From Promethearchaeota archaeon (lineage in GTDB: Archaea > Asgardarchaeota > Lokiarchaeia > Sigyniarchaeales > SOKP01): a DNA stretch of 64,000 nt. The translations under genes and the position numbers were made by a program. The notes beneath the pieces were generated by a model. The model was given only the letters and a program-made list of their open reading frames with translations, was not told the DNA's origin and searched no databases. Positions 1 to 64,000 of the stretch are shown piece by piece (positions within the stretch are counted from its first letter, which is position 1; every line of letters begins with the position of its first letter). Location of the stretch: NCBI GenBank assembly GCA_019058295.1, contig JAHPZI010000002.1, positions 1 through 64,000 on the forward strand. The letters are read 5' to 3'.

Positions 1-18
1 TTTCAAAAAACCGATCAA

Positions 19-753
19 TTGAAAATTCAAGCAGTAATAAACATTGCTAAAGAAATCATAGAACAAAATAAGATAGTAAAGATGGAAAAGTTATTTAATA
101 CTTCAAAAAGTAGATTAGGCATTCATAGTCAAAAATTGAATTATATTCTTAAATATTTATTTGATAACAAAATCTTAATTGAAGACTCCAAAATCATTAA
201 ATCAGAAGCCCTTTCAAATGAAAACAGAGCGGCAATATTTAACTTTATAAAAAAATATCCAGGAGTAAATTTTTCAGCTTTAAAGAATAATGTTCTTCCT
301 GAATCCAACCTTGGAACTGGTCAAATTATCTGGCATCTTGAAATTTTGATGAACTTTAGATATATAAATAAAATGACTTTTAAGAAATATACACTGTATT
401 TACCTTATGAAATGGCACCAAAACAGGCTTTATTCTATTTCTTATTAAGGGATAGAATAAACAGAAAAATAATTAAGATCTTAAATCATAAAGGATCAAT
501 GAAACAGGCAGATATCCCTAAAGTTATTAATGAATCAAAAGGAAACGTATATTATCATATAAAAATATTAAATAAAGAGAAACTGTTAATTTCAGAAAAA
601 ATTTCGGGAAACTTAGTGGCGAGATTAAATGCTGTCAATAAGGATTTATTAATCGAAATAATTGAAGATGTTGAAAACAAATTAATAAATCTGAAAATGA
701 AATATATTAGCTCAATTTCAGACTCTATGGAAAAAATAATAAAAATTCAATAA
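19..753 (+). CDS. Tandem winged-helix transcriptional regulator (possibly 5'-partial)
   Basis: Predicted DNA-binding regulator. Two winged-helix units are visible: one at about residues 65-130 (NRAAIFNFIKKYPGVNFSAL, then a wing rich in Y/K) and one at about 145-205 (INRKIIKILNHKGSMKQADI, then VYYHIKILNKEKLL), the usual ArsR/MarR-like recognition-helix pattern of archaeal two-wHTH proteins. The TTG at 19 has no GGTGA site in front of it and the frame is open to the window edge, so the true start may lie upstream. The target genes are not identifiable. RuBisCO lies downstream on the opposite strand, tail to tail. Confidence 0.75.
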   Translation: MKIQAVINIAKEIIEQNKIVKMEKLFNTSKSRLGIHSQKLNYILKYLFDNKILIEDSKIIKSEALSNENRAAIFNFIKKYPGVNFSALKNNVLPESNLGTGQIIWHLEILMNFRYINKMTFKKYTLYLPYEMAPKQALFYFLLRDRINRKIIKILNHKGSMKQADIPKVINESKGNVYYHIKILNKEKLLISEKISGNLVARLNAVNKDLLIEIIEDVENKLINLKMKYISSISDSMEKIIKIQ

Positions 754-822
754 CTAATAAGGGATTTATATCAAATAAAAATCCTACTTTTTTTTTACAT
801 TTTTTTTACTTTTTTAAGGTTA

Positions 823-2109
823 TTAACCCCATTTTTCAACAGCTTTAGCTAATTCAGAATGATTTTTTGCATAATTTTTTAATTCCCGTCCATTTAACAC
901 TGCATCAACAGCTTGACGAATTGCTTTTGCTCCAGCTTCAGTTCCATCTGGATGACCATGACAGCCTCCGCCGAATTGGAATACTAAATCTGTTCCTAAT
1001 AATTCTATAAGTTCTGGAACATGTAATGGACTTAGGCCCCCTGAAGCAACAGGTAAAATAGGCTTAATATTTCCCCAATCTTGATCTAGTAAAGTAATAT
1101 CATTTCCCCTCACTTTTGATTCAGTCAAAATTTTATTAATCTCTCGAACTTCTTGCTTTTGACCTTCCATTTTTCCTACTATAGTACCAGTATGTAGTTG
1201 ATCCATCCCTATTAATCTCATAATTTTTGCCAATGCCAGCATTGTCATTCCATGCTTCTTATTTCGTGTAAAGGCAGCATGCATTGCTCTATGGGCATGA
1301 ATTACAACATTTTTTTTATCAAGGAAATCTTTAATTTCTTGCAAAGCAGAAAATCCGATTGTTATAATGTCAACCATGACATATTCCCCTCCATTTTCAA
1401 TAACATGATCAGCTCTTTCTTTCATTATACTGAGTTTTGCTGTTATATTTGGCATATAAATCTTTTTTTCTCCAGTTTCATTTTCAATAGTATCTCGAAC
1501 TTTCAAAGTTTCGGTAATTCTTTTCTCGAATTTATTAAAAGACATACTGGTTAGATTCTCATCGTCTTTAACAATATCTAAACCTCCTTTCCAAGCTTGT
1601 CCACAAACTTTTGCATGTTCAATTTCGTTTAAACCGACTTTTGGTTTGACAATCGTTCCTAAAAGAGGCCGATTTTCAACCTTGATTAATTTTCTAATCC
1701 CTTCAATCCCAAATTTAGGACCTTTATATGCTTCTACAATATCTTTAGGAAAAGATATATCTAATAATCTCAAATTTTCTAAAACTCTCATACCATAGAT
1801 ATTTCCAGCAATAGCGCTTAATATTTGAGATATATTGCCTGCTTCGAAAAGTTCTTTAGTGTAAGCAATTTTAATTATCTGGTTCTCATTATCAATATGA
1901 AAAACAGAAGGTTTAAGTTTATTAGCAATTTCAGCAGACATCGTTGCAATGGTAGTCCAAGTTCCTATAGAACTTTCTTTAGCAATCTCCATGCTAGCAT
2001 GTTCTAAATCTTTACATTCTGGAGATTTCTCAACGTAATACATAGCAATAAGATCATTCTCGTTTGGTTTATAATCTAAATCTACATAATCCACCAATTT
2101 ATTCACCAT
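823..2109 (-). CDS. rbcL: Form III ribulose-1,5-bisphosphate carboxylase (RuBisCO large subunit)
   Basis: Carboxylates ribulose-1,5-bisphosphate to two 3-phosphoglycerates; in archaea form III enzymes serve the AMP/nucleoside salvage pathway with AMP phosphorylase and ribose-1,5-bisphosphate isomerase. All catalytic landmarks are present in 428 residues: TIVKPKVGL (K155, K157), the carbamylated lysine motif GGLDIVKDDE (K181, D183, E184), HAHRAMHAAF (H273, R274), loop-6 lysine in GTIVGKMEG (K313), SGG at 356-358 and FQFGGG near 380. E45 and the GTWTT segment of the N-terminal domain are also there. It is therefore a true RuBisCO and not a form IV RuBisCO-like protein. ATG start at 2109. The partner enzymes of the AMP pathway are not in this window. 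Confidence 0.95.
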   Translation of the reverse strand: MVNKLVDYVDLDYKPNENDLIAMYYVEKSPECKDLEHASMEIAKESSIGTWTTIATMSAEIANKLKPSVFHIDNENQIIKIAYTKELFEAGNISQILSAIAGNIYGMRVLENLRLLDISFPKDIVEAYKGPKFGIEGIRKLIKVENRPLLGTIVKPKVGLNEIEHAKVCGQAWKGGLDIVKDDENLTSMSFNKFEKRITETLKVRDTIENETGEKKIYMPNITAKLSIMKERADHVIENGGEYVMVDIITIGFSALQEIKDFLDKKNVVIHAHRAMHAAFTRNKKHGMTMLALAKIMRLIGMDQLHTGTIVGKMEGQKQEVREINKILTESKVRGNDITLLDQDWGNIKPILPVASGGLSPLHVPELIELLGTDLVFQFGGGCHGHPDGTEAGAKAIRQAVDAVLNGRELKNYAKNHSELAKAVEKWG

Positions 2110-2197
2110 TAAATGCTTTTTACTTCACTATAAAAGAAACATATGTTTCCATAAAAATTTTATAATATTATAAATTATCTAAAAGAGTGATTATAAA

Positions 2198-2506
2198 GTG
2201 AGTGAAGAAACTAAACAAATCTTTATAAATGTTAAAGATTTAAGCTTTAGAAGCGACCATTTTGTTGTTGATTTAATTAGATACCTCTCAGAAGCATTGC
2301 CACAGATTAAAATAATTCGAGATGTCAATGAGATTGAAATAGAGGCTCCATTAAACCTTTCGAAAAGAATTATTAGATTAAGAATAAGGAAATATCTATA
2401 TAAAAAAAAATTAGATGGCGATTATAGGCCAATATCGTATATTGATCCTGAAAAAGATGGCTATATTGTAAAAGAGAAAAAATTAGCTGAGATTACTTAT
2501 TATTAA
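2198..2506 (+). CDS. Eukaryote-type large-subunit ribosomal protein eL22
   Basis: A 102-residue protein matching the eukaryotic ribosomal protein L22e (eL22), which sits on the 60S subunit. The recognisable core is LSKRIIRLRIRKYLYKKKL followed by DYRPISYIDPEKDGY, which lines up with the eukaryotic block FSKRYLKYLTKKYLKKNNL followed by DWLRVV. It lacks the acidic C-terminal tail of animal eL22. L22e is among the eukaryotic signature proteins reported for Lokiarchaeota and is absent from most other archaea, so it is also a taxonomic marker. GTG start, about 90 nt from the divergent RuBisCO gene. Confidence 0.85.
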   Translation: MSEETKQIFINVKDLSFRSDHFVVDLIRYLSEALPQIKIIRDVNEIEIEAPLNLSKRIIRLRIRKYLYKKKLDGDYRPISYIDPEKDGYIVKEKKLAEITYY

Positions 2507-2559
2507 TAAATCTGCTTTTCTTCATAAATATTAATTTTATTAAAAAACTATATTAAAAC

Positions 2560-3531
2560 GTGCCATTAGAAGAAAAAAACGAGTTATCAATTAATTCGCT
2601 AGATGATTTGATGAGATGTATTAATCTAGCAAGTTTATTAGAAATATCTGGTTGGCCTAAACCAGGTAATATACACCGCACACAAGATTTTAAAGATACC
2701 CGATTTGAACATTTTTTAGCTGGAATTTCTGCAATTCAACCTAATTTTAAAGAATTCTGTGGTAAAGTTTACAAGAATTCTAATAATCTGGAACAAGAGT
2801 TTAGTTTTGTAAAATTAGGGAATTTCTTTAAAGCAGCTGCCAAAGAAATGATAAAATGGCAAAAAGGAGGAAATGTTCTATTAGGGCATATCTTAATTTT
2901 AGCTCCTTTAGTAGCTGCTGCCGCCATTTGTTTAAAATTTAAGGTTCTTAAGTTTAAAAATTTTGCTCATGTAATTAAAAAAGTGATTAACGACTCAACT
3001 ATACAAGATACAGTTAATTTATATGAAGCCATTAGAATATGTAAACCTGGCGGTCTCGGAAGAAGAGATAAGTATGATGTTTACGACGAGAATTCAATAA
3101 AAAATATTAAAAATGATAATATTAATCTTAAGAAAATATTTGAGATTTCAAAAAATTATGATTTAATAAGCCTTGAATATTCTACATGTTTTAATATCAT
3201 TTTAAATGAAGGATTTCCCTACTATTTAGAAGTTTTTACACAAACTGAAAATGTTAATATCGCAACGGTTAACACTTTTCTGAAAATTCTATCTGAACAT
3301 CCCGATACGTTAATTATTAGAAAATCAGGTTTAGAGGCTTCTCTATTTGTTTCAAATAAAGCATCAGAAATTCTAAAAGAAGGAGGTATTTCTTCCAATA
3401 AAGGTTTAAATTTAATTAAAGAATTAGACAATACTCTACAAGACAAGCAAGGTAAAATGAATCCAGGAACAACTGCTGATATCTTAGCTGGTATTATTTT
3501 TGTCTCCTTAATATTCGGATTGAGATTTTAA
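2560..3531 (+). CDS. CitG/MdcB-like triphosphoribosyl-dephospho-CoA synthase family protein
   Basis: Belongs to the CitG/MdcB family (PF01874), whose bacterial members make the citrate or malonate lyase prosthetic group from ATP and dephospho-CoA. Family signatures are the N-terminal ASLLEISGWPKPGNIHR segment (residues about 24-40), FEHFLAGISAI, the central GNVLLGHILILAPLVAAA helix and the C-terminal NPGTTADILAGIIFV. No citrate or malonate lyase genes lie nearby, so the substrate in this organism is unknown; archaeal members of the family are generally orphans. GTG start. Same strand as eL22 and TFS, with short gaps. Confidence 0.8.
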   Translation: MPLEEKNELSINSLDDLMRCINLASLLEISGWPKPGNIHRTQDFKDTRFEHFLAGISAIQPNFKEFCGKVYKNSNNLEQEFSFVKLGNFFKAAAKEMIKWQKGGNVLLGHILILAPLVAAAAICLKFKVLKFKNFAHVIKKVINDSTIQDTVNLYEAIRICKPGGLGRRDKYDVYDENSIKNIKNDNINLKKIFEISKNYDLISLEYSTCFNIILNEGFPYYLEVFTQTENVNIATVNTFLKILSEHPDTLIIRKSGLEASLFVSNKASEILKEGGISSNKGLNLIKELDNTLQDKQGKMNPGTTADILAGIIFVSLIFGLRF

Positions 3532-3593
3532 AAAAGTTTATAAAATTATTTTATTACTATAAGATAAGTGTTTAGTATTAAAGTTGAGTTAGA

Positions 3594-3944
3594 ATGGAAT
3601 TTTGCGACGAGTGCGGAAGTATGATGTTTCCATCAACAATAGATGGAGAAAAAATATTCAAGTGTAAATGTGGAGCAATAAAACCATTTTCTGAAGAAAA
3701 ATCTGAATCATATAAACTCAAAACTAAAATTGAGCATTCCATAAGAAATGAAGTTGTTAATGTTGCCGATGTAATGAAGTGGAAAGAAGAAAACTTAAAA
3801 AGCGCTATAAAAGATTTTAAATGTCGAAAATGTGGATATAATAAAGCCCAACTAGAAACTAGGCAAACTAGAAGCGCAGACGAAGGTATGACTCATTTTC
3901 TTATTTGTTTGAAATGTGGATCAATGAAAAAAATTGGGAGTTAA
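3594..3944 (+). CDS. tfs: Transcription factor S (TFS, TFIIS/RPB9-like)
   Basis: Two zinc ribbons: an N-terminal one (C4, C7, C24, C26) and a C-terminal TFIIS-type one (C77, C80, C105, C108). The acidic dipeptide of the C-terminal ribbon (SADEG; D96-E97), which in TFS/TFIIS reaches into the RNA polymerase active site and stimulates cleavage of backtracked RNA, is retained. The protein should therefore be a cleavage factor rather than only an RPB9-like subunit or an inhibitory TFS paralogue. Length (116 aa) is normal for archaeal TFS. ATG at 3594. Confidence 0.93.
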   Translation: MEFCDECGSMMFPSTIDGEKIFKCKCGAIKPFSEEKSESYKLKTKIEHSIRNEVVNVADVMKWKEENLKSAIKDFKCRKCGYNKAQLETRQTRSADEGMTHFLICLKCGSMKKIGS

Positions 3945-3958
3945 TTCATTCATTTATT

Positions 3959-4255
3959 CTAACTAAAGATCCTCTTAATAATTTCTTGTTCGTCAATATT
4001 TTTAGAGAAATTTATTATTATTGTTTTATGAGCTCTTTTTAACCCAGAAATTATTTTTATTTGGTTTGATAAGATTTTTAATTTTTTTCTTAATAAGTTT
4101 AATAACTCTATATTTGCTTTATTTTGAATTGGTTTTGAACGAAGTTTTATTTTGAGATAATCTCCATCATCAATAATTTCTTGTCTTTTAGAATTTGGCT
4201 TAATATATAAATGCAAAATAAAGGCATTAATTGATTTTCTCTCGATAAAATCCAT
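3959..4255 (-). CDS. DUF167 (YggU/UPF0235) family protein
   Basis: Short 98-residue protein with the DUF167 pattern LYIKPNSKRQEI, DYLKIKLRSKPIQNKAN, LLNLLRKKL and a closing GLKRAHKTIII. The family is widespread in bacteria, archaea and eukaryotes (human C15orf40) and has no settled function. Convergent with tfs and just downstream of the DHH nuclease gene on the same strand, with which it could be cotranscribed. Confidence 0.85.
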   Translation of the reverse strand: MDFIERKSINAFILHLYIKPNSKRQEIIDDGDYLKIKLRSKPIQNKANIELLNLLRKKLKILSNQIKIISGLKRAHKTIIINFSKNIDEQEIIKRIFS

Positions 4256-4293
4256 CTCTAAATATTAACGCCCGCTATTATTATTGTATAAAA

Positions 4294-5673
4294 CTATATA
4301 TAATTGCCAATATTATCTTTTAAATGTTTGAATGAAGGAATAGACAACCTAAGTCCTCCTGCTAACTTGTGCCCTCCGCCCATTCCACCTAAATCTTCTT
4401 TTATTCTATTTATGATTCTATTTACACCCTCTCCATTATTTTGTTCCAAATATTTTCTTGAACATCGAATACTTAATTTTATAGTGTTATTCTTCTTTTC
4501 TTCTCCCCCTAAAAATAAAATTTTATAGGGATCAAGAAGTTCATTAACTACACTAAAACTAGCTGTATCTGACCAATTACTTGCGGGGATTTTTTGCTCG
4601 GCATTAATAAAAATTGCTTCATTGGTTTCATATCGTGCTAAATTAACGAGTGTCTTTAAATTTTTAACTAAATTAATAAGATATTCGAAATATATCCCTT
4701 TTGCGTAGAAAGTGGTTGATTTTTTTTGAACAATCGAAAGAGCAGCATTAATCTTTTTAAAACATAATATGTTCAATAGAAGCGCATGTTCGAAAGCAAA
4801 ATTTAAAATTCCTTGTTTTTGAGGCAAAATAGCATAATGTCCATAGCTATTAAATTTTGCTTCTTCTTGAATTTTCTGTACTTCTGAATAGGTCAAATCT
4901 ATTACTTTTTTCTTTGGATTAATTTGCAATTTTTTCAAAAAAGAATTAATAATTTCGTCTTCTTCACCACCTAATCCCTTAACAAAAGGTAATATGCTAT
5001 ATTTTAAACCATTTTTAATAGTGTCATACATGCTTCCAAATAGGCATAAGCCTTCTATATCTTGAAAGATTTCTTCGTCCAATAATTCATCATAAATTTC
5101 TCGGTTAAATGATTCAAGTTTATCTGTTGATCTCAATGTATCCCCAGCTATCCCTATAATAGTTAACCATCCTTGCTTAATTGTCGGTTTTTGCTTAATT
5201 TTTTTAGCAAACATGTAAGCTAAAGTTGCACCAGCTACATGATCTAGACCATCATAGCCGTAAATGGTAGGATTTACAAAATGTAGATTTTCAGGAATTA
5301 TAACATCATTAATATTCACGTCGACTTCATGATGATCAAGTATAAAAAAATGTTCTTTTCTATTGGAGATAATTGGAATTAGTTCTGATAAATTAGAACC
5401 CACATCAGTAAATATTAGCGCGGTTCTGTTCGTTTGATTTTTTGATAAAATACCCTCTAAATAATTAGCCCATGAGACTGATCTATTATATATAAAATAG
5501 TCAAAATCAGAATTCATTCTATATAATAAATTTTGAATGATATGAAGGCTACATATTCCATCTGCGTCGTTATGAGAGATGGAAATATATTTATCAAACG
5601 AAAGATCAATAAACTGATCTACAGCGTCGTCAAGGGCTCCTATAAATTTATTTCGATCCGGTTTATTGACCAT
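4294..5673 (-). CDS. Archaeal RecJ-like DHH nuclease (GAN/Cdc45-related)
   Basis: DHH-superfamily phosphoesterase resembling archaeal RecJ/GAN, the GINS-associated 5'-3' single-strand exonuclease related to eukaryotic Cdc45. Motif I SHNDADGI (about 33-40), motif II TDVGS, motif III FILDHHEVD and the DHHA1 glycine-rich end GGMGGGHKLAGG are all present, so metal-binding and catalytic residues appear intact. Length 459 aa is typical. Likely acts at the replication fork with GINS and MCM, neither of which is in this window. DUF167 follows by 38 nt on the same strand. Confidence 0.87.
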   Translation of the reverse strand: MVNKPDRNKFIGALDDAVDQFIDLSFDKYISISHNDADGICSLHIIQNLLYRMNSDFDYFIYNRSVSWANYLEGILSKNQTNRTALIFTDVGSNLSELIPIISNRKEHFFILDHHEVDVNINDVIIPENLHFVNPTIYGYDGLDHVAGATLAYMFAKKIKQKPTIKQGWLTIIGIAGDTLRSTDKLESFNREIYDELLDEEIFQDIEGLCLFGSMYDTIKNGLKYSILPFVKGLGGEEDEIINSFLKKLQINPKKKVIDLTYSEVQKIQEEAKFNSYGHYAILPQKQGILNFAFEHALLLNILCFKKINAALSIVQKKSTTFYAKGIYFEYLINLVKNLKTLVNLARYETNEAIFINAEQKIPASNWSDTASFSVVNELLDPYKILFLGGEEKKNNTIKLSIRCSRKYLEQNNGEGVNRIINRIKEDLGGMGGGHKLAGGLRLSIPSFKHLKDNIGNYI

Positions 5674-5881
5674 TTTTACATCATTTTATTAATTCTTAAA
5701 AATTTACTAACTAAAATAGAATTAAAACAAATTTCAAAAACAATTTTATAAATATAAATATTCCTAGTTAATCTCACAATATAAGAATATTGATTTTAAG
5801 CGCAGAGACTAAATAATAAAGATTAAAAATTTTATTAAATAATAAGAATTAAATTCTCATTTCTAAATAAATAAAAGAATA

Positions 5882-7636
5882 ATGACAATTAATCGTAATA
5901 AGAAAAATAGACTTGCAAAAATTTTAGTATTAATTCTCATATTATCTAATTTAATTATTCCTTTAATATCCGTTGAGAGCAATAATCATAGTTATAACAA
6001 AAATCTTTCTGAAAGCTCCATTCCTATGCCAAAAACGCAAGCTTTCTCAAAAGATTTATATAATCCGATTATTGAGGAAGAAAAATATGGTCTTGGAGGC
6101 ATTAATATAACCTTCTTAGAATTAGAGGATATTGGACTAGGTTTTAATTCAACAGATGATGTTGAATATAGTAATTATAAGCAAGATTTGACTTCAAAGG
6201 CATTAAACATGAGTTTTAAACATATTAATTTCATTAAGACTTCAAGAATTGCAGAAGTTGATAACCTTAATGAAGATATAGAGGATTTCGAAAAAATTAC
6301 AGTAAAATTAAATGAAACGCTAAGTATTCAATATAACGATACAAATACGGATTACCTAATTTACGCTTCAAAATTAACCCCTTGCGTTATAGATCAGTTG
6401 CTAGTTGAAAATAATACAGAGAGTATTAAAAAAGTGAACGATGGTAATTATTCCCTTATTAAACCTCCTGAGACTAAGATTAACTTCCTAAAATTTAATT
6501 ATAAAAACTACTTCAAATTAAATACTCTAAATTTTACAATGCACATCATATGGCGTTATAATTTAACTATTGACACTTGGCAACTTACTCAAGATATTTC
6601 ACAAGAATTAATTATAACAGATGAAGATAATATAGTTTATCCAAGATTCAATTACAATTTTGATATAATTGGGTATAAATATAACCTAACTAACGATAAC
6701 TTTATAGAAATACCCGCTGATGATTTATTGATAAATTTGACTATAGATCTTCCGGATAAAAACTTGTTGAGTAGTCATAGATTAATTATAAATGGTATTA
6801 GAATTACTACCGATTTTTTACATCCTGATAAGTCTGTGTACACAAAAAATTTAATTAGAGCTAATGAAAGCTCCATAGCTATCGATTTTACCACAAGCTT
6901 TACGTTGGATTTTGAGGATCCCGTTGACTATACATGGGGTATTGATAGATTGGTTGAAGATAAAGATATAAGGGAAAGAATATATTTTCCAAGGATAATT
7001 TCTGGACCAGACCATATTTTTCTTAAACATATTAAGATTTTAGAAGAAACAGTCTCCTTTGACCAAGTTATAACAGCTACTTCGTTATTTAAAAGGATTG
7101 TATTGTATAAAGAGATAAATATTAGTGAAATAGAAGAAGATATTAGAAATAGCTTAATATTTCACGAATATGCCACTAAACGACAGGGCATAAAAATTAC
7201 GCTACCTTATATGATTAAGGGAGAGAGAAGTTGTCCTTTTATAATAAGGTATGAAACTACAAATGATCTGAGAATTATTATTACAGATAATATTAACATG
7301 CCATTATCTGATTTGGAGGTTGTACTTTATTATTATGATGAAAAATTTGGGACTTATATATCTAAAGATAAATCGCAACCTTTAGGCCCATCAATAACGG
7401 ATGAGAACGGAGAAATCTTAATTGAAGACGTTCCTAACGGCAATTATACTGCTAAAATTTATCAAAGAAATAGCGATGATTTGATAAAAAAGGCAGAAGT
7501 AAGCGCTTATTTGGATATTAATTATATAGTTACGCCGATTATTCACTTTCCTCTGTTAATTTTAATATTTGGAGGGATAGGAGGAATTTTTTTCATCCTA
7601 GGTTTAATTTTTTATTTAAAGCGTGAAGATAAATGA
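5882..7636 (+). CDS. Secreted, C-terminally membrane-anchored surface protein, function unknown
   Basis: Begins with a hydrophobic signal segment (about residues 10-28, LAKILVLILILSNLIIPLIS) and ends with one transmembrane helix (about 557-580) plus a short basic tail, so most of the 584 residues should lie outside the cell. The ectodomain has many N-x-S/T sequons. A segment near 470-540 (ITDNINMPLSDLEVVLYYYD, then ITDENGEILIEDVPNGNYTA) looks like a carboxypeptidase-regulatory-like beta-sandwich. The rest is not recognised. It may be part of the cell surface or bind an extracellular partner. Confidence 0.75.
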   Translation: MTINRNKKNRLAKILVLILILSNLIIPLISVESNNHSYNKNLSESSIPMPKTQAFSKDLYNPIIEEEKYGLGGINITFLELEDIGLGFNSTDDVEYSNYKQDLTSKALNMSFKHINFIKTSRIAEVDNLNEDIEDFEKITVKLNETLSIQYNDTNTDYLIYASKLTPCVIDQLLVENNTESIKKVNDGNYSLIKPPETKINFLKFNYKNYFKLNTLNFTMHIIWRYNLTIDTWQLTQDISQELIITDEDNIVYPRFNYNFDIIGYKYNLTNDNFIEIPADDLLINLTIDLPDKNLLSSHRLIINGIRITTDFLHPDKSVYTKNLIRANESSIAIDFTTSFTLDFEDPVDYTWGIDRLVEDKDIRERIYFPRIISGPDHIFLKHIKILEETVSFDQVITATSLFKRIVLYKEINISEIEEDIRNSLIFHEYATKRQGIKITLPYMIKGERSCPFIIRYETTNDLRIIITDNINMPLSDLEVVLYYYDEKFGTYISKDKSQPLGPSITDENGEILIEDVPNGNYTAKIYQRNSDDLIKKAEVSAYLDINYIVTPIIHFPLLILIFGGIGGIFFILGLIFYLKREDK

Positions 7637-7705
7637 TTCTTTATTCGAGGTGAAATTGAAATAATTGTTATTTTCATTGATAATATAGACGATTTTGTTG
7701 ATTTA

Positions 7706-7996
7706 TTGTCCATCAAACCTCGAATAATGAATGAAATTTTTTATGAATTTAAAGAAATGAAAACCGAAAATGATTTATCCAGCGAAATTAATATCGAAAT
7801 TATATTACATTTCCTTTCTAAAGTTGAAGAATTTATTGTTTTATATGAAACTAAAATTAATTTAAATAAATCAGGAACTTCAGATACAAGTCAAGAAGTA
7901 ATTAACGAGTTGAAGAGAATTTTTAATAAAGTAGATTCTTCGTTATCTTTAATAAAAGGAAAGATACGGGAAATATATCTTTCCTATTCATCTTAA
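7706..7996 (+). CDS. Small helical protein of unknown function, start uncertain
   Basis: About 96 residues, mostly charged helix (EINIEIILHFLSKVEEF, then VINELKRIFNKVDSSLSLI). Not recognised. The TTG at 7706 has no ribosome binding site. A good GGTGA lies at 7649-7653 and the same frame is open from there, so translation could begin at a non-canonical ATA/ATT at 7661-7666, adding about 14 residues, or at the internal ATG at 7727. Follows the surface-protein gene in the same frame. Confidence 0.5.
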   Translation: MSIKPRIMNEIFYEFKEMKTENDLSSEINIEIILHFLSKVEEFIVLYETKINLNKSGTSDTSQEVINELKRIFNKVDSSLSLIKGKIREIYLSYSS

Positions 7997-8046
7997 TGTT
8001 TAAATTAATAAATCCGAATATAATTATTAAAAGAAAGATTTTGTTC

Positions 8047-9642
8047 CTATTTATTGTGATTTACATTAACTCCATATCCAATTAATCGATAACGGCGATT
8101 AATTATACGAGAAATAGCGTAAATAAAATTTTCCGCAGGACAAATCGGAGGATTTAATTTAATTATTACGGTATTCTTTAAAATTTTTGTAACTACTCCA
8201 CCTGTTTTTTCTGTACCAACAACTAGCAATAATTTTTCATTATGCTTGAGATCGTGCACTTTTATCATATTTTCAGAACCTATCACTCGATCCAAAAGAT
8301 TAACATTTAATTCCACTTCAGAAAGGATTTCGGGTAACTCTCCTGGTCGACCAACTAAATGACCAATTAAAGAATCTCCCTTAGTTAAAGATGGATCTAA
8401 TTTTGTTCCTAAACCTATAAGCCCCCCTGGTTTAGCTTCCTCTAATAAATTCTTACCTTGACTAATACTAATGACAGTTGATTTTATGGGCATATAATTA
8501 TCTTTAATATGAAGTCCAGGGCGAATTTCTATTTTATCACCAATTTTAATTTGTCCTTTTAATACAGAACCACCAATAACGCCACCTTTTAAATCATCAA
8601 TTTCACTTCCAGGTCGATTAATATCAAATGACCGAGCTATTAAAAACTGAAATTCCTCGTCTTTATTTAATTTGGGAGAAGGAATTACTTCTTCAAAAGC
8701 GCGGACAACTAAATCTATGTTTGAGTTAAATACAGATGAAGTTGGTATTATTGGTGCATTTTCAGCAACAGTTCCTTTAATAAAATCTTTAATTTGATTG
8801 TAGTTCTCTAAAGTTTGCTCTTTTGAAACGGCATCTATCTTGTTCTGTACAACAATGATGTTCTTAATCCCCGCAATGTTTAAAGCAGCTAAGTGTTCTC
8901 TTGTTTGAGGTTGTGGACATTGTTCATCCGCAGCAATTAATAGGCAAGCTCCGTCCATTAGAGAAGCTCCACTTAGCATGGTTGCCATTAGTATTTCATG
9001 TCCAGGTGCGTCCACAAAAGAGATATTACGCTTAAAAATTAATTTGCCTTTGCATTTTGAACAAGTGTATCGTGGTTGACCTTTTTTTCTTTCCAATTCA
9101 GCCATATATGCAGTTAAATATTTATCACATGTGGGACAGTAAAGAATTGTTGCGTTAGAGTAACCTAATTTTATAGATATACCACGCTCTTGTTCTTCAG
9201 AATGTCTATCTGTCCAATCTCCAGTCATAGATTTAACAAGCGTTGTTTTGCCGTGGTCTACATGACCAACTAAGCCAATATTGCATTCAGCTTGTTGTCT
9301 TAATTCTTTCTTTACATCCAATCCTTTTTCTTCTATTGCTTTTGCTTTTTCTTCTTTTACTTTAGCTTTTTTCGGGATGTCTTTCCTTTTTTTGACTTCC
9401 TGATCTTTAACTACTTTAGATGGAGGTGTAACCTTTTCTTTAGAAGATATTTTTTCATACATACTTCTAGCGTTATCTATATATTTTTTTCCTGTGGCTG
9501 CTCCAACACCTTTAATTTTTAATTTTAATAAATCTTCAAGTTTTACAGTAGCTAATTTTTGAACTGAATCAATCCCTGCTGCTTTTAATCTTTCAGCTGT
9601 TGCTTTTCCAATGCCACTTACATCTTCTAATTCATTTACCAT
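8047..9642 (-). CDS. Translation initiation factor aIF2 gamma subunit with N-terminal helix-hairpin-helix extension
   Basis: GTPase subunit of aIF2, which brings initiator tRNA to the ribosome. The canonical part begins near residue 119: G1 GHVDHGKTT (126-134), switch I GISIKLGY, a zinc ribbon (CPTC, then CSKC), G3 DAPGHE, G4 NKID, and domains II and III to the C-terminus. It is 531 residues, about 120 longer than usual archaeal aIF2-gamma. The extra N-terminus has a tandem HhH domain (residues 1-62: VSGIGKATAERLKAAGI, then IKGVGAATGKKYIDNAR) like that of RadA, joined by a lysine/glutamate-rich linker (63-118). The reading frame is continuous, so this is a real fusion in this sequence. Confidence 0.93.
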   Translation of the reverse strand: MVNELEDVSGIGKATAERLKAAGIDSVQKLATVKLEDLLKLKIKGVGAATGKKYIDNARSMYEKISSKEKVTPPSKVVKDQEVKKRKDIPKKAKVKEEKAKAIEEKGLDVKKELRQQAECNIGLVGHVDHGKTTLVKSMTGDWTDRHSEEQERGISIKLGYSNATILYCPTCDKYLTAYMAELERKKGQPRYTCSKCKGKLIFKRNISFVDAPGHEILMATMLSGASLMDGACLLIAADEQCPQPQTREHLAALNIAGIKNIIVVQNKIDAVSKEQTLENYNQIKDFIKGTVAENAPIIPTSSVFNSNIDLVVRAFEEVIPSPKLNKDEEFQFLIARSFDINRPGSEIDDLKGGVIGGSVLKGQIKIGDKIEIRPGLHIKDNYMPIKSTVISISQGKNLLEEAKPGGLIGLGTKLDPSLTKGDSLIGHLVGRPGELPEILSEVELNVNLLDRVIGSENMIKVHDLKHNEKLLLVVGTEKTGGVVTKILKNTVIIKLNPPICPAENFIYAISRIINRRYRLIGYGVNVNHNK

Positions 9643-9776
9643 GATATCTAAAATCTAAAGTAATTTATTTATAGTATTATAAGTATTGTTCTAGTTTCCC
9701 TAATTAAAATTAAGAAAGTATTAATTATTAAATTAATCAATAATTACGGGGTTTATTCAATACTTTGGGTATCAAA

Positions 9777-10016
9777 CTATTGTATCGTTTTTATAGTTTT
9801 TATCTCTCGACCCGTTAATGATTTTTTTTTTTCCAGTTCTTTATATGAAACTCGAAGTTTACTGTCAAAATAAAATGTTGAAATTTTGTTACAAGATTCA
9901 TCTTTATGATGAATATAGACGGGAGCTGGATAAAGACTCTGATCAAAATCGTCCATCTCAATTTTAAATGAAATTTTTTTATTACAATGAGGACAGGAAT
10001 TAAATTTAAGAGGCAT
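9777..10016 (-). CDS. Small zinc-binding protein, function unknown
   Basis: 79 residues with CPHC near the N-terminus (C8, C11) and a later HHKDESC segment (around 36-42) that could complete one zinc site, followed by a basic C-terminal tail. No family recognised. Encoded upstream of aIF2-gamma on the same strand and divergent from the C25 peptidase gene. Confidence 0.6.
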   Translation of the reverse strand: MPLKFNSCPHCNKKISFKIEMDDFDQSLYPAPVYIHHKDESCNKISTFYFDSKLRVSYKELEKKKSLTGREIKTIKTIQ

Positions 10017-10116
10017 ATAAAACCAGTTCTTTTATTTTATATAACAAATATATTCTTATTTTTAAAATCTTATTCGTTAAATAAATATATATCAAAAAAT
10101 TCTTTCATTATTTATA

Positions 10117-12261
10117 ATGATATCTAAAAAGACAGCGTTTTTGTCTATCGTTATTTTAATTTTAATCCCATTTTCAGGCATTAGTTATTACATATTTGGA
10201 GATAAAAATTTAAATCCTACCAACGTAGTTGCTGATGATGTTCCAGACGTAGATTTGTCTGAATTACCGCAGATAGATTACGATTATCTATGCTATGATT
10301 GGTATAATCCTAAAATTGAAATGTTAATCATTTTGCCACCAAATAAACCTGATTTCGTAAAAGCCGTAGAACCGTTAGCTGAATGGAAAAATGAAAAAGG
10401 TGTAAAAACAATTATTTTGAATGATACCACCGGATTTTCAGGAAGGGATGAAGCTGAAAAAATCCGAAATATGATTAAATATTATTACGAGAGAGAAAAT
10501 ATTAGATGGGTTCTTTTATGTGGGGATGCTCAAAGTAATTTAATTCCTATTCGAGAAGTTTATAATCCTGATCCAAGCGGTGAACCAGCTAGTAAGCCAA
10601 CTGATTTTTATTATGCAGATTTAACAGGCAGCTGGGATTACAATAGAAATGGCGTATTTGGTGAGTCTGCTGTTGAAACAGGAAATGTAGATGAGATTGA
10701 TTGGACGCCAGAAGTATATGTGGGTCGATTACCCGCAAATGATGCTTATGAACTTGAGTTGATGGTAAATAAAACATTAAAATATGAAACAAATCCTTTT
10801 ATTGGTGAATGGATGAATAGAATGCTTTTAGCAGGAGGGATCTCAGACCCTAGCCCTAAATATCCAGGTGATTACGAGGATGAAGGAAGATTAACCCAAT
10901 ATATTTGGAAATCTTATGTTAAATCGAAAATGAATTTTACTCATTTATGTGATTACACTGGTAAATATTATCCTGGAAAATTTATACCTGACGAACCTTT
11001 CGAAGATCTTACTCAGATTAAATTACGTCAGAACATGACTGCTGGATATTCCACAGTTATTATGGCGGGTCATGGTGACAATCAAAATGTGTTTTGTAGG
11101 CTTCTTCCAACATCGGCTGTCGCTTATAACTCTGATGATGCTAAAAATAGCGGTAATACGGACATGCCATCTTTAGTTTATATAGATGCGTGTGAAACTA
11201 CTTCATATGATGACGATAATAATTTAGGTGAAACTTTAATAAATAGATCCAATGCTGGTGCAATTGGAGTTATTGGGGCATTGCGATTTTCATGGTATTA
11301 TTCCAACGATATTAATCTCGAAAAATTAAATCGTGGAAACGCTAAATTATTTTGGGAGGAATTTTTTCAAAATAAAAAATTCCAGCAAGGGAGAGCACTA
11401 TATGACTCAAAAGTTACTTATATGAATAGTGATTATTTTGAAAGAGGAGAGGCAACAATGAATGAAGAATGGCAGCGTAAAAATATTCTAACATATTGTC
11501 TTTTAGGAGATCCTGAAGTGGATATTTATACTGATGTTCCAAAAAATGCATCAAATCCCTTTAAAGGAAATATTTTCGAGGCACAAATGGTTTCAACAGT
11601 AATTAAGAATAATAATGGTAAAGCGGTTCCTTACGCACGAGTACATCTCAGAACTAAAGATGGAAAATATTATACAGCATATGCGGATATAAATGGCAGA
11701 GTTAATTTTCGCCTTCCCGCTCAAGCGGGAGAAAAATACAATGTGACCATAACGGGGCATAATTTAATTCCCTCATACTTTAATTTTTCAACACTTACGG
11801 ACAATTTAGCACCAGAAATTAGCGATGAAGATTGTAGTCCTGATGAACCAACGGTTTATGATAATGTTTGTTTTGAGGTCAATTCATATGATTTAGAATC
11901 GGGTCTTGAAAGCGTATTTTTATTACAATCTGAAGATGATGATGATTTTGATGAATATTTATATTACAGAATGTTAAATAGCTTTAGGGATGATGAAGAT
12001 AATTTGTTTAAACACACGATTCATAATTTAGATCCGGGTAAATACTCATTTCTAATAATAGCAAGAGATTGGGCTAACAATTATCATATCTTAGATGATG
12101 ATAGCTTTGAATTTACAATACCCACGCCAATGATGGATTATCTCCTTATTACAATGTCAATAGCTATTATAAGTATAACAGGGATTTCGATTTTTATAAC
12201 CTACAAAGGGTTTAAGAATTATAAGTATAAATTATTACACTCACGAAACGATTCCTTTTAA
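10117..12261 (+). CDS. Surface-anchored peptidase C25 (gingipain-like) cysteine protease
   Basis: Signal segment at residues 5-27, a C25 catalytic domain from about 65 to 480, a carboxypeptidase-regulatory-like beta domain at about 500-565, a further extracellular domain, and one C-terminal transmembrane helix (about 685-703) with a basic tail. The catalytic dyad is visible as MAGHGDN (H319) and YIDACETTS (C359), as in gingipains, clostripain and caspase-like (CD clan) peptidases. It should sit in the membrane facing out and cleave extracellular proteins, fitting a peptide-degrading anaerobe. No sortase or Por-type secretion signal is seen. ATG start. Confidence 0.85.
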   Translation: MISKKTAFLSIVILILIPFSGISYYIFGDKNLNPTNVVADDVPDVDLSELPQIDYDYLCYDWYNPKIEMLIILPPNKPDFVKAVEPLAEWKNEKGVKTIILNDTTGFSGRDEAEKIRNMIKYYYERENIRWVLLCGDAQSNLIPIREVYNPDPSGEPASKPTDFYYADLTGSWDYNRNGVFGESAVETGNVDEIDWTPEVYVGRLPANDAYELELMVNKTLKYETNPFIGEWMNRMLLAGGISDPSPKYPGDYEDEGRLTQYIWKSYVKSKMNFTHLCDYTGKYYPGKFIPDEPFEDLTQIKLRQNMTAGYSTVIMAGHGDNQNVFCRLLPTSAVAYNSDDAKNSGNTDMPSLVYIDACETTSYDDDNNLGETLINRSNAGAIGVIGALRFSWYYSNDINLEKLNRGNAKLFWEEFFQNKKFQQGRALYDSKVTYMNSDYFERGEATMNEEWQRKNILTYCLLGDPEVDIYTDVPKNASNPFKGNIFEAQMVSTVIKNNNGKAVPYARVHLRTKDGKYYTAYADINGRVNFRLPAQAGEKYNVTITGHNLIPSYFNFSTLTDNLAPEISDEDCSPDEPTVYDNVCFEVNSYDLESGLESVFLLQSEDDDDFDEYLYYRMLNSFRDDEDNLFKHTIHNLDPGKYSFLIIARDWANNYHILDDDSFEFTIPTPMMDYLLITMSIAIISITGISIFITYKGFKNYKYKLLHSRNDSF

Positions 12262-12316
12262 GTTTGATCTTTTTTTGAAAAAATTTAATTATTAACCTTT
12301 ATTACCATTTTTAGTC

Positions 12317-12329
12317 TAAATCATATAAG
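12317..12329 (+). promoter_or_regulatory. Putative BRE/TATA promoter of the 5S locus
   Basis: TAAA followed by TCATATAAG matches an archaeal BRE/TATA box. A start about 25 nt downstream would be near 12350, just in front of the 5S-like sequence. A long imperfect hairpin (about 12325-12366) overlaps this site; whether it matters in DNA or RNA cannot be told. Confidence 0.45.
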
Positions 12330-12365
12330 CAAGCATTTACTATGAAATAGTAAAATGCTGCTATA

Positions 12366-12583
12366 TTACGGATACAGCCATAAAAGTTGGTGGCAATTAG
12401 GCACGCGCCGGAAGTTAAACTTGATTTCGTTGACAATAGTACTGCAGTTGCGATCTGTGGGAACTGTCAAACTGTAAATTGATTGCGCGCTTCGCGCCGC
12501 AAGCAAAGATTCGTTTACGGTCATGGGAATCTTGGAAAATACCCGGTCCCATCCGAACCCGGAAGCGCTTTAACTTTTGTGGT
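12366..12583 (+). rRNA. 5S rRNA locus in circularly permuted order
   Basis: Clear 5S rRNA elements occur in an abnormal order. First (12415-12478): helix II' strand GATTTC, helix V TTGACA/TGTCAA (12430-12435/12465-12470), loop E AGTAC and GGGAAC, helix IV with loop D, and helix I' CTGTAAA (12472-12478). Then a hairpin linker (12479-12506). Then (12514-12565) helix I TTTACGG, loop A TCAT, helix II GGAATC, and helix III CCGG/CCGG around a canonical loop C, TCCCATCCGAAC. Joining the second block to the first gives a normal-sized 5S of about 116 nt with helix I of 7 bp. The left flank has a second 5'-half-like stretch (TTACGG 12366, GCCATA 12377) with loop C replaced by GGCACGCGCC. Flanks 12377-12388 and 12572-12583 pair over 12 bp. 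An SRP or RNase P RNA does not fit. Confidence 0.7.
12479..12506 (+). other. Hairpin linker joining the natural 3' and 5' ends of the 5S rRNA
   Basis: Stem built from TTG, TT, GC and GCGC pairing with GCGC, GC, AA and CAA around a TTC loop, with one bulged C and an A-G mismatch. It lies exactly between helix I' (ending 12478) and the second helix I (starting 12514), so in a permuted RNA it would tether the two strands of helix I. Confidence 0.55.
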
Positions 12584-12627
12584 AACTATTATAATTATTT
12601 TAATTTAATCCATTACTTTTTTCAATC

Positions 12628-13224
12628 ATGCCTAGTAAAATAAGAATATTTTTCAAATCAATCGGAAGAAAATGGTTCATATTGCTGATTTTACTTATCC
12701 TTATAATTGCTTATGCTGGCTGGGTTATCGCAGAAAATCTTACACCCGCAATTGTCGCAACAATTATTGCTATGGTGTTGCTTATTTTCTCGTATATAAC
12801 GAGATTTTATAAATCGAAAAAATTAAAAAGATTTATGAAAAAGTATTACAGGATCGAAGATAAAACTATTGCGAAAAAACTTGGTCGTTCTTTACGATCT
12901 GTCCAAGATAAAATGTTTGAATTGTCGCAAAAACAAACAAAAAGGGAGAAATGGCAGTTTTGGAGGAAAGAAAAAAATTGGTTAATTTTATTTTTAAATA
13001 GAAGTTATATTTTTTATCATAAGAATACTATTGAGAAATTTAAAGAATTTCATCATAAAGGTTTAGGAGATAAAAAAATTCTCGAAAATCTAAAAGAATT
13101 TAATATTGAAACAAGAGCAGAAGTAAAGGCCATCGAGGATGCATTAATTAAATATGAAAGACTTAGTGAAAGGGAAATTTCTGTGAAAGAACGAGAAGAA
13201 AGGGAGCGATTTCAGAATTTATAG
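12628..13224 (+). CDS. Membrane protein with two transmembrane helices and a basic cytoplasmic region, function unknown
   Basis: Hydrophobic segments at about residues 17-33 and 39-58, then a highly basic region. Residues about 72-98 (YRIEDKTIAKKLGRSLRSVQDKMFEL) look like a helix-turn-helix, and a second similar unit follows (KEFHHKGLGDKKILENLKEF). The C-terminus is charged helix. It could be a membrane-tethered DNA- or RNA-binding protein, but no family is recognised. ATG 44 nt after the arm closing the 5S locus. Confidence 0.6.
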   Translation: MPSKIRIFFKSIGRKWFILLILLILIIAYAGWVIAENLTPAIVATIIAMVLLIFSYITRFYKSKKLKRFMKKYYRIEDKTIAKKLGRSLRSVQDKMFELSQKQTKREKWQFWRKEKNWLILFLNRSYIFYHKNTIEKFKEFHHKGLGDKKILENLKEFNIETRAEVKAIEDALIKYERLSEREISVKEREERERFQNL

Positions 13225-13272
13225 ATTCTTTCTAAAACAAATAAAAATAAGAAAAAAAAGTTCCTTTAATAT

Positions 13273-15471
13273 TCATTGAATTTTTTTTAGAAAAGCCTTA
13301 TATCCATTTAATACGGGCATACCTGATAATTTATCTAATTTGGATGAATTGGTTAAAACATTGATGTTTTCACCTGGATGCTGATTAGCATAAGAAAGAT
13401 ACGAGTTCTTATGCCCCCAACCGTGAGGATAACATACAACTCCAGACATTATATCATCAGTGGGGGACACTGGAATTTTAATAGAACCAAATTCGTTTTG
13501 AAGAATCACTAAATCGTGTTCAATTAAATTCAATCGAGTTGCGTCTTGAGAATTTATTAATAATTGAGGTTCTTGTTTATTTCGCCATAAACTTTCGATA
13601 TTGTGCATCCAGGAATTCATGGTTTTCAGATTACGCCTACCAATAACTACAAACTCGTTGATTTGAGACTCAATACGTTTTATATCCTCCATTTTTTTAT
13701 TATATGAGTTTTTACACAATTTTATTTGTTCCTCGATTAAAGGATTTAATAAAGTTATTTTTTTGTTTTTTGTTTGTATATATTTCTTGAGAACTCCATA
13801 TTCATTATTTCCTAATAATATTGTTTCATTATTCCTTAATTTCTTAATGGTTAATGTTCCAGAACTTAAGTGCGGAATTTTTTTTTCGATTACTTGCCCG
13901 AGAAACAGAAATAATTTTATAAAAAATTCGGGATGAAACTCTTTCTTAAAAAGCTTATAAATTTTTGGAATTAAATTTAAAATACGATTTCCAAACATCG
14001 GAACTTTCATCAATCTTGATAAACTCAAAAGAATTTCCCATTCTGCTTTTGGACCATGCTTATCAGGGGTTATTAGAGCATGATTGTATTCCACATGTGG
14101 AAAAATTTGATAATTAAGGTGATAAACCGGAGTGTTAGAATTCTCCATCGGGGTTCTCGTAGGTAATATATAATTCGCAGCGAATTCTGCTGTTTCATTA
14201 TTATAAAAGTCTAGAACAACACATAATTCTAGTTTTTCTAAAGCTCTTCTAAACTCATTTGAATTAGGAGCACTTAAAATTGGATTTCCTCCCGAAATAA
14301 TTAATGCTCTAACAGGATTTTTTTCAATTAAAATCTCTCTGGCTAAAACACTGAGAGGAAACGCACCCATAACCTCCGGATAATTTCCAATACGACTCCT
14401 GTAAGTATCAAAAGCACCCATACCTACTATTTTTCCTAAATTCGCTATATTGATTACATTTTTTCCAAAAATCGCTCCGCCTGGTCTGTCTAGTTTACCA
14501 GCAATGATGTTTAAAACATCAATTGCCCAAGCATTTAGTGTGCTAAAAGTAGATAAGCAGGTACCTAACCTTCCATAGATAACCGCTTTCTTAGTTTTTG
14601 CGAATTTTCGAGAAAGTTTATAAATAGTCTCGGAAGGTATTTTGCAAATTTTCTCGGCAAGTTTAGGAGTAAAAAATTTAACGAGTTCCCTTAAATTTTC
14701 ATAATTCGAACTATTTCGATTAAGATAATTTTTATCCTCTAAACTCTCTAACAAAATGACATTAATCATTGATAAGAGAAAATATATATCTGTATCTGGA
14801 AAAATTGGGATGTGATGTCCATCATTCTTTTTTGTAAGAATTTTTGCAGTTTCATTTCTACGCGGGTCGATTATATATATTTCTCCCCCCCTCCCTTTAA
14901 TTCCTTTCATTACTTTGAGAACATTTGAACAAGTAACTAAACTCAAATTTGTCACTGCTGGATTAGTGCCGATTAGAATTAATAAATCTGTTTTAGGTAT
15001 ATCCGGAATAGGCATTATTATTGAATTTCCATATAGAAAAAACTGTGCAACAAATTTGTTGTTATCATCTACAGATCCGGCGTTAAACATATTTTTACTC
15101 CCAATTGCATCCATAAAGCCTTTGGCGAACATACCATGGGCGTATTGGTGTAATGAATTCGTTCCCATATAATATGCTATAGAATGTGGGGAATATTTGT
15201 TTCGAATATTAGTGAGTTTCGCAGCAATTTCGTGAATTGCTTTTTTCCAAGAAATTTCATGAAAGGTATTACCAGAACGTATTAGAGGTTTTAGAATACG
15301 ATCTTTATCATTAGTAATTTCACCTAAAGCAATCCCTTTTGGACAACAAAATCCGCCACTTAATGGATAATTAGGATCAGGTTTTACAGAAAGGATTTTA
15401 TTGTTATTTACTTCAACTAATAATCCACATCCAGCATTACAAGTAGGGCAACTAAACTTTTTAATAACCAT
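13273..15471 (-). CDS. Molybdopterin oxidoreductase (DMSO reductase superfamily), substrate unknown
   Basis: A 732-residue molybdo/tungsto-bis-MGD enzyme. The N-terminal 4Fe-4S site is visible as C8-x2-C11-x3-C15 with a further Cys at 42 or 43 (GGFCCPKGIALGE). Typical blocks follow: SIAYYMGTNSLHQYAHG, LLILIGTNPAVTNLS, YIIDPRRNETAK, LIISGGNPILSAPN, and the C-terminal MGD-binding domain ending with VVCYPHGWGHKNS. At the metal-ligand position the sequence reads GSVDDNN, so Asp rather than Cys/Sec may coordinate the metal. No partner Fe-S or membrane subunit is adjacent, so it may work as a soluble single-subunit enzyme. Formate or aldehyde-type substrates cannot be told apart. Confidence 0.82.
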   Translation of the reverse strand: MVIKKFSCPTCNAGCGLLVEVNNNKILSVKPDPNYPLSGGFCCPKGIALGEITNDKDRILKPLIRSGNTFHEISWKKAIHEIAAKLTNIRNKYSPHSIAYYMGTNSLHQYAHGMFAKGFMDAIGSKNMFNAGSVDDNNKFVAQFFLYGNSIIMPIPDIPKTDLLILIGTNPAVTNLSLVTCSNVLKVMKGIKGRGGEIYIIDPRRNETAKILTKKNDGHHIPIFPDTDIYFLLSMINVILLESLEDKNYLNRNSSNYENLRELVKFFTPKLAEKICKIPSETIYKLSRKFAKTKKAVIYGRLGTCLSTFSTLNAWAIDVLNIIAGKLDRPGGAIFGKNVINIANLGKIVGMGAFDTYRSRIGNYPEVMGAFPLSVLAREILIEKNPVRALIISGGNPILSAPNSNEFRRALEKLELCVVLDFYNNETAEFAANYILPTRTPMENSNTPVYHLNYQIFPHVEYNHALITPDKHGPKAEWEILLSLSRLMKVPMFGNRILNLIPKIYKLFKKEFHPEFFIKLFLFLGQVIEKKIPHLSSGTLTIKKLRNNETILLGNNEYGVLKKYIQTKNKKITLLNPLIEEQIKLCKNSYNKKMEDIKRIESQINEFVVIGRRNLKTMNSWMHNIESLWRNKQEPQLLINSQDATRLNLIEHDLVILQNEFGSIKIPVSPTDDIMSGVVCYPHGWGHKNSYLSYANQHPGENINVLTNSSKLDKLSGMPVLNGYKAFLKKIQ

Positions 15472-15522
15472 AATAGAAATTCACGTTGAATATTAAAAAG
15501 AATAAAAATAAAAATTTTAAAT

Positions 15523-15816
15523 TCAGTCTATTTCTCCAAAATCTAAATTAAAGTTAAAATGCTTTCGGATTGGCTTTTTAACATTCCAGATACATTTTAA
15601 TCCCTTTTCAAATTGCACTAAATCACCTTTCTTGAAATCGATTTTTTCCCCCGTTTCAGAATCCGTTACTTCAACTTCTCCATCCAAAATATAACATGTT
15701 TCTGTATCGCCGTAAGACCAATCGAATTCGCTTACCTCTTTGCTCCAAGTACCCCATGAGTTAACATTTAGCTTCTTTAATTCCTCTTCAGATGGGATTT
15801 TCTTCTTCATTTTCAT
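15523..15816 (-). CDS. Small cupin protein (Cupin_3 / ureidoglycine aminohydrolase-like)
   Basis: 97-residue single cupin barrel of the Cupin_3 type: WGTWSKEVSEFDWSYGDTE, CYILDGEVEVTDSETGE, FKKGDLVQFEKGLKCIWNV and KPIRKHFNF. Such stand-alone cupins are widespread with no assigned reaction; ureidoglycine aminohydrolase itself is a two-cupin protein, so that activity should not be assumed. 51 nt upstream of the molybdopterin oxidoreductase on the same strand, possibly cotranscribed. Confidence 0.8.
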   Translation of the reverse strand: MKMKKKIPSEEELKKLNVNSWGTWSKEVSEFDWSYGDTETCYILDGEVEVTDSETGEKIDFKKGDLVQFEKGLKCIWNVKKPIRKHFNFNLDFGEID

Positions 15817-16213
15817 TATTTAACCACCTATTCTAAGAATTTACTTATATTAATTAAGTTAGAGATAATTAAGTATAAGTTATTGCTAAATAAATATTTA
15901 TAGAGTTAAGAATCTTTAGAAATAAAATCATAGGATTAAAAATTTGCAGTTAGTAGTTCCAATTTTTTGTGCTTAATTTCAATCTATCAAAAAAATATGT
16001 TTAATAGTGATAAGTTTTATTTAAGAAATAAAAAACAAAAAAAATCAAAAATATAAAATTATATTTACAATTAAGATAAATTAAAATTATCGTGAATTAA
16101 GAATATAAAAAAATAAAAGTAGTAAGATAAAAATTATTATATTGAAAATACAATTTAATGAAAAATTTATTTTAAATTTCTTATTCAATAAAAAATAATA
16201 TCCAAAACAAAGA
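15817..16213. other. Intergenic region without recognisable feature
   Basis: About 400 nt of very AT-rich sequence between the divergent cupin and small-GTPase genes. It must hold both promoters, but no distinct palindrome, RNA or repeat is seen. Confidence 0.5.
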
Positions 16214-16747
16214 ATGGGTGCAAAATTGCCTAAAAAGTTCATTTTGAAGATTCTCACTGCTGGGGAGGGTGGTGTTGGTAAAACAACGCTCCTTCATAGA
16301 TATGTGGAAGGCCAATTCTCAGCAGAAACAAAAATGACTATAGGTGTAGAGTTTTTCTTAAAAGAAATCGAAGTTGACGGAAAACAATGCACTCTCCAAT
16401 TATGGGACTTCGGGGGGCAAGAACGGTTCCGCTTCTTATTAGAAAGTTATGTTTTAGGAGCAAAAGGTGCCTTATTAATGTTTGATCTAACAAGACCTAT
16501 GACGTTAGAGAACTTACAACAATGGGTTAATATTGTACGTAGAAGTGACAGTAATCTACCGATTCTTTTTTTAGGAACAAAACTCGACCTTGAAAATGAC
16601 GTAATGGTTGATGATGATTATGCTTTGCAATTTAAAGAAAAATTTAATCTTTTTGATTACTTGAAAATTTCTTCAAAATCAGGTGAAAATGTTTTTGAAT
16701 CTTTTGAATTAATAACAAGAACGATCTTAGATCGACAAACCTATTGA
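16214..16747 (+). CDS. Rab/Ras-like small GTPase
   Basis: 177-residue Ras-superfamily GTPase. G1 GEGGVGKTT (about 17-25), switch I MTIGVEF, G3 WDFGGQERF, G4 GTKLDL and G5 SSKSG are all intact. The WDFGGQE motif resembles Rab/Ran/Arf-type proteins. There is no C-terminal cysteine for prenylation, so membrane attachment would need a partner. Lokiarchaea carry many such GTPases, thought to act in membrane or cytoskeletal control. The stop codon overlaps the start of the PIN-domain gene (TTGA), and a close paralogue lies 0.7 kb downstream. Confidence 0.92.
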   Translation: MGAKLPKKFILKILTAGEGGVGKTTLLHRYVEGQFSAETKMTIGVEFFLKEIEVDGKQCTLQLWDFGGQERFRFLLESYVLGAKGALLMFDLTRPMTLENLQQWVNIVRRSDSNLPILFLGTKLDLENDVMVDDDYALQFKEKFNLFDYLKISSKSGENVFESFELITRTILDRQTY

Positions 16748-17199
16748 ATTCCAAGAAGTTGAAAAATATTAATATAATCATAATCGACTCTAATTTTATC
16801 CTCCTACCTTTCCAATTTAAAATTGATTATCTAAACGAAATCTACTTAAGTTTGGAAGGAAAAATAAGATTCTACATATTTAAACAAGTTATTGACGAAT
16901 TAAAAGCAAAAGAAAGAAGAGAACCAAAAGCCAGAAAATTTCGGAGAATGTTTAAATCTGGAATGTCATATTTAGAAAAAAATGAAAAAATCTTTCCAAT
17001 TTATTTTGTAGATGAAGTTAAAAATAAATATGAAACCACAGATGAATTTCTATTTAAATGGTGTATTAGATTAAAAAAAGAATATAGACATGTTTTTCTA
17101 GCCACTAATGATTCAGAATTACGTAAAAAAGCCAAAAATTCAAATATTAATGTTATTTTTTTAAGACAAAAGAAATATCTCTGTATTGAAACAGGTTAA
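16744..17199 (+). CDS. PIN-domain ribonuclease (FCF1/VapC9-like)
   Basis: 151 residues with a PIN-fold layout: strand plus first acidic residue IIIIDSNFIL (D15), a helix with VIDELKAK, the mid acidic patch TTDEFLF, and the final strand/acidic block VFLATNDSELRKKAK with NVIFLRQKKYL. This order fits the FCF1/UTP24-VapC9 group that processes rRNA or tRNA. TTG start overlaps the TGA of the GTPase gene by 4 nt, which implies translational coupling. No antitoxin gene is adjacent, so a stand-alone RNA-processing role is more likely than a toxin. Confidence 0.8.
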   Translation: MNSKKLKNINIIIIDSNFILLPFQFKIDYLNEIYLSLEGKIRFYIFKQVIDELKAKERREPKARKFRRMFKSGMSYLEKNEKIFPIYFVDEVKNKYETTDEFLFKWCIRLKKEYRHVFLATNDSELRKKAKNSNINVIFLRQKKYLCIETG

Positions 17200-17469
17200 T
17201 TAATGTGTCCATAATTCGGTAAAAATTCTGAATATTTTTTAGAACTATGCTTTTTATAATGAGAATTTTAATTAAATATTCATAGTTTATAATGAAATTT
17301 TTTATATACTTTTATTAATATAATTATGATTGAAAAAAAAACAATAATTTATTTAAAGAAATATAATTTATATATGAGAATTATAGAAATAAGATCCAAT
17401 TATTAATTTAATCAATTTAGCGATACTTTAGTCTTTAATTAAATATAGTTGAATAGGAAAAAAATAAAA

Positions 17470-17997
17470 ATGAGTAGACCTCTCGTACTAAAAATACTCA
17501 CTTCTGGTGATGGTGGTGTCGGGAAAACCACTCTCCTTCACAAATACATTGAGGGAGAATTTCTGGCAGACACTAAGATGACTATAGGAGTTCAGTTCTC
17601 TATAAAAGAATTGAACATTGATGGATTTGATGTTATTCTACAAATCTGGGATTTTGGCGGACAAGAACGATTTCGCTTTTTATTAGAGAATTATGTTATA
17701 GGAGCTAGAGGAGCTCTTCTAATGTTTGATTTAACTCGCACAATAACTTTAGAAAATATAGAAGAATGGGTGAATATTTGTAGATCGAAAGATCCAAACT
17801 TACCCATTATATTCTTAGGAACAAAGGCTGATTTGGTTGAGGAACAAAGTTTAGATGAAGATTATATATTATATCATAAAGAAAAATACAATCTGTTCGA
17901 TTATATGATTACATCTTCTAAAACGGGGCTAAATGTTGAAAATGCATTTGAGAGTTTAACAAGATATATTATTAAAACTATTTTCTTAAAGCATTAA
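17470..17997 (+). CDS. Rab/Ras-like small GTPase (paralogue)
   Basis: Close paralogue of the GTPase encoded at 16214-16747: G1 GDGGVGKTT, switch I MTIGVQF, G3 WDFGGQERF, GARGALLMFDLTR, G4 GTKADL and G5 SSKTG. An in-frame TTG at 17449 exists, but the ATG at 17470 places the G1 motif at the usual distance from the N-terminus, so it is chosen here. No lipidation cysteine at the C-terminus. The pair probably arose by local duplication around the PIN gene. Confidence 0.9.
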   Translation: MSRPLVLKILTSGDGGVGKTTLLHKYIEGEFLADTKMTIGVQFSIKELNIDGFDVILQIWDFGGQERFRFLLENYVIGARGALLMFDLTRTITLENIEEWVNICRSKDPNLPIIFLGTKADLVEEQSLDEDYILYHKEKYNLFDYMITSSKTGLNVENAFESLTRYIIKTIFLKH

Positions 17998-18147
17998 AGA
18001 ATTAAAAGTTAACAAACAAATGATATTTGATTTAAAATCTATATCATAATGAAGAAATAACCATTGAAGACGAAGATATAACTGAAAATGTTTATTTATA
18101 CTCATTAAATATTTACCTATAAAAATGTATTTCCCTATTGAGTAATT

Positions 18148-19359
18148 ATGAAATTCTCTGAAATAAAATTTAATTTTATTTGTCCTAAAATTATTTTTGG
18201 TAAAGGTCGGATTGGCGAACTAAGTCAAGAAATTGTAAATACATTAAAACCAAAAGGAATTGAACATCTTAAAACGTTTTTAATTATTGGTAAAAATTCC
18301 TTAAAAAGGTCTGGTTATTTAGAAAAAATAAGAAGGAGTCTAGAGGAGTTAAAAATTGAATTAGAAATTTATGATAAAGCAGGGAAAGAACCTACTACTA
18401 CAATTTTAAATGAAGGAAAAGAAATTGCTCTCGAACAAAAAGCAAATGTTATCGTTGGCATTGGCGGAGGGAGTGTTATGGATACAGCGAAAGGTATAGC
18501 TGGTTTGGTAACAAATGGGGGAATTGTAGAAGATTATCATGCAGGGAAAGAATTTTTAAAATCCCCATTACCATTTATATTAATCCCTTCAACTTCAGGC
18601 ACGGGCTCTGAGGTCACTAACAATGCTGTAATTAAAGATGAAAATTCTGGTGTTAAAAAAAGTATCAGAGGATTATGGGCAAGTTTAGCATTATTAGATC
18701 CTAAAATTACATTATCTTTACCAAAAAAGTACACTGCTTACGCTGGTGCGGATGCTTTAGTTCAAGCAATAGAATCACTAGTTTCAAAGGGATCAAATTT
18801 TATCTCAGTTTTCTTTGCTAAGGAAGCAATTAAATTGTTAGGGCCAAATTTGCCTAAAGTATATGCAGATTTAGCAAACATTGACTTAAGAGAGAAAATG
18901 ATGCTCGGTAGCTTGCTAGATGGGTTATCTTTCGCAAACGGAAAGCTAGGAGCAGTTCACGGTTTTGCACATCCTATCGGAATAAAGTACGATTTGCCTC
19001 ATGGTTTAATTTGCGGGCTTCTTCTACCATATGTTATGGAATATAATAGACCATTAAATAATGTAGCAGAGAAGTATGCGTGGATTGCTGAATTATTTAA
19101 TAAAGAAAAAATTCTTACGGATTATGGAGAATGCCCAAAATTAATGCCTACTGATAAAAAAGGAAAAGCTAAATGGATAATTGAAAAAATTAAGGATATC
19201 TTCCAGTATATCGGAATTCCGCTTCATCTTAGCGATGTAGGAATTAGAGAAGAAGATATCGATGACATTGTAAAAGATACTACGGGAAGTTCTTTAGCTA
19301 ATAATCCAAGAGATACGGATAAACAAACCCTAAAAGAAATTCTTTTAAATGCATTATAA
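18148..19359 (+). CDS. Iron-type (group III) alcohol dehydrogenase family protein
   Basis: NAD(P)H-dependent oxidoreductase of the Fe-ADH family, interconverting alcohols and aldehydes. Nucleotide-binding GIGGGSVMDTAKG (about 104-116), IPSTSGTGSEVTNNAV, and the metal-site region are clear. Metal ligands: D202, H271 (AVHGFAHPIG) and H285 (LPHG) are present, but the second ligand, normally His in DALTHAIE, is Q206 here (DALVQAIES). His-to-Gln at this place is seen in a subset of the family, so activity is still possible with altered metal use. 403 aa, ATG start. Confidence 0.88.
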   Translation: MKFSEIKFNFICPKIIFGKGRIGELSQEIVNTLKPKGIEHLKTFLIIGKNSLKRSGYLEKIRRSLEELKIELEIYDKAGKEPTTTILNEGKEIALEQKANVIVGIGGGSVMDTAKGIAGLVTNGGIVEDYHAGKEFLKSPLPFILIPSTSGTGSEVTNNAVIKDENSGVKKSIRGLWASLALLDPKITLSLPKKYTAYAGADALVQAIESLVSKGSNFISVFFAKEAIKLLGPNLPKVYADLANIDLREKMMLGSLLDGLSFANGKLGAVHGFAHPIGIKYDLPHGLICGLLLPYVMEYNRPLNNVAEKYAWIAELFNKEKILTDYGECPKLMPTDKKGKAKWIIEKIKDIFQYIGIPLHLSDVGIREEDIDDIVKDTTGSSLANNPRDTDKQTLKEILLNAL

Positions 19360-19591
19360 GAAGATCAAATTCAGAACTGTTAGTAGTTAATGCCTTTAAA
19401 CTCTTCTCCCATATATCTATCCCCAATTTAAATTTCATATTCTTACATTTTCGGGCATTAACTACTATTTTTTCTGCTGTTGTTTCACCTACCCCCCTAT
19501 TACTAAATTTTGGAAATTTTTTTTTCAAAATATTAATATTTTCTAGAGTATTTAAATGATCCCTCAAAAGAGATATCAAATGAGATCTCAA
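19298..19591 (-). CDS. Possible small or remnant helix-hairpin-helix protein
   Basis: A 97-codon frame starting at TTG, overlapping the end of the Fe-ADH gene by 62 nt on the other strand. Residues about 33-60 (RGVGETTAEKIVVNARKCKN and on to FKLGIDIWEK) read like the second HhH of RadA-type domains, and like the N-terminus of the aIF2-gamma in this window. No ribosome binding site was found. It may be a decayed fragment; the chance that it is not translated is high. Confidence 0.25.
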   Translation of the reverse strand: MRSHLISLLRDHLNTLENINILKKKFPKFSNRGVGETTAEKIVVNARKCKNMKFKLGIDIWEKSLKALTTNSSEFDLLIMHLKEFLLGFVYPYLLDY

Positions 19592-19635
19592 AAAAAGAAA
19601 AAAAAATAAATACTCTTTTATACTAAGTTAATTGT

Positions 19636-19911
19636 ATGAATCCCTTTAAAAATGAAGAAGGCCAGTTGGTAGCGTCTTTCTATGGAACTATTAGGGCAAA
19701 AAGCAAAAGGCAATTCAATCTATCAATCCCTAAATTCTTGATTAATAATAAAAAACTTTTTCCAAACCAAGAATACTTTGTAAAATTCTACGAAAAGGAT
19801 TCTGTTGAGGATAAACTTTATTATCTTATAAAATTTTTTGAAGAAAAACCTGATGATGATCCTATCAAAAAGAAAGTTAAAGAATTAATAGAACAATCAA
19901 ATCAAGATTAA
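19636..19911 (+). CDS. Small AbrB-like/unknown protein
   Basis: 91 residues. The N-terminal half (ASFYGTIRAKSKRQFNLSIP, then LFPNQEYFVKFYE) has the strand-turn spacing of swapped-hairpin AbrB-type DNA-binding proteins, and the C-terminus is a charged helix (PIKKKVKELIEQSNQD). The AbrB assignment is only a pattern match. Stand-alone gene, ATG start. Confidence 0.5.
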   Translation: MNPFKNEEGQLVASFYGTIRAKSKRQFNLSIPKFLINNKKLFPNQEYFVKFYEKDSVEDKLYYLIKFFEEKPDDDPIKKKVKELIEQSNQD

Positions 19912-20185
19912 AATTAAGTTTCTATCTCTATATTATTATCTATTTTTTAAGAAATATATTGGCAATGTAATGCCCTTTTTTTGAATGAGTGTTTGCATGT
20001 TGTAAATCCCATAACAAATTAATATTCGATACCTTAACTTATAAATTCCACAATATTTTTAAAAATTAGAGTAATGTATTACAAAACATTTATTTTCTTT
20101 GTATTTTATATTACTATACGACAGCTAACTTTTGTATTAATTTTTTAAATAGATAAATCGATTTTGAACGAAATAAGAAATTATC

Positions 20186-20191
20186 GGTGAT
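20186..20191 (+). promoter_or_regulatory. Ribosome binding site deciding the cupin start
   Basis: GGTGAT, five bases before the in-frame ATT at 20197. No ATG, GTG or TTG occurs at a suitable distance. Confidence 0.6.
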
Positions 20192-20196
20192 TAAAT

Positions 20197-20529
20197 ATTA
20201 AAAAAGTTCACGAGAATGATTTTGAGTATAGGGATGGTAAGGTCAAATACTTATTGAGAGGCCCCTCGATCGATTGGGGTGTAATAAGACTTAAACCAGG
20301 AGAAAAAATGGGGGGAAAAGCTCATGGTCATAATGTTATTGATGAAACGTTTTTCTTTATTGAAGGTGATGGCATTATGATTATAGACGACAAGGAATAT
20401 CCAGCGCCTCAAGGAAGCGTTTTTTTGTGTGAACCAAAAGAAATGCATAACATTCGAAATGATTCCTCAACTCCGATAAAAATCGTCTTTATTAAGGGGG
20501 ATTATAAACCAGATGATAAAATTGAATAA
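20197..20529 (+). CDS. Cupin_2 protein with probable ATT start
   Basis: Single-domain cupin of 110 residues. Metal-site motifs: AHGHNVIDETFFFIEGDG (cupin motif 1, with two His and a Glu) and GSVFLCEPKEMHNIRND (motif 2, His). The frame-internal TTG at 20254 would remove about 19 residues that look like true cupin sequence (VHENDFEYRDGKVKYLLRG). The ribosome binding site GGTGAT at 20186 points to ATT at 20197 as the start, giving MKKVHEND. Function unknown; small cupins often bind a metal and act as isomerases, dioxygenases or sensors. Confidence 0.75.
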   Translation: MKKVHENDFEYRDGKVKYLLRGPSIDWGVIRLKPGEKMGGKAHGHNVIDETFFFIEGDGIMIIDDKEYPAPQGSVFLCEPKEMHNIRNDSSTPIKIVFIKGDYKPDDKIE

Positions 20530-20585
20530 ACAAAAACATTAAAAAATTAAATAATAAAAAAATCAATATTATTAAGTATTTAACC

Positions 20586-20978
20586 ATGGCTAAAAAGAAA
20601 AAAAAGCAAGCTAAAAAAGGTCGTCGAACTTATTCTCATAAGCCTGAAGAGATTGTCCCATCAAGAATAAAGATGCCTAATCGCAGAATTGGAGAAATGT
20701 TCGGAAGAGTGGTTTCAATATTAGGTAATGACCGAATGGAAGTATTCTGTGAAGATGAGAAACATAGAATAGGAAGAATACGAGGTAAAATTAAAAAACG
20801 GGTATGGATCCGTATTGGCGACCTAGTTGTCGTATCCCCATGGGATTGGGAAACAGAAATGAAGGATAAGCTTGGAAAATGTGAAATCACTTGGCGTTAT
20901 ATGAAAAGTGAAATATCATGGCTTACTCGGAATAGGAGAATTCCCGATATCCTTGACATAAATAAAATACCATTTTAA
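20586..20978 (+). CDS. Translation initiation factor aIF1A
   Basis: 130 residues: a basic N-terminal tail (MAKKKKKQAKKGRR), then the S1-like IF1 fold with MFGRVVSILGNDRMEVFCED, HRIGRIRGKIKKRVWIRIGD and VVVSPWDWE, and a C-terminal helix. Like eIF1A it should occupy the ribosomal A site and help initiator tRNA placement. ATG start. The only other initiation factor in the window is aIF2-gamma. Confidence 0.95.
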   Translation: MAKKKKKQAKKGRRTYSHKPEEIVPSRIKMPNRRIGEMFGRVVSILGNDRMEVFCEDEKHRIGRIRGKIKKRVWIRIGDLVVVSPWDWETEMKDKLGKCEITWRYMKSEISWLTRNRRIPDILDINKIPF

Positions 20979-21168
20979 AATTTGATCTTCGATAATCTTA
21001 TTAGTGTAATTTAATCAATTATTAATTGGATTTTATTATTGATCTATTTAGAATCTCTTTAAAAAAGCAAAATTTAAAATTTATAATTACCTTCTTTAGT
21101 ATATACCTTATTTCTCTTACAAATTTTTTAACTAAACCCAAATTAAATAAGGAAAAAATGAAAATATA

Positions 21169-21930
21169 ATGTCCGATCAAAAAGAAAAAGTTAAAGATGG
21201 CAGCGAAAAAGATATTATCATGGAGGAAATTGCTAACCAATCCGTTGAAGAAGAAAAGGAAGATTTAACAACGCTTTTCGCAGTTAGAACAACAATTAAT
21301 CAAGAAAGCAATATATTAAGACAGATATTTTATCGGTTTAAAATATTAGATGTAATTCCAGACATTAAAGCTATGTTGGTTAGCCCATTGCTTCCGGGTT
21401 ATATATTCATCGAAGCTTCACAGAAGAGGGATGTACAGATCGCAATTCAAGGTATCCCTCATATAAAAGGAAGAATAGTTGGACAAATTAAGCTAAAAGA
21501 GATTAATCATGTTCTCGTTCCAAGATCCGTGACCGAATTTCTTGAATCTGGTGACACCGTGGAAATTATATCGGGAGTTTTCGAGGGTTCACGCGCTTTA
21601 GTAATGAGAATGCCCCATGATACTTCCAGTTCAGAGGAAGTTGTTGTACGCCTTTTACAGGAGGAAACCCCTATTACTATCAAAATACATGGGGATTATC
21701 TCAAGCTAGTAGAGAAAAAGAAGAGAGAAAAAGAACCCATCCCAGAAATAAGAGTCACAACTCCAGAAGAAGCTGTTACTGATTTAGAAAAGATGATAAG
21801 TTTCGATGATGAATTTGAAACTGAGTTAGAAGATGATTATCCTGAGCAATACGAGAGTGAGGCAATTGGAGATTACGAGGAGGAGGAGGAAGATGAAGAG
21901 GATGAATGGGCAAAATTCGATGGCTTTTAA
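21169..21930 (+). CDS. spt5: Transcription elongation factor Spt5 with acidic C-terminal tail
   Basis: NusG/Spt5 family. After an acidic N-terminal extension (1-35), the NGN domain spans about 36-120 (LFAVRTTINQESNILRQIF, LLPGYIFIEA) and a KOW domain about 125-180 (GDTVEIISGVFEGSRALVM). Archaeal Spt5 normally ends there at about 150 aa; this one continues for roughly 70 residues, ending in a run of Glu/Asp (about 225-248). It binds the RNA polymerase clamp with Spt4 (not in this window) to raise processivity. The charged tail recalls the acidic N-terminus of eukaryotic Spt5. ATG at 21169. Confidence 0.92.
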   Translation: MSDQKEKVKDGSEKDIIMEEIANQSVEEEKEDLTTLFAVRTTINQESNILRQIFYRFKILDVIPDIKAMLVSPLLPGYIFIEASQKRDVQIAIQGIPHIKGRIVGQIKLKEINHVLVPRSVTEFLESGDTVEIISGVFEGSRALVMRMPHDTSSSEEVVVRLLQEETPITIKIHGDYLKLVEKKKREKEPIPEIRVTTPEEAVTDLEKMISFDDEFETELEDDYPEQYESEAIGDYEEEEEDEEDEWAKFDGF

Positions 21931-22056
21931 AAAAAATTTTTTTAATTCTATTCTTTTAATAAATACTAATTTTTAGTTTCGAACAATTTTTTAAGTAAAA
22001 AATTTATAAATAATATAAAAAAGTCATTTAGATTAATAAAAAGATTTCTGAGTTTT

Positions 22057-22806
22057 ATGATCAAAAATATCTTTATAATGAAGGCAAGAACGGGGGAATT
22101 AATTTTTCATAAAACTTACGAGGATATTTTTAACGTTAAATTAACAAGTCAATTTTTAAGTGCTATCTTCTCCTTCGTAAAACAAACTTTAAAAACGGCG
22201 AAACTATCAGAAATTGAGGTTTCTGAATTTAGATTTATATTTGAAATCGAAAATATTCAAAATGATGAGTTAATGTTTGCTATTTTCGCAGATAGGACAG
22301 ATAATTTGGTTGAACTTAGAAATCAATTAAGAGAAATCAAAAATCAATTTCTCAGCAAGTTCGATTTGGAATCTTTTGATATTAATTTTGATGGCGAAAT
22401 CTCAAAATTTCTTGATTTCGAAAAGAACATAACAGAGATTATTGAGAAAAGCAAAAAATTGGTTTCTGAGGAAATAGAAAAAGATTTAATAAAAATCATT
22501 AATGAATTGCATACGTTTTCTTCTTTCGTGACCTCTTCAGCTTTGTTAACACAAACTGGAAGAGTTATTGTGTCTTATTTGTATCCAAATGTACTTTCAG
22601 AGATAATAAAGCTCTTAGAATCTCGTTTCTTAATTGGAAATGACAAAATCAACGAACTCATAACTCTTGAAAGTTTTGGCATTCTAAGTTTGACCGGAAT
22701 TGACAGCTTTATTTCTGTGATTTTATTTAAAAGTCGTTGTCCATTTGATACCGCACTTACAATTTCAAAAAAATTTTCTTCGAGATTACGAAATCTCATT
22801 TTTTAA
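22057..22806 (+). CDS. Longin-like plus roadblock-like protein (eukaryotic-signature type)
   Basis: 249 residues in two halves. The N-terminal half (1-115; MIKNIFIMKARTGELIFHKT, then LSAIFSFVKQTLKTAKLSEIE) has the longin-type beta-hairpin/helix pattern found in SNAREs, adaptins and TRAPP subunits. The C-terminal half (about 140-249; LHTFSSFVTSSALLTQTGRV, then GIDSFISVILFKSRCPFD) looks like a roadblock/LC7 fold. Such domains are common in Asgard genomes and often partner small GTPases. Assignments are by pattern only; structure prediction would be needed to separate the two folds. Confidence 0.65.
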   Translation: MIKNIFIMKARTGELIFHKTYEDIFNVKLTSQFLSAIFSFVKQTLKTAKLSEIEVSEFRFIFEIENIQNDELMFAIFADRTDNLVELRNQLREIKNQFLSKFDLESFDINFDGEISKFLDFEKNITEIIEKSKKLVSEEIEKDLIKIINELHTFSSFVTSSALLTQTGRVIVSYLYPNVLSEIIKLLESRFLIGNDKINELITLESFGILSLTGIDSFISVILFKSRCPFDTALTISKKFSSRLRNLIF

Positions 22807-22946
22807 TTTTTAATCTTGATAATTGAGTATTTAATTTCAACACTTAATTTTCTAATTCTGAAAAAAATTAAAAAATGAATTCATATTTAACATATTAAAT
22901 AAATTATTTATCTAATAAATTTCAAAAAAATAAGCGTGAAGAAAAA

Positions 22947-24251
22947 ATGGAAGAAGAAAAGAACCCCAGATATATGGTTCAAGCTATTAACAACGAGATT
23001 TTAGGTAAATTAAGCCTTAAAAATAGATATTCCTTCTTAAATAATAACCTCATGGTACTATTGAATCAAGAACAATTCAATTTTCTTAAAAAGGTTCAAA
23101 AATTCTGTATGCGGTTTGAGAAGAAAAATAACATTACACATGGTCCTGAAGATGACATTTACGATTGGATCCCTGCTTTTGGTAAAGAAGGTTATATTAC
23201 TAGAACAGAGCCATTTGCCATGATTGATGTAAATTATGAAACTTCCGGAGCTGCTATTGACTTTTTAAGAAATTTAGCATTAGAATTCTTCGATCCACAA
23301 TTCGCAATGGGTGGAGGAGCAACAGTACTCGCAATTAATCCAATTAAAGAGCATCACGAGAACATTCCAGTCAGATTAGAAGCACTCAAGGATTTAGTGA
23401 CAGGTCAATCAGCTGGGTGCATCTGTATCACCGAACCAGAAAGAGGTTCTGATGCTGTACATCAATTAACTGTATGTGAAGAGCAACCAGATGGCAGTTT
23501 TATTTTAAATGGAGAAAAAATATTCAATACAAACGCTCCAAAATCAAAATGGGCAGTAGCTTACGCAACCGCAGAAAAAAATAACGGTAATACGATGGCT
23601 CAATTCTTGATCAATACTTCATGGGATGGATGGAATTGTGAGAGAGTGGGAATACCTTGGGTACCGAAACTCTATCTTGGAAAAGAGACTTTTATAAATC
23701 TGAGAGTGCCCAAAGAGTATGTCCTAGGTGGAGTTGGCAAAGGTCGTGATCATCTTTTTGAAGGATTAGTTCCTGAAAGAATTGGTATCGCAATAATGGG
23801 TATTTGTGAATGTTGGAACGCCGTTACTCATGCTGCTATTTATGCCAATAATAGAAAGCAATTTGATAAAATGATTTTACTCTTTCAGGGAGTTGGTTTT
23901 ACGTTAACTGACCTATGGGCTAAAACTACTAATTTAACATTATCGTTATTAAAATTCTGCGAATCCTACGACGAGAAAATGGAAAAATTTGGCGGTGAAT
24001 TACCTAAGAATATCGCACAAGCATTAGTAGCTTCCGCATCAATGCTTAAATATCATTGCACCGCATTATCGAAAGAAATATGTTATGAAAGTGCTAACTT
24101 AATGGGTGGTGCTGGACTCTGTGATAATACGTTAATGAATGACCTACTTAATATTTCTCGAATTCAAGAGATCGTTGGAGGAAGCCGTCAGATACAACAA
24201 TATATAATGTCTATGGCATTAAGACAATTATATAAAATGTCAGGAATATAG
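22947..24251 (+). CDS. Acyl-CoA dehydrogenase family protein
   Basis: Flavoprotein of the ACAD family (434 aa), which oxidises acyl-CoA to enoyl-CoA. Visible blocks are ICITEPERGSDAVHQLTV (FAD/acyl binding), GEKIFNTNAPKSKWAV, LVPERIGIAIMGICE, NRKQFDKMILLFQ and the C-terminal GGSRQIQQYIMSMAL. At the usual catalytic Glu position (YEGTSQIQ in medium-chain ACAD) this protein has VGGSRQIQ, so the base must be elsewhere, as in long-chain and isovaleryl-CoA dehydrogenases, or catalysis differs. No electron-transfer flavoprotein gene is adjacent. Confidence 0.88.
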   Translation: MEEEKNPRYMVQAINNEILGKLSLKNRYSFLNNNLMVLLNQEQFNFLKKVQKFCMRFEKKNNITHGPEDDIYDWIPAFGKEGYITRTEPFAMIDVNYETSGAAIDFLRNLALEFFDPQFAMGGGATVLAINPIKEHHENIPVRLEALKDLVTGQSAGCICITEPERGSDAVHQLTVCEEQPDGSFILNGEKIFNTNAPKSKWAVAYATAEKNNGNTMAQFLINTSWDGWNCERVGIPWVPKLYLGKETFINLRVPKEYVLGGVGKGRDHLFEGLVPERIGIAIMGICECWNAVTHAAIYANNRKQFDKMILLFQGVGFTLTDLWAKTTNLTLSLLKFCESYDEKMEKFGGELPKNIAQALVASASMLKYHCTALSKEICYESANLMGGAGLCDNTLMNDLLNISRIQEIVGGSRQIQQYIMSMALRQLYKMSGI

Positions 24252-24371
24252 TTTACAAAGAATATAATTCACTCTAAGTGAAACACTTTTTTTTTTCTTT
24301 ATTTTTTAATGGAGTAGAGTTTTATAAGTGTAAAATAATAAGTAAAAAAAAGATTAAAATTAAAACGTAAT

Positions 24372-24581
24372 TTACTCTTCTTCTTCAGCCGATATTAATT
24401 CTTCAATTTTTTCTTCCAGTTCCTCAATTTTAGCGTTAATCTCTTCCATTCTCTTATAAGCATCACATCTTGAACAGCCATCCTCTTCTTTACAGAGATC
24501 TAGAGTATCACAATTCTCTTCTAATGCTTCCATTTCATCTTGTAATTTCTCAACTTCTTCTTCTAGTTTATCTACGCTCAT
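24372..24581 (-). CDS. Small acidic coiled-coil protein with CxxC
   Basis: 69 residues, almost all coiled coil (VDKLEEEVEKLQDEMEALEE, then MEEINAKIEELEEKIEELI), interrupted by a cysteine-containing turn (CDTLDLCKEEDGCSRCDAY) that could bind a metal. Start chosen at the ATG at 24581, five bases after GGTGA; an upstream TTG at 24593 lies inside that site. Function unknown. Confidence 0.65.
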   Translation of the reverse strand: MSVDKLEEEVEKLQDEMEALEENCDTLDLCKEEDGCSRCDAYKRMEEINAKIEELEEKIEELISAEEEE

Positions 24582-24683
24582 GTTTCTCACCAAAAAATAA
24601 TATTTTTCTTAATATTTCATAATTTATTTTTTTTACTTTAAAAATTTGAATTAATAAGCACCTAATAAATTAAAATTAAGATT

Positions 24684-25385
24684 TTAACCTTCCCATACAC
24701 CGATATAATCGTCTAAAATATTATAAATCTTATTAAAACCTAAATGATAATATAATTCTTTAAGACTCTCGTTGTTATATTTCCAACATGATCTCTGTTC
24801 GAACGAGTTAATCCCATCGTTATCAGCAAATAAAAAATCGAGGATTTTTATTAATCTTTCAGGGAAATACTTACTAATTTTAATAACTGTTCTGGCCAAT
24901 GCGTCGTGACCATTCATATTGTCTTGTGGTCTTACTGCTACTGGTTCGCAAATAATTATTTTTTTAGCAAAATTTTTAGCATTTTCAACTAAATCTATGT
25001 GGTTCGGATAGATATGATGAAGAATGTCGCAAAAAACGATTATATCGGCATTATCAGGATATTCATCAAAATCGAAAATATTATTTTGCTTTAAGATTAT
25101 TTTTTTTGGCTTAGCTTTCCCCCTATTCCAGTCTTTTCTTATTTTAATGAGAAATTTTCTATTTAAATCCCAACCTTCATAAATAATATTATTTGGTAAA
25201 TAATGAGTTAGAAATCCTGTTCCGCAAGGTAAATCCAATACTTTTTTTGAACCGTTTCCAATAATTTTGGCAATACTCATAAATTTTTTATGTTGATCGT
25301 AAAGCCGCTTTGTCGTCCAATTATATATATAACCACTGCGATAAACAATGCTCCTAAATCCTGTATTTATTGTCTTAACAGCCAT
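24684..25385 (-). CDS. Class I SAM-dependent methyltransferase
   Basis: Rossmann-fold methyltransferase of 233 residues. SAM-binding motif I VLDLPCGTGFLTHYLP (about 49-64), motif II near YEGWDLN, and motif IV region DIIVFCDILHHIYP are present. An N-terminal segment (YNWTTKRLYDQHKK) and the C-terminus (YYHLGFNKIYNILDDYIGVW) resemble lipid- or small-molecule methyltransferases. Substrate unknown. ATG start; not in an obvious operon. Confidence 0.83.
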   Translation of the reverse strand: MAVKTINTGFRSIVYRSGYIYNWTTKRLYDQHKKFMSIAKIIGNGSKKVLDLPCGTGFLTHYLPNNIIYEGWDLNRKFLIKIRKDWNRGKAKPKKIILKQNNIFDFDEYPDNADIIVFCDILHHIYPNHIDLVENAKNFAKKIIICEPVAVRPQDNMNGHDALARTVIKISKYFPERLIKILDFLFADNDGINSFEQRSCWKYNNESLKELYYHLGFNKIYNILDDYIGVWEG

Positions 25386-25516
25386 TCTGAAGATAAATAT
25401 GTTAATTTCTAAACTTCTAATATAATTTTAATCTTTTCATTTATTAAAAATTTGATTAAAATTTATTAAAAATTTTTTTGACAACTTGGATATAGCAAAA
25501 AAAAGAAAAATTAACT

Positions 25517-27571
25517 TTATTTTAATTTAAGGTTATTTATCTTTTCATCAATTTCTTTATTGAGTATTTTCAGTTCTTTATCTAAATCGTTAATTTCAGC
25601 AGAAATATTTTCATATCTTTCTTCTTGAATACTTAGTTTTTGTACGTATTTTTCCCTGAGTTTTGATTCTTGAGTAGTATTTCCTAGAACAGCAATATTT
25701 TCCCGAATTCTTGCTTGTTCCTCTGTCATTTGATACCGTTCGTTATCAAGTTTGGACTTTTTTTCTTCAAGATCGCTTTTCTTGCCTATCAATTCTCCTA
25801 TTTCTTTCAATTGTGCTTCTAATTCCTCATTTATAAAACGTTGCCTAACGTAAAAATCAACTCTTCTCAAAATATCATCTTTAGTCCAGTTCCATAAATA
25901 ATAACTCGAATAATTTTCACTACGTTCCCTAATTTTAAAAGAAATTGCTTCCTTTTCTTTCAATTTCAGTTTAAAACGCCAATAATTAGGTGTCTCTTCT
26001 GGTTCCACAGGACTTTCTTTAATTTCATAGCCGGACTTTTTTGGATGATCTAGGTATAGTTCTTTCTCTTCATTTGTTTTATTCTTAATTTTATATTCAG
26101 TTCTTAAATCTGTGAAATAATATTCGTAGCAATATGCGTTTCCAATCGATAATCTATGAACTTTTTGATTCTGGGATTTTTCTTCATGATTAATTATAAC
26201 CGCTTGTTCAACAGCATAATTCAAAAGGCGAGTGTCCTCTTTGTTTAAAAAAGGTATAATCGCTTCCCCTGCGAGATTGTCATCGTAAATTATCGTAACT
26301 GGACCACGCTCAAGCGTCAATGCTGTATTATTTGTAATTTCAAGGCACGCATTCGGATTTAGGCCATGTTCGTTTTTATTATAAAGCAATATCCTTTTTG
26401 CTTTAATTTCTTCTGTTAGGATTGGAACTAATGCGCTTTGCTTCCTTTTAATTGTTACAGGGTTGATGATATTATATTCAAATAATTCTCCTAAATCTTT
26501 TGTCTGAGCTGCCGTTTGAGATTTGATTTTATCCATGATCTCAGTGTCAGCTAAACCGCCTCCAAAAGAAGCACCTGTGGTTGCTATGGCGGCCATTGGT
26601 GCAGGAGCTTCTTCTGCCATTCTTCGCGCTTTTTTAGCTCTAGGTGGAGCCATAGTTTTGTCTTTAGCCATCTCATACTCGTCAAAATCTTCCATTATCA
26701 AACCTTCCTCAATCTCAGTTGGTCTTGCACTTAATACTCGTGGAGGTTGAATTCTTGGTCTATCAATGAAGATCGGTCTGTAAAACTCGTAAATGAAAGA
26801 TACTGGCATACCAGCAACTAAAGATAATTCAATATCTTCCCAATCTTGATTTGTAGTGTTCTCAATTAACGCCCATCCACTTATTAAACATTTCTCCTCT
26901 AAAACTTGTTGTCTACTCATAATCAATCTATACGATGTTTTCCAAATAGGGCTTTCCCTTATATAACTTACAACGATGCTCCTTTCTCCTTCTTGACCCC
27001 CTGATTCACAATTAATAATAATCTTTTTGGCATCTTTTTTCTTTCCTGCTATGACTGTGTCTAAAAAAAACTTCAAATCTTTTTTAAGTTCATCATTCAA
27101 GATCTCAAAGCTTTTTATTTCAGAAAAGGGGATTTTTGTAACAACTTCATCATCTTTAAGTAATGTCAATAACTTTTCAATTATTTTGCCCTCTTTATTG
27201 AGTTTTTCAATAAGTTCAATCCCCATTATAGTTCCTGAAATTTTTTCGCTTCCGACGATTAAGTTAACTTTTGCTCCCTTTATTTGCATTATGAGTGAAG
27301 AAAAAGAATCTTTATCAGGAATATCTAACATAATAGACTTTAATAACTGGGATGTATCTAGTGCCGCATCGTAAGAGATTGATGAGATATAACCCTTTTC
27401 ACTAGTGTCTAGAACAAAGAGAGATTTTAATATATCGTCCATTTCGTCGATTTTGAATTCGATCTCAAATGTCCCCATTCCTTTTTGCTTCCCTTCGAGA
27501 ATAAAATAAGAGACTCCATGTTTAAATATTATCACACGCTTGACTTTCAATTTTTTACTTAGTTGTGACAT
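25517..27571 (-). CDS. DUF4139-domain protein with C-terminal coiled coil
   Basis: 684 residues. The core resembles DUF4139 proteins: IVVSYIRESPIWKTSYRLIM, ISGWALIENTTNQDWEDIEL and LVAGMPVSFIYEFYRPIFI. A low-complexity Ala/Pro/Met-rich stretch lies at about 310-345, and a long coiled coil occupies about 585-684. No signal peptide or transmembrane helix, so a cytoplasmic protein is expected. The biochemical role of DUF4139 is not known. The stop lies 131 nt before the methyltransferase gene on the same strand. Confidence 0.8.
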   Translation of the reverse strand: MSQLSKKLKVKRVIIFKHGVSYFILEGKQKGMGTFEIEFKIDEMDDILKSLFVLDTSEKGYISSISYDAALDTSQLLKSIMLDIPDKDSFSSLIMQIKGAKVNLIVGSEKISGTIMGIELIEKLNKEGKIIEKLLTLLKDDEVVTKIPFSEIKSFEILNDELKKDLKFFLDTVIAGKKKDAKKIIINCESGGQEGERSIVVSYIRESPIWKTSYRLIMSRQQVLEEKCLISGWALIENTTNQDWEDIELSLVAGMPVSFIYEFYRPIFIDRPRIQPPRVLSARPTEIEEGLIMEDFDEYEMAKDKTMAPPRAKKARRMAEEAPAPMAAIATTGASFGGGLADTEIMDKIKSQTAAQTKDLGELFEYNIINPVTIKRKQSALVPILTEEIKAKRILLYNKNEHGLNPNACLEITNNTALTLERGPVTIIYDDNLAGEAIIPFLNKEDTRLLNYAVEQAVIINHEEKSQNQKVHRLSIGNAYCYEYYFTDLRTEYKIKNKTNEEKELYLDHPKKSGYEIKESPVEPEETPNYWRFKLKLKEKEAISFKIRERSENYSSYYLWNWTKDDILRRVDFYVRQRFINEELEAQLKEIGELIGKKSDLEEKKSKLDNERYQMTEEQARIRENIAVLGNTTQESKLREKYVQKLSIQEERYENISAEINDLDKELKILNKEIDEKINNLKLK

Positions 27572-27612
27572 AAATTAACTATAAGAATTTGAACATTTAA
27601 ATCTTAATAATA

Positions 27613-29931
27613 TTAAATAGCGAGTAACTTTTTTAGAATAAAAAGAGCACCTTTTTTATCTAATGGTTCGTTATTATTGCCGCATTTGGGGCTCATTATA
27701 CATGCTGGGCAACCATTTGGCTCACTACAATTACACGATTTAATCAATTTGTATGTTAATTCAAGTAGCTCCATAAGGTTATAATAAAGCGATTCTGAAA
27801 TTCCTATTCCGCCTCGAAACGCGTCATAAATATATATAATCGGTTGTTGTTTGACAGGATCAAAATCGATTGAAAGTCCTCCAAGGTCCCAGCGAGATAT
27901 CTGTGCTAATGTCGGTGCCATAGCTATCATTGCATGTTCAATTGCGTGTACGGTCCCTCCAAGATCGTAGTCATTCCGCTCTAACTCTTTTTGGAATTCG
28001 TAAGGTATCAAAAACCAAACTGAATGAGTCTCGAATTCTACAATCGGTATATCTAATAATGGAAACCTATCTCTGATTTCTTGAGTTAAAGTATCAATAA
28101 CCTTATAAGAATAATATTCATATTCAACTTTCACATTTCCAAAATATGTACTGATTTGATTGTTTGGACCCGTTTCTTTTTGAGAAAAGATCTCAAGTGG
28201 AGTGACTTCAGTGTGCTTTAGCGATTGAGTGTAATAATCCACATCAGCTTTTGCAATATATACTTTTTTTTCATCAATGTCGAGTTCTTCAACTATATAA
28301 GTTTCTGCTTCATAGAGATATATTGCTCCATGATGTAAATCTCTAAAGACATAACTATCATCTTCAGCAGTTAAAAATTCCTCCCTTCCATTAATTCTTA
28401 AAATCACTTTAAAGGTTCGATCAGATAAATTACTCAATCCAAATTTTTCATTGGGGAAAAAATCGCCTTTCCAATAGTATCGATCTCCTCGCTTCATTAA
28501 TAGCGAATCGTTTACTAATTCTTCCAAGCATTTAATAAAAAATTCTTTTTTCTCAATTCCAAACTTCTGATAATCATCAATTTTTATTGGAATTTCTTTT
28601 GAAGCACAGCATAGGTGATTCTTTAAAATATATTTATTATTTTGTGTTATAAGAACTTCTTCTTTAATAGGACCAAATAAAATCTCAGGGTTATGGACAT
28701 AGAAAAAATCCAATGGGTTCGCCATTGGGATTAACGTTGAAATAGAAACGTCTTCTCCTCTTCCAGATCTTCCTATCTGTTGCTTAAAGCTAGAAATCGT
28801 TCCGGGGAATCCAGAGCAAATGGTTGCGTCTAGGGATCCTATATCAATACCCAGTTCGAGAGCATTTGTAGAACTAATACCTAATAATTTTTTGTTTTTA
28901 AAATCCTGTTCAATCTCTCTCCTTTTCCTTTTACTTATTCCGGCTCGATAGCTTACAATTTTCTCTTTTAATTGTGGAAGTGTTTGTCTTGTCCAAATTG
29001 CTTGTAATTCAGCCATTTTTCTAGATAATGTAAAAGTCAAAGTTTGAATTCCTTTTTTTAAATGGCTTACATAAAGGTTTTTAGTTTCTTGATGAGCCGA
29101 ACGATATTTATGAGATATATCATCATAAGGTAAATCCCATAAAATTACATTTTTAGCACCAGATGGGGAGTCATCTTTATCAATTATAACAAACTCTTCA
29201 CCAATCAATTTTTCTGCGAAATTCTTTGCATTATTAATTGTAGCACTAGATAAGATCCAAATAGGATTTATATTATATGTTTCAAGTATTCTTTTTAATC
29301 GCCTTAGTAATAATGAGAAGTTCGAACCGAAAATACCTCGATAGATATGAATTTCGTCTAGAACGATATATTTTAAGTTTTTACAAATTCTACTCCATTT
29401 TTGCTTGAACCAGGGCAAATAGAAGTGAAGTCCATAAGGATTTGTGATAATTACGTTAGCATTTGTTAAAATTTGCCTTTTTTCATAAGGATCTACATCC
29501 CCGTCATATGTTCCGACCCTTTCTGGTTTGATATTTGTATCTACCATTAGTTTAGATAATACAAAATACTGATCCCTAGCTAACGCTTTAGTCGGAAATA
29601 TATATATGGCAGTACTGTTAGGATCTTCTTCTAAAATTGTTTGTAATACTGGAAGATTATAACATAGAGATTTCCCGGAGGCTGTCGAAGTAACGATTAC
29701 TGTATTTTTTCCCTCTCGAATTGCGTTGATAGCCTCAGCTTGATGCCCCCATAATTTGATATTGTTTGTGTCTAACCAACGTTCTAATCGTTTTTTTAAG
29801 GGTTTTTTTAAAGTACCAAATAGAGGTTCTTTTTTTGGAATATATTGAATGTGTGATATTTGGTCATTATAATAATCTTGTTTCTTTAAGTAGAGTAAAA
29901 ATTCTTCAAAATCAACCATATTTAATTTCAA
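27613..29931 (-). CDS. DEAD/H-box helicase of the MrfA/Hrq1 type with DUF1998
   Basis: Superfamily 2 helicase, 772 residues. Motif I TSTASGKSLCYNLP, Ia FPTKALARDQ, motif II LDEIHIYRG, motif III LSSATINN, motif V STNALELGIDIG and motif VI QQIGRSGRGED are intact. The C-terminal DUF1998 zinc module is CNCSEPNGCPAC followed by CG. MrfA in Bacillus and Hrq1 in yeast unwind DNA in repair of crosslinks and mitomycin damage; that is the likely role here. Stops 41 nt from the DUF4139 gene start and may be cotranscribed with it. Confidence 0.92.
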   Translation of the reverse strand: MKLNMVDFEEFLLYLKKQDYYNDQISHIQYIPKKEPLFGTLKKPLKKRLERWLDTNNIKLWGHQAEAINAIREGKNTVIVTSTASGKSLCYNLPVLQTILEEDPNSTAIYIFPTKALARDQYFVLSKLMVDTNIKPERVGTYDGDVDPYEKRQILTNANVIITNPYGLHFYLPWFKQKWSRICKNLKYIVLDEIHIYRGIFGSNFSLLLRRLKRILETYNINPIWILSSATINNAKNFAEKLIGEEFVIIDKDDSPSGAKNVILWDLPYDDISHKYRSAHQETKNLYVSHLKKGIQTLTFTLSRKMAELQAIWTRQTLPQLKEKIVSYRAGISKRKRREIEQDFKNKKLLGISSTNALELGIDIGSLDATICSGFPGTISSFKQQIGRSGRGEDVSISTLIPMANPLDFFYVHNPEILFGPIKEEVLITQNNKYILKNHLCCASKEIPIKIDDYQKFGIEKKEFFIKCLEELVNDSLLMKRGDRYYWKGDFFPNEKFGLSNLSDRTFKVILRINGREEFLTAEDDSYVFRDLHHGAIYLYEAETYIVEELDIDEKKVYIAKADVDYYTQSLKHTEVTPLEIFSQKETGPNNQISTYFGNVKVEYEYYSYKVIDTLTQEIRDRFPLLDIPIVEFETHSVWFLIPYEFQKELERNDYDLGGTVHAIEHAMIAMAPTLAQISRWDLGGLSIDFDPVKQQPIIYIYDAFRGGIGISESLYYNLMELLELTYKLIKSCNCSEPNGCPACIMSPKCGNNNEPLDKKGALFILKKLLAI

Positions 29932-30119
29932 TAATTGGAATAAAAGGTAATAATTAAAAATTTCAAGGATAATAGATTTTATAATTTTTTATTAGTTTTA
30001 AGACTCTTATTCCTGATAATGTAAAAATTTAGATTTAAATAGTTGGAATATATTAAATATTTAAAACTACAGCTTTTACTACTAAGAATTTTAACTAAAA
30101 TGTAACAAAGTGATATTAT

Positions 30120-30479
30120 ATGGTGGAACAGCAAGAACAAGGACCATGTGTTTTATTATTTCTAGCAATAGTTTTGGGTGTACTAGGTTTCGTTTTTAAT
30201 GTTTGGTTTTTAATAGGTGTAGGTGGATTTTTATTTATCCTTGGAATTTGTCTGATAATTCAAGAAGCTAACAAACCAAAAACTACTGTGGCTCAACCTA
30301 CTTCTCAACCCGCTCAACAGCCAGTAGCACAGCCAGCACCTCAACCGACACCTCAACCAGCACCTCAACCGACACCTCAACCAGCACCTCAACCTCAAAT
30401 GGAGCAAGAATTTTGCCCACATTGCGGTGCGAAAACAACGGGAAAATATTGTACTCAATGTGGCTCTGAGATCGATTAA
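30120..30479 (+). CDS. Small membrane protein with Pro/Gln repeat linker and zinc ribbon
   Basis: Two hydrophobic helices (about 10-45), a PAQP/PTPQ repeat linker (about 58-92) and a C-terminal zinc ribbon with CPHCG and CTQCG. The DNA coding the linker is a 24-bp tandem repeat. The architecture (membrane anchor, flexible spacer, zinc ribbon) suggests a receptor or adaptor facing the cytoplasm. No family is recognised. ATG start. Confidence 0.7.
   Translation: MVEQQEQGPCVLLFLAIVLGVLGFVFNVWFLIGVGGFLFILGICLIIQEANKPKTTVAQPTSQPAQQPVAQPAPQPTPQPAPQPTPQPAPQPQMEQEFCPHCGAKTTGKYCTQCGSEID
30332..30391 (+). repeat. 24-bp coding tandem repeat (PQ-rich)
   Basis: About two and a half copies of a 24-bp unit (cagcacctcaaccgacacct and so on) encode alternating PAPQ and PTPQ blocks in the linker of the zinc-ribbon membrane protein. 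Such repeats change copy number easily. Confidence 0.6.
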
Positions 30480-30614
30480 AATTTGATTAATTTAACCAAT
30501 TCTTTTTTAATTTTTATTTTATATTGGGGAAAATCTTTGTTTTGAACTTTAAAACATAAATCTTTTAATAAAATAAAAGCAAATTGAACAATATATACTA
30601 CACCTGATAAAAAA

Positions 30615-31598
30615 ATGACTAAATCCGAATGGCAAAAAGTGGATTTTCAGCAATTTGTGAAGGACTATGGTATAGATATCGTAATTAATAACGCGCCGAG
30701 TATTTTATACTCGAAGAAAGATAAAGAGCATAAAGCACATAACTCATTAATAGCCTTTTTTCTTGTAGCAGTTGGTTTATTAATTTATCTCTCTCTCTCA
30801 TTATTTTTTATGGAAATTTATTTTAGTATCATTATTTTTATAACCGTGATTAGTTTATTAGTAGCAGTGGATACTGTATTAATTCTCAATTATATTAAGT
30901 CAAATATTTTAATTCGCCCCAGGGAGTGCTGGTTTGAAATTTTTAGATATAATGATTATTATTGTTTTTCCTACTACCTTATTTTCACGGGTAAATGTCA
31001 TCCAAATAAAGCAAAAAGTATTATCTTTAAATTATATCAAGATGAGATATTAAATGACACAATAGATATTACACAAATAGAAATCTATCTTAGGTTTAAT
31101 ACGGATGATTTCAATCACTTAGGATATTTTTTTGAATATGGTAAAGGAAAACCATTTTGGAAAGAAGAAATAAATCATAACGCATGGCAATATTTCCCCT
31201 ATGACAGATCTAAAAATGAAAATTACATAGCAATAGCAAATTGGGCTCATCAATATGAATGGCAGAATGATTTGGAGCTTGATTTTGATAAATTATATGA
31301 ATATGCGCCATGGATCATCAAACGATGGACTATGGACAATTTAAAACCCCTTACTGAAAGTTTTAAAAAAAAAGTTAATTGGAAATTAAGATATATTAAA
31401 TCAACGCCAAAATTACGTCCATGGGAGGGGAATTTAGAAAATCAAGAATACGAGTTTCCAAATCCTACATGGGAAACTGATATTATTAACGATGCTATTA
31501 AAAAAGTAATAGGAGAAGAATACCGCGTCGAAATCTTAAAAGATCTTAAACTCGATTTATTTAAATTAAAAACATATTTTAGAGAGTTATCCGTTTAA
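30615..31598 (+). CDS. Membrane protein of unknown function
   Basis: 327 residues with two adjacent transmembrane helices (about 44-65 and 68-92) and a large hydrophilic C-terminal part rich in Trp and Tyr (PHD-like folds not recognised). Starts with ATG. Its last 12 nt overlap the end of the FGGY kinase gene tail to tail. No function can be proposed. Confidence 0.6.
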   Translation: MTKSEWQKVDFQQFVKDYGIDIVINNAPSILYSKKDKEHKAHNSLIAFFLVAVGLLIYLSLSLFFMEIYFSIIIFITVISLLVAVDTVLILNYIKSNILIRPRECWFEIFRYNDYYCFSYYLIFTGKCHPNKAKSIIFKLYQDEILNDTIDITQIEIYLRFNTDDFNHLGYFFEYGKGKPFWKEEINHNAWQYFPYDRSKNENYIAIANWAHQYEWQNDLELDFDKLYEYAPWIIKRWTMDNLKPLTESFKKKVNWKLRYIKSTPKLRPWEGNLENQEYEFPNPTWETDIINDAIKKVIGEEYRVEILKDLKLDLFKLKTYFRELSV

Positions 31599-33152
31599 AT
31601 TTTCAAACATTTTTGTATTTCTTTCATATATCCTCGTAAATTGACGGTAGATTTTCTTATAAATCTTTTTAGAGTTTGGATTAGCTTTAAATGATTTTTC
31701 AATATGAATTAATGGTATTGCTTCCGAGAAATCTTTAAGTATTCCTAATCCAACCATAGCAACTATAGCTATGCCCCTATTACAAGCCAAGTCAGGTTCA
31801 GCTACTTTATTGATATTTTTTTCTAAAATATCTGCTAATATCTGACACCATACATTTGATTTAGCCCCTCCTCCAATAGCATTAATCTGATTGCTCTTCC
31901 CTACTAATCTTTCTACGTAAGTTAATCCCCATTTAATATTAAACGCAACTCCTTCGTACACCGCTCTTAAAAGATCTTCTCTTTTATGGTCGAGGCTTAA
32001 ATTATAAAAACCCCCTCGAACATTCGAATCATTTATAGGACTTCTTTCTCCATACATCCACGGTGTAAAAATTAAATTATTTGCACCAACTTCAGATCCT
32101 TCTACAGTATCATCCAAATATCTATATAGTTCTTGTTTATTGTTTTTATATTTCTCTACTTCACCTTTAAATATTTGATTTGCGACCCAATCTAAACAAA
32201 CCCCCCCCGTTTCCTGTTTACAAAGACATAAATAATTGTTTTGAGCAGAACAAATACTTCCAATGTAATATGCAAGGGTGTTCTTCCTTTCGGAAATATG
32301 TGCGCCAACAAAATCAGCTGTTCCTATACAAACGAGAAGGTGCTTTTCATTTATAGCTCCAGAACCAAGAGCCCCAGAAGTCAAATCAAACGATCCAACA
32401 AAAACAGGAAGTTCTGCTCTTAAACCTAGGTCCTCTGCTGCCTCTTTTGTTAAACTACCGGCCAAATCGGTTGATTTTTTTATTTCGGGTAGTTTTTGCT
32501 TGTCTATTTCAAATTTATCTAATATTGTATCAGACCAATTTAATTTATTTAAATCTGAATCCATCATCCATGAAACATTCCCTAAATCCACTGAAATTAT
32601 AGCATTATTTGTACATTTGTAAACAACAAAATCTTTTACATTAAAGAATTTATATGTTTTATTGTAAATCTCAGGTTCATGTTTTTTTAACCATATAATA
32701 TGAGAAATAGGATCCTTCCCATTTAGTCCAGGAGCGCCACCTGTATTATCAAGAAACATATTAAGTGTTTCAAAATTATATCCAGAGACTAAATTCTCTC
32801 CCTCTGAATATAGATGGGTTATTGTGGAAGCCCGAGTGTCAAGCCAACTAATACACTTCATTAAAGGAGTTCCTTGTTGATCTATGGGAATCGTACAATT
32901 CCCTTGGGAATCAAAAATTAAACCTACAATATCGTCTGGATTAATATTATTTTCATGAATAAGAATGTGAGTTGCTTTTATTACTGAATTCCAAAAATCT
33001 TCGGGTTCTTGTTCGACACACCCTTGTTGTTTTGGATAGTAAAGCGGATAACTCACTTTTGTCTGATTAAGCACATTCAATTTTAGGTCAAATAAAACAG
33101 CCTTATTTCCTGATGTTCCTAAATCATGAGTTAAAATATATTTATCTGTCAT
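31587..33152 (-). CDS. FGGY-family carbohydrate kinase (xylulokinase-like)
   Basis: Sugar kinase of the FGGY family, 521 residues. N-terminal phosphate-1 motif HDLGTSGNKAVLFD, GLIFDSQGNC, the substrate region LMKCISWLDTRAS, and the C-terminal GGGAKSNVWCQILAD with ATP-binding residues are clear. Similar proteins phosphorylate xylulose, glycerol or related polyols with ATP. The exact sugar is not evident: no isomerase or transporter is adjacent. ATG start. Confidence 0.87.
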   Translation of the reverse strand: MTDKYILTHDLGTSGNKAVLFDLKLNVLNQTKVSYPLYYPKQQGCVEQEPEDFWNSVIKATHILIHENNINPDDIVGLIFDSQGNCTIPIDQQGTPLMKCISWLDTRASTITHLYSEGENLVSGYNFETLNMFLDNTGGAPGLNGKDPISHIIWLKKHEPEIYNKTYKFFNVKDFVVYKCTNNAIISVDLGNVSWMMDSDLNKLNWSDTILDKFEIDKQKLPEIKKSTDLAGSLTKEAAEDLGLRAELPVFVGSFDLTSGALGSGAINEKHLLVCIGTADFVGAHISERKNTLAYYIGSICSAQNNYLCLCKQETGGVCLDWVANQIFKGEVEKYKNNKQELYRYLDDTVEGSEVGANNLIFTPWMYGERSPINDSNVRGGFYNLSLDHKREDLLRAVYEGVAFNIKWGLTYVERLVGKSNQINAIGGGAKSNVWCQILADILEKNINKVAEPDLACNRGIAIVAMVGLGILKDFSEAIPLIHIEKSFKANPNSKKIYKKIYRQFTRIYERNTKMFENLNG

Positions 33153-33334
33153 TTTAATTATTGTTGATTTTTACTTGTATATTTATAATATTAATTCAAT
33201 ACAAATAAAAATAAACTTAAATTCTCATAAACTTAAAAGAAATTTTATAGCACAAATCTTTAAATTTAAAAAATTAATAAATAATTAGAATCGAAAGAAA
33301 TTAATAAAAATAATATAAAAAGGGAGTGTTGTAA

Positions 33335-34741
33335 TTGGAATCTATATCGACCATTTCAAAACTTGAAATTCCAATAGGTAAAGTTTTTTACAGTAAGAAA
33401 TCAAAAATCTTATCTGTTGATCTTTTTGGTTTTGTGTTCGTAGGCCATTATAAAAAATCTGCAAAAGTTAGCGAAATATTAGACGATATTTTTGCTTCAT
33501 TGAAAGAGATCAAATTTGAACGTAGCTCCATTTGTTTCTTGGATTATAATAACTTGCCAATTTCCGAAAAGAAAAAATTAACGAATCTAAGGTTGAAAGA
33601 GAAAATCGAAAAGGAAGAAAAAAAAGGTAAGAAAGGAAAAGTTGAAAAAGAAAAAGAAAAAAAAGCTGATAAAATAGAAGAGAAAAAAGTATCCGAGAAA
33701 ACGAGAAAAGATAAGAGAAAAAAAGAAAGCAAACTTGTACAATCAGAACAAGAAAGAGAATATTCGTATGGAAGAGATTTAGAAGAGGAAGCTCGTTTTA
33801 AACGAGAAATTGATGTCAGTACTGATGACAAAATATTAATGAAAGACACCGCGGAAGCTTTGGATGAATTGAGTTTTAGTACAAAAGCACCAACAAGAGC
33901 ATCTATTCCACCACCACCAACACCAGCACCTGAGTCTTCTCCACCAGCAGGAGGAGCTCCGGCTAAATCAGAGAGAGCTATAGAACCCGAAGAATATGAA
34001 GAAGAAGGAGAATTAGCGGAAGAAGAAGAGCCTAAACCAACTACTTATAATATCAATATGGGGTTTCAATATTATTCTGTAATGATGGAGCAGAAGAGTT
34101 ATTTATTTTACGTTTATTTCTCACATGAAGAATTAAAAATTATGGATGAGGAGGGTAAAACAATATACACGACTACATTTACAATAACCACAATTAAAAA
34201 AGAACCTCCAATATTAGATTTAAGAATAGAAGGGGAAGGATTTGAGGTCCATCCGTTAACAGGGAAAGTTGAAGTCAAAAAAGATGCAGTTAATCCCCCA
34301 GTGATGATCTTTTCCGTATTACCATTAAAATCAATTAAGACTAAAAAGAAAAAACAAAAGAAAAAGAGTGAGAGACGCTATCTAAACGTCTATATCGATT
34401 TTGAAAATAAAACAATTAGTCATTCCGTTTTATCTATAATTGTACAGCCAAAGCATTATCATTTAGATTTAGGGCCTATACATTTAGATCTTAGTAAAAG
34501 GACAGCAATGACCATATCTTTCATTTCTGTATTAGTAGCTACGATTTCGACTATATATTCATTTTTAAATTTCGAAGTAACATCTTTAACGGACATAGTT
34601 AGCGGGTTTGCTCCAGGTCTAGCTTCGTTTATATTTTTCGCAGTATTTATTATAACATTATTTAAAAATGGTATATATCCTCTTAAACAAAAGTGGGCCG
34701 CTTTATTAAATTTTGATAAGGGACCCACAATGATTAAATAG
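33335..34741 (+). CDS. Charged protein with two C-terminal membrane helices, function unknown
   Basis: 468 residues. A folded N-terminal domain (1-90; IPIGKVFYSKKSKILSVDLF, FVGHYKKSAKVSEILDDIF) is followed by a long Lys/Glu-rich stretch (90-150), a Pro-rich linker (about 190-210), a second beta-rich domain (about 235-380) and two transmembrane helices near 393-440. TTG start with GGGAG about ten bases upstream. The N-terminal part has longin/roadblock-like spacing, but this is only an impression. Confidence 0.6.
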   Translation: MESISTISKLEIPIGKVFYSKKSKILSVDLFGFVFVGHYKKSAKVSEILDDIFASLKEIKFERSSICFLDYNNLPISEKKKLTNLRLKEKIEKEEKKGKKGKVEKEKEKKADKIEEKKVSEKTRKDKRKKESKLVQSEQEREYSYGRDLEEEARFKREIDVSTDDKILMKDTAEALDELSFSTKAPTRASIPPPPTPAPESSPPAGGAPAKSERAIEPEEYEEEGELAEEEEPKPTTYNINMGFQYYSVMMEQKSYLFYVYFSHEELKIMDEEGKTIYTTTFTITTIKKEPPILDLRIEGEGFEVHPLTGKVEVKKDAVNPPVMIFSVLPLKSIKTKKKKQKKKSERRYLNVYIDFENKTISHSVLSIIVQPKHYHLDLGPIHLDLSKRTAMTISFISVLVATISTIYSFLNFEVTSLTDIVSGFAPGLASFIFFAVFIITLFKNGIYPLKQKWAALLNFDKGPTMIK

Positions 34742-34743
34742 AT

Positions 34744-35637
34744 TTAAGCCTCTAAATATTCCCAAAATTTTTTTTTTAAACCTTTTATTTTCTTATCTTT
34801 TAATTTTATGAAATACACTTCCCTTTTAGCAATAATAGGATAATCTTTAACTTCTAAAATTTTAATCAGCCCAGCATCTTCAGCTTTTTTAACAATAATT
34901 TCGCTTAGAATAGAAATATTATCCGATTCGCTGACTGCTGAGATAATTGAATCATTATCATTCATTTCTAATATCATATTTAATTCCTTATATCTAGGAA
35001 AATGTTGTTCAATTATATTTCGAGTTCCAGAGCCTTTTTCCCTGAAAATAAAAGGAAATTTAATAAGATCGTCAAAATTAACTATATTTTCTCCACTTTT
35101 TAGCAATTTATGATTAGGATTGCATATGAATACGAGATTATCATCTCCAATTTTAATAATATCAAAGTGATCTTGCTTTTCTTCCATAAAACTGCCTACT
35201 CCCGCAAAATCTGAGATCCCTTTTATTAATAAATCGATTGCTTTTTGCGAATTATTTATTAATACTTTAAAATTAACATTTGGATGCTCATTTCTAAAGT
35301 TAGCTATGTATTTTGGTAAAATATGAGATCCTGGCAATGTCGAAGCTGTTATGGTTATATCTTCAATCTGTTGCTTACTGTACTTAGAAAGTTCTTGGAT
35401 ACAAGAATCATATAAATTGATTATTTTTTCAGCATAGTCCAAGAATATTTTACCTTCCTGGGTTATATCAAATTTTCTAGTACTTCTATCTATCAAGGTG
35501 ATCCCTCCTAATTCTTTTTCTAATTGAGAAATCTGATGAGATAAAGTACTTTGTGAAATTGAGAGCTCTTTTGATAATTCAGAAAAACTCTGATATTTCG
35601 TGAGGCTAATAAAGTTTCTTAAAAATTCAATATTCAT
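34744..35637 (-). CDS. LysR-family transcriptional regulator
   Basis: 297 residues: N-terminal winged helix (FISLTKYQSFSELSKELSIS, then QSTLSHQISQLEKELGG) and a periplasmic-binding-like effector domain (HILPKYIANFRNEHPNVNF). LTTRs usually control a divergent gene; here the gene to its left is on the other strand and convergent, while the acyl-CoA synthetase-like gene (35793) diverges 155 nt away and is the likeliest target. Effector unknown. Confidence 0.9.
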   Translation of the reverse strand: MNIEFLRNFISLTKYQSFSELSKELSISQSTLSHQISQLEKELGGITLIDRSTRKFDITQEGKIFLDYAEKIINLYDSCIQELSKYSKQQIEDITITASTLPGSHILPKYIANFRNEHPNVNFKVLINNSQKAIDLLIKGISDFAGVGSFMEEKQDHFDIIKIGDDNLVFICNPNHKLLKSGENIVNFDDLIKFPFIFREKGSGTRNIIEQHFPRYKELNMILEMNDNDSIISAVSESDNISILSEIIVKKAEDAGLIKILEVKDYPIIAKREVYFIKLKDKKIKGLKKKFWEYLEA

Positions 35638-35792
35638 TTCAAAATTAGCTTTACTTATGTATAATTTAATTATGGGTGAAAGATGTTAAAAATGTATTCT
35701 AATTTAAAATTGTGAATTGTTCCTTAAATTAACACGCCTAAATTGATTTTCAATTAAATTTTAAAATTACTTCTTATTTTCTTACCTATATT

Positions 35793-37280
35793 ATGAGTTC
35801 ACACTTCTTACATGATTTTCTGCGTCCAAAGAGCATAGCCATTTATGGTGCTAATAATACTTTTGGTACCACAATGGGCACCATGCAATTAATGCGGATT
35901 ATTAGTTCGGGATATAAGGGTAAAATTTTTCCCATCCACTTAAAATTAGATAAAGTATTAGGCTATAAGGCTTATAGAACAATAGCAGAAGTTCCAGAAA
36001 TTCCTGATCTCGTTGTAATAGTGTTGCCACCTAAAGTTGTTCCTCAGGTTTTTAAAGAATGTGGAGAGAAAGGAGTTAAAAAAATTGTATTGATTTCTGG
36101 AGGTTTTAGGGAAGTTACCGGTGATCGAGTTAACACACTCACGGAACAAATAATTGAAATTGCAAACCATTATGGCATTAGATTCATTGGCCCCAACTGT
36201 TTTGGTTTTTATAATAGTTGGATTTATCCAGAAAACGACGGTATTTTAAATATGATGGTATGGGGGGATGGGTTAAAGCGAGGTAAATTTTCATTAGCCT
36301 CTCAAAGTGGTACCATGTCAAGCCATTGGGGGATGGATCCAGAATATATCGATCTTAGTGTGGGTAAGACAATTTCAGTTGGAAATGAAGCTAACATTGA
36401 TCTTGTAGATTTTTTAGAATATTTTAAAGATGATGATGAAACTGAAGTAATTGGATTATATATTGAAGAAATTAAACGAGGACAAAAATTTATACAACTA
36501 ACAAAAGAGATTACACCAAAAAAACCGATTGTAGCTATGTATGGAGGAGGATCTGGAGCAGGTAATCGCGCTATAAGGAGTCATACAGGTTCAATGGCAG
36601 GAAATATTAAGATCTTTGATGCTATGATTAAAGAGACCGGGATTATCAAGACTGATTATATTTTAGAATTTCTCGATATTGTCTCAATATTATCAAACCC
36701 AAACTTCATATATCCTCGAGGAAACCGAATAGGAATCGTAACTAACTCAGGTGGGCCAGGAGCTTTAATAGCAAACAACGCTGAAAGAAAGGGGCTAATT
36801 GTTCCTAAATTATCAGATACATTACAACTTAAATTTAAAAAGATTTTACCTTCTACTGGCAGTTGGGTTAATCCCATCGATGTTACCTTCGATATGAATA
36901 TCTTCAATTTTTATATAAATCTTCCTAAAACATTAATGAGATCTGGAGAAGTGGATGCAATAATCATATATGGTGCTATAGGATTTCATGAAATGATACC
37001 ATATATGCAGCAAAATGAAAAACTATCTGCCCATGTAGAATTTAGGGAAGATATGGCTGATAGATTAGATGAGATGGACAAAATCTTTATCAAACCAACT
37101 ATTAAAGCATCTCAAAAATATTCGATCCCAATTCTCTATATTAATCCTCAAAATTATGCGAGTACTTGGTCGAAAAAAATTAGAGAACATGGAGGGATCG
37201 TTTTTCAATTCTGGGATCGTCCTGTAGGTGCATTAGCAAAGATAATTGAATATATAGAATTCACCAAAAAGCATTCTTAA
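35793..37280 (+). CDS. ADP-forming acyl-CoA synthetase alpha-type protein
   Basis: Contains the CoA-binding domain (FLRPKSIAIYGANNTFGTTM), two ligase-CoA domains and the phospho-histidine motif RAIRSHTGSMAG (H264), as in the alpha subunit of archaeal ADP-forming acetyl-CoA synthetase. These enzymes convert acyl-CoA, ADP and phosphate to acid, CoA and ATP. The ATP-grasp beta part is missing from this 495-residue protein and not encoded next to it, so a separate beta subunit must exist elsewhere or the activity differs. Divergent from the LysR gene. Confidence 0.87.
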   Translation: MSSHFLHDFLRPKSIAIYGANNTFGTTMGTMQLMRIISSGYKGKIFPIHLKLDKVLGYKAYRTIAEVPEIPDLVVIVLPPKVVPQVFKECGEKGVKKIVLISGGFREVTGDRVNTLTEQIIEIANHYGIRFIGPNCFGFYNSWIYPENDGILNMMVWGDGLKRGKFSLASQSGTMSSHWGMDPEYIDLSVGKTISVGNEANIDLVDFLEYFKDDDETEVIGLYIEEIKRGQKFIQLTKEITPKKPIVAMYGGGSGAGNRAIRSHTGSMAGNIKIFDAMIKETGIIKTDYILEFLDIVSILSNPNFIYPRGNRIGIVTNSGGPGALIANNAERKGLIVPKLSDTLQLKFKKILPSTGSWVNPIDVTFDMNIFNFYINLPKTLMRSGEVDAIIIYGAIGFHEMIPYMQQNEKLSAHVEFREDMADRLDEMDKIFIKPTIKASQKYSIPILYINPQNYASTWSKKIREHGGIVFQFWDRPVGALAKIIEYIEFTKKHS

Positions 37281-37348
37281 TTTATCTCCATTAATATTTT
37301 TTTATTCTCTTTCAATTTAGATGCTTTTTAATTTTTCTATCGAAATAA

Positions 37349-37365
37349 TCGATAATTATTATCGA
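37349..37365. promoter_or_regulatory. FUR-type 7-1-7 palindromic operator upstream of dsrE
   Basis: Perfect palindrome TCGATAAT-T-ATTATCGA, 73 nt before the dsrE start and just upstream of an AT-rich TATA-like stretch. The core CGATAAT-N-ATTATCG differs by one base per half from the classical 7-1-7 Fur box TGATAAT-N-ATTATCA. An additional half-site TATCGA lies upstream at 37338-37343. Confidence 0.7.
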
Positions 37366-37437
37366 AAATTTAAATATCAATCTTAAATTTGTATAAATAC
37401 AGATATAAATAAAATTGTTTTTGAGTAGAAATTAAAA

Positions 37438-37797
37438 ATGTCAGATAAAAAGAAAGTCTTTACGATTGCTATTGGAAGTGGCCAATATACCACTGAAAGG
37501 CCCTATACTCTTCTTAGATTTGCATATACCGCTTTATTAGGGGGACACAATATAAATATTTTTCTTGTGGAAGATGGTATTTGGGTGGGAAAGAAGAATC
37601 AAGATCCTAGTACTTATGATAATGTCGGAAAGTGGTTAAAAGATGTTATTGAAGAAGGTGCTAAAGTGTTAGCATGTGGTGTTTGTATGAAAGCTCGAGG
37701 GATGTCCGAAGAGGAATTAATAGAAGGCATCCAAAAAACTACTATGAATGGATTTCTTGAAATGTGTGAAGAGGCTGATAATATCATATTCTCTTAA
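37438..37797 (+). CDS. DsrE-family sulfur-relay-like protein
   Basis: 119-residue DsrE/TusD fold protein: FTIAIGSGQYTTERPYTLLRFAYTALLGGH segments and a candidate cysteine pair LACGVCMKARG (about 81-91). DsrE-like proteins pass sulfane sulfur on a conserved Cys. Located directly before tusA (gap 23 nt) and downstream of the FUR-type palindrome, so the two are probably one operon. Confidence 0.87.
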   Translation: MSDKKKVFTIAIGSGQYTTERPYTLLRFAYTALLGGHNINIFLVEDGIWVGKKNQDPSTYDNVGKWLKDVIEEGAKVLACGVCMKARGMSEEELIEGIQKTTMNGFLEMCEEADNIIFS

Positions 37798-37820
37798 ATA
37801 TGATAAAGGTGATTAAAAAA

Positions 37821-38048
37821 ATGGCAAATACCTTAAAATTAGATTGCGCAGGTTTAGTATGTCCTTTACCAGTAGCAAAAACAAAAAAAATGCTGAATAA
37901 AATGAATAGTGGAGATATATTAGATGTATTTGGAGATTTTTATGAAGCTGGAGAAAATATAAAGAGATTCGCCGAAAAACATGGGGGAAAGATTTTAGAA
38001 TTCAAATCCGAAGGAGAAAATTATCACGTGATAATTGAAAAAAAATAA
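37821..38048 (+). CDS. TusA-family sulfur carrier protein
   Basis: 75-residue TusA/SirA fold protein with the signature LDCAGLVCPLPVAKTKK; the CPxP cysteine carries persulfide sulfur. A further in-frame ATG lies at 37800, but AAAGGTGAT sits 7-8 nt before the ATG at 37821, which is chosen. Together with DsrE it forms a minimal sulfur (or selenium) transfer pair, perhaps serving the Fe-S protein encoded next. Confidence 0.87.
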   Translation: MANTLKLDCAGLVCPLPVAKTKKMLNKMNSGDILDVFGDFYEAGENIKRFAEKHGGKILEFKSEGENYHVIIEKK

Positions 38049-38088
38049 AGAAAAAGCTGTTTTTTTAAAATTTTATTTATCGAGTTTT

Positions 38089-38105
38089 TCGATAATCATT
38101 ATCGA
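38089..38105. promoter_or_regulatory. FUR-type 7-1-7 palindromic operator upstream of the double-cubane gene
   Basis: Perfect palindrome TCGATAAT-C-ATTATCGA, identical to the site before dsrE except for the central base, and 76 nt before the start codon. A third overlapping half-site gives ATTATCGATAAT at 38098-38109. Confidence 0.72.
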
Positions 38106-38180
38106 TAATTTTAATAATTATAATACACATCTTCTATCACTTATAAAATAACTTTAAAAATATTATTAAGAAGAATTATA

Positions 38181-39473
38181 ATGACTCAAATTGAAAAAAC
38201 AAATTGGCGTCCTATGTGGGAAGACCTCGGCATTGACATGGAAAAACATGATCAATTATTAAGTATCCTACCAGATATTTTCAAGGAGGTTTATATTGAT
38301 TCTCAAAAAAATCGACCAGAAGCTATAAGTTTTTGGGACTTTGTGGTTGGAGATATCCACGGAATACGGGTTAGTGAATTAAAGAAAGCAAAAGAAGAGG
38401 GTAAAAAGGTTATTGGGACCTTCTGTTTATATGTTCCCGATGAGATTATTTTTGCATTAGATGCGATTAGTGTTGGTTTATGTGGGGGTACTAACTTCTC
38501 GAACTATGCTTCTGAAGATCTTCTACCTAACAACATCTGTGCATTAATTAAATCTGCTTTAGGATTTGGAGTAGGTAATATTTGTCCATATTATTCAATG
38601 ACAGATATTCTCATCGGTGAGACTACTTGCGATGGAAAGAAAAAAGCTTGGGAAGTTTTAAAAGATTATAAACCTGTGTATGTAATGGAAACACCTCAAT
38701 GCAAATCTCGCCCGGAAGCAAGAGAACATTTCATTGCAGAGATTAAAGCATTAGTTGCAAAATTAGAAATAGTTACTGGAAACAAACTTACTGTAGAAAA
38801 GTTAAAAGCGGCTATGGAAAAAATAGCTAAGAAAAGAACTCAAATGTGTCGTGTTTATGACGCAAGAAAAATTGATCCTCCCCCAATTTCAGGTAAGGAT
38901 GCTCTTCTTATGTCTCAAGTTGCTTTTTATGATGATCCTGACAGAGAAATAGAAATGGTTAGTAAATTAGCTGATGAATTGGAAGATAGAATTAATAAGG
39001 GTATTGGAGTGGTCAATAAAGGAACTAAACGAATTTTAATTAGTGGAACTCCAATGGCTATTCCAAATTGGAAATTGCACCATATTATTGAAACAAGTGG
39101 GGCTGTAGTTGTTACAGAAGAAACTTGTACTGGAACAAGATATTTTGATTCAGAATTTCCAGAAATTAAAGGAGACTCTATTGATGACTTACTTGGACTT
39201 ATTGCCAATAGATATCTAAATATAAATTGTGCATGTTTCACTCCTAACGATAATCGTTTAAAAGATATTAAGCAACTTTTTAAAGAATATAATGCAGATG
39301 GAATAATCTTCTATACGCTCTCTTTTTGCCAGACTTATGACATAGAATCAATAATGTTTGAAAAAGAACTTAAGAAAGAAGGCATTCCAGTAATGTCCAT
39401 AACTACAGACTACTCATCCGAAGATGAAAGCCAATTAAAAACACGAATTCAAGCGTTCCTTGAAATGATTTAA
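38181..39473 (+). CDS. 2-hydroxyacyl-CoA dehydratase D-type / double-cubane cluster protein
   Basis: 430-residue protein of the HgdB/BcrB family, single-subunit YjiM/double-cubane type. Cysteines at about 82 (GTFCLYVPDEI), 120, 135 (ICPYYSM), 150 and 174 are candidate cluster ligands. Family members use low-potential electrons from an ATP-driven activator (HgdC type) to reduce 2-hydroxyacyl-CoA, benzoyl-CoA or, for double-cubane proteins, small molecules such as acetylene. No activator gene is adjacent. The shared operator with dsrE-tusA suggests a joint regulon. Confidence 0.85.
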   Translation: MTQIEKTNWRPMWEDLGIDMEKHDQLLSILPDIFKEVYIDSQKNRPEAISFWDFVVGDIHGIRVSELKKAKEEGKKVIGTFCLYVPDEIIFALDAISVGLCGGTNFSNYASEDLLPNNICALIKSALGFGVGNICPYYSMTDILIGETTCDGKKKAWEVLKDYKPVYVMETPQCKSRPEAREHFIAEIKALVAKLEIVTGNKLTVEKLKAAMEKIAKKRTQMCRVYDARKIDPPPISGKDALLMSQVAFYDDPDREIEMVSKLADELEDRINKGIGVVNKGTKRILISGTPMAIPNWKLHHIIETSGAVVVTEETCTGTRYFDSEFPEIKGDSIDDLLGLIANRYLNINCACFTPNDNRLKDIKQLFKEYNADGIIFYTLSFCQTYDIESIMFEKELKKEGIPVMSITTDYSSEDESQLKTRIQAFLEMI

Positions 39474-39617
39474 ATCTAAGATTTTTTATTACTAAGTATT
39501 AAAAATTATTATCTTTTTTTTCTATTTTTCTTTTTTTCTATTGATTAGTATTTGTAGAAGAATAATTAGAAAACGATAATCAAATTATTTAAATGCTTGA
39601 GAATTACTAATGCCTAT

Positions 39618-40763
39618 ATGATACTCACAAAATTTCAAAAATTGATTGGAACAAAGTATCCAATAATACAAGCGGGGATGGGTCCTTATAGTACCACTGA
39701 CCTCTGCATTGCAGTAGCTAAAGAAGGGGGGCTGGGATTAATCTCAACAATCGGCATGGGAGCCGGTTTAAGTCCAGCTACGCCTGAAGCTGCAGAAAGA
39801 GTCTTCGGGAAGGGGAGACCTCAAGATATTTTAAAAAGAACCATCCAATATGTATTTGATAATTTAAAGGATTACCCAGACGCTAAATTTGGAGTAAATA
39901 TACCGGTTGCGACGGATTTTTCTTATGTAGCGAAGCGCTTAGTTAAGGGAACTTTAGAAATCTTAAAAGAAAAACCAGAGATCCATGATAAATTTGCAGT
40001 TATAGTAACTTCAGCAGGTGATCCATTGCCCTGGTCAATAGATGCCGTGTCGAAAGGTGCTAAAAAGGCAAAGATTCCTATTAAAGAAGAATTACCTAAG
40101 ATTGTTTGGTGTCATGTTTGTCCTAACGTAAGAGCAGCTAAACGCTGTGAAAAAGCAGGTGTTGATATTGTCATCGCATCGGGAAGAGAAGGTGGAGCTC
40201 ATTGTGCATGGAGGGATGTTTCATCAATGGTATTACTTCCCGAAGTCGTTAATAATGTTAATATACCCGTCGTGGGTGCAGGGGGATTCTCAGATGGAGC
40301 TTCTCTCGCAGCTGCTTTAGCTTTAGGTGCGATTGGCATTCAGATGGGAACGCGCTTTATTGCAACTAAAGAAGCGGATTTTCAACAAATGTGGAAAGAA
40401 GCTATCGTGAAACGAGCCGAAACTGATACTCTTGTGGCTCGAGGCTTGTTTGGCCCGATGCGCTTTCTTAGAAATACGATGTCCATGAAAGTTGTGGATG
40501 CAACAATAGATGGAGCTTCGAATCTCTATAGAGGGATCCCATGTCCATCGAATCAAACGATAATGGACATTGAAATGGAAGGTCTTAGAAAGCTTTACAA
40601 CGAGAGTGAAGAAGAATCTATAATACTAGGGGGAGTGGTTACCGGACGTATTCATTCGATCCCTACAGTGAAAGAACTGCTTGAAAGTATAATAGCAGAA
40701 GCTGAAGAAATTATCTCAAAATTACCATCCTACATTAGAAAAGAGAAATTAATAGAAATTTAA
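39618..40763 (+). CDS. Nitronate monooxygenase-like FMN protein (NMO/FabK family)
   Basis: TIM-barrel FMN enzyme: YPIIQAGMGPYSTTDLCIAV, EGGLGLISTIG, IASGREGGAHCAWRD (with the His of the family active site), IPVVGAGGFSDGASLAAALA and GIQMGTRFIATKEA. Could be nitronate monooxygenase, FabK-like enoyl reductase or a related reductase. A TTG at 39597 is in frame but the ATG at 39618 gives the usual N-terminus (MILTKFQKLIGTKYP). A degenerate FUR-like half-site CGATAAT lies at 39574-39580. Confidence 0.82.
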   Translation: MILTKFQKLIGTKYPIIQAGMGPYSTTDLCIAVAKEGGLGLISTIGMGAGLSPATPEAAERVFGKGRPQDILKRTIQYVFDNLKDYPDAKFGVNIPVATDFSYVAKRLVKGTLEILKEKPEIHDKFAVIVTSAGDPLPWSIDAVSKGAKKAKIPIKEELPKIVWCHVCPNVRAAKRCEKAGVDIVIASGREGGAHCAWRDVSSMVLLPEVVNNVNIPVVGAGGFSDGASLAAALALGAIGIQMGTRFIATKEADFQQMWKEAIVKRAETDTLVARGLFGPMRFLRNTMSMKVVDATIDGASNLYRGIPCPSNQTIMDIEMEGLRKLYNESEEESIILGGVVTGRIHSIPTVKELLESIIAEAEEIISKLPSYIRKEKLIEI

Positions 40764-41025
40764 AAAATAAGAACTAAAATTTAATTTTTATTATTATTCA
40801 TTTTATTATAGCTTTGTTCTTTTGGAATTTATTCCAATAAGATTTTTTTTACCAGTTAATTCAGACACGCATATCATTAAACAGAATACTCAATTTTAAA
40901 TACTCTTAATATATGATATTATTGATTAGGTAAAATAATTTTTTTCACCATTAAAAATTCAAGATTCTTAGTGCATAAAATTTAGAAATATTTAATAAAA
41001 TAAAATTATGCTTGTGAACTAAATC

Positions 41026-41793
41026 GTGCTTGAGAAAAAAAATGAGCCTCAAAATGAAAAATTAGTAAAAATTGTATGTCCTATTTGCAAAACTGAAAAA
41101 AAATTAACAATTTCAAAGTCAATTCTCAGTACATCAGGAAATTTAACCACAATATCAATTCAAAAAAAAGAGATTTGCGAACATCATTTTCAAGTCTTTA
41201 TTGATAGAGACTTTAAAGTTAGAGGTTATCAAAAAGTAGATTATGAAATAGACACAATAAAAAAACTTCCTAAAGGCGAATTTTATATAAAACTAATACT
41301 TGTAGGGGATTATCAAGTGGGGAAATCTGCAATTATAAAAAGATTTATTGATAATACCTTTGATGAGGCTTATTTACCAACACTACAACTGAAAATTTCA
41401 AAAAAAACATTAAAGTTTGGAGAATCAACCGCTAACCTTGTAATTTGGGATGTGGGCGGTCAATCTATTAATATGTCCTCCTATAGAGATCGCTTTTATG
41501 AAGGAGCACAATCAGCTATAATTGTAGTGGATAGAACTCGACCAGAAACATTAGAACATGTTGAACGATGGTATAAAGACACTTATAAAGCAATCCAACA
41601 TAAAATTCCATATATTTTGGTTGGAAATAAATCAGATTTAAACAATGATGTTGTTGTGCAGAAACAAGATTTAGAGGATAAGGCTAAAGAGTTCGATTTA
41701 AATTATATAATCACATCAGCTAAGACAGGTGAAAATATTAATGATGCATTTTCAAATTTAACTTATAATTATCTCGAGTCCCAATTTTCTTAG
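41026..41793 (+). CDS. Zinc-ribbon small GTPase fusion
   Basis: 255 residues. Residues 1-80 hold a small Cys/His domain (C18-P-I-C21 and C51-E-H-H) that likely binds zinc, followed by a complete Rab-like GTPase: G1 GDYQVGKS (94-101), switch I LPTLQL, G3 WDVGGQS, G4 GNKSDL, G5 SAKTG. No C-terminal prenylation cysteine. The added zinc domain suggests regulated membrane or protein recruitment. GTG start; stand-alone gene. Confidence 0.87.
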   Translation: MLEKKNEPQNEKLVKIVCPICKTEKKLTISKSILSTSGNLTTISIQKKEICEHHFQVFIDRDFKVRGYQKVDYEIDTIKKLPKGEFYIKLILVGDYQVGKSAIIKRFIDNTFDEAYLPTLQLKISKKTLKFGESTANLVIWDVGGQSINMSSYRDRFYEGAQSAIIVVDRTRPETLEHVERWYKDTYKAIQHKIPYILVGNKSDLNNDVVVQKQDLEDKAKEFDLNYIITSAKTGENINDAFSNLTYNYLESQFS

Positions 41794-41828
41794 AAAAACT
41801 AAAGAAATTAAAAAAAAAAAAGAAATGA

Positions 41829-43022
41829 TTACCGTTTTAAATTAGCTGAGGCCCAATCATAATAGCCCTTATCTTCCATTACCTTTGGGATCTCTGCGAA
41901 AAACTGGCCTGTGATTTCCTTAACATGCCTCGCCGCGATTGGATGAAACATCATGGCGAGATCAAGTCCCACCAAAGATAAACATAATGCATTAATGACT
42001 TCCCATATTGGGCCTCGATACTGTCTTAATCCCCATTCAGGAGCTTGTTTCTCGCTCATCCACGCTTCACGAGCACCCCACGCGTTAGTAGTACCTCCAC
42101 TGATCGGATAACCTAAATCTTTTTCACCTAGAAGTCCAGCAATGCGCATTCTTTGGTAAATACTAAATGAATACTCCATACCATAGCCTAATGTAGCACA
42201 TGTAGGGTCCATTACTATGCGATTTGGCGGAAGACCTAACTCTAATGCGTCTTTATTCATTTTAATTTGATTATTAAGGTCTAAACTCGTCCATAAGAGA
42301 CAGTTATGATCATATTTAACTGCCAATGGAATAACTTCTTCCCATGTAGCTTTATCTGCAGCAGAGAGCATTAAAACTTCGCTTTCTGTAGCTGCAGCGG
42401 TAGCTTTAAACATCTCGACGTCTTTTTCTTTATTTCCAGAGCATCCAATTATTACAGGAACATCAACTGCTTGAAGAATTTCTTCTAAATACTTTACAGA
42501 CTGACTGACTGGTGCGTCTCCCATAGCAGGGTCGATTTCTAACGAATGAAATGTGATCGACTCAGCTCCAAACTTATTTACAGCAAATTTTGCCCATTCA
42601 GCAGGATCTGCTAAGACTTCTCCATATTCTTGTTTGATTGGCTTTGGAAGCATCATTTTTGACCCCATATCAAACACATCGTACGTTACCAGAGGAGGAT
42701 TAGGATTTCTTTTATCAAGTCCTAAAAAGTTATAAAATGGAGGTACTTTTTCACCGCCAATTGTGCAAGTTTTTCCATTCGATCGAATGAATTGGATTGT
42801 TTCAATTTCCCCAGGAAAATCTATATCAAGCGAAAATTTAGTAGGTGTCCATTCAGCTTTTCCGAGCACTGGAATTCCAACAGCCCCGGCTGCTGTTGAT
42901 ACAATGGAAGGTAGAACTTGAAATTCTAAATATTCGGCTATTAGATCTACGTCAACAAGCTCGAGTTCTTCAGTCTCTTTCATTAATTCTTCTAATTTCT
43001 TACTAAGATCTTCGAAAGAAAT
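41829..43022 (-). CDS. cdhD: CO dehydrogenase/acetyl-CoA synthase delta subunit (corrinoid Fe-S protein small subunit), probable ATT start
   Basis: Small subunit of the corrinoid iron-sulfur protein of the archaeal Wood-Ljungdahl pathway; with CdhE it passes methyl groups between tetrahydropterin and acetyl-CoA synthase. Blocks: FPGEIETIQFIRSNGKTCTI, ITFHSLEIDPAMGDAPVSQS, VIIGCSGNKEKD and GYPISGGTTNAWGAREAWM. The first ATG (42983) would drop 13 residues (SFEDLSKKLEELMKE region) that look coding. The site GTGAT at 43028-43032 is five bases from an in-frame ATT at 43020-43022, chosen here. Other CODH/ACS genes are not in the window. Confidence 0.88.
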   Translation of the reverse strand: MSFEDLSKKLEELMKETEELELVDVDLIAEYLEFQVLPSIVSTAAGAVGIPVLGKAEWTPTKFSLDIDFPGEIETIQFIRSNGKTCTIGGEKVPPFYNFLGLDKRNPNPPLVTYDVFDMGSKMMLPKPIKQEYGEVLADPAEWAKFAVNKFGAESITFHSLEIDPAMGDAPVSQSVKYLEEILQAVDVPVIIGCSGNKEKDVEMFKATAAATESEVLMLSAADKATWEEVIPLAVKYDHNCLLWTSLDLNNQIKMNKDALELGLPPNRIVMDPTCATLGYGMEYSFSIYQRMRIAGLLGEKDLGYPISGGTTNAWGAREAWMSEKQAPEWGLRQYRGPIWEVINALCLSLVGLDLAMMFHPIAARHVKEITGQFFAEIPKVMEDKGYYDWASANLKR

Positions 43023-43027
43023 TTTAC

Positions 43028-43032
43028 ATCAC
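43028..43032 (-). promoter_or_regulatory. Ribosome binding site deciding the cdhD start
   Basis: GTGAT on the minus strand, five bases before ATT, exactly the spacing seen for the cupin at 20197. Confidence 0.5.
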
Positions 43033-43225
43033 GTTATATTTCGTTTTTTAATATTTTAATTGGTAAAAATATAAATTTAATATTTGAAATTAACAATAAT
43101 TTAAATATATAGCGCGACGAAATCAGTCATTTAAGTTCGAAAATGTTAAAGAATTATCAGGTTACTTTTTTGATCTCGATCTTTTAATGGAACTATTTAT
43201 GATATATACTCCATTTATATTTCTT

Positions 43226-44587
43226 TTAATTTTCCCCCCGAGATTTAATTATTGGGATCTTTTCTCCTGCTTCTGCCATTCTCCTTTTCAATATTTCAGC
43301 TAGTTCTTTTCTGACTTCAGTATATTTAGGATCCTTTACGAGATTATTCCTTTCGTGGAAATCATTCTCAAGGTCATACAAAAAGTCTTCTTTATATCTA
43401 GAAGCGCTTGAGTATAAAAAACCGCTTTTATGGGATTTAACCGAATATTTCCATTTTTTTGTCCTTATAGCTCTACCGATTTGGGATTCACTAATTTGAA
43501 CAAATACATCTTGTGGCCAGTTTTTTACTGTTCCCTTGACTAATTCTTGTAATGGTCTTCCTTTCATATGTTCTGGAATATCAATTCCAGCAGCGTATAA
43601 CAAGGTAGGAGGGAGATCAATTAAACTGACTAAATCCGATATTTTTTTTCCTCCTTTAAAGAGATCGGGACCTTGTATTATTAAAGGAATTCGGATAGAA
43701 GATTCATGACAAGATCGTTTGTATTCGCCATTTCTAGTCTTAAAATGACAGCCATGATCGCTAGTATAAACGAGAATTGTATTGTTTTTTATCCCTAATT
43801 CTTCTAATTTAACATTAATTCTTTGAATGTTTTGATCTATACTATTACAGCATCCTAGATAATCTGGATAATTTTCACGCCAATCCCCTGAAGTATCCTT
43901 AAGATCACCTGGGATATTGAAATCTTTAAAATGTTCTTTACTCCCATCAGGACCTTCAAATACATTATGATCATTTTGATGATGTGGTTCTAAATAGGAG
44001 ACAAACAAGAAAAATGGTTTTTTTCCATCACGAGTATCTAAATATTCAAGCACAAAATCCGTTAAACAATCAACTCGGTAACCTTTAAACTTTACCTTCT
44101 TTCGATCATAATCATAAAGAAATCCATCATATCCATGTGATGTAAATTCAAGTAAATCTGATGCTAACCAATAACCTTTATATCCACCTCTTCTCTCTAG
44201 GGGAACCCCTTTCCTTACAAAAGATATTGCTTTTTCTATTTTCTCTTTTGAAGGTCCCATTGTTGATGCAAGATGCCATTTACCGATATATCCAACTTCG
44301 TAGCCATTTCTTGTAAAATAGTTAGCTATGTTTTTTTCAGTAATTGGAAGAGCTATTCCATTTCTATAACATCCCGATTCTGTAGCGTAAACTCCTGTTT
44401 GTAAACAAGATCTAGCTGGACCACATACGGGCTGACAAGTAAATGCGTGAGTAAATAGCACTCCCTCTTCGGCCATTTTATCAATATTGGGGGTAACATT
44501 TAATTCTCGACTATTTTCATCATAACATCCACATGTATCCCAGCGTTGTTGATCTGAAAAAATGAAAATTATATTTGGTTTTTTCAT
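43226..44587 (-). CDS. Type I sulfatase
   Basis: Hydrolyses sulfate esters. N-terminal metal site IIFIFSDQQRWDTCG, the formylglycine motif C55-G-P-A-R (CXPXR) followed by LQTG, and downstream YTSDHGCHFKTRNGEYKRS are intact, so the Cys can be converted to formylglycine. No signal peptide, so it probably acts in the cytoplasm. No maturase (FGE or anSME) is nearby. The acyl-CoA ligase gene lies 11 nt upstream on the same strand, suggesting an operon. Confidence 0.9.
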   Translation of the reverse strand: MKKPNIIFIFSDQQRWDTCGCYDENSRELNVTPNIDKMAEEGVLFTHAFTCQPVCGPARSCLQTGVYATESGCYRNGIALPITEKNIANYFTRNGYEVGYIGKWHLASTMGPSKEKIEKAISFVRKGVPLERRGGYKGYWLASDLLEFTSHGYDGFLYDYDRKKVKFKGYRVDCLTDFVLEYLDTRDGKKPFFLFVSYLEPHHQNDHNVFEGPDGSKEHFKDFNIPGDLKDTSGDWRENYPDYLGCCNSIDQNIQRINVKLEELGIKNNTILVYTSDHGCHFKTRNGEYKRSCHESSIRIPLIIQGPDLFKGGKKISDLVSLIDLPPTLLYAAGIDIPEHMKGRPLQELVKGTVKNWPQDVFVQISESQIGRAIRTKKWKYSVKSHKSGFLYSSASRYKEDFLYDLENDFHERNNLVKDPKYTEVRKELAEILKRRMAEAGEKIPIIKSRGEN

Positions 44588-44598
44588 ATTTTATATTT

Positions 44599-46485
44599 TT
44601 AAAATAAATAGTTCCCTTTTATAATTCCTTCATAGATTTCTTTTGTCAGAGGAATATATTCTGAACTTTCCGGTAAAAGAACAAATACGGGATCATCTAT
44701 TTCATTAATATTATAACCCTCGTTTTTCAGTTTTACCTTTTGAATCTTATGAGTGGCGGTAAAGCTAAATTCCGTTATAAAACGGATAAATTTGGGTACT
44801 GCGTAATGTGGTAAATATTTTTTTACAAAATTTAAGAAACCATTGAAATCGAATTCTTCACTATATCTTTTATGTATTGAGACCATCCCCGCCCGACCCT
44901 CTGTATGTGGGATTAGAACTCCGTACACGGAGCACATATCGATTTGCTCGAATGTATTAATTACCGATTCGACTTCCTCGCTAGAGACATTTTCACCTTT
45001 CCATCTGAATGTATCCCCTAAACGATCAACAAATTGGACATGCCCAAAGCCAATATCTCGTAAGAGATCTCCGGTATTGATGTACATATCATCTTTTCTA
45101 AAAACTTCACGAAATACTTTTTTTTCTGTTGCTTTTTCGTCTATATACATGAAAAAATTTTCTGGTTCAACGATTTTACCTAAACATAATCCAACTTCAC
45201 CTGGCTTTACTTTTTTCATTCGACCTCTCTCATTTCTGATCGGTTCGTCTGCTTCTATATCGTATTGTACAATCGCATAAGGTCTTAAGCATACTCCACA
45301 AGTTTTATCAAGATTATGAATATTGGCAAAATTAGGCACAAAATCTTCTGTGGCACCATAAAACTCTCTTATTTCTTGGATATTAAATCTTTTTTTAAAA
45401 TCCATCCAAATATCTGGTCTAAGTCCATTCCCAACTATTTTTACAATAGGATTATCCGCATCGTTTGGCTTTGGAGGTTGATTATACAAATATCTACATA
45501 TTTCACCTACATAATTAAAGCATGTGGCGTTGAATTTTCTAACTTCATCCCAAAATTTACTAGCACTGAATTTTCTGCTGATTGCCATTGCGGAGCCTTT
45601 ATAAAGGGTTGCTGCAAAAGCTACTTTGATACCATGACTATGAAATAATGGAGTTGTGTTATATAATATATCATCAGTTTTCATTCCAACTACCATACCT
45701 CCCCACCACATCATCGCATCCAATATTGAACGATTTTGCAGAATTGCAGCCTTTGGAAGTCCCGTAGTACCTGATGTGAAAATATAGACAAATGGGTCTT
45801 TCATCAAGATCTCTGCCGTGGTCGGAGGATTATTAATGTCTGAATCCTTAATTTTTTCTTTAAGATTGATATATCCTTCAGGAATTTTATTTGTACCTTT
45901 ATCGGGCAAAAAAAAGAGCATTTCTTTTTGCTCCTCGGTTAAATTTAATTGGGATTTAACATTTTCAAATGCGTTTGTGAGTTCCTCTCCAATTATATAT
46001 ACTTTACCGGGAGTATGCGTCATACTATGAATAAGTGGTTTTTCACGAAGGTTTGTATTAATTAGTGAAGATATCACTCCTATTTTACCCATTGCAACAA
46101 CAATAAACATATATTCTGAACGATTTTCCACAAACAAATCAGCTACATCCCCTCTATTTAGACCAATTTTAAGAAAATAATTCGTATATCTGTTAACCAT
46201 CTCATTAAACTCTTTATGTGTATATCTTTCATCTTCATAAAGTAGGGCCAATTTATCGGGATATTTCATGGCGTGTTCTTCAATTCGAAGCCCTATAGAG
46301 TACTTTGTATCGAGTGTATGTTGGCCCATCCATACTGCCTCTTTTAATATCATAGGAGTCTTCACATCCCAAGATGGTTTAATTTTGTTATTATATTCTT
46401 CTTTGGATATGATATATGGTTTCTTTTCCTCGCCTTTTTGAGCTTTTTTTCTGGATAATGATATTTCTGATTGTTGATCATTCAT
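44599..46485 (-). CDS. Long-chain acyl-CoA synthetase (FATP-like, AMP-forming)
   Basis: ANL-superfamily ligase of 628 residues. P-loop IFTSGTTGLPKAAILQ, A5-type REFYGATEDFVPNF, and the C-terminal motif INTGDLLRDIGFGHVQFVDRLGD with KGENVSS are present. It activates fatty or aromatic acids to acyl-CoA via acyl-adenylate. Resembles FATP/SLC27 enzymes but with a soluble N-terminus. Followed by the sulfatase gene after 11 nt. Confidence 0.9.
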   Translation of the reverse strand: MNDQQSEISLSRKKAQKGEEKKPYIISKEEYNNKIKPSWDVKTPMILKEAVWMGQHTLDTKYSIGLRIEEHAMKYPDKLALLYEDERYTHKEFNEMVNRYTNYFLKIGLNRGDVADLFVENRSEYMFIVVAMGKIGVISSLINTNLREKPLIHSMTHTPGKVYIIGEELTNAFENVKSQLNLTEEQKEMLFFLPDKGTNKIPEGYINLKEKIKDSDINNPPTTAEILMKDPFVYIFTSGTTGLPKAAILQNRSILDAMMWWGGMVVGMKTDDILYNTTPLFHSHGIKVAFAATLYKGSAMAISRKFSASKFWDEVRKFNATCFNYVGEICRYLYNQPPKPNDADNPIVKIVGNGLRPDIWMDFKKRFNIQEIREFYGATEDFVPNFANIHNLDKTCGVCLRPYAIVQYDIEADEPIRNERGRMKKVKPGEVGLCLGKIVEPENFFMYIDEKATEKKVFREVFRKDDMYINTGDLLRDIGFGHVQFVDRLGDTFRWKGENVSSEEVESVINTFEQIDMCSVYGVLIPHTEGRAGMVSIHKRYSEEFDFNGFLNFVKKYLPHYAVPKFIRFITEFSFTATHKIQKVKLKNEGYNINEIDDPVFVLLPESSEYIPLTKEIYEGIIKGNYLF

Positions 46486-46608
46486 TTTGCATCGTTTTTA
46501 ATAATTTAAGAGTTTGTTTAAAATTAATTTAACATCTCTATTATATAATTACTTTACCCAAATTTTTAATTTTTAGACACTAATAGACATCAAATTAATT
46601 GAATGAAT

Positions 46609-47100
46609 TTAAAGAATTCTGTTTCTTGCAAAATTAACTAGTCCATTAGATTGAATTATTTCTTGTATAAAAGGGGGCATCCTCAAAATTTTATATTTCT
46701 GTTTTGTCGAGCAGTTATTAAGAATCCCTTCCGTAAAATCTATTTCTATCTCGTCACTGGTATGAATTTCATCAATATCTTTAAATTCTATAATTGGTAA
46801 CCCGATATTTATACAATTTCTAAAAAAGATTCTCGCAAAGGAGGGTGCTATTATACATTTAATTCCAGATGCTTTAAGTGCGATCGGGGCTTGTTCTCTA
46901 CTTGAACCACAGCCAAAATTGGGGCCAGCTACAATAATTGAAGCTCCGATTTGATCTTTTCTCAAAATAAAATCCTTGTCCAAATCTTCCATACAGTGCT
47001 CAGCTAAGTAATCAGGATCGGATTTAATTAAATATCTTGCTGGAATTATCAAATCAGTGTTAATATTCTTTTCATCATACTTTATTACATTTCCTTTCAA
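46609..47100 (-). CDS. leuD: 3-isopropylmalate dehydratase small subunit (LeuD type)
   Basis: 163 residues with the swivel domain: NTDLIIPARYL, ASIIVAGPNFGCGSSREQAP and the SFARIFFRNCINIGLPI block. With LeuC it isomerises 2-isopropylmalate and 3-isopropylmalate in leucine synthesis; homologous pairs make homoaconitate or citramalate derivatives, which sequence alone cannot exclude. 21 nt after leuC on the same strand. Confidence 0.9.
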   Translation of the reverse strand: MKGNVIKYDEKNINTDLIIPARYLIKSDPDYLAEHCMEDLDKDFILRKDQIGASIIVAGPNFGCGSSREQAPIALKASGIKCIIAPSFARIFFRNCINIGLPIIEFKDIDEIHTSDEIEIDFTEGILNNCSTKQKYKILRMPPFIQEIIQSNGLVNFARNRIL

Positions 47101-47121
47101 ATTTTTCCACCATTGATTTTA

Positions 47122-48393
47122 TTATAGATAATTAGGTGCTGTGATATATCCTTTAATTGCGGAAGCTGCTGCGACTGCTGGACTTGATAGGTAAACTTCG
47201 CTTTCTATATGACCCATTCTTCCAACAAAATTTCGATTAGTAGTCGATACAGCTCGCTCTCCAGCAGCAAGTATACCCATAAATCCGCCTAAGCAAGGTC
47301 CGCAAGTAGGAGTTGATACGATAGCTCCCGCATTAAGAAATATTTCTATCAATCCTTCTTTTAAAGCTTCAAGATAAATTTGTTGTGTGCCAGGAATAAC
47401 GATGCATCTTACATTTGAATGAATAGTTTGATTTTTTAATATTTTTGCGGCTATTTTTAAGTCTTCTAAGCGTCCATTGGTACAAGAACCGATAACAGCT
47501 TGGTCAATTTCGACTTTCATTCCGTCTACTTCAGATATTGGCTTAGAATTCTCCGGTAAATGAGGGAATGCCACTTGAGGCTCAATAATATTACAATCAA
47601 ACTCGATTATTTTAAAATATTCAGCATCCTTATCGCTTTCATATATTTTATATTTTTTATTTCCTACATTTTTTAAATAAATTTCCGTAATTTTATCAGG
47701 AATAATTATTCCATTCTTTCCGCCTGCTTCTATTGCCATATTACACATTGTAAATCGATTCGGCATTGATAACGTTTCAATTACCTCTCCAGTAAATTCC
47801 ATAGCCTTATAAGTCGCACCATCTACTCCTATTTGACCAATTGTATATAGGATTAAATCTTTTCCTGAAACCCAATCTTTTAATTTGCCATAGTAGACAA
47901 ATTTAATCGATTCAGGGATTTTAAACCAACATTGTCCTAAAGCCATTGCTACGCCTAAATCTGTTGACCCTACACCAGTAGAAAAGGCTCCAAGGGCACC
48001 ATAAGTGCATGTATGAGAGTCAGCACCAATAAAAACTTCACCTGGAGAGACTAATCCTTGCTCTGGAATAAGACAATGTTCAATTCCAACCCGACCAATT
48101 TCAAAATAGTTGATTATTTGATTTTTATGAGCAAAATCTCTGAGGATTTTACATTGTTCAGCAGAGGCTACATCTTTATTAGGAGTAAAATGATCTGGAG
48201 TTAAAATAACTCTATTTTTATTATATACACTCTTATCGGTTCCCTCAACAATACTCTCAAAAACTTCAATAGCGATTGGGGCAGTGATATCATTTGCGAG
48301 ACATTTATCAATATTTGCTAAAACAAAATCTCCAGCTGAGACATCACCGCTACTATGGTCTCTTAATATCTTTTCTGTAATAGTAAATCCCAT
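47122..48393 (-). CDS. leuC: 3-isopropylmalate dehydratase large subunit (LeuC type)
   Basis: 423-residue aconitase-fold subunit. 4Fe-4S ligands [11 protein letters not shown] and CGPCLGG are intact; [22 protein letters not shown] and the RNFVGRMG substrate loop are typical of archaeal LeuC/HacA. Lysine in this organism is made by the DAP route (genes nearby), so leucine rather than homoaconitate synthesis is the more likely role. ATG start; forms an operon with leuD. Confidence 0.9.
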
Positions 48394-48518
48394 AAATTTA
48401 TTACCTATTTAAAATTTGTCAAGATGCTCAAATAGTTAAATTACAAAATAAATTATGTTATAAATTTTTATTTCTTTCTATTATTATCGACATATATTTA
48501 ATCATTTAAGTTAAAAAA

Positions 48519-49664
48519 ATGCCATCCATAGCTCATTTAGTTTTAGGTGGAGTAATTGCATTATGTTTTTATTATATAAGTGATGGAAAATTTACAAAAA
48601 CCCACGCGTTTATATTTTTTTTATGTAATTATTTAGGACCAGATGTAGGTTGGGTATTTGGTATAGGCCGCATTACACATTCTCTATTATTTTGGCCTCT
48701 ATTTGCATTAATTTTAGCGTATATTTATCATTATTTTACTAGATTTACAATTAAGATTGATGGGATAAAAAACATAGAGTTAAAAGATTTAGAAGGGTAT
48801 AAATTACATTATTTAAATACTTACTTACTAGTATTGGGAGCAGGTATTTTACACCTAAACTTAGATGGACTAATGAATAGATGGGGTAGGTTTCGAATAA
48901 TCCCTCAACTTCCTTTCAATGATGAGGAAGTATTTTTTACTTTAAGGCAACTAATTGCATTTGGAGAAGAAGGAGTAATTCAAATTAATATTCTTATAGC
49001 AATATGTATTGGAGTAACATTAATATTTGGATTTATTTTCGTATTTATTTGGTTTCTAAAGAAAAATACAAAAACAAATGCAATAATAATTTGTATTTAC
49101 ATCTTGGCATTTGTAATTTTCTTTTATTTAGCCGGTTCTATAATTACAATGTTCCATCCTGATGGGGGAGCCATTATATACATTAGTATTTATTGGGCAA
49201 CACCGTTAATTTTATGTGTTCTTTCTACAAGAGAGTTTAAGTTTATAAAAAGAAATGAAAATGGATTAATACAACTCAAAAGAAAAAATGCTGATAAAAG
49301 TCTTAGAAAATTGGTTTTTGTACTTGGTTGGCTGTTTATAACAGGAATATTATTCATGATTGCATCAATCTATGGTTTTATTTTCAACGATGTTATACTA
49401 AAACGTATTTTTTCTAATTATGGGGATGAAATATCACCATACTTTAGTTACAATGAATTATATACATTGATTATAGTCATAGAAATTATTCATTTAGTTA
49501 TAGCTTTGTTAAATATTTTATGTGGGATTGGACTCATATTTAAAAATAAAAATATATGGAAGTTCACTGTATACTATCATCTTGTTTTTTCTTGGACGTT
49601 AATTGGTTTAATAATAGCATGTGTACTGAATGAAAAATCCGTGAAAAAATCAATTAAATTTTAA
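48519..49664 (+). CDS. YdjM-like membrane metal-dependent hydrolase
   Basis: 381-residue multi-pass membrane protein (about nine helices). The N-terminus SIAHLVLGGVIALCF and HAFIFFLCNYLGPDVGW, then GRITHSLLFWP, is the pattern of YdjM/DUF457-type inner-membrane proteins with several His and Asp residues placed as a metal site. Substrate unknown; some relatives act on membrane lipids. ATG start, 79 nt before dapF. Confidence 0.7.
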   Translation: MPSIAHLVLGGVIALCFYYISDGKFTKTHAFIFFLCNYLGPDVGWVFGIGRITHSLLFWPLFALILAYIYHYFTRFTIKIDGIKNIELKDLEGYKLHYLNTYLLVLGAGILHLNLDGLMNRWGRFRIIPQLPFNDEEVFFTLRQLIAFGEEGVIQINILIAICIGVTLIFGFIFVFIWFLKKNTKTNAIIICIYILAFVIFFYLAGSIITMFHPDGGAIIYISIYWATPLILCVLSTREFKFIKRNENGLIQLKRKNADKSLRKLVFVLGWLFITGILFMIASIYGFIFNDVILKRIFSNYGDEISPYFSYNELYTLIIVIEIIHLVIALLNILCGIGLIFKNKNIWKFTVYYHLVFSWTLIGLIIACVLNEKSVKKSIKF

Positions 49665-49743
49665 AATTAAATTATATTTCGAAATTTTTTTCAGTTATCT
49701 CCTATTATTCTTATTATTAATGATTTTTTAGGCTGATTATTTC

Positions 49744-50625
49744 ATGGACAATCTAATATTAGAAAAGTTAGAGTTTGAAAAATTCCATGGTTTAGGCAAC
49801 GATTACATAATAATTAACGATATTCAATGGAAAATTCCTGAGAAAAAAAAGTCAGACTTAGCAAAAAAATTATGTGAGATGCATTTCTCAATAGGGGCAG
49901 ATGGTTTAATTTTCGTGGTCAATTCAGATAAAGCTGATATTAAAATGCGCATTTTTAATCCCGATGGTTCGGAATCGGAGATGTGTGGTAATGGGATTAG
50001 ATGCGTTTCGAAATATATATACGAAAATAATATAATTAATAAAAACGAAATAGACATCGAAACTCTAAAGGGTATAATAGTTGCGAGACTTAGAATTATT
50101 GATAGTAAAGTTAACAGCGTAACAATTGACATGGGAGCACCTATATTAGATTGTAAAAATATACCGGTAATTTCACCAGAAAATGAGAGTACTTGTTTAA
50201 GCGAGCCACTTGAGATTTTAGATAGAAAATTTATTTTTTCAGCCGTTTCAATGGGAAATCCACACGCTGTTATTTTTATTGACGAGCAATTAAATGATGA
50301 CGACTTGGAAAAATATGGTGGTGCTATTGAACCACACGAGCGGTTTCCAAATAAAGTAAATGTAGAATTTGTTAAAGTTTTATCTGATACAGAAGCTATA
50401 TTAAGAGTTTATGAAAGGGGGGTAGGTATAACTAAATCTTGTGGTACAGGAACATGCGCATCGGTGGTTGCTGGAACAAAACTAGGAAAATTTAGAGAAA
50501 ATGCACCCATTACTATACATAATGATGGGGGAGATCTAATTATTACTTATACCAGCGATACTGTTCTTATGCAAGGTCCTGTTGAAAAATCTTTTGAAGG
50601 AAAAATAGATTTGATTGAATTATAA
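49744..50625 (+). CDS. dapF: Diaminopimelate epimerase
   Basis: Interconverts LL- and meso-diaminopimelate. Two catalytic cysteines are visible: EMCGNGIRC and KSCGTGTCASV. EKFHGLGNDYIIIN and FNPDGSESE are family blocks. 293 aa, ATG. Followed 24 nt later by lysA; the two form an operon for the last steps of lysine synthesis. Confidence 0.96.
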   Translation: MDNLILEKLEFEKFHGLGNDYIIINDIQWKIPEKKKSDLAKKLCEMHFSIGADGLIFVVNSDKADIKMRIFNPDGSESEMCGNGIRCVSKYIYENNIINKNEIDIETLKGIIVARLRIIDSKVNSVTIDMGAPILDCKNIPVISPENESTCLSEPLEILDRKFIFSAVSMGNPHAVIFIDEQLNDDDLEKYGGAIEPHERFPNKVNVEFVKVLSDTEAILRVYERGVGITKSCGTGTCASVVAGTKLGKFRENAPITIHNDGGDLIITYTSDTVLMQGPVEKSFEGKIDLIEL

Positions 50626-50649
50626 AAAAGTAAATGAGGAAGTTGTAAA

Positions 50650-51966
50650 ATGGATTATGAAGATTGGTTGAAAAGAAAGAGTTTAGAATATCGAAATGAT
50701 ATTCTTTATTTTGCTGAAGTCAATACTATTGAAATTGCTGAGAAGTTTGGCACTCCTATTTATGTTATTAACGAGCAAATGATTCGAAAAAAATATAAAA
50801 AATTAAAAAAAATGCTCGATTCGGCATATAAGAAAAATAGAATCTATTTTGCTATAAAATCTAACTCAAATTTATCAATTTTAAAAATTTTGAATTCAGA
50901 AGGCTCTTATTATGATTGTTCTTCAACTGGAGAGATTTATACTTGTTTTAAGGCAGGTATTGCTCCCGATAGGATAATTTATACAGGAAACATGTTTACT
51001 GATGCTGATTTTGAATTTGCTGTTAAAAATGATGTTTTAGTTAATTTAGATAGCATTAGTCAATTAAAACGATTAGTTAAGGCATATGATAAATTGGGAA
51101 AGGAAAAAGGAATTGTATCTTTCAGGATTAATCCAGAATTCGGAGCTGGTCACCATGTTCACACAATAACAGCAGGAAAAGAGTTAAAATTTGGAATATT
51201 AGATAACCAAGTTATTGAAGCATATTCAAAAGCCATTGATGAGGGAGGATTTAAAAAATTTGGCATTCACCAACACATAGGTTCAGGAATAATAAATCCA
51301 TATGATTTTGAAAAAGCAGCAGAAAAATTTTTATCAATAATAAAGAATTTAACGAGTACTTTAAATATAGATCTTGAATTTATAGATTTTGGGGGAGGGC
51401 TTGGAATTCCTTACCGTCCAGAAGAAGAACCACTTGATTTAAAAACATATAAAGAAGTTGTGATAACTAAATTTAAAGATTTAGTTGGAGAAGGAAATGT
51501 TGGAACCCCTTATCTAATTATTGAACCTGGACGATATATAACGGCTGAAGCAAGCATAATTTTAACTCAAATTAATACTATAAAAAATAATGGACATAAA
51601 TTGTTCGCAGGAGTCAATACTGGATTTAATACATTAATTAGGCCTACAATGTATGGTTCTTATCACCATATTATACTTTGCAATAAAAATTTACGAGAGA
51701 GAAGCTTAAAATATGATGTAACAGGACCTATTTGTGAATCAGGTGATATTCTTGGTAAGAATCGAGAATTACCAGAGTTAGTTGAGGGCGATTATCTTGC
51801 CATACTCGATGCAGGGGCATATGGTTTTACTATGAGTAGTGTATATAATTCACGCCCACGGCCTGCTGAAATCTTACTCAATGATGGTCTCACATACAAG
51901 ATTAGAAAAGAAGAAACTTACGATGACTTGCTAACCCATCAATTTATTCCAGATCATCTGATGTAA
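50650..51966 (+). CDS. lysA: Diaminopimelate decarboxylase
   Basis: PLP fold III decarboxylase that makes lysine from meso-DAP. The PLP lysine sits in RIYFAIKSNSNL, and GIHQHIGSGI, DFGGGLGIPY, EPGRYITAEA, the substrate-site CESGDILGKNRELPELVEGD and DAGAYGFTMSSVYNS are conserved. 438 aa. Faces dapB-dapA across a 233-nt spacer. Confidence 0.96.
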   Translation: MDYEDWLKRKSLEYRNDILYFAEVNTIEIAEKFGTPIYVINEQMIRKKYKKLKKMLDSAYKKNRIYFAIKSNSNLSILKILNSEGSYYDCSSTGEIYTCFKAGIAPDRIIYTGNMFTDADFEFAVKNDVLVNLDSISQLKRLVKAYDKLGKEKGIVSFRINPEFGAGHHVHTITAGKELKFGILDNQVIEAYSKAIDEGGFKKFGIHQHIGSGIINPYDFEKAAEKFLSIIKNLTSTLNIDLEFIDFGGGLGIPYRPEEEPLDLKTYKEVVITKFKDLVGEGNVGTPYLIIEPGRYITAEASIILTQINTIKNNGHKLFAGVNTGFNTLIRPTMYGSYHHIILCNKNLRERSLKYDVTGPICESGDILGKNRELPELVEGDYLAILDAGAYGFTMSSVYNSRPRPAEILLNDGLTYKIRKEETYDDLLTHQFIPDHLM

Positions 51967-52044
51967 TCTCTCAATTACATACCAATCAAAATAAATAAAT
52001 ATTTTCTTTCTCATTCTTATATTAGATAAAATTATAAAAATACG

Positions 52045-52119
52045 ATCGATTAAGGCTTGGATACCCTTTAATCGTTCAAAATGAAGATTAGGCGTAATGA
52101 AATCTGTTTATATACAGAT
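52045..52119 (+). other. Two hairpins between convergent lysA and dapB
   Basis: In the 233-nt gap: hairpin 1 at about 52045-52075, CGATTAAGG against CCTTTAATCG with a GG/CC inner pair; hairpin 2 at about 52098-52119, AATCTGT against ACAGATT around a 6-nt loop. They may end both transcripts, or form part of a small RNA. CTGA occurs twice just after (52131 region) but no complete C/D box set was found. Confidence 0.35.
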
Positions 52120-52199
52120 TAATGAGAATACTGATCTGCCCTGAATATTTTTTATAATTTTATCTTATTTTCTTTTTTAAAAAAAGTATAGTATGAAAT

Positions 52200-53021
52200 T
52201 TACAAATTTAAGACTTCACGCGTATTATATATCTTATTTTCTCTATCATCAGCAATAAATTTTATAGCAATTATAGCACCACTTGCGAAGCAGTTTCGAC
52301 TATGTGCTTGATGCTTAAATTCGATACGTTCGCCTGAACCTGCATATAAGATAATGTGATCACCCACAATATCTCCTGCCCGGATTGAATGAATTCCTAT
52401 TTCATTTTTAGCACCAATCTTTCGCTTATTAGGCCCTTTTGAACGTCCAAATTTCGCTACATCATCAATATTAACCCCAAGAGTTTCACTTATCATCTTA
52501 GCAGTAGTTAGAGCGGTACCACTAGGAGCATCAAGTTTCCTATGATGATGTGCTTCAATGATTTCAATATCCCAATCCTTCAAATATTCGGTCAGAACTG
52601 ACGCCATTTTGAAGAAAATATTAACTCCTGTTGCCATATTTGACGAAATAACGGCTGGTGCATTATATTCTTTTACTTTTTTTTCAAATTCTTCTATAAA
52701 TGAATTGGATAATCCAGTAGTTCCAATCACACATCGAATATTATTTTCTACACAAATCATGCAATTTTTTTCAGAAGCTTCTGCCAATGTAAAATCAACT
52801 GCTACCTCTGGTTTTGTCTCGTCAATTACCTCTTTAATTTCCGTAATATTCCTTATTTTTACATGATTCGGGTCCTTTTTGCCCACTAAAACTCCTAATT
52901 CATCACCTACATTCATTAAATCTAAAGCTGCGACAACATCAATATCCTCATCATCAAAAGCGTGTTGACTGATTAACGTACCCATTGAACCTGTTGGACC
53001 AAAAATTAATATTTTAATCAT
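52200..53021 (-). CDS. dapB: 4-hydroxy-tetrahydrodipicolinate reductase
   Basis: 273 residues. NAD(P)-binding ILIFGPTGSMGTLIS, CVIGTTGLS, catalytic EAHHHRKLDAPSGTAL and the C-terminal GERIEFKHQAHSRNCFASGA. Reduces 4-hydroxy-tetrahydrodipicolinate in the DAP path. 26 nt after dapA on the same strand. Confidence 0.96.
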   Translation of the reverse strand: MIKILIFGPTGSMGTLISQHAFDDEDIDVVAALDLMNVGDELGVLVGKKDPNHVKIRNITEIKEVIDETKPEVAVDFTLAEASEKNCMICVENNIRCVIGTTGLSNSFIEEFEKKVKEYNAPAVISSNMATGVNIFFKMASVLTEYLKDWDIEIIEAHHHRKLDAPSGTALTTAKMISETLGVNIDDVAKFGRSKGPNKRKIGAKNEIGIHSIRAGDIVGDHIILYAGSGERIEFKHQAHSRNCFASGAIIAIKFIADDRENKIYNTREVLNL

Positions 53022-53047
53022 ATCAATTCCCTCTAAAAAGATTATTT

Positions 53048-53956
53048 TTATATTAAATTAAGTTGTTTGAGTACAGCTTTAATTTTTTCGCAATTAGCTT
53101 CTAAAGGAGGCGTTAGCGGCAATCTCATACGCTTATTCATTATACCCATAAGTTCAGCGGAATATTTTACAGGTCCTGGATTTGTTTCAATGAAAAGCAC
53201 TTTAAATAAGTCATATAATTCAAGCTGCATTTTTCTTGCTTTTTCCCAATCTCCGTTATTCATGGTTGTTGTAAATTTATATATTTTAGCGGGAATAATA
53301 TTTGAAGCAACACTAATAACTCCTACTCCGCCTAATGCCATCAAATGATAAGTCATACCATCATCTCCACTTAAAACGATAAAATCATCAGGGGTCATCT
53401 TAATTATTTTTGTTATCTGGTCTATATTACCACTCGCACATTTAATTCCAACTATATTATCTTTTTTTCTTGCTAACGTAGCTACGGTGTCCGGATCCAA
53501 ATTGCGTACTGTACGGCTCGGTACGTTATATAGAATTATTGGAATCGAAACCGAATCTGCAATAGCAGAAAAATGATCTATTAAAGAATGTTGGACTGGT
53601 TTGTTATAATATGGCACTACAACTAAACACCCATCAGCACCAGCTTTTTCAGCATATTGACTAAGTGATATCGCCTCATGAGTCGCATTACTTCCTGTAC
53701 CTACCAATACAAAAGGATCTTTTCCTGATTTTTTAGCCTCATCTACACAGATATCTATTGCCTGATGATGTTCGTCATGTGATAATGTAGCACTTTCTCC
53801 AGTTGTACCCATCGTTAAAGGTTGACAGCCATTTTCGATTTGAAATCTGATAAATTCTCTATATTTTGCATCGTTAATAGAAAAATCTTCATTAAGCGGT
53901 GTTATCATTGCCGTAATGGCATTCCTTAATTTATTTAATTTATTAAATTTTGACAT
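53048..53956 (-). CDS. dapA: 4-hydroxy-tetrahydrodipicolinate synthase
   Basis: Class I aldolase condensing pyruvate and aspartate semialdehyde. GTTGESATLSHDEHHQ, YNVPSRTVRN and the Schiff-base lysine in IVGIKCASGNI are present. 302 aa. Relatives such as KDG aldolase share the fold, but the neighbouring dapB supports DapA. Confidence 0.94.
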   Translation of the reverse strand: MSKFNKLNKLRNAITAMITPLNEDFSINDAKYREFIRFQIENGCQPLTMGTTGESATLSHDEHHQAIDICVDEAKKSGKDPFVLVGTGSNATHEAISLSQYAEKAGADGCLVVVPYYNKPVQHSLIDHFSAIADSVSIPIILYNVPSRTVRNLDPDTVATLARKKDNIVGIKCASGNIDQITKIIKMTPDDFIVLSGDDGMTYHLMALGGVGVISVASNIIPAKIYKFTTTMNNGDWEKARKMQLELYDLFKVLFIETNPGPVKYSAELMGIMNKRMRLPLTPPLEANCEKIKAVLKQLNLI

Positions 53957-54059
53957 AATATATCTACCTTACAAATTTAACTGCTAATTAAAATATAATT
54001 TGTATAGAATCCTTTATAAGCCTTATTAATGAGGGAAATAATGGGGAAATATTTAGAAA

Positions 54060-55334
54060 TTATTTCTTGTTTTTTTTTATTTTTTTTTTAATTAAAAAAC
54101 CCATTTTGCTCTGAAGTCCAAACAGAGGAATAAAGCCATAACTCAAATTTTGATTAAAAGTGCTAGCCGTTTCATAAGTTGCTAAGTTCATATCATATAT
54201 TCCGTAAGGAGATTCCCTTGCTACAACTTCTGCGCTTCCTTTAAATAATTTTACTTTAACACTACCAGTTACTTTTTTGTTTATTTCATTTATAAACGCA
54301 TCTAATGCATCTTTTAAAGGATCAACCCATAATCCCTCATAAGCTAACTCAGACCATCTTTGATCTACCATGTTTTTAAAGGAATTTTCTTGCTTAGTAC
54401 ATACATATTTCTCAAGATCTTTATGCGCTTTAATAAGCATTAATGCCGCAGGAACTTCATAAGTTTCTCTTGATTTTAATCCAATGGCTCGATCTTCCAT
54501 GTGTTCTATTCTTCCAACACCATGCTTACATCCTAAATCGTGTAATGTTCTTAATAAGTCAATACTACTCATCTTTTCCCCATTTAAGCCTACTGGAACC
54601 CCTTCTTCAAAATTAATAGTTATATATTCGGGCTCATTGGGAGCCTTCTCAGGAGCAATTGTCCATTCTCTCGAATCTTCAGGTGGTTCAATTTCTGGGT
54701 GTTCTAAAATATCACATTCTGCACTTCTTCCAAAGAGATTCTCATCAATGCTATATTTCTTATATTTATTGACTGGAATACCATGTCTTTCTGCGTATTT
54801 GACTTCCTCATCTCGCCCCATATTCCATTCAATTAAGGGTTGTAATACCTCGATTTCTGGAGCGTACGCATTTGCTGTAATATTTATTCTAATCTGATCG
54901 TTTCCTTTCCCAGTACACCCATGTGCTACTACGGAAATTCCTTCCTTTTTAGCAATTTTAATAGCTTCTATAGCAATTAAAGGTCTCCCTACGGCAGTGC
55001 TTAACGGATATATCCCTTGATATAACCCATTGGCTTTAATTGCAGGAAAAACATAGTCTTTTACAAATCTTTCTTTTAAATCTACTGTGTAATGTTTAAC
55101 AGCACCTAATTTATACGCTTTTTCTTCAATTTCTTTAAACCTTGTTGGATCAGCAAATTCTTGACCTAAATCAGCTGTAAATGTATAGACTTTGGCGCTA
55201 TATGTTTCTTGAAGCCACTTAATCATGCAGGAAGTGTTTGATCATATATACATCAATTGTATATATTCTAATCCTCCTGAATACATTAATAAAATCTTAT
55301 CATACTTATCCTTTTTGGGTCCTAATTGATTCAT
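54060..55334 (-). CDS. argG: Argininosuccinate synthase interrupted by a 30-nt intron-like insert; join(54060..55237,55268..55334)
   Basis: Joins citrulline and aspartate with ATP in arginine synthesis. The downstream part is a good ArgG from MIKWLQETYSAKVYTFTADLGQ onward (PLSTAVGRPLIA, GCTGKGNDQIRI). Its essential N-terminal PP-loop is encoded upstream in the same frame from ATG at 55334 (ILLMYSGGL) but is separated by 30 nt (55238-55267) carrying an in-frame TGA. Removing the 30 nt gives SGGLDTSCMIKWL and a 414-residue protein of normal archaeal length. The insert has BHB features (see its own entry). Weak ribosome binding site (GATGATGG) before the ATG. Confidence 0.87.
55238..55267 (-). 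other. Putative BHB-type intron in argG
   Basis: 30 nt on the minus strand, bounded by TTAG before and ACACTT after. Inside, ATATATACA (55266-55258) and TGTATATAT (55252-55244) form a 9-bp stem with a 5-nt loop. Flanking it, GATT (55273-55270) pairs with GATC (55243-55240), leaving 3-nt bulges AGA (55269-55267) and AAA (55239-55237) on opposite strands. Cleavage between the second and third bulge bases, the archaeal splicing-endonuclease rule, removes exactly these 30 nt. The outer exon helix is weak in this register (G-C, A-A, G-C, G-U, A-U); an alternative CAGGAG/TTCCTG pairing is stronger but widens the 3' bulge. Confidence 0.75.
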
Positions 55335-55513
55335 ATTCCATCATCTCAAAAGAATAAACATATTAAGATTTGATAGAATTTATTTTTTCCCCTAAAATTA
55401 TTTAAGAAATTACTGGATGATAATGAAAAAAATTAAATATTGAATTATCAATTAGTAATTTGCAATTAACAATTTATTCTATTTTTTAAAACAAATAGCA
55501 AAAATTCGATATT

Positions 55514-57010
55514 TTGAACGAAAAAGATAATAATTTAGAAATAAGTGATGAAATATATAAGAAAATTTACAAATCCATTTCTACACAAATTTATACATGG
55601 CGTAAAATTGATGACGATCTAATTCTAATTGATTATAATAATGCTGCCGAAGAATTTACTGGAGCAAGAATAAAGGATTACATCGGAATAAAAGCTACAG
55701 AATTATATAAAGATCAACCAAACATTTTGAATGAATTATTTGATTGTGCTAATACACAATTAGATATCTCTAGAGAGATGGAATATAAAGGCATATCGAC
55801 GGGAGAGGAAAAATATTTAGAAGTTATATATAATTTTATAACCCCTGATTTAGTTTTAGTTCATATGAAAGATATTACCGATAGAAGAAAAGTGGAAGAG
55901 ATCCTGAAGAAAGAAAAACAGGAAAAATCTATTATCTTAGAAAATATCTTGGAACATATAGTTTTTCAAACTTTAGATCATACAGTTATATATCCTAATA
56001 AAGCTGCGTGTGATTCAGTTAGTCAAAAACCAGAACAATTAATTGGACGAAAGTGTCATCAAATATGGCAAGGCAGTGATGAGGTTTGTGAAAACTGTCC
56101 AGTTGAACATTCATTTAAAACGAAAAAACCAGAGACCAATGAAATCACAACTGGTGATGGGAGAGTTTGGTTTATTAAAGGATATCCTATTCTTGATGAT
56201 GATGGAAATTTAATAGGTGGTGTCGAGCTTACCTCTGAAATAACGGAAAAGAAGCATATTGAAGTTAAATTAAAAAAATCAGAAAAAATGTATCGAGAAG
56301 CTTACAATAGTAGTAATCTTTATAAAGATTTATTTACCCATGATATAAATAACATATTTCAAAATATCTTATCTTCAATCGAACTCTACAATTTATATAG
56401 GAAAGATCCTAACAAACAAACAGAACTTGAGGAAATTGAAAATTTAATAGTAGAACAAATTTTAAGAGGTACAATGCTAGTATCAAATGTTCAGAACCTT
56501 TCAACAATCGAAAATTATGATATGTCTCTATTTTCAATTGAAGTTAACGAAGTTTTAAAAAAGGCAATCTCTTTTGTAAGACAGAGTTTTCCTAATAAAA
56601 AACTAAATATTAAGACTGAATCAATACAAAACGAGTATTTTGTTATGGCAAATGAGTTATTGCAAAACGCTTTTGAAAATCTTTTATTTAACGCTGTGAA
56701 ACATAATATAAATGAAATTATCAAGATTGATATAAAATTATCAAAAGACGTAAAAGATGATAAAAAAATAATAAAAATAGAATTTATTGATAATGGTATC
56801 GGGATTCATGACTCCATGAAAGATGAAATATTCCATAGGGAATATAGAGATTATTTAAAATATAAACTCCCTTCAGGAATAGGATTAGGTCTGCTATTTA
56901 CAAAAAAAATGATCGAAAGTTTTAATGGTGAAATAAAAGTTGAAGATAGGATTGAAGGGGATTATTCCCAAGGTAGTAATTTTATTATCATGATACCAGA
57001 GGAAAAATGA
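55514..57010 (+). CDS. PAS-domain sensor histidine kinase
   Basis: 498 residues, no membrane segment. PAS 1 at about 18-125, PAS 2 at about 140-245 with a Cys set (C181, C192, C195 in CHQIWQGSDEVCENCP) that may bind a metal or cofactor, then the phosphoacceptor region FTHDINNIFQNILSS (H276) and a C-terminal ATPase (NLLFNAVKHN, DNGIGI, GIGLGLLFTKKM). A soluble sensor of an internal redox or chemical signal. TTG start; response regulator follows after one base. Confidence 0.92.
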   Translation: MNEKDNNLEISDEIYKKIYKSISTQIYTWRKIDDDLILIDYNNAAEEFTGARIKDYIGIKATELYKDQPNILNELFDCANTQLDISREMEYKGISTGEEKYLEVIYNFITPDLVLVHMKDITDRRKVEEILKKEKQEKSIILENILEHIVFQTLDHTVIYPNKAACDSVSQKPEQLIGRKCHQIWQGSDEVCENCPVEHSFKTKKPETNEITTGDGRVWFIKGYPILDDDGNLIGGVELTSEITEKKHIEVKLKKSEKMYREAYNSSNLYKDLFTHDINNIFQNILSSIELYNLYRKDPNKQTELEEIENLIVEQILRGTMLVSNVQNLSTIENYDMSLFSIEVNEVLKKAISFVRQSFPNKKLNIKTESIQNEYFVMANELLQNAFENLLFNAVKHNINEIIKIDIKLSKDVKDDKKIIKIEFIDNGIGIHDSMKDEIFHREYRDYLKYKLPSGIGLGLLFTKKMIESFNGEIKVEDRIEGDYSQGSNFIIMIPEEK

Positions 57011-57011
57011 A

Positions 57012-57365
57012 ATGGCAACCATTTTCATTATTGAAGATGATATTTCTCTACAGAAATTATATGATATGATTTTAAGCACCTCAGGACATCAAGTTGTGGG
57101 AGTTGCGAATAATGGGGATGAGGCGGTAAAAATCTATGAATCATTTTCTGTAAAACCAGACATAATAATAATGGATCATAGAATGCCTATCAAAAATGGG
57201 ATTGAAGCGACAAAGGAAATCCTAAAAATTAGCAATCACTCAAAAATTATATTTGCAAGTGCAGATAATAGTGTAAAAAACCTAGCACTGTCAATTGGAG
57301 CCATTAAATTCATTGAAAAACCATTTTCAATGGAAAAATTCCTAAAAATAATTGAAAAAATATAA
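57012..57365 (+). CDS. Single-domain response regulator
   Basis: 117 residues: receiver domain only. Acidic pair IIEDD (D9, D10), phosphoacceptor IIIMDHRMP (D55), and the conserved Lys in FIEKPF. No output domain, so it probably acts by protein contact. Overlapping-style arrangement with the kinase (stop at 57010, ATG at 57012) indicates translational coupling and a cognate pair. Confidence 0.93.
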   Translation: MATIFIIEDDISLQKLYDMILSTSGHQVVGVANNGDEAVKIYESFSVKPDIIIMDHRMPIKNGIEATKEILKISNHSKIIFASADNSVKNLALSIGAIKFIEKPFSMEKFLKIIEKI

Positions 57366-57469
57366 TAAATTACAAATTTTAGTGAATTTAACTTAATATA
57401 TTTATTTCAAAAGAAATAAATGAATTTAAAATAATTAATTTACTAAGTCTATATTCTTAAATCTTTAAA

Positions 57470-58474
57470 ATGAAAGCTGATTATTTAGACAAATTTCAAG
57501 GTACTCTCATCTCCGTAGCTATAGGTGATACTCTAGGGCATCCTTTTGAAGGAAGATTAAGATCAGAGATCTATTCTCGTTTTGATAAATTTGAGGAGTT
57601 TATTCAAAATAATAAAAGGCTCTTCAATACATATACTGACGACACACAACTCACAATACATACAGCTGAAGCGTTAATTCAAGGAGGCGGATTTAATATT
57701 AATAATTTCATCCGAGAATATGTTAAATGGTTAGAAGAACCACCAATTGGACCTGGATATGGATGTCTCTCATCAATTCAAAAATTGAAATATGGCATTC
57801 CATGGGAAAAAGCAGCTTCAAATTCGGGAGGAAATGGAACAGCTATGCGTGTCTCTCCAATAGGATTATTTTATTGTAAAGATCTAGAAGATTTAAAAAT
57901 AAATGCGATACGATCAAGTATTATTACCCATTCCCATCCAGCTGCGTCTGCTGGTGCTGTTGTAATCGCCAGAGCAATTGCTTATTTAATAGAAAGAGGA
58001 CCAGAAATCCATTTTTCGATTGATGATTTTTTTAATGTATTAATATCTTTCATTTCTGGCTCTGATATGGAGATTTGGGAAGAATTCATTGAGATTTTGA
58101 AAAAACTAAGAGATAATCTTGATTTACCAGTAGAAGCTGGTTTAATTAAATTTTCTCAGATAGGAGTGAAATCACCCTATTTTATTGAACATTTTTTGGG
58201 TCAAGCATTTGTCCATCCTTACACGCTAAGTACAGTTGCCTGTGCAATTTTTATATTTCTAAAAAAAATGAATTCATCATTTAAAGAATGTATCTTTGAA
58301 TTGTCTACTGCTGGTGGAGATAGCGACACAATTGGAGCAATCGGTGGTAGCTTAGTTGGTGCATATTATGGTTTTACTAACATTCCTGAAGATTTGATAA
58401 AATTAGTAAAAAATAATAAAAAAATATTGCAATTAGCGGAATCCCTCTATGAAAAATTTAAGGAGAGATATTAA
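57470..58474 (+). CDS. ADP-ribosylglycohydrolase family protein
   Basis: 334-residue ARH/DraG fold: GTLISVAIGDTLGHPFEG, TYTDDTQLTIHTAEAL (first magnesium site), GGNGTAMRVSPIGLFY, ITHSHPAASAGAV and the second metal site AGGDSDTIGAIGGSLVGAYYG. Removes ADP-ribose from proteins or hydrolyses related O-linked ADP-ribose. No ADP-ribosyltransferase is adjacent. ATG start. Confidence 0.9.
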   Translation: MKADYLDKFQGTLISVAIGDTLGHPFEGRLRSEIYSRFDKFEEFIQNNKRLFNTYTDDTQLTIHTAEALIQGGGFNINNFIREYVKWLEEPPIGPGYGCLSSIQKLKYGIPWEKAASNSGGNGTAMRVSPIGLFYCKDLEDLKINAIRSSIITHSHPAASAGAVVIARAIAYLIERGPEIHFSIDDFFNVLISFISGSDMEIWEEFIEILKKLRDNLDLPVEAGLIKFSQIGVKSPYFIEHFLGQAFVHPYTLSTVACAIFIFLKKMNSSFKECIFELSTAGGDSDTIGAIGGSLVGAYYGFTNIPEDLIKLVKNNKKILQLAESLYEKFKERY

Positions 58475-58479
58475 ATCAT

Positions 58480-59058
58480 TTAATTTAAATTCCCAAGAAG
58501 ATCTTTTAACTTTTTAGAACAAGACAAGCAGAATTTAGTTGGTTTTTCATCTGCTTCGAGTAAACTGTTTGAGAATTGCATAACACATTTATTATTACAA
58601 TGTTTCAAGCAAAAAGTATGCCCGAGCTCATGTATTGCTTCTTTAAGAACTCTCAATTCAAATTGAGATTTATTTTCAGGTCGATTATAAAAGCCTTCTT
58701 TAAGGCGCATTATTTGAATTAAAGAAGCTTCAGGCGAATTTAGATCTTGCTTTTTTGGAATTATTGCAATACCAAATATAAATTTTAATTCTCCTGAAAA
58801 TATGTCTTTATCGATTATTCCTAATGTGCGAAAATGTTTACTCTCACTACAATATTTATGAAGCCTTCTTACAGTTAATGAACCATTATATTGTCTCCTT
58901 GACGGATTATATTCAGATTCTTTGAGTGGAATAGAGTCAGGCGAAATTTCTACTGAATCAATAAATTCTTTAAAAAACCAATTCAATTTTTTCTTCAATT
59001 TCTTCAGAATAATCGTATCTAAATCGCCAATTTTTTGAAGATAAATTACTTTTTTCAA
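58480..59058 (-). CDS. amzA: Archaemetzincin
   Basis: 192 residues with the zinc-protease motif HELGHTFCLKH (about 139-149) followed by C-x4-CVMQF and CLSCSKKL cysteines, the signature of archaemetzincins (AMZ), which carry an extra structural zinc site. Minimal protease of unknown natural substrate. Opposite strand to and 5 nt from the ARH gene end. ATG start. Confidence 0.93.
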   Translation of the reverse strand: MKKVIYLQKIGDLDTIILKKLKKKLNWFFKEFIDSVEISPDSIPLKESEYNPSRRQYNGSLTVRRLHKYCSESKHFRTLGIIDKDIFSGELKFIFGIAIIPKKQDLNSPEASLIQIMRLKEGFYNRPENKSQFELRVLKEAIHELGHTFCLKHCNNKCVMQFSNSLLEADEKPTKFCLSCSKKLKDLLGNLN

Positions 59059-59215
59059 AATTAAAACTTATATGTATTTGTTTTCAATTTAATTATTCAA
59101 ACTATGAAAATGTAAGTTATGAAATATTTTTTTACAATTGTTCAAAAAAAGCAAAATTGAAAAAATAAGATTAACTTTTGAATTGTATAATTATTATTAT
59201 TTATCGATCCTCCTC

Positions 59216-59317
59216 GGGAGGGTGGTCTAGCTTGGTATGATTCCTGGTTTGGGACTTCAAACAGAAAGCTTGGAGCAAAACACCAGGAGGCCGGGGGTTC
59301 GAATCCCCCCCCTCCCA
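59216..59317 (+). tRNA. tRNA-Pro (TGG) with 28-nt BHB intron
   Basis: Acceptor GGGAGGG/CCCTCCC with discriminator A, D arm, anticodon stem CCTGG/CCAGG, loop TTTGGGA (anticodon TGG), T arm GGGGG-TTCGAAT-CCCCC. The canonical 37/38 intron is 59254-59281: centre helix TTTG/CAAA, bulges GGA and ACA, inner helix CTTC/GGAG. Cutting after the second bulge base gives a normal seven-base loop. CCA is not encoded. Confidence 0.95.
59254..59281 (+). other. tRNA-Pro intron
   Basis: 28 nt at the canonical position after base 37. Perfect BHB: 4-bp centre, two 3-nt bulges on opposite strands. Shows the genome uses the splicing endonuclease, and gives a local standard for the argG insert. Confidence 0.9.
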
Positions 59318-59328
59318 TTTTCATGATT

Positions 59329-59595
59329 CTAATCTTTAGTTTCTTCGGAATTAAAATAAACATCAGGTATTAAATCGAGGACAGTTGAGAATAGCGACAT
59401 TATAATAGCAGGATTATCCGAATTGACTTTATAATAATTATAAAATCTTCTCTTAGTAGAGATTTTAATGTTATCTTTAAAAAATTGAAGAATTTGTTTG
59501 ATTTCATTATCAACATCTTTATTTTTTTGAATGCATGCCTTTAAATCATTTTTTCCTGTTTTTTTATTATTCTTAATAATTAGTTTTAGAATCAT
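59329..59595 (-). CDS. Small hypothetical protein
   Basis: 88 residues, basic N-terminus (MILKLIIKNNKKTGKND) then helical (DNEIKQILQFFKDN, IMSLFSTVLDLIPDVYF). Not recognised; the helical half recalls UPF0147 spacing but the match is weak. Ends 12 nt after the tRNA on the opposite strand. Confidence 0.4.
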   Translation of the reverse strand: MILKLIIKNNKKTGKNDLKACIQKNKDVDNEIKQILQFFKDNIKISTKRRFYNYYKVNSDNPAIIMSLFSTVLDLIPDVYFNSEETKD

Positions 59596-59712
59596 TCTGA
59601 TTATTTCCTATTATTTCTGATTGAAAATTATTTTAAGCACTATAATTATATAAAAAATTATTTAAACAATTCTCTTTTTTAAAAAAAAAGAATAGAAATT
59701 AAAAAATGAGAT

Positions 59713-60255
59713 TTAAGAGGATCTTTTCTTGATCAAAAGATTAATAGCAGCCACAATTGCCCAGCCAATACATGTAAATAATAAAATATACTTCACGAGG
59801 GCAAAACAGCTATGTGTTATAGCCCATATATCTGGGAAGCCTGAAGGGTCTGTAAGCATAGCTAATATAAAAGCATTTTCAAACGCATCACAACAAGCAG
59901 CCAAAATACCTAAAATGCTTATTAAATGACCCGAATTACTCCAAAATGAGCCATTCTCAAATTTTCGAGAAATAATTAAAGCTAAACTAAAAGAAAAAGT
60001 TCCGTAAGAAATCATATATGCGTAATCTAAAATTTGCATAATTCTATAATAGTTTATGTTAGTTATTTTATAATGTCCTTTTAATACGGAGCCACTGAAC
60101 GATAGTTGACTTTCTATAAATCCAACAGGGTATTTCGATAATATAAAGAAATATGCCATAAATGGATACACGATAATAGTTAATATTATGCTAAAAATTA
60201 GCAGTCGTTTGGTAGTTTTTGGAGATGGCCAATCATTTAATTTTTCTAAAACCAT
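59713..60255 (-). CDS. Four-helix membrane protein, function unknown
   Basis: 180 residues with about four transmembrane segments (18-38, 78-98, 108-128, 145-173), a basic N-terminus and a KKRSS tail. Not recognised. ATG at 60255, directly at the edge of a 120-bp direct repeat also found at 62292-62411. Confidence 0.65.
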   Translation of the reverse strand: MVLEKLNDWPSPKTTKRLLIFSIILTIIVYPFMAYFFILSKYPVGFIESQLSFSGSVLKGHYKITNINYYRIMQILDYAYMISYGTFSFSLALIISRKFENGSFWSNSGHLISILGILAACCDAFENAFILAMLTDPSGFPDIWAITHSCFALVKYILLFTCIGWAIVAAINLLIKKRSS

Positions 60256-60374
60256 TTATTGAACCTCATTAAAATAAGTCATATATTATAATATGAGGTA
60301 TACTAATTTAAGTACTATTAAAATTGATTAATTTGGGATATTAACCATTTAATCTGTACACAATCTTCTGCTAT
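60255..60374. repeat. Direct repeat copy 1 (flank of tetR)
   Basis: 120 bp from TTTATTGAACCTC to TCTTCTGCTAT, about 87% identical to 62292-62411. Includes the palindrome ATATTATAATAT and probably promoter sequence for the membrane protein gene. Confidence 0.85.
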
Positions 60375-60991
60375 TAATAAGAAGAATATTGTTTTGAAAA
60401 ATGGAATAAGACTAAATCTGTGAGGTATCTTCCAAATTGCTCGTCTGTTTCGAATAAAGGCATTATTAAAATATGACGAAGAATAATTGATTCAACGACA
60501 TTAAAAAGTAAAAAGAATTTCTCTTTTAAATCTCCTTCAGAAATATTCTCAAATGCTATATTTTGTTTCAATTCCTTAACAAGTTTCATTAACATTTCTT
60601 CAACAAGCGATTTAAAATCGTGGAATAATTCTTTGTTTGAAAGAAAGGCTTGCTCAAATGCTGAATGAAATTGTATATTTTTTCGGTGGAATTTAATAAA
60701 ATTTAACATTGTTTGGTATATTGATTTTGGTAAGGCAGACACTTTAATATTCCTAAAAAGCTCCAAATTGACTATGTTGCTTCTATTTCTAATTCCAATC
60801 TCACGCATAATGTCTGCTTTCCCATTAGGGAAATTACGATAGACTGTGCCAATTCCTATTTTGGCTCTATCGGCGATATGATTGGTGCTTAATTTATCGT
60901 ATCCTTTTTCAATGATGAGATTGTATGCCGTATTGACAATTAGATCGATTTTTTGCTTTTTATTTCGTGTAAATTTCTTATCTTTAGACAT
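60374..60991 (-). CDS. TetR-family transcriptional regulator
   Basis: Start set at the ATG at 60991 (MSKDKKFTRNKKQKIDLIV); an upstream frame to 61045 runs through the operators. Helix-turn-helix: NLIIEKGYDKLSTNHIADRAKIGIGTVYRNF. The C-terminal ligand/dimer domain is all helical. Divergent from the alpha/beta hydrolase gene, with two palindromic boxes between them, the usual autoregulated TetR layout. Confidence 0.88.
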   Translation of the reverse strand: MSKDKKFTRNKKQKIDLIVNTAYNLIIEKGYDKLSTNHIADRAKIGIGTVYRNFPNGKADIMREIGIRNRSNIVNLELFRNIKVSALPKSIYQTMLNFIKFHRKNIQFHSAFEQAFLSNKELFHDFKSLVEEMLMKLVKELKQNIAFENISEGDLKEKFFLLFNVVESIILRHILIMPLFETDEQFGRYLTDLVLFHFSKQYSSY

Positions 60992-61004
60992 ATAGATTAT
61001 AATG

Positions 61005-61015
61005 GAGCATTGCTC
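61005..61015. promoter_or_regulatory. TetR-type box 1
   Basis: GAGCATTGCTC, a perfect palindrome (GAGCA-T-TGCTC), just upstream of the tetR start codon. Confidence 0.55.
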
Positions 61016-61030
61016 AAAAACTTTATAAAA

Positions 61031-61041
61031 GAGTAATGCTC
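61031..61041. promoter_or_regulatory. TetR-type box 2
   Basis: GAGTAATGCTC, next to CCATATAAT, 16 bases after box 1 and about 47 bases before the hydrolase start. Confidence 0.5.
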
Positions 61042-61087
61042 CCATATAATAATAATTATTTAAAAAATCTAATTAAATAGAGGAAAA

Positions 61088-62245
61088 ATGTCAGAAAAAA
61101 CGAGATCTAAAACGAAGTATAATTTTACGGTGGGTCATTTTAATCTTCATGAAAATGATAATATAAATTTTCAACTAAATAGAGCAATTGGTAATGGAGG
61201 GCGTCTTGAGGACATAGAAAAAATAGCTCCTAAAATAAAAGATTTTGTCGATTGGAAACGAGAATTAGTATCAATAGCAGAGCAAGCATTAACTGAAGGC
61301 CGTACTTTAAATGCAGCTATGTATTATAGAGCCGCAGAATTTTTTGTTTTACCAAGTGATCCTGATAAAGAAATTCTTTTTGATAAATTCATTGAACTAT
61401 TTTATAAAGTCTATGAAAATGCCGCTAATGAAAAAGTTGAAATACCTTACGAAAATTCATTTCTTCCTGCTTTTCATCTCAAAAATGACCAAAGTAAAGG
61501 GACAATAGTAATTCATGGGGGATATGATTCTTTTATAGAAGAATTATATAAATTAGCATTGTATTTTAGAGATATGGGCTATGAAGTAGTATTATTTGAA
61601 GGACCTGGGCAAGGAACTGTACTTAAGAAAAATAAATTACATATGACACATGAATGGGAAAAACCGGTGAAAGTAATTCTTGATTATTTTAATTTCGATA
61701 ATGTTATATTGTTAGGACTTTCATTAGGAGGATATCTGGGATTACGCGCAGCTGCTTTTGAACCAAGAATAACAAAAGTCATTGCTTATGATATTATTTA
61801 TGATTTTTTTCAAGTTCTTTTATATGCTGCTGGAGGAAAAACAAAAGAACTTGTTGAATCTATGTTAGAAAAGAATGAACGCTCTCTTCTTAATAAGATT
61901 TTTCAAAGAGTGATGAAGAATAATTTGCTTGTAAATTGGGGTGTAAATCATGGAATGTATGTATTTGGTGCCAAGACTCCCTTTGAGTTCATAGAAAAAT
62001 CAAGATTGTTTTCTACAGCCCAAATCTCTGACCGCATAACCCAAGATGTTTTATTATTGGCAGGATCTAAAGACCATTTTATCCCAGTAGAGATGTTTTA
62101 TAAACAAATAGAAGCGTTAAAAAATGTCAAATCATTAACGTGTAGATTGTTTACAGAGAAAGAACATGCCGCAGGTCATTGCCAATATGGTAATTTGAAG
62201 CTTGCTTTCGATTTTATCCTCAACTGGATAGAAACTACTAATTAA
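61088..62245 (+). CDS. Alpha/beta hydrolase
   Basis: 385 residues: an N-terminal helical part (1-115), then the hydrolase fold with oxyanion HGG (143-145), nucleophile elbow GLSLGG (S212), an acid in AGSKDHFIPVE and the final His in EKEHAAGH. The helical cap plus fold resembles FrsA/C-C hydrolase-type enzymes. Substrate unknown; control by TetR and the neighbouring DAPG-hydrolase-like gene suggest breakdown of an aromatic or polyketide-like compound. ATG start after AGGAAAA. Confidence 0.85.
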   Translation: MSEKTRSKTKYNFTVGHFNLHENDNINFQLNRAIGNGGRLEDIEKIAPKIKDFVDWKRELVSIAEQALTEGRTLNAAMYYRAAEFFVLPSDPDKEILFDKFIELFYKVYENAANEKVEIPYENSFLPAFHLKNDQSKGTIVIHGGYDSFIEELYKLALYFRDMGYEVVLFEGPGQGTVLKKNKLHMTHEWEKPVKVILDYFNFDNVILLGLSLGGYLGLRAAAFEPRITKVIAYDIIYDFFQVLLYAAGGKTKELVESMLEKNERSLLNKIFQRVMKNNLLVNWGVNHGMYVFGAKTPFEFIEKSRLFSTAQISDRITQDVLLLAGSKDHFIPVEMFYKQIEALKNVKSLTCRLFTEKEHAAGHCQYGNLKLAFDFILNWIETTN

Positions 62246-62291
62246 ACTATAAATAATAATACAGCGTTTTAAGAATAATGTTAAGGGAAGA

Positions 62292-62411
62292 TTTATTGAA
62301 CCTCATTAAAATAGGTTATATATTATAATATGAGCTATACTAATTTAAGTACTACTAAACTTGACTGATCTTGAATATTAACCATATTATCTGTAAATAA
62401 TCTTCTGCTAT
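62292..62411. repeat. Direct repeat copy 2 (truncated duplicate of the tetR flank)
   Basis: About 87% identical to 60255-60374. It is preceded by 62255-62291, which resembles the start of the gene at 63726 (ATACAGCG, then AATAATGTTAAG), and followed by 62412-62440, which resembles the sequence before tetR (TAGACATATAGAGTATAAT). The region 62246-62563 thus is a scrambled, gene-less duplication remnant lacking the tetR coding part. Confidence 0.8.
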
Positions 62412-62563
62412 AGACATATAGAGTATAATAGAGTATCACTGAAAAATCTTATATATATCAATAATATAACTATTTCATTTCAATTGGAGTAATATTTAGA
62501 GATTCTCTCTTGAATTTACTAAATATTATATAAAATCAAAAACTAATCCATAATTTATATTGG

Positions 62564-63394
62564 TTAAATTTTTTGAAATATTAAAAGAATCGAATGACTA
62601 AAATACTTAGCAAAAATTTTATCTATTAATCCTTTTAATATATGTATAAATTTAGGATTTTCTGCATCCACTAAGAGTTGTAAAGATCTTTTTAAGAAGA
62701 ATTTTAGAAAAAATAATTCATCTTTTAAACCTTTAAGACCAGAATAAGGCTCCACATATACTAATCTAAATTTTTTTTCTTCAAAAGTCTTAATGACTGA
62801 GTTTTTATCTAATACATATTGATAAAAATTATTTGGCTCCTTTTTTTCCAAATAATATTTATTATTAAAAATTCTATACATATTAATTCTCGATTTAAAT
62901 TTCCTAAAGGGTGACATATAAGGGAATGTTAAAAATAAATACCCTTTTGGTTTTATAACTCGCTCCATTTCTTTAAGAATATCATTATAACCATTAAAAT
63001 AATGTTCTATAACTCCTATAGACCAATAACCTGAAAAGAAATTGTCTGGATATTGAATTTGACGAATATCTCCAAACTCTATTTTAAGATTTGGCATTAT
63101 TAAATTAATTTTTTTAACAATATTTTTTGCGTAATCAATACCAATAACATCATATTTCATAAAATTGAGAGAATAAACATTCTGACCTAATCCACATCCT
63201 CCTTCAAGAATTACCCCATTATTTGTTTTTAAAAATTTTTTAGTAATTCTACAAACTAATGATTTTGAATTTGGCTGATAAATATTAGATTTTAATTTTT
63301 TCCAATATTTTAACCATTTAATATTCCAGAAGTTATTTCCTACATTTTTATGAAAATAGATAAGTCTATTTTTCTCAATATCATAAAACTTCAT
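62564..63394 (-). CDS. Class I SAM-dependent methyltransferase
   Basis: 276 residues. SAM site VILEGGCGLGQNVYSLNF (about 81-98), acidic VIGIDYAKN, GDIRQIQYPDNFFSGYWSIGVIEH (motif IV) and MERVIKPKGYLFLTFPY are intact. Base composition is even more AT-rich than its neighbours. Possible lipid or sugar methyltransferase; no glycan genes nearby. Lies inside the region rearranged by the tetR-flank duplication. Confidence 0.8.
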   Translation of the reverse strand: MKFYDIEKNRLIYFHKNVGNNFWNIKWLKYWKKLKSNIYQPNSKSLVCRITKKFLKTNNGVILEGGCGLGQNVYSLNFMKYDVIGIDYAKNIVKKINLIMPNLKIEFGDIRQIQYPDNFFSGYWSIGVIEHYFNGYNDILKEMERVIKPKGYLFLTFPYMSPFRKFKSRINMYRIFNNKYYLEKKEPNNFYQYVLDKNSVIKTFEEKKFRLVYVEPYSGLKGLKDELFFLKFFLKRSLQLLVDAENPKFIHILKGLIDKIFAKYFSHSILLIFQKI

Positions 63395-63725
63395 TAAATC
63401 TTAATCCTTATTGTATTTTTTAAAATTCTTAAAGTTAATTACTATTTTATTTTAATTTTAAGTTTTTTTATAATCTTATTAAATTCTCTTATCATTATTT
63501 TAAGATTGGTTAAAAAAAATCTCTAATACTTTCATCAATTTTTTATATAATAAAATTTTTAGATTTTTTTTTCAAATGAAAATTCAGCAAATTTACGCAT
63601 AATATATAAAGTATAAGAATATTCTTTATTTTGGATTTATACACAAAAAAATTTATAAAGGAGCAATACTCCTATATAATAGAAATTTTAAAAATATAAA
63701 TTAATAATACAGCGTGTTAGGAATA
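63395..63725. other. Intergenic region with promoter of the last gene
   Basis: 331 nt, AT-rich. The first 250 nt show nothing beyond T-rich stretches after the methyltransferase start. The end holds a TetR-type box (63661-63671), CTATATAAT and ATACAGCG, the last matching 62262. Confidence 0.5.
63661..63671. promoter_or_regulatory. TetR-type box 3
   Basis: GAGCAATACTC inside GGAGCAATACTCC, followed by TATATAAT, the same setting as box 2. Links the last gene to the tetR regulon. Confidence 0.5.
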
Positions 63726-64000
63726 ATGCTAAGCGACGATAAAGAATTTGAAAAGATAGTAGAGATGAGTAAAAAGTCATCTGAAGTAATGGAAGAGATT
63801 GCTAGAATGTCGAAATCTGAAACTGTAGATTTGATAGTTGATCACGAATTAAAAGGCGTTTCTGTGAACGCTCTAGATTGGTGGTGGGGCCATATCGATA
63901 ATACAGAACGCTATAAATTATGGCACCCTAATGATCACATTTCATTTAAATGGGAAAAACCTCCCGAAGAGGGACATTTTGGTGCGATCCATTGCGTTAT
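63726..64000 (+). CDS. DAPG hydrolase (PhlG)-domain-like protein, 3'-partial
   Basis: Runs off the window. Translation from ATG 63726 gives an acidic helical start (MLSDDKEFEKIVEMSKKSSE), then the diagnostic ALDWWWGHIDNTERYKLWHP and NDHISFKWEKP. These blocks match the DAPG-hydrolase PhiG domain, whose founding member cleaves a C-C bond in 2,4-diacetylphloroglucinol. Preceded by a TetR-type box. Confidence 0.75.
   Translation, partial: MLSDDKEFEKIVEMSKKSSEVMEEIARMSKSETVDLIVDHELKGVSVNALDWWWGHIDNTERYKLWHPNDHISFKWEKPPEEGHFGAIHCV

What the first reader, a model, noticed from the sequence alone, without database searches (positions are those of the whole stretch)
55238..55267. 30-nt BHB-like intron inside argG, in the PP-loop motif
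Directly seen: the frame reads ILLMYSGGL, then 30 nt with an in-frame TGA, then TSCMIKWL. Deleting 55238-55267 restores SGGLDTSC exactly. The insert folds into a 9-bp stem flanked by a 4-bp helix (GATT/GATC) and two 3-nt bulges (AGA, AAA). Cutting between bulge bases 2 and 3 gives just this deletion, the same geometry as the tRNA-Pro intron at 59254-59281. Established: the archaeal splicing endonuclease removes BHB introns from tRNA, rRNA and a few mRNAs (cbf5 in Thermoproteota). Inference: argG mRNA is spliced here. Introns in protein genes are rare in archaea, and one in a core biosynthetic gene would be notable.
Basis: partly seen in the sequence, partly recalled or inferred. Interest (0 to 1): 0.94.

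Follow-up and report, generated by a model that had tools for sequence, protein, structure and literature searches.

The report
Tiny mRNA introns in Lokiarchaeal genes
In what is likely a lokiarchaeon, one of the archaea thought to be closest to eukaryotes, the gene for the arginine-making enzyme ArgG is interrupted by a 30-letter hairpin that is likely cut out of the messenger RNA; hairpins of the same build interrupt three genes in related species, so message splicing would be needed there to make enzymes as basic as leucyl-tRNA synthetase.

Summary
argG (minus strand, 54060-55334) is broken at 55238-55267 by 30 nt with an in-frame TGA; removing it restores SGGLDTSC, and the flanks can pair as a bulge-helix-bulge (BHB) cut exactly there. 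It is not an assembly slip: 7 of 19 full argG genes in this family of (by its neighbours) Ca. Lokiarchaeota carry an insert at the same splice point, 0 of 26 elsewhere in the phylum; six are 30 nt with compensated stems, one is unlike the rest, 32 nt, and breaks the frame. Following it outward I found inserts of the same build in leuS (three sites, 10 of 61 gene copies) and in a YchF-related GTPase (two P-loop sites, 7 of 42). All 25, at six sites in three genes, have a 4-bp central helix and two 3-nt bulges at a cut that restores the conserved residues; of 80 shifted registers only two keep this in more than one case. All 13 genomes searched have a splicing endonuclease gene, 11 at least two. 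Splicing itself is inferred: there is no RNA evidence, and RNAfold prefers the exact BHB in only 12 of 25. It would work like the known cbf5 intron; hosts, genes, sites and patchy presence look new in the papers I could search.

The parts
55268..55334 (-). argG exon 1: ATG (55334-55332) to the first base of the Asp codon of SGGLD
   Evidence: Read; orthologues of 414 aa start at the same Met (P0002)
55238..55267 (-). 30-nt insert, predicted BHB intron, with an in-frame TGA
   Evidence: same point in six other genomes
54060..55237 (-). argG exon 2, from AC of the Asp codon to the stop; the listed frame starts at the Met at 55226 (388 aa)
   Evidence: argininosuccinate synthase models NF001770, TIGR00032
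55270..55273 (-). 5' strand of the 4-bp central helix (GATT, exon 1)
   Evidence: 24 of 24 cells paired over six genomes
55240..55243 (-). 3' strand of the central helix (GATC, intron)
55267..55269 (-). bulge 1 (AG^A), predicted 5' cut between 55268 and 55267
55237..55239 (-). bulge 2 (AA^A), predicted 3' cut between 55238 and 55237
55258..55266 (-). 5' arm of the 9-bp intron stem
   Evidence: 54 of 54 cells paired, three pairs with two-sided changes
55244..55252 (-). 3' arm of the 9-bp intron stem
59216..59317 (+). tRNA-Pro gene (anticodon read by eye as UGG) with an intron at 59254-59281 of the same BHB geometry: suggests that the host splices BHB introns

Best explanation
The 30 nt at 55238-55267 (minus strand) interrupt argG inside its SGGLD motif codons and can pair with exon 1 as a bulge-helix-bulge, so they are very likely an intron that the host's splicing endonuclease would cut out of the argG message, after which an RNA ligase would rejoin the exons. 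Shown here: the insert, the same insert point in seven genomes, its pairing and covariation, and the same build at five further sites in two more genes. Inferred: transcription of the whole, cleavage between bulge bases 2 and 3 at both sites by a two-subunit endonuclease, ligation (RtcB was found in 8 of 11 genomes checked, not in the window's own), and that only spliced message makes a working enzyme. Also inferred: intron-bearing and intron-less alleles have replaced each other repeatedly within this family, so the introns are gained, lost or exchanged often while the site stays fixed.
For: (1) Same splice point in 7 of 19 full argG genes of the family and 0 of 26 others in the phylum (my count of rows with E below 1e-50; intact ones outside the fetched loci judged by no stops and a match starting at 1-3 in the table). 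Of 80 loci kept from named genomes 79 are uninterrupted at this motif; the exception, L078, is G010. (2) Over six genomes the intron stem is paired in 54/54 and the central helix in 24/24 cells, three pairs changed on both sides; pairing is 95.4% against 20-60% when slid. (3) G010 has an unlike 32-nt insert that breaks the frame, cut by the same rule at the same point. (4) The Asp codon is GAC in 7 of 7 intron genes and 4 of 18 intron-less (p 7e-4, relatedness not corrected); its C pairs in the outer helix. (5) 25 of 25 inserts in argG, leuS and ychF have a full 4-bp central helix with 3-nt bulges at a cut restoring the protein motif; for nine of them the protein allows only one cut. Of 80 other cut registers, 78 give 0 or 1 of 25; the two that slide the cuts in opposite directions by one give 8 and 6. 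(6) Endonuclease: at least two family genes in 11 of 13 genomes including the window's, one in G001 and G002. In the window's genome one keeps a Tyr, His and Lys that align with solved enzymes, the other lacks the His (that these are the catalytic residues is recalled). (7) In genomes 98-100% complete the only copy found of leuS (G007) or ychF (G004, G022) is the interrupted one.
Against: No RNA evidence. RNAfold's best structure holds the whole central helix in 12 of 25 and in only 1 of 7 argG cases; its probability is 0.00-0.22 in the other six. G020's central helix has three wobble pairs of four, and G010's intron stem fits only with an asymmetric loop: its shuffle test is weak, 293 of 20000. 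In one search the number of further pair types does not exceed shuffles (457 of 500 as high), and the shuffles ignore relatedness. RtcB was not found in G000, G002 or G015. BHB-like pairing alone is common in this AT-rich DNA: 1720 strict hits in 1.24 Mb against 1568-1644 in simulated sequence, so the case rests on homology and position.
Confidence: 0.93

Rival explanations
1. Translational bypassing: the insert stays in the message and ribosomes hop over it, as in phage T4 gene 60 or yeast mitochondrial byps (both recalled).
For: 17 of 25 inserts are multiples of three, 15 of them 30 nt, and the inserts are short hairpins, many with stops.
Against: A hop of ten whole codons in argG would put Asn (G000, G003, G004, G007) or Tyr (G020) where the intact relatives read have Asp (frames), whereas the BHB cut gives Asp in all seven. 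G030 argG and the 30-nt leuS site-1 inserts would not tell the two apart by this test. Eight of 25 inserts are not multiples of three. Pairing between exon and intron next to 3-nt bulges has no known role in hopping (recalled).
Confidence: 0.03
2. Decay or artefact: argG is a pseudogene, or the insert is an assembly or sequencing error.
For: These look like metagenome assemblies; the window's genome is 79% complete.
Against: The same insert point in seven species-level genomes with compensated stems and long intact downstream frames; similar inserts in leuS, an essential gene (recalled), as the only copy found in a 98% complete genome. Thermosome and RpoB matches in the same family show no internal stops.
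Confidence: 0.02
3. The insert is a regulatory element: unspliced message is the main form and gives a short peptide or a protein restarted at the Met after TSC, with splicing minor or absent.
For: A 388-aa frame starts at that Met; 25 of the 120 nearest database proteins start there (24) or a few residues before it (P0045).
Against: Those starts are probably gene-caller output. The restarted protein would lack the SGGxD motif that 94 of the 120 keep. leuS and ychF inserts would remove motifs in the same way.
Confidence: 0.02

Closest known systems
cbf5 pre-mRNA intron of Desulfurococcales and Sulfolobales (Thermoproteota)
   Same: Intron in a protein gene, BHB-like motif, predicted cut between second and third bulge residues at the expected border, hetero-oligomeric splicing endonuclease, patchy presence with losses (PMC2738675: abstract, background and the first of two parts of the results read).
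   Different: Other phylum and other genes; here three genes and six sites, introns of 28-47 nt, all in strongly conserved motifs. The TruB_N part of cbf5 has no internal stop in the 11 of 12 genomes of this family where it was found. cDNA supports cbf5 splicing, nothing yet does here.
Archaeal tRNA introns cut by the splicing endonuclease (e.g. tRNA-Pro at 59216-59317)
   Same: Same geometry: 4-bp central helix, two 3-nt bulges, cut between bases 2 and 3.
   Different: In a message; no tRNA body.
Translational bypass elements (T4 gene 60, mitochondrial byps; recalled)
   Same: Short in-gene hairpins, many with stops.
   Different: In five of seven argG genes the hop product would not match the conserved protein; eight of 25 inserts break the frame.
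Group I and group II introns in archaea (PMC6125680, search listing with the start of the abstract only)
   Same: Introns in archaea.
   Different: 28-47 nt is far too short for such a ribozyme (recalled sizes); the only Rfam match at gathering threshold in the window is the tRNA.

Membership tests
[quoted passage not shown]
   25 of 25 inserts at the chosen register; weak in argG of G020 and G010
[quoted passage not shown]
   25 of 25; nine have a single cut that the protein allows
[quoted passage not shown]
   argG only: three stem pairs with two-sided changes, stem and central helix 100% paired in six genomes; the central helix varies only on one side of a pair at a time
[quoted passage not shown]
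   Whole central helix in the MFE of 12 of 25; 7 of 7 ychF, 4 of 11 leuS, 1 of 7 argG
[quoted passage not shown]
   Window genome: catalytic-type gene (C1:121142) and a partner without the His (C26:58847); assembly as a heteromer not tested
[quoted passage not shown]
   RtcB in 8 of 11 genomes, not in G000 (79% complete), G002 or G015
[quoted passage not shown]
   No transcript data
[quoted passage not shown]
   Experiment
Translational bypass element | Hopping by whole codons gives the conserved protein | tested here: not met
   argG product would have N or Y for D in five of seven genomes (frames)

The most novel reading that the evidence does not exclude
Lokiarchaeota carry a spreading class of mostly 30-nt BHB mini-introns that settle in the most conserved motif codons of core genes (PP-loop of argG, P-loop of a YchF-related GTPase, conserved N-terminal motifs of leucyl-tRNA synthetase), are repeatedly gained, lost or swapped at fixed sites, and make endonuclease-type mRNA splicing indispensable in archaeal relatives of eukaryotes.
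Probability: 0.5. Interest if true: 0.95.

Novelty: new variant of a known kind. Interest (0 to 1): 0.87.

Why it matters
In the papers I saw, the established intron in archaeal protein genes is that of one gene, cbf5, in one phylum (I faintly recall RNA-seq reports of a few others, not found in these searches). Here three genes at six sites are interrupted in one Asgard family, leuS among them. If spliced, messages there depend on a tRNA-type splicing enzyme for basic proteins, and gene callers truncate them: 25 of the 120 nearest ArgG records start behind the motif. Patchy presence at fixed sites makes intron gain, loss and exchange in archaea directly testable, in the group thought closest to eukaryotes.

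Tried and rejected
Loose BHB plus frame-fusion screen of 444 kb of the window's genome: by summed frame length there was some excess at the true register (98 against 72-82 at 300 codons or more), but by gain over the unspliced frames there was none (39 against 37-49 at eight shifted registers for 50 codons or more), so I drew nothing from it. Pairwise tblastn survey of 1.24 Mb (444 kb G000, 400 kb G020, 400 kb G001; 888 frames): no split-hit candidate, four gap-plus-stop cases judged unconvincing by eye and not followed. Strict BHB scan of the same DNA: 1720 hits, little above simulated sequence; among 83 kept rows I recognised two by their motifs, argG and the GTPase; the others were only looked at by eye. 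An MetRS-like hit in G014 flagged with TAG stops has its stop at the very start of the match, probably before the gene. Ideas dropped: intein (stops inside), stop-codon recoding (TAA, TGA and TAG occur, some lengths break the frame), group I or II intron (too short). Thermosome (40 of 41 genomes matched) and RpoB (63 of 65): no internal stops among the listed matches; partial matches not examined. The gene trees are quick ones without bootstrap. Nine paper searches listed no title or abstract start that reports an Asgard protein-gene intron; the library lacks most subscription papers and all preprints.

Full report
Observation. argG lies on the minus strand of the window. Its frame is open from an ATG at 55334 to SGGL, is broken by 30 nt at 55238-55267 that contain an in-frame TGA, and goes on with TSCMIKWL to the stop at 54060. 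Removing the 30 nt gives codons TCA GGA GGA TTA GAC ACT TCC, SGGLDTS. GATT of exon 1 pairs with GATC near the intron's 3' end; the bulges are AGA and AAA; the stem has 9 bp; cutting between bulge bases 2 and 3 removes exactly these 30 nt. The tRNA-Pro gene at 59216-59317 has a 28-nt intron with the same geometry.

Not an accident of one assembly. A search of 58 genomes (the window's own and relatives) found argG genes with a 30-nt insert and stops in G000, G003, G004 (same genus), G007, G020 and G030 (three other genera). A seventh, G010, first looked merely shortened; its DNA shows a 32-nt insert of unlike sequence at the same splice point, which breaks the frame. Over the phylum (227 genomes) I count 45 full-length matches (E below 1e-50): 7 of 19 in this family carry the insert and 0 of 26 outside it, those not fetched being judged from the table. 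Only one full argG match was found in the window's genome, which is 79% complete.

Structure under selection. Over the six 30-nt inserts the intron stem is paired in 54 of 54 cells, the central exon-intron helix in 24 of 24, the outer helix in 25 of 30; three stem pairs changed on both sides; sliding the partners drops pairing from 95% to 20-60%. Four of the five measures exceed nearly all shuffles, the count of further pair types does not. The central helix varies only on one side at a time, so it is kept rather than shown to covary. The Asp codon is GAC in 7 of 7 intron genes and 4 of 18 intron-less ones, and its C pairs with the G before GATT in the outer helix. Against this, the free RNA does not clearly prefer the exact BHB: the alternative is 2 kcal/mol better in G000, and across all 25 inserts RNAfold's best structure holds the whole central helix in 12 (7 of 7 GTPase, 4 of 11 leuS, 1 of 7 argG).

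A second gene. A search for a synthetase domain (PF00133) in seven genomes showed one broken gene in G007. It is leuS-like, with a 31-nt insert; the BHB rule gives PMGYDSFG, the residues of the orthologues. Nine copies have an insert at PMGYD^SFG, one of them also at YYK^WDQW, and one (G018) at MPAE^NAAI with 28 nt. Ser is AGC in all nine site-1 intron copies and TCN in all 14 loci without that insert that I could read, of 16 tried (two did not match my pattern), so intron and intron-less forms differ in more than the insert. G153 and G018 also have an uninterrupted copy. Phylum-wide, 70 of 227 genomes gave a match at 1e-40; interrupted ones lie only in this family, and the 14 genomes outside it show none.

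A third gene. A strict scan of 1.24 Mb brought up a 31-nt insert in G001 whose removal gives IVGKPSSGKSTFLNAACL, the P-loop of a YchF-related GTPase (motif names here and for argG are recalled). Of 42 orthologous matches in 65 family genomes, seven are interrupted: G001, G002, G004 at GKPS^SGKS (31-32 nt) and G009, G017, G022, G026 at VVGK^PSSGKS (45-47 nt). Twenty-nine of the other 35 were read as intact; six were taken as intact from the search table. Two weak G021 rows were dropped.

All together. 25 inserts at six sites in three genes were tested with one rule: each has a full 4-bp central helix and two 3-nt bulges at a cut that the conserved protein allows; in nine the protein allows a single cut. 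For inserts with several allowed cuts I took the best-pairing one, which favours the rule there. Fifteen inserts are exactly 30 nt. At this register 25 of 25 have the central helix and 24 also at least 6 of the first 9 stem pairs; moving the two cuts by up to four bases in the 80 other combinations gives 0 or 1 of 25 for the central helix, except opposite one-base slides, with 8 and 6. Shuffled inserts do as well in 0-9 of 20000 trials for five representatives of leuS and ychF, 293 of 20000 for G010 argG, and 75-120 of 200000 have the central helix and a stem of 6 for the other six argG inserts. Controls: no internal stops in listed matches to thermosome (40 of 41 genomes matched), RpoB (63 of 65) and the TruB_N part of cbf5 (11 of 12).

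Machinery. The window's genome has two genes of the splicing endonuclease family. The first aligns over 174 residues with an archaeal splicing endonuclease of known structure and keeps a Tyr, His and Lys at the positions I recall as catalytic; the second lacks the His. That suggests the two-subunit type, which PMC2738675 ties to cbf5 splicing; PMC12397907 (passages) classifies the subunit types. RtcB was found in 8 of 11 genomes, not in the window's own.

Evolution. On a tree of 131 ArgG proteins the intron label needs 18 changes, 14 forced by well-supported branches, but 22 of the 29 intron labels rest on database proteins that start at or near the Met after the motif, not on DNA. With the seven DNA-verified cases alone it needs five. 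Some apparent intron-less records on short contigs could even be cDNA; I could not check. So the introns come and go, or alleles are exchanged, at fixed sites. How they arise is open.

Verdict. The insert is very likely a BHB intron of an mRNA, working like the cbf5 intron; of the six defining features tested, four are met and two are inconclusive (folding preference, ligase). What appears new, within nine searches of an open-access library, is its presence in Asgard archaea, in three genes, as mini-introns in motif codons. RNA evidence is the missing step.

Noticed in passing
window 59216-59317: ARAGORN found no tRNA in the window while Rfam found the intron-bearing tRNA-Pro: the tool as run missed it.
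   Followed up: partly
P0031, P0048, P0018, P0021 and others: Database records named argininosuccinate synthase lack the SGGxD motif, probably because the gene caller started after the intron; P0045 starts inside what looks like a G010-type intron.
   Followed up: partly
G015: No RtcB match in a genome rated 99% complete; also none in G000 and G002. Which ligase joins tRNA exons there is unclear.
   Followed up: no
G153 and G018 leuS; G024 leuS on C316 and C381: Two leuS copies in one genome, one interrupted and one intact (G153, G018) or both interrupted (G024): duplicates, strain mixture or contamination.
   Followed up: no
L238 (G024): One leuS gene carries two predicted introns, at PMGYD^SFG and YYK^WDQW.
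   Followed up: yes
window 49744-53956: Next to argG lie genes that look like dapF, lysA, dapB and dapA (names from reading the translations, recalled, not searched).
   Followed up: no
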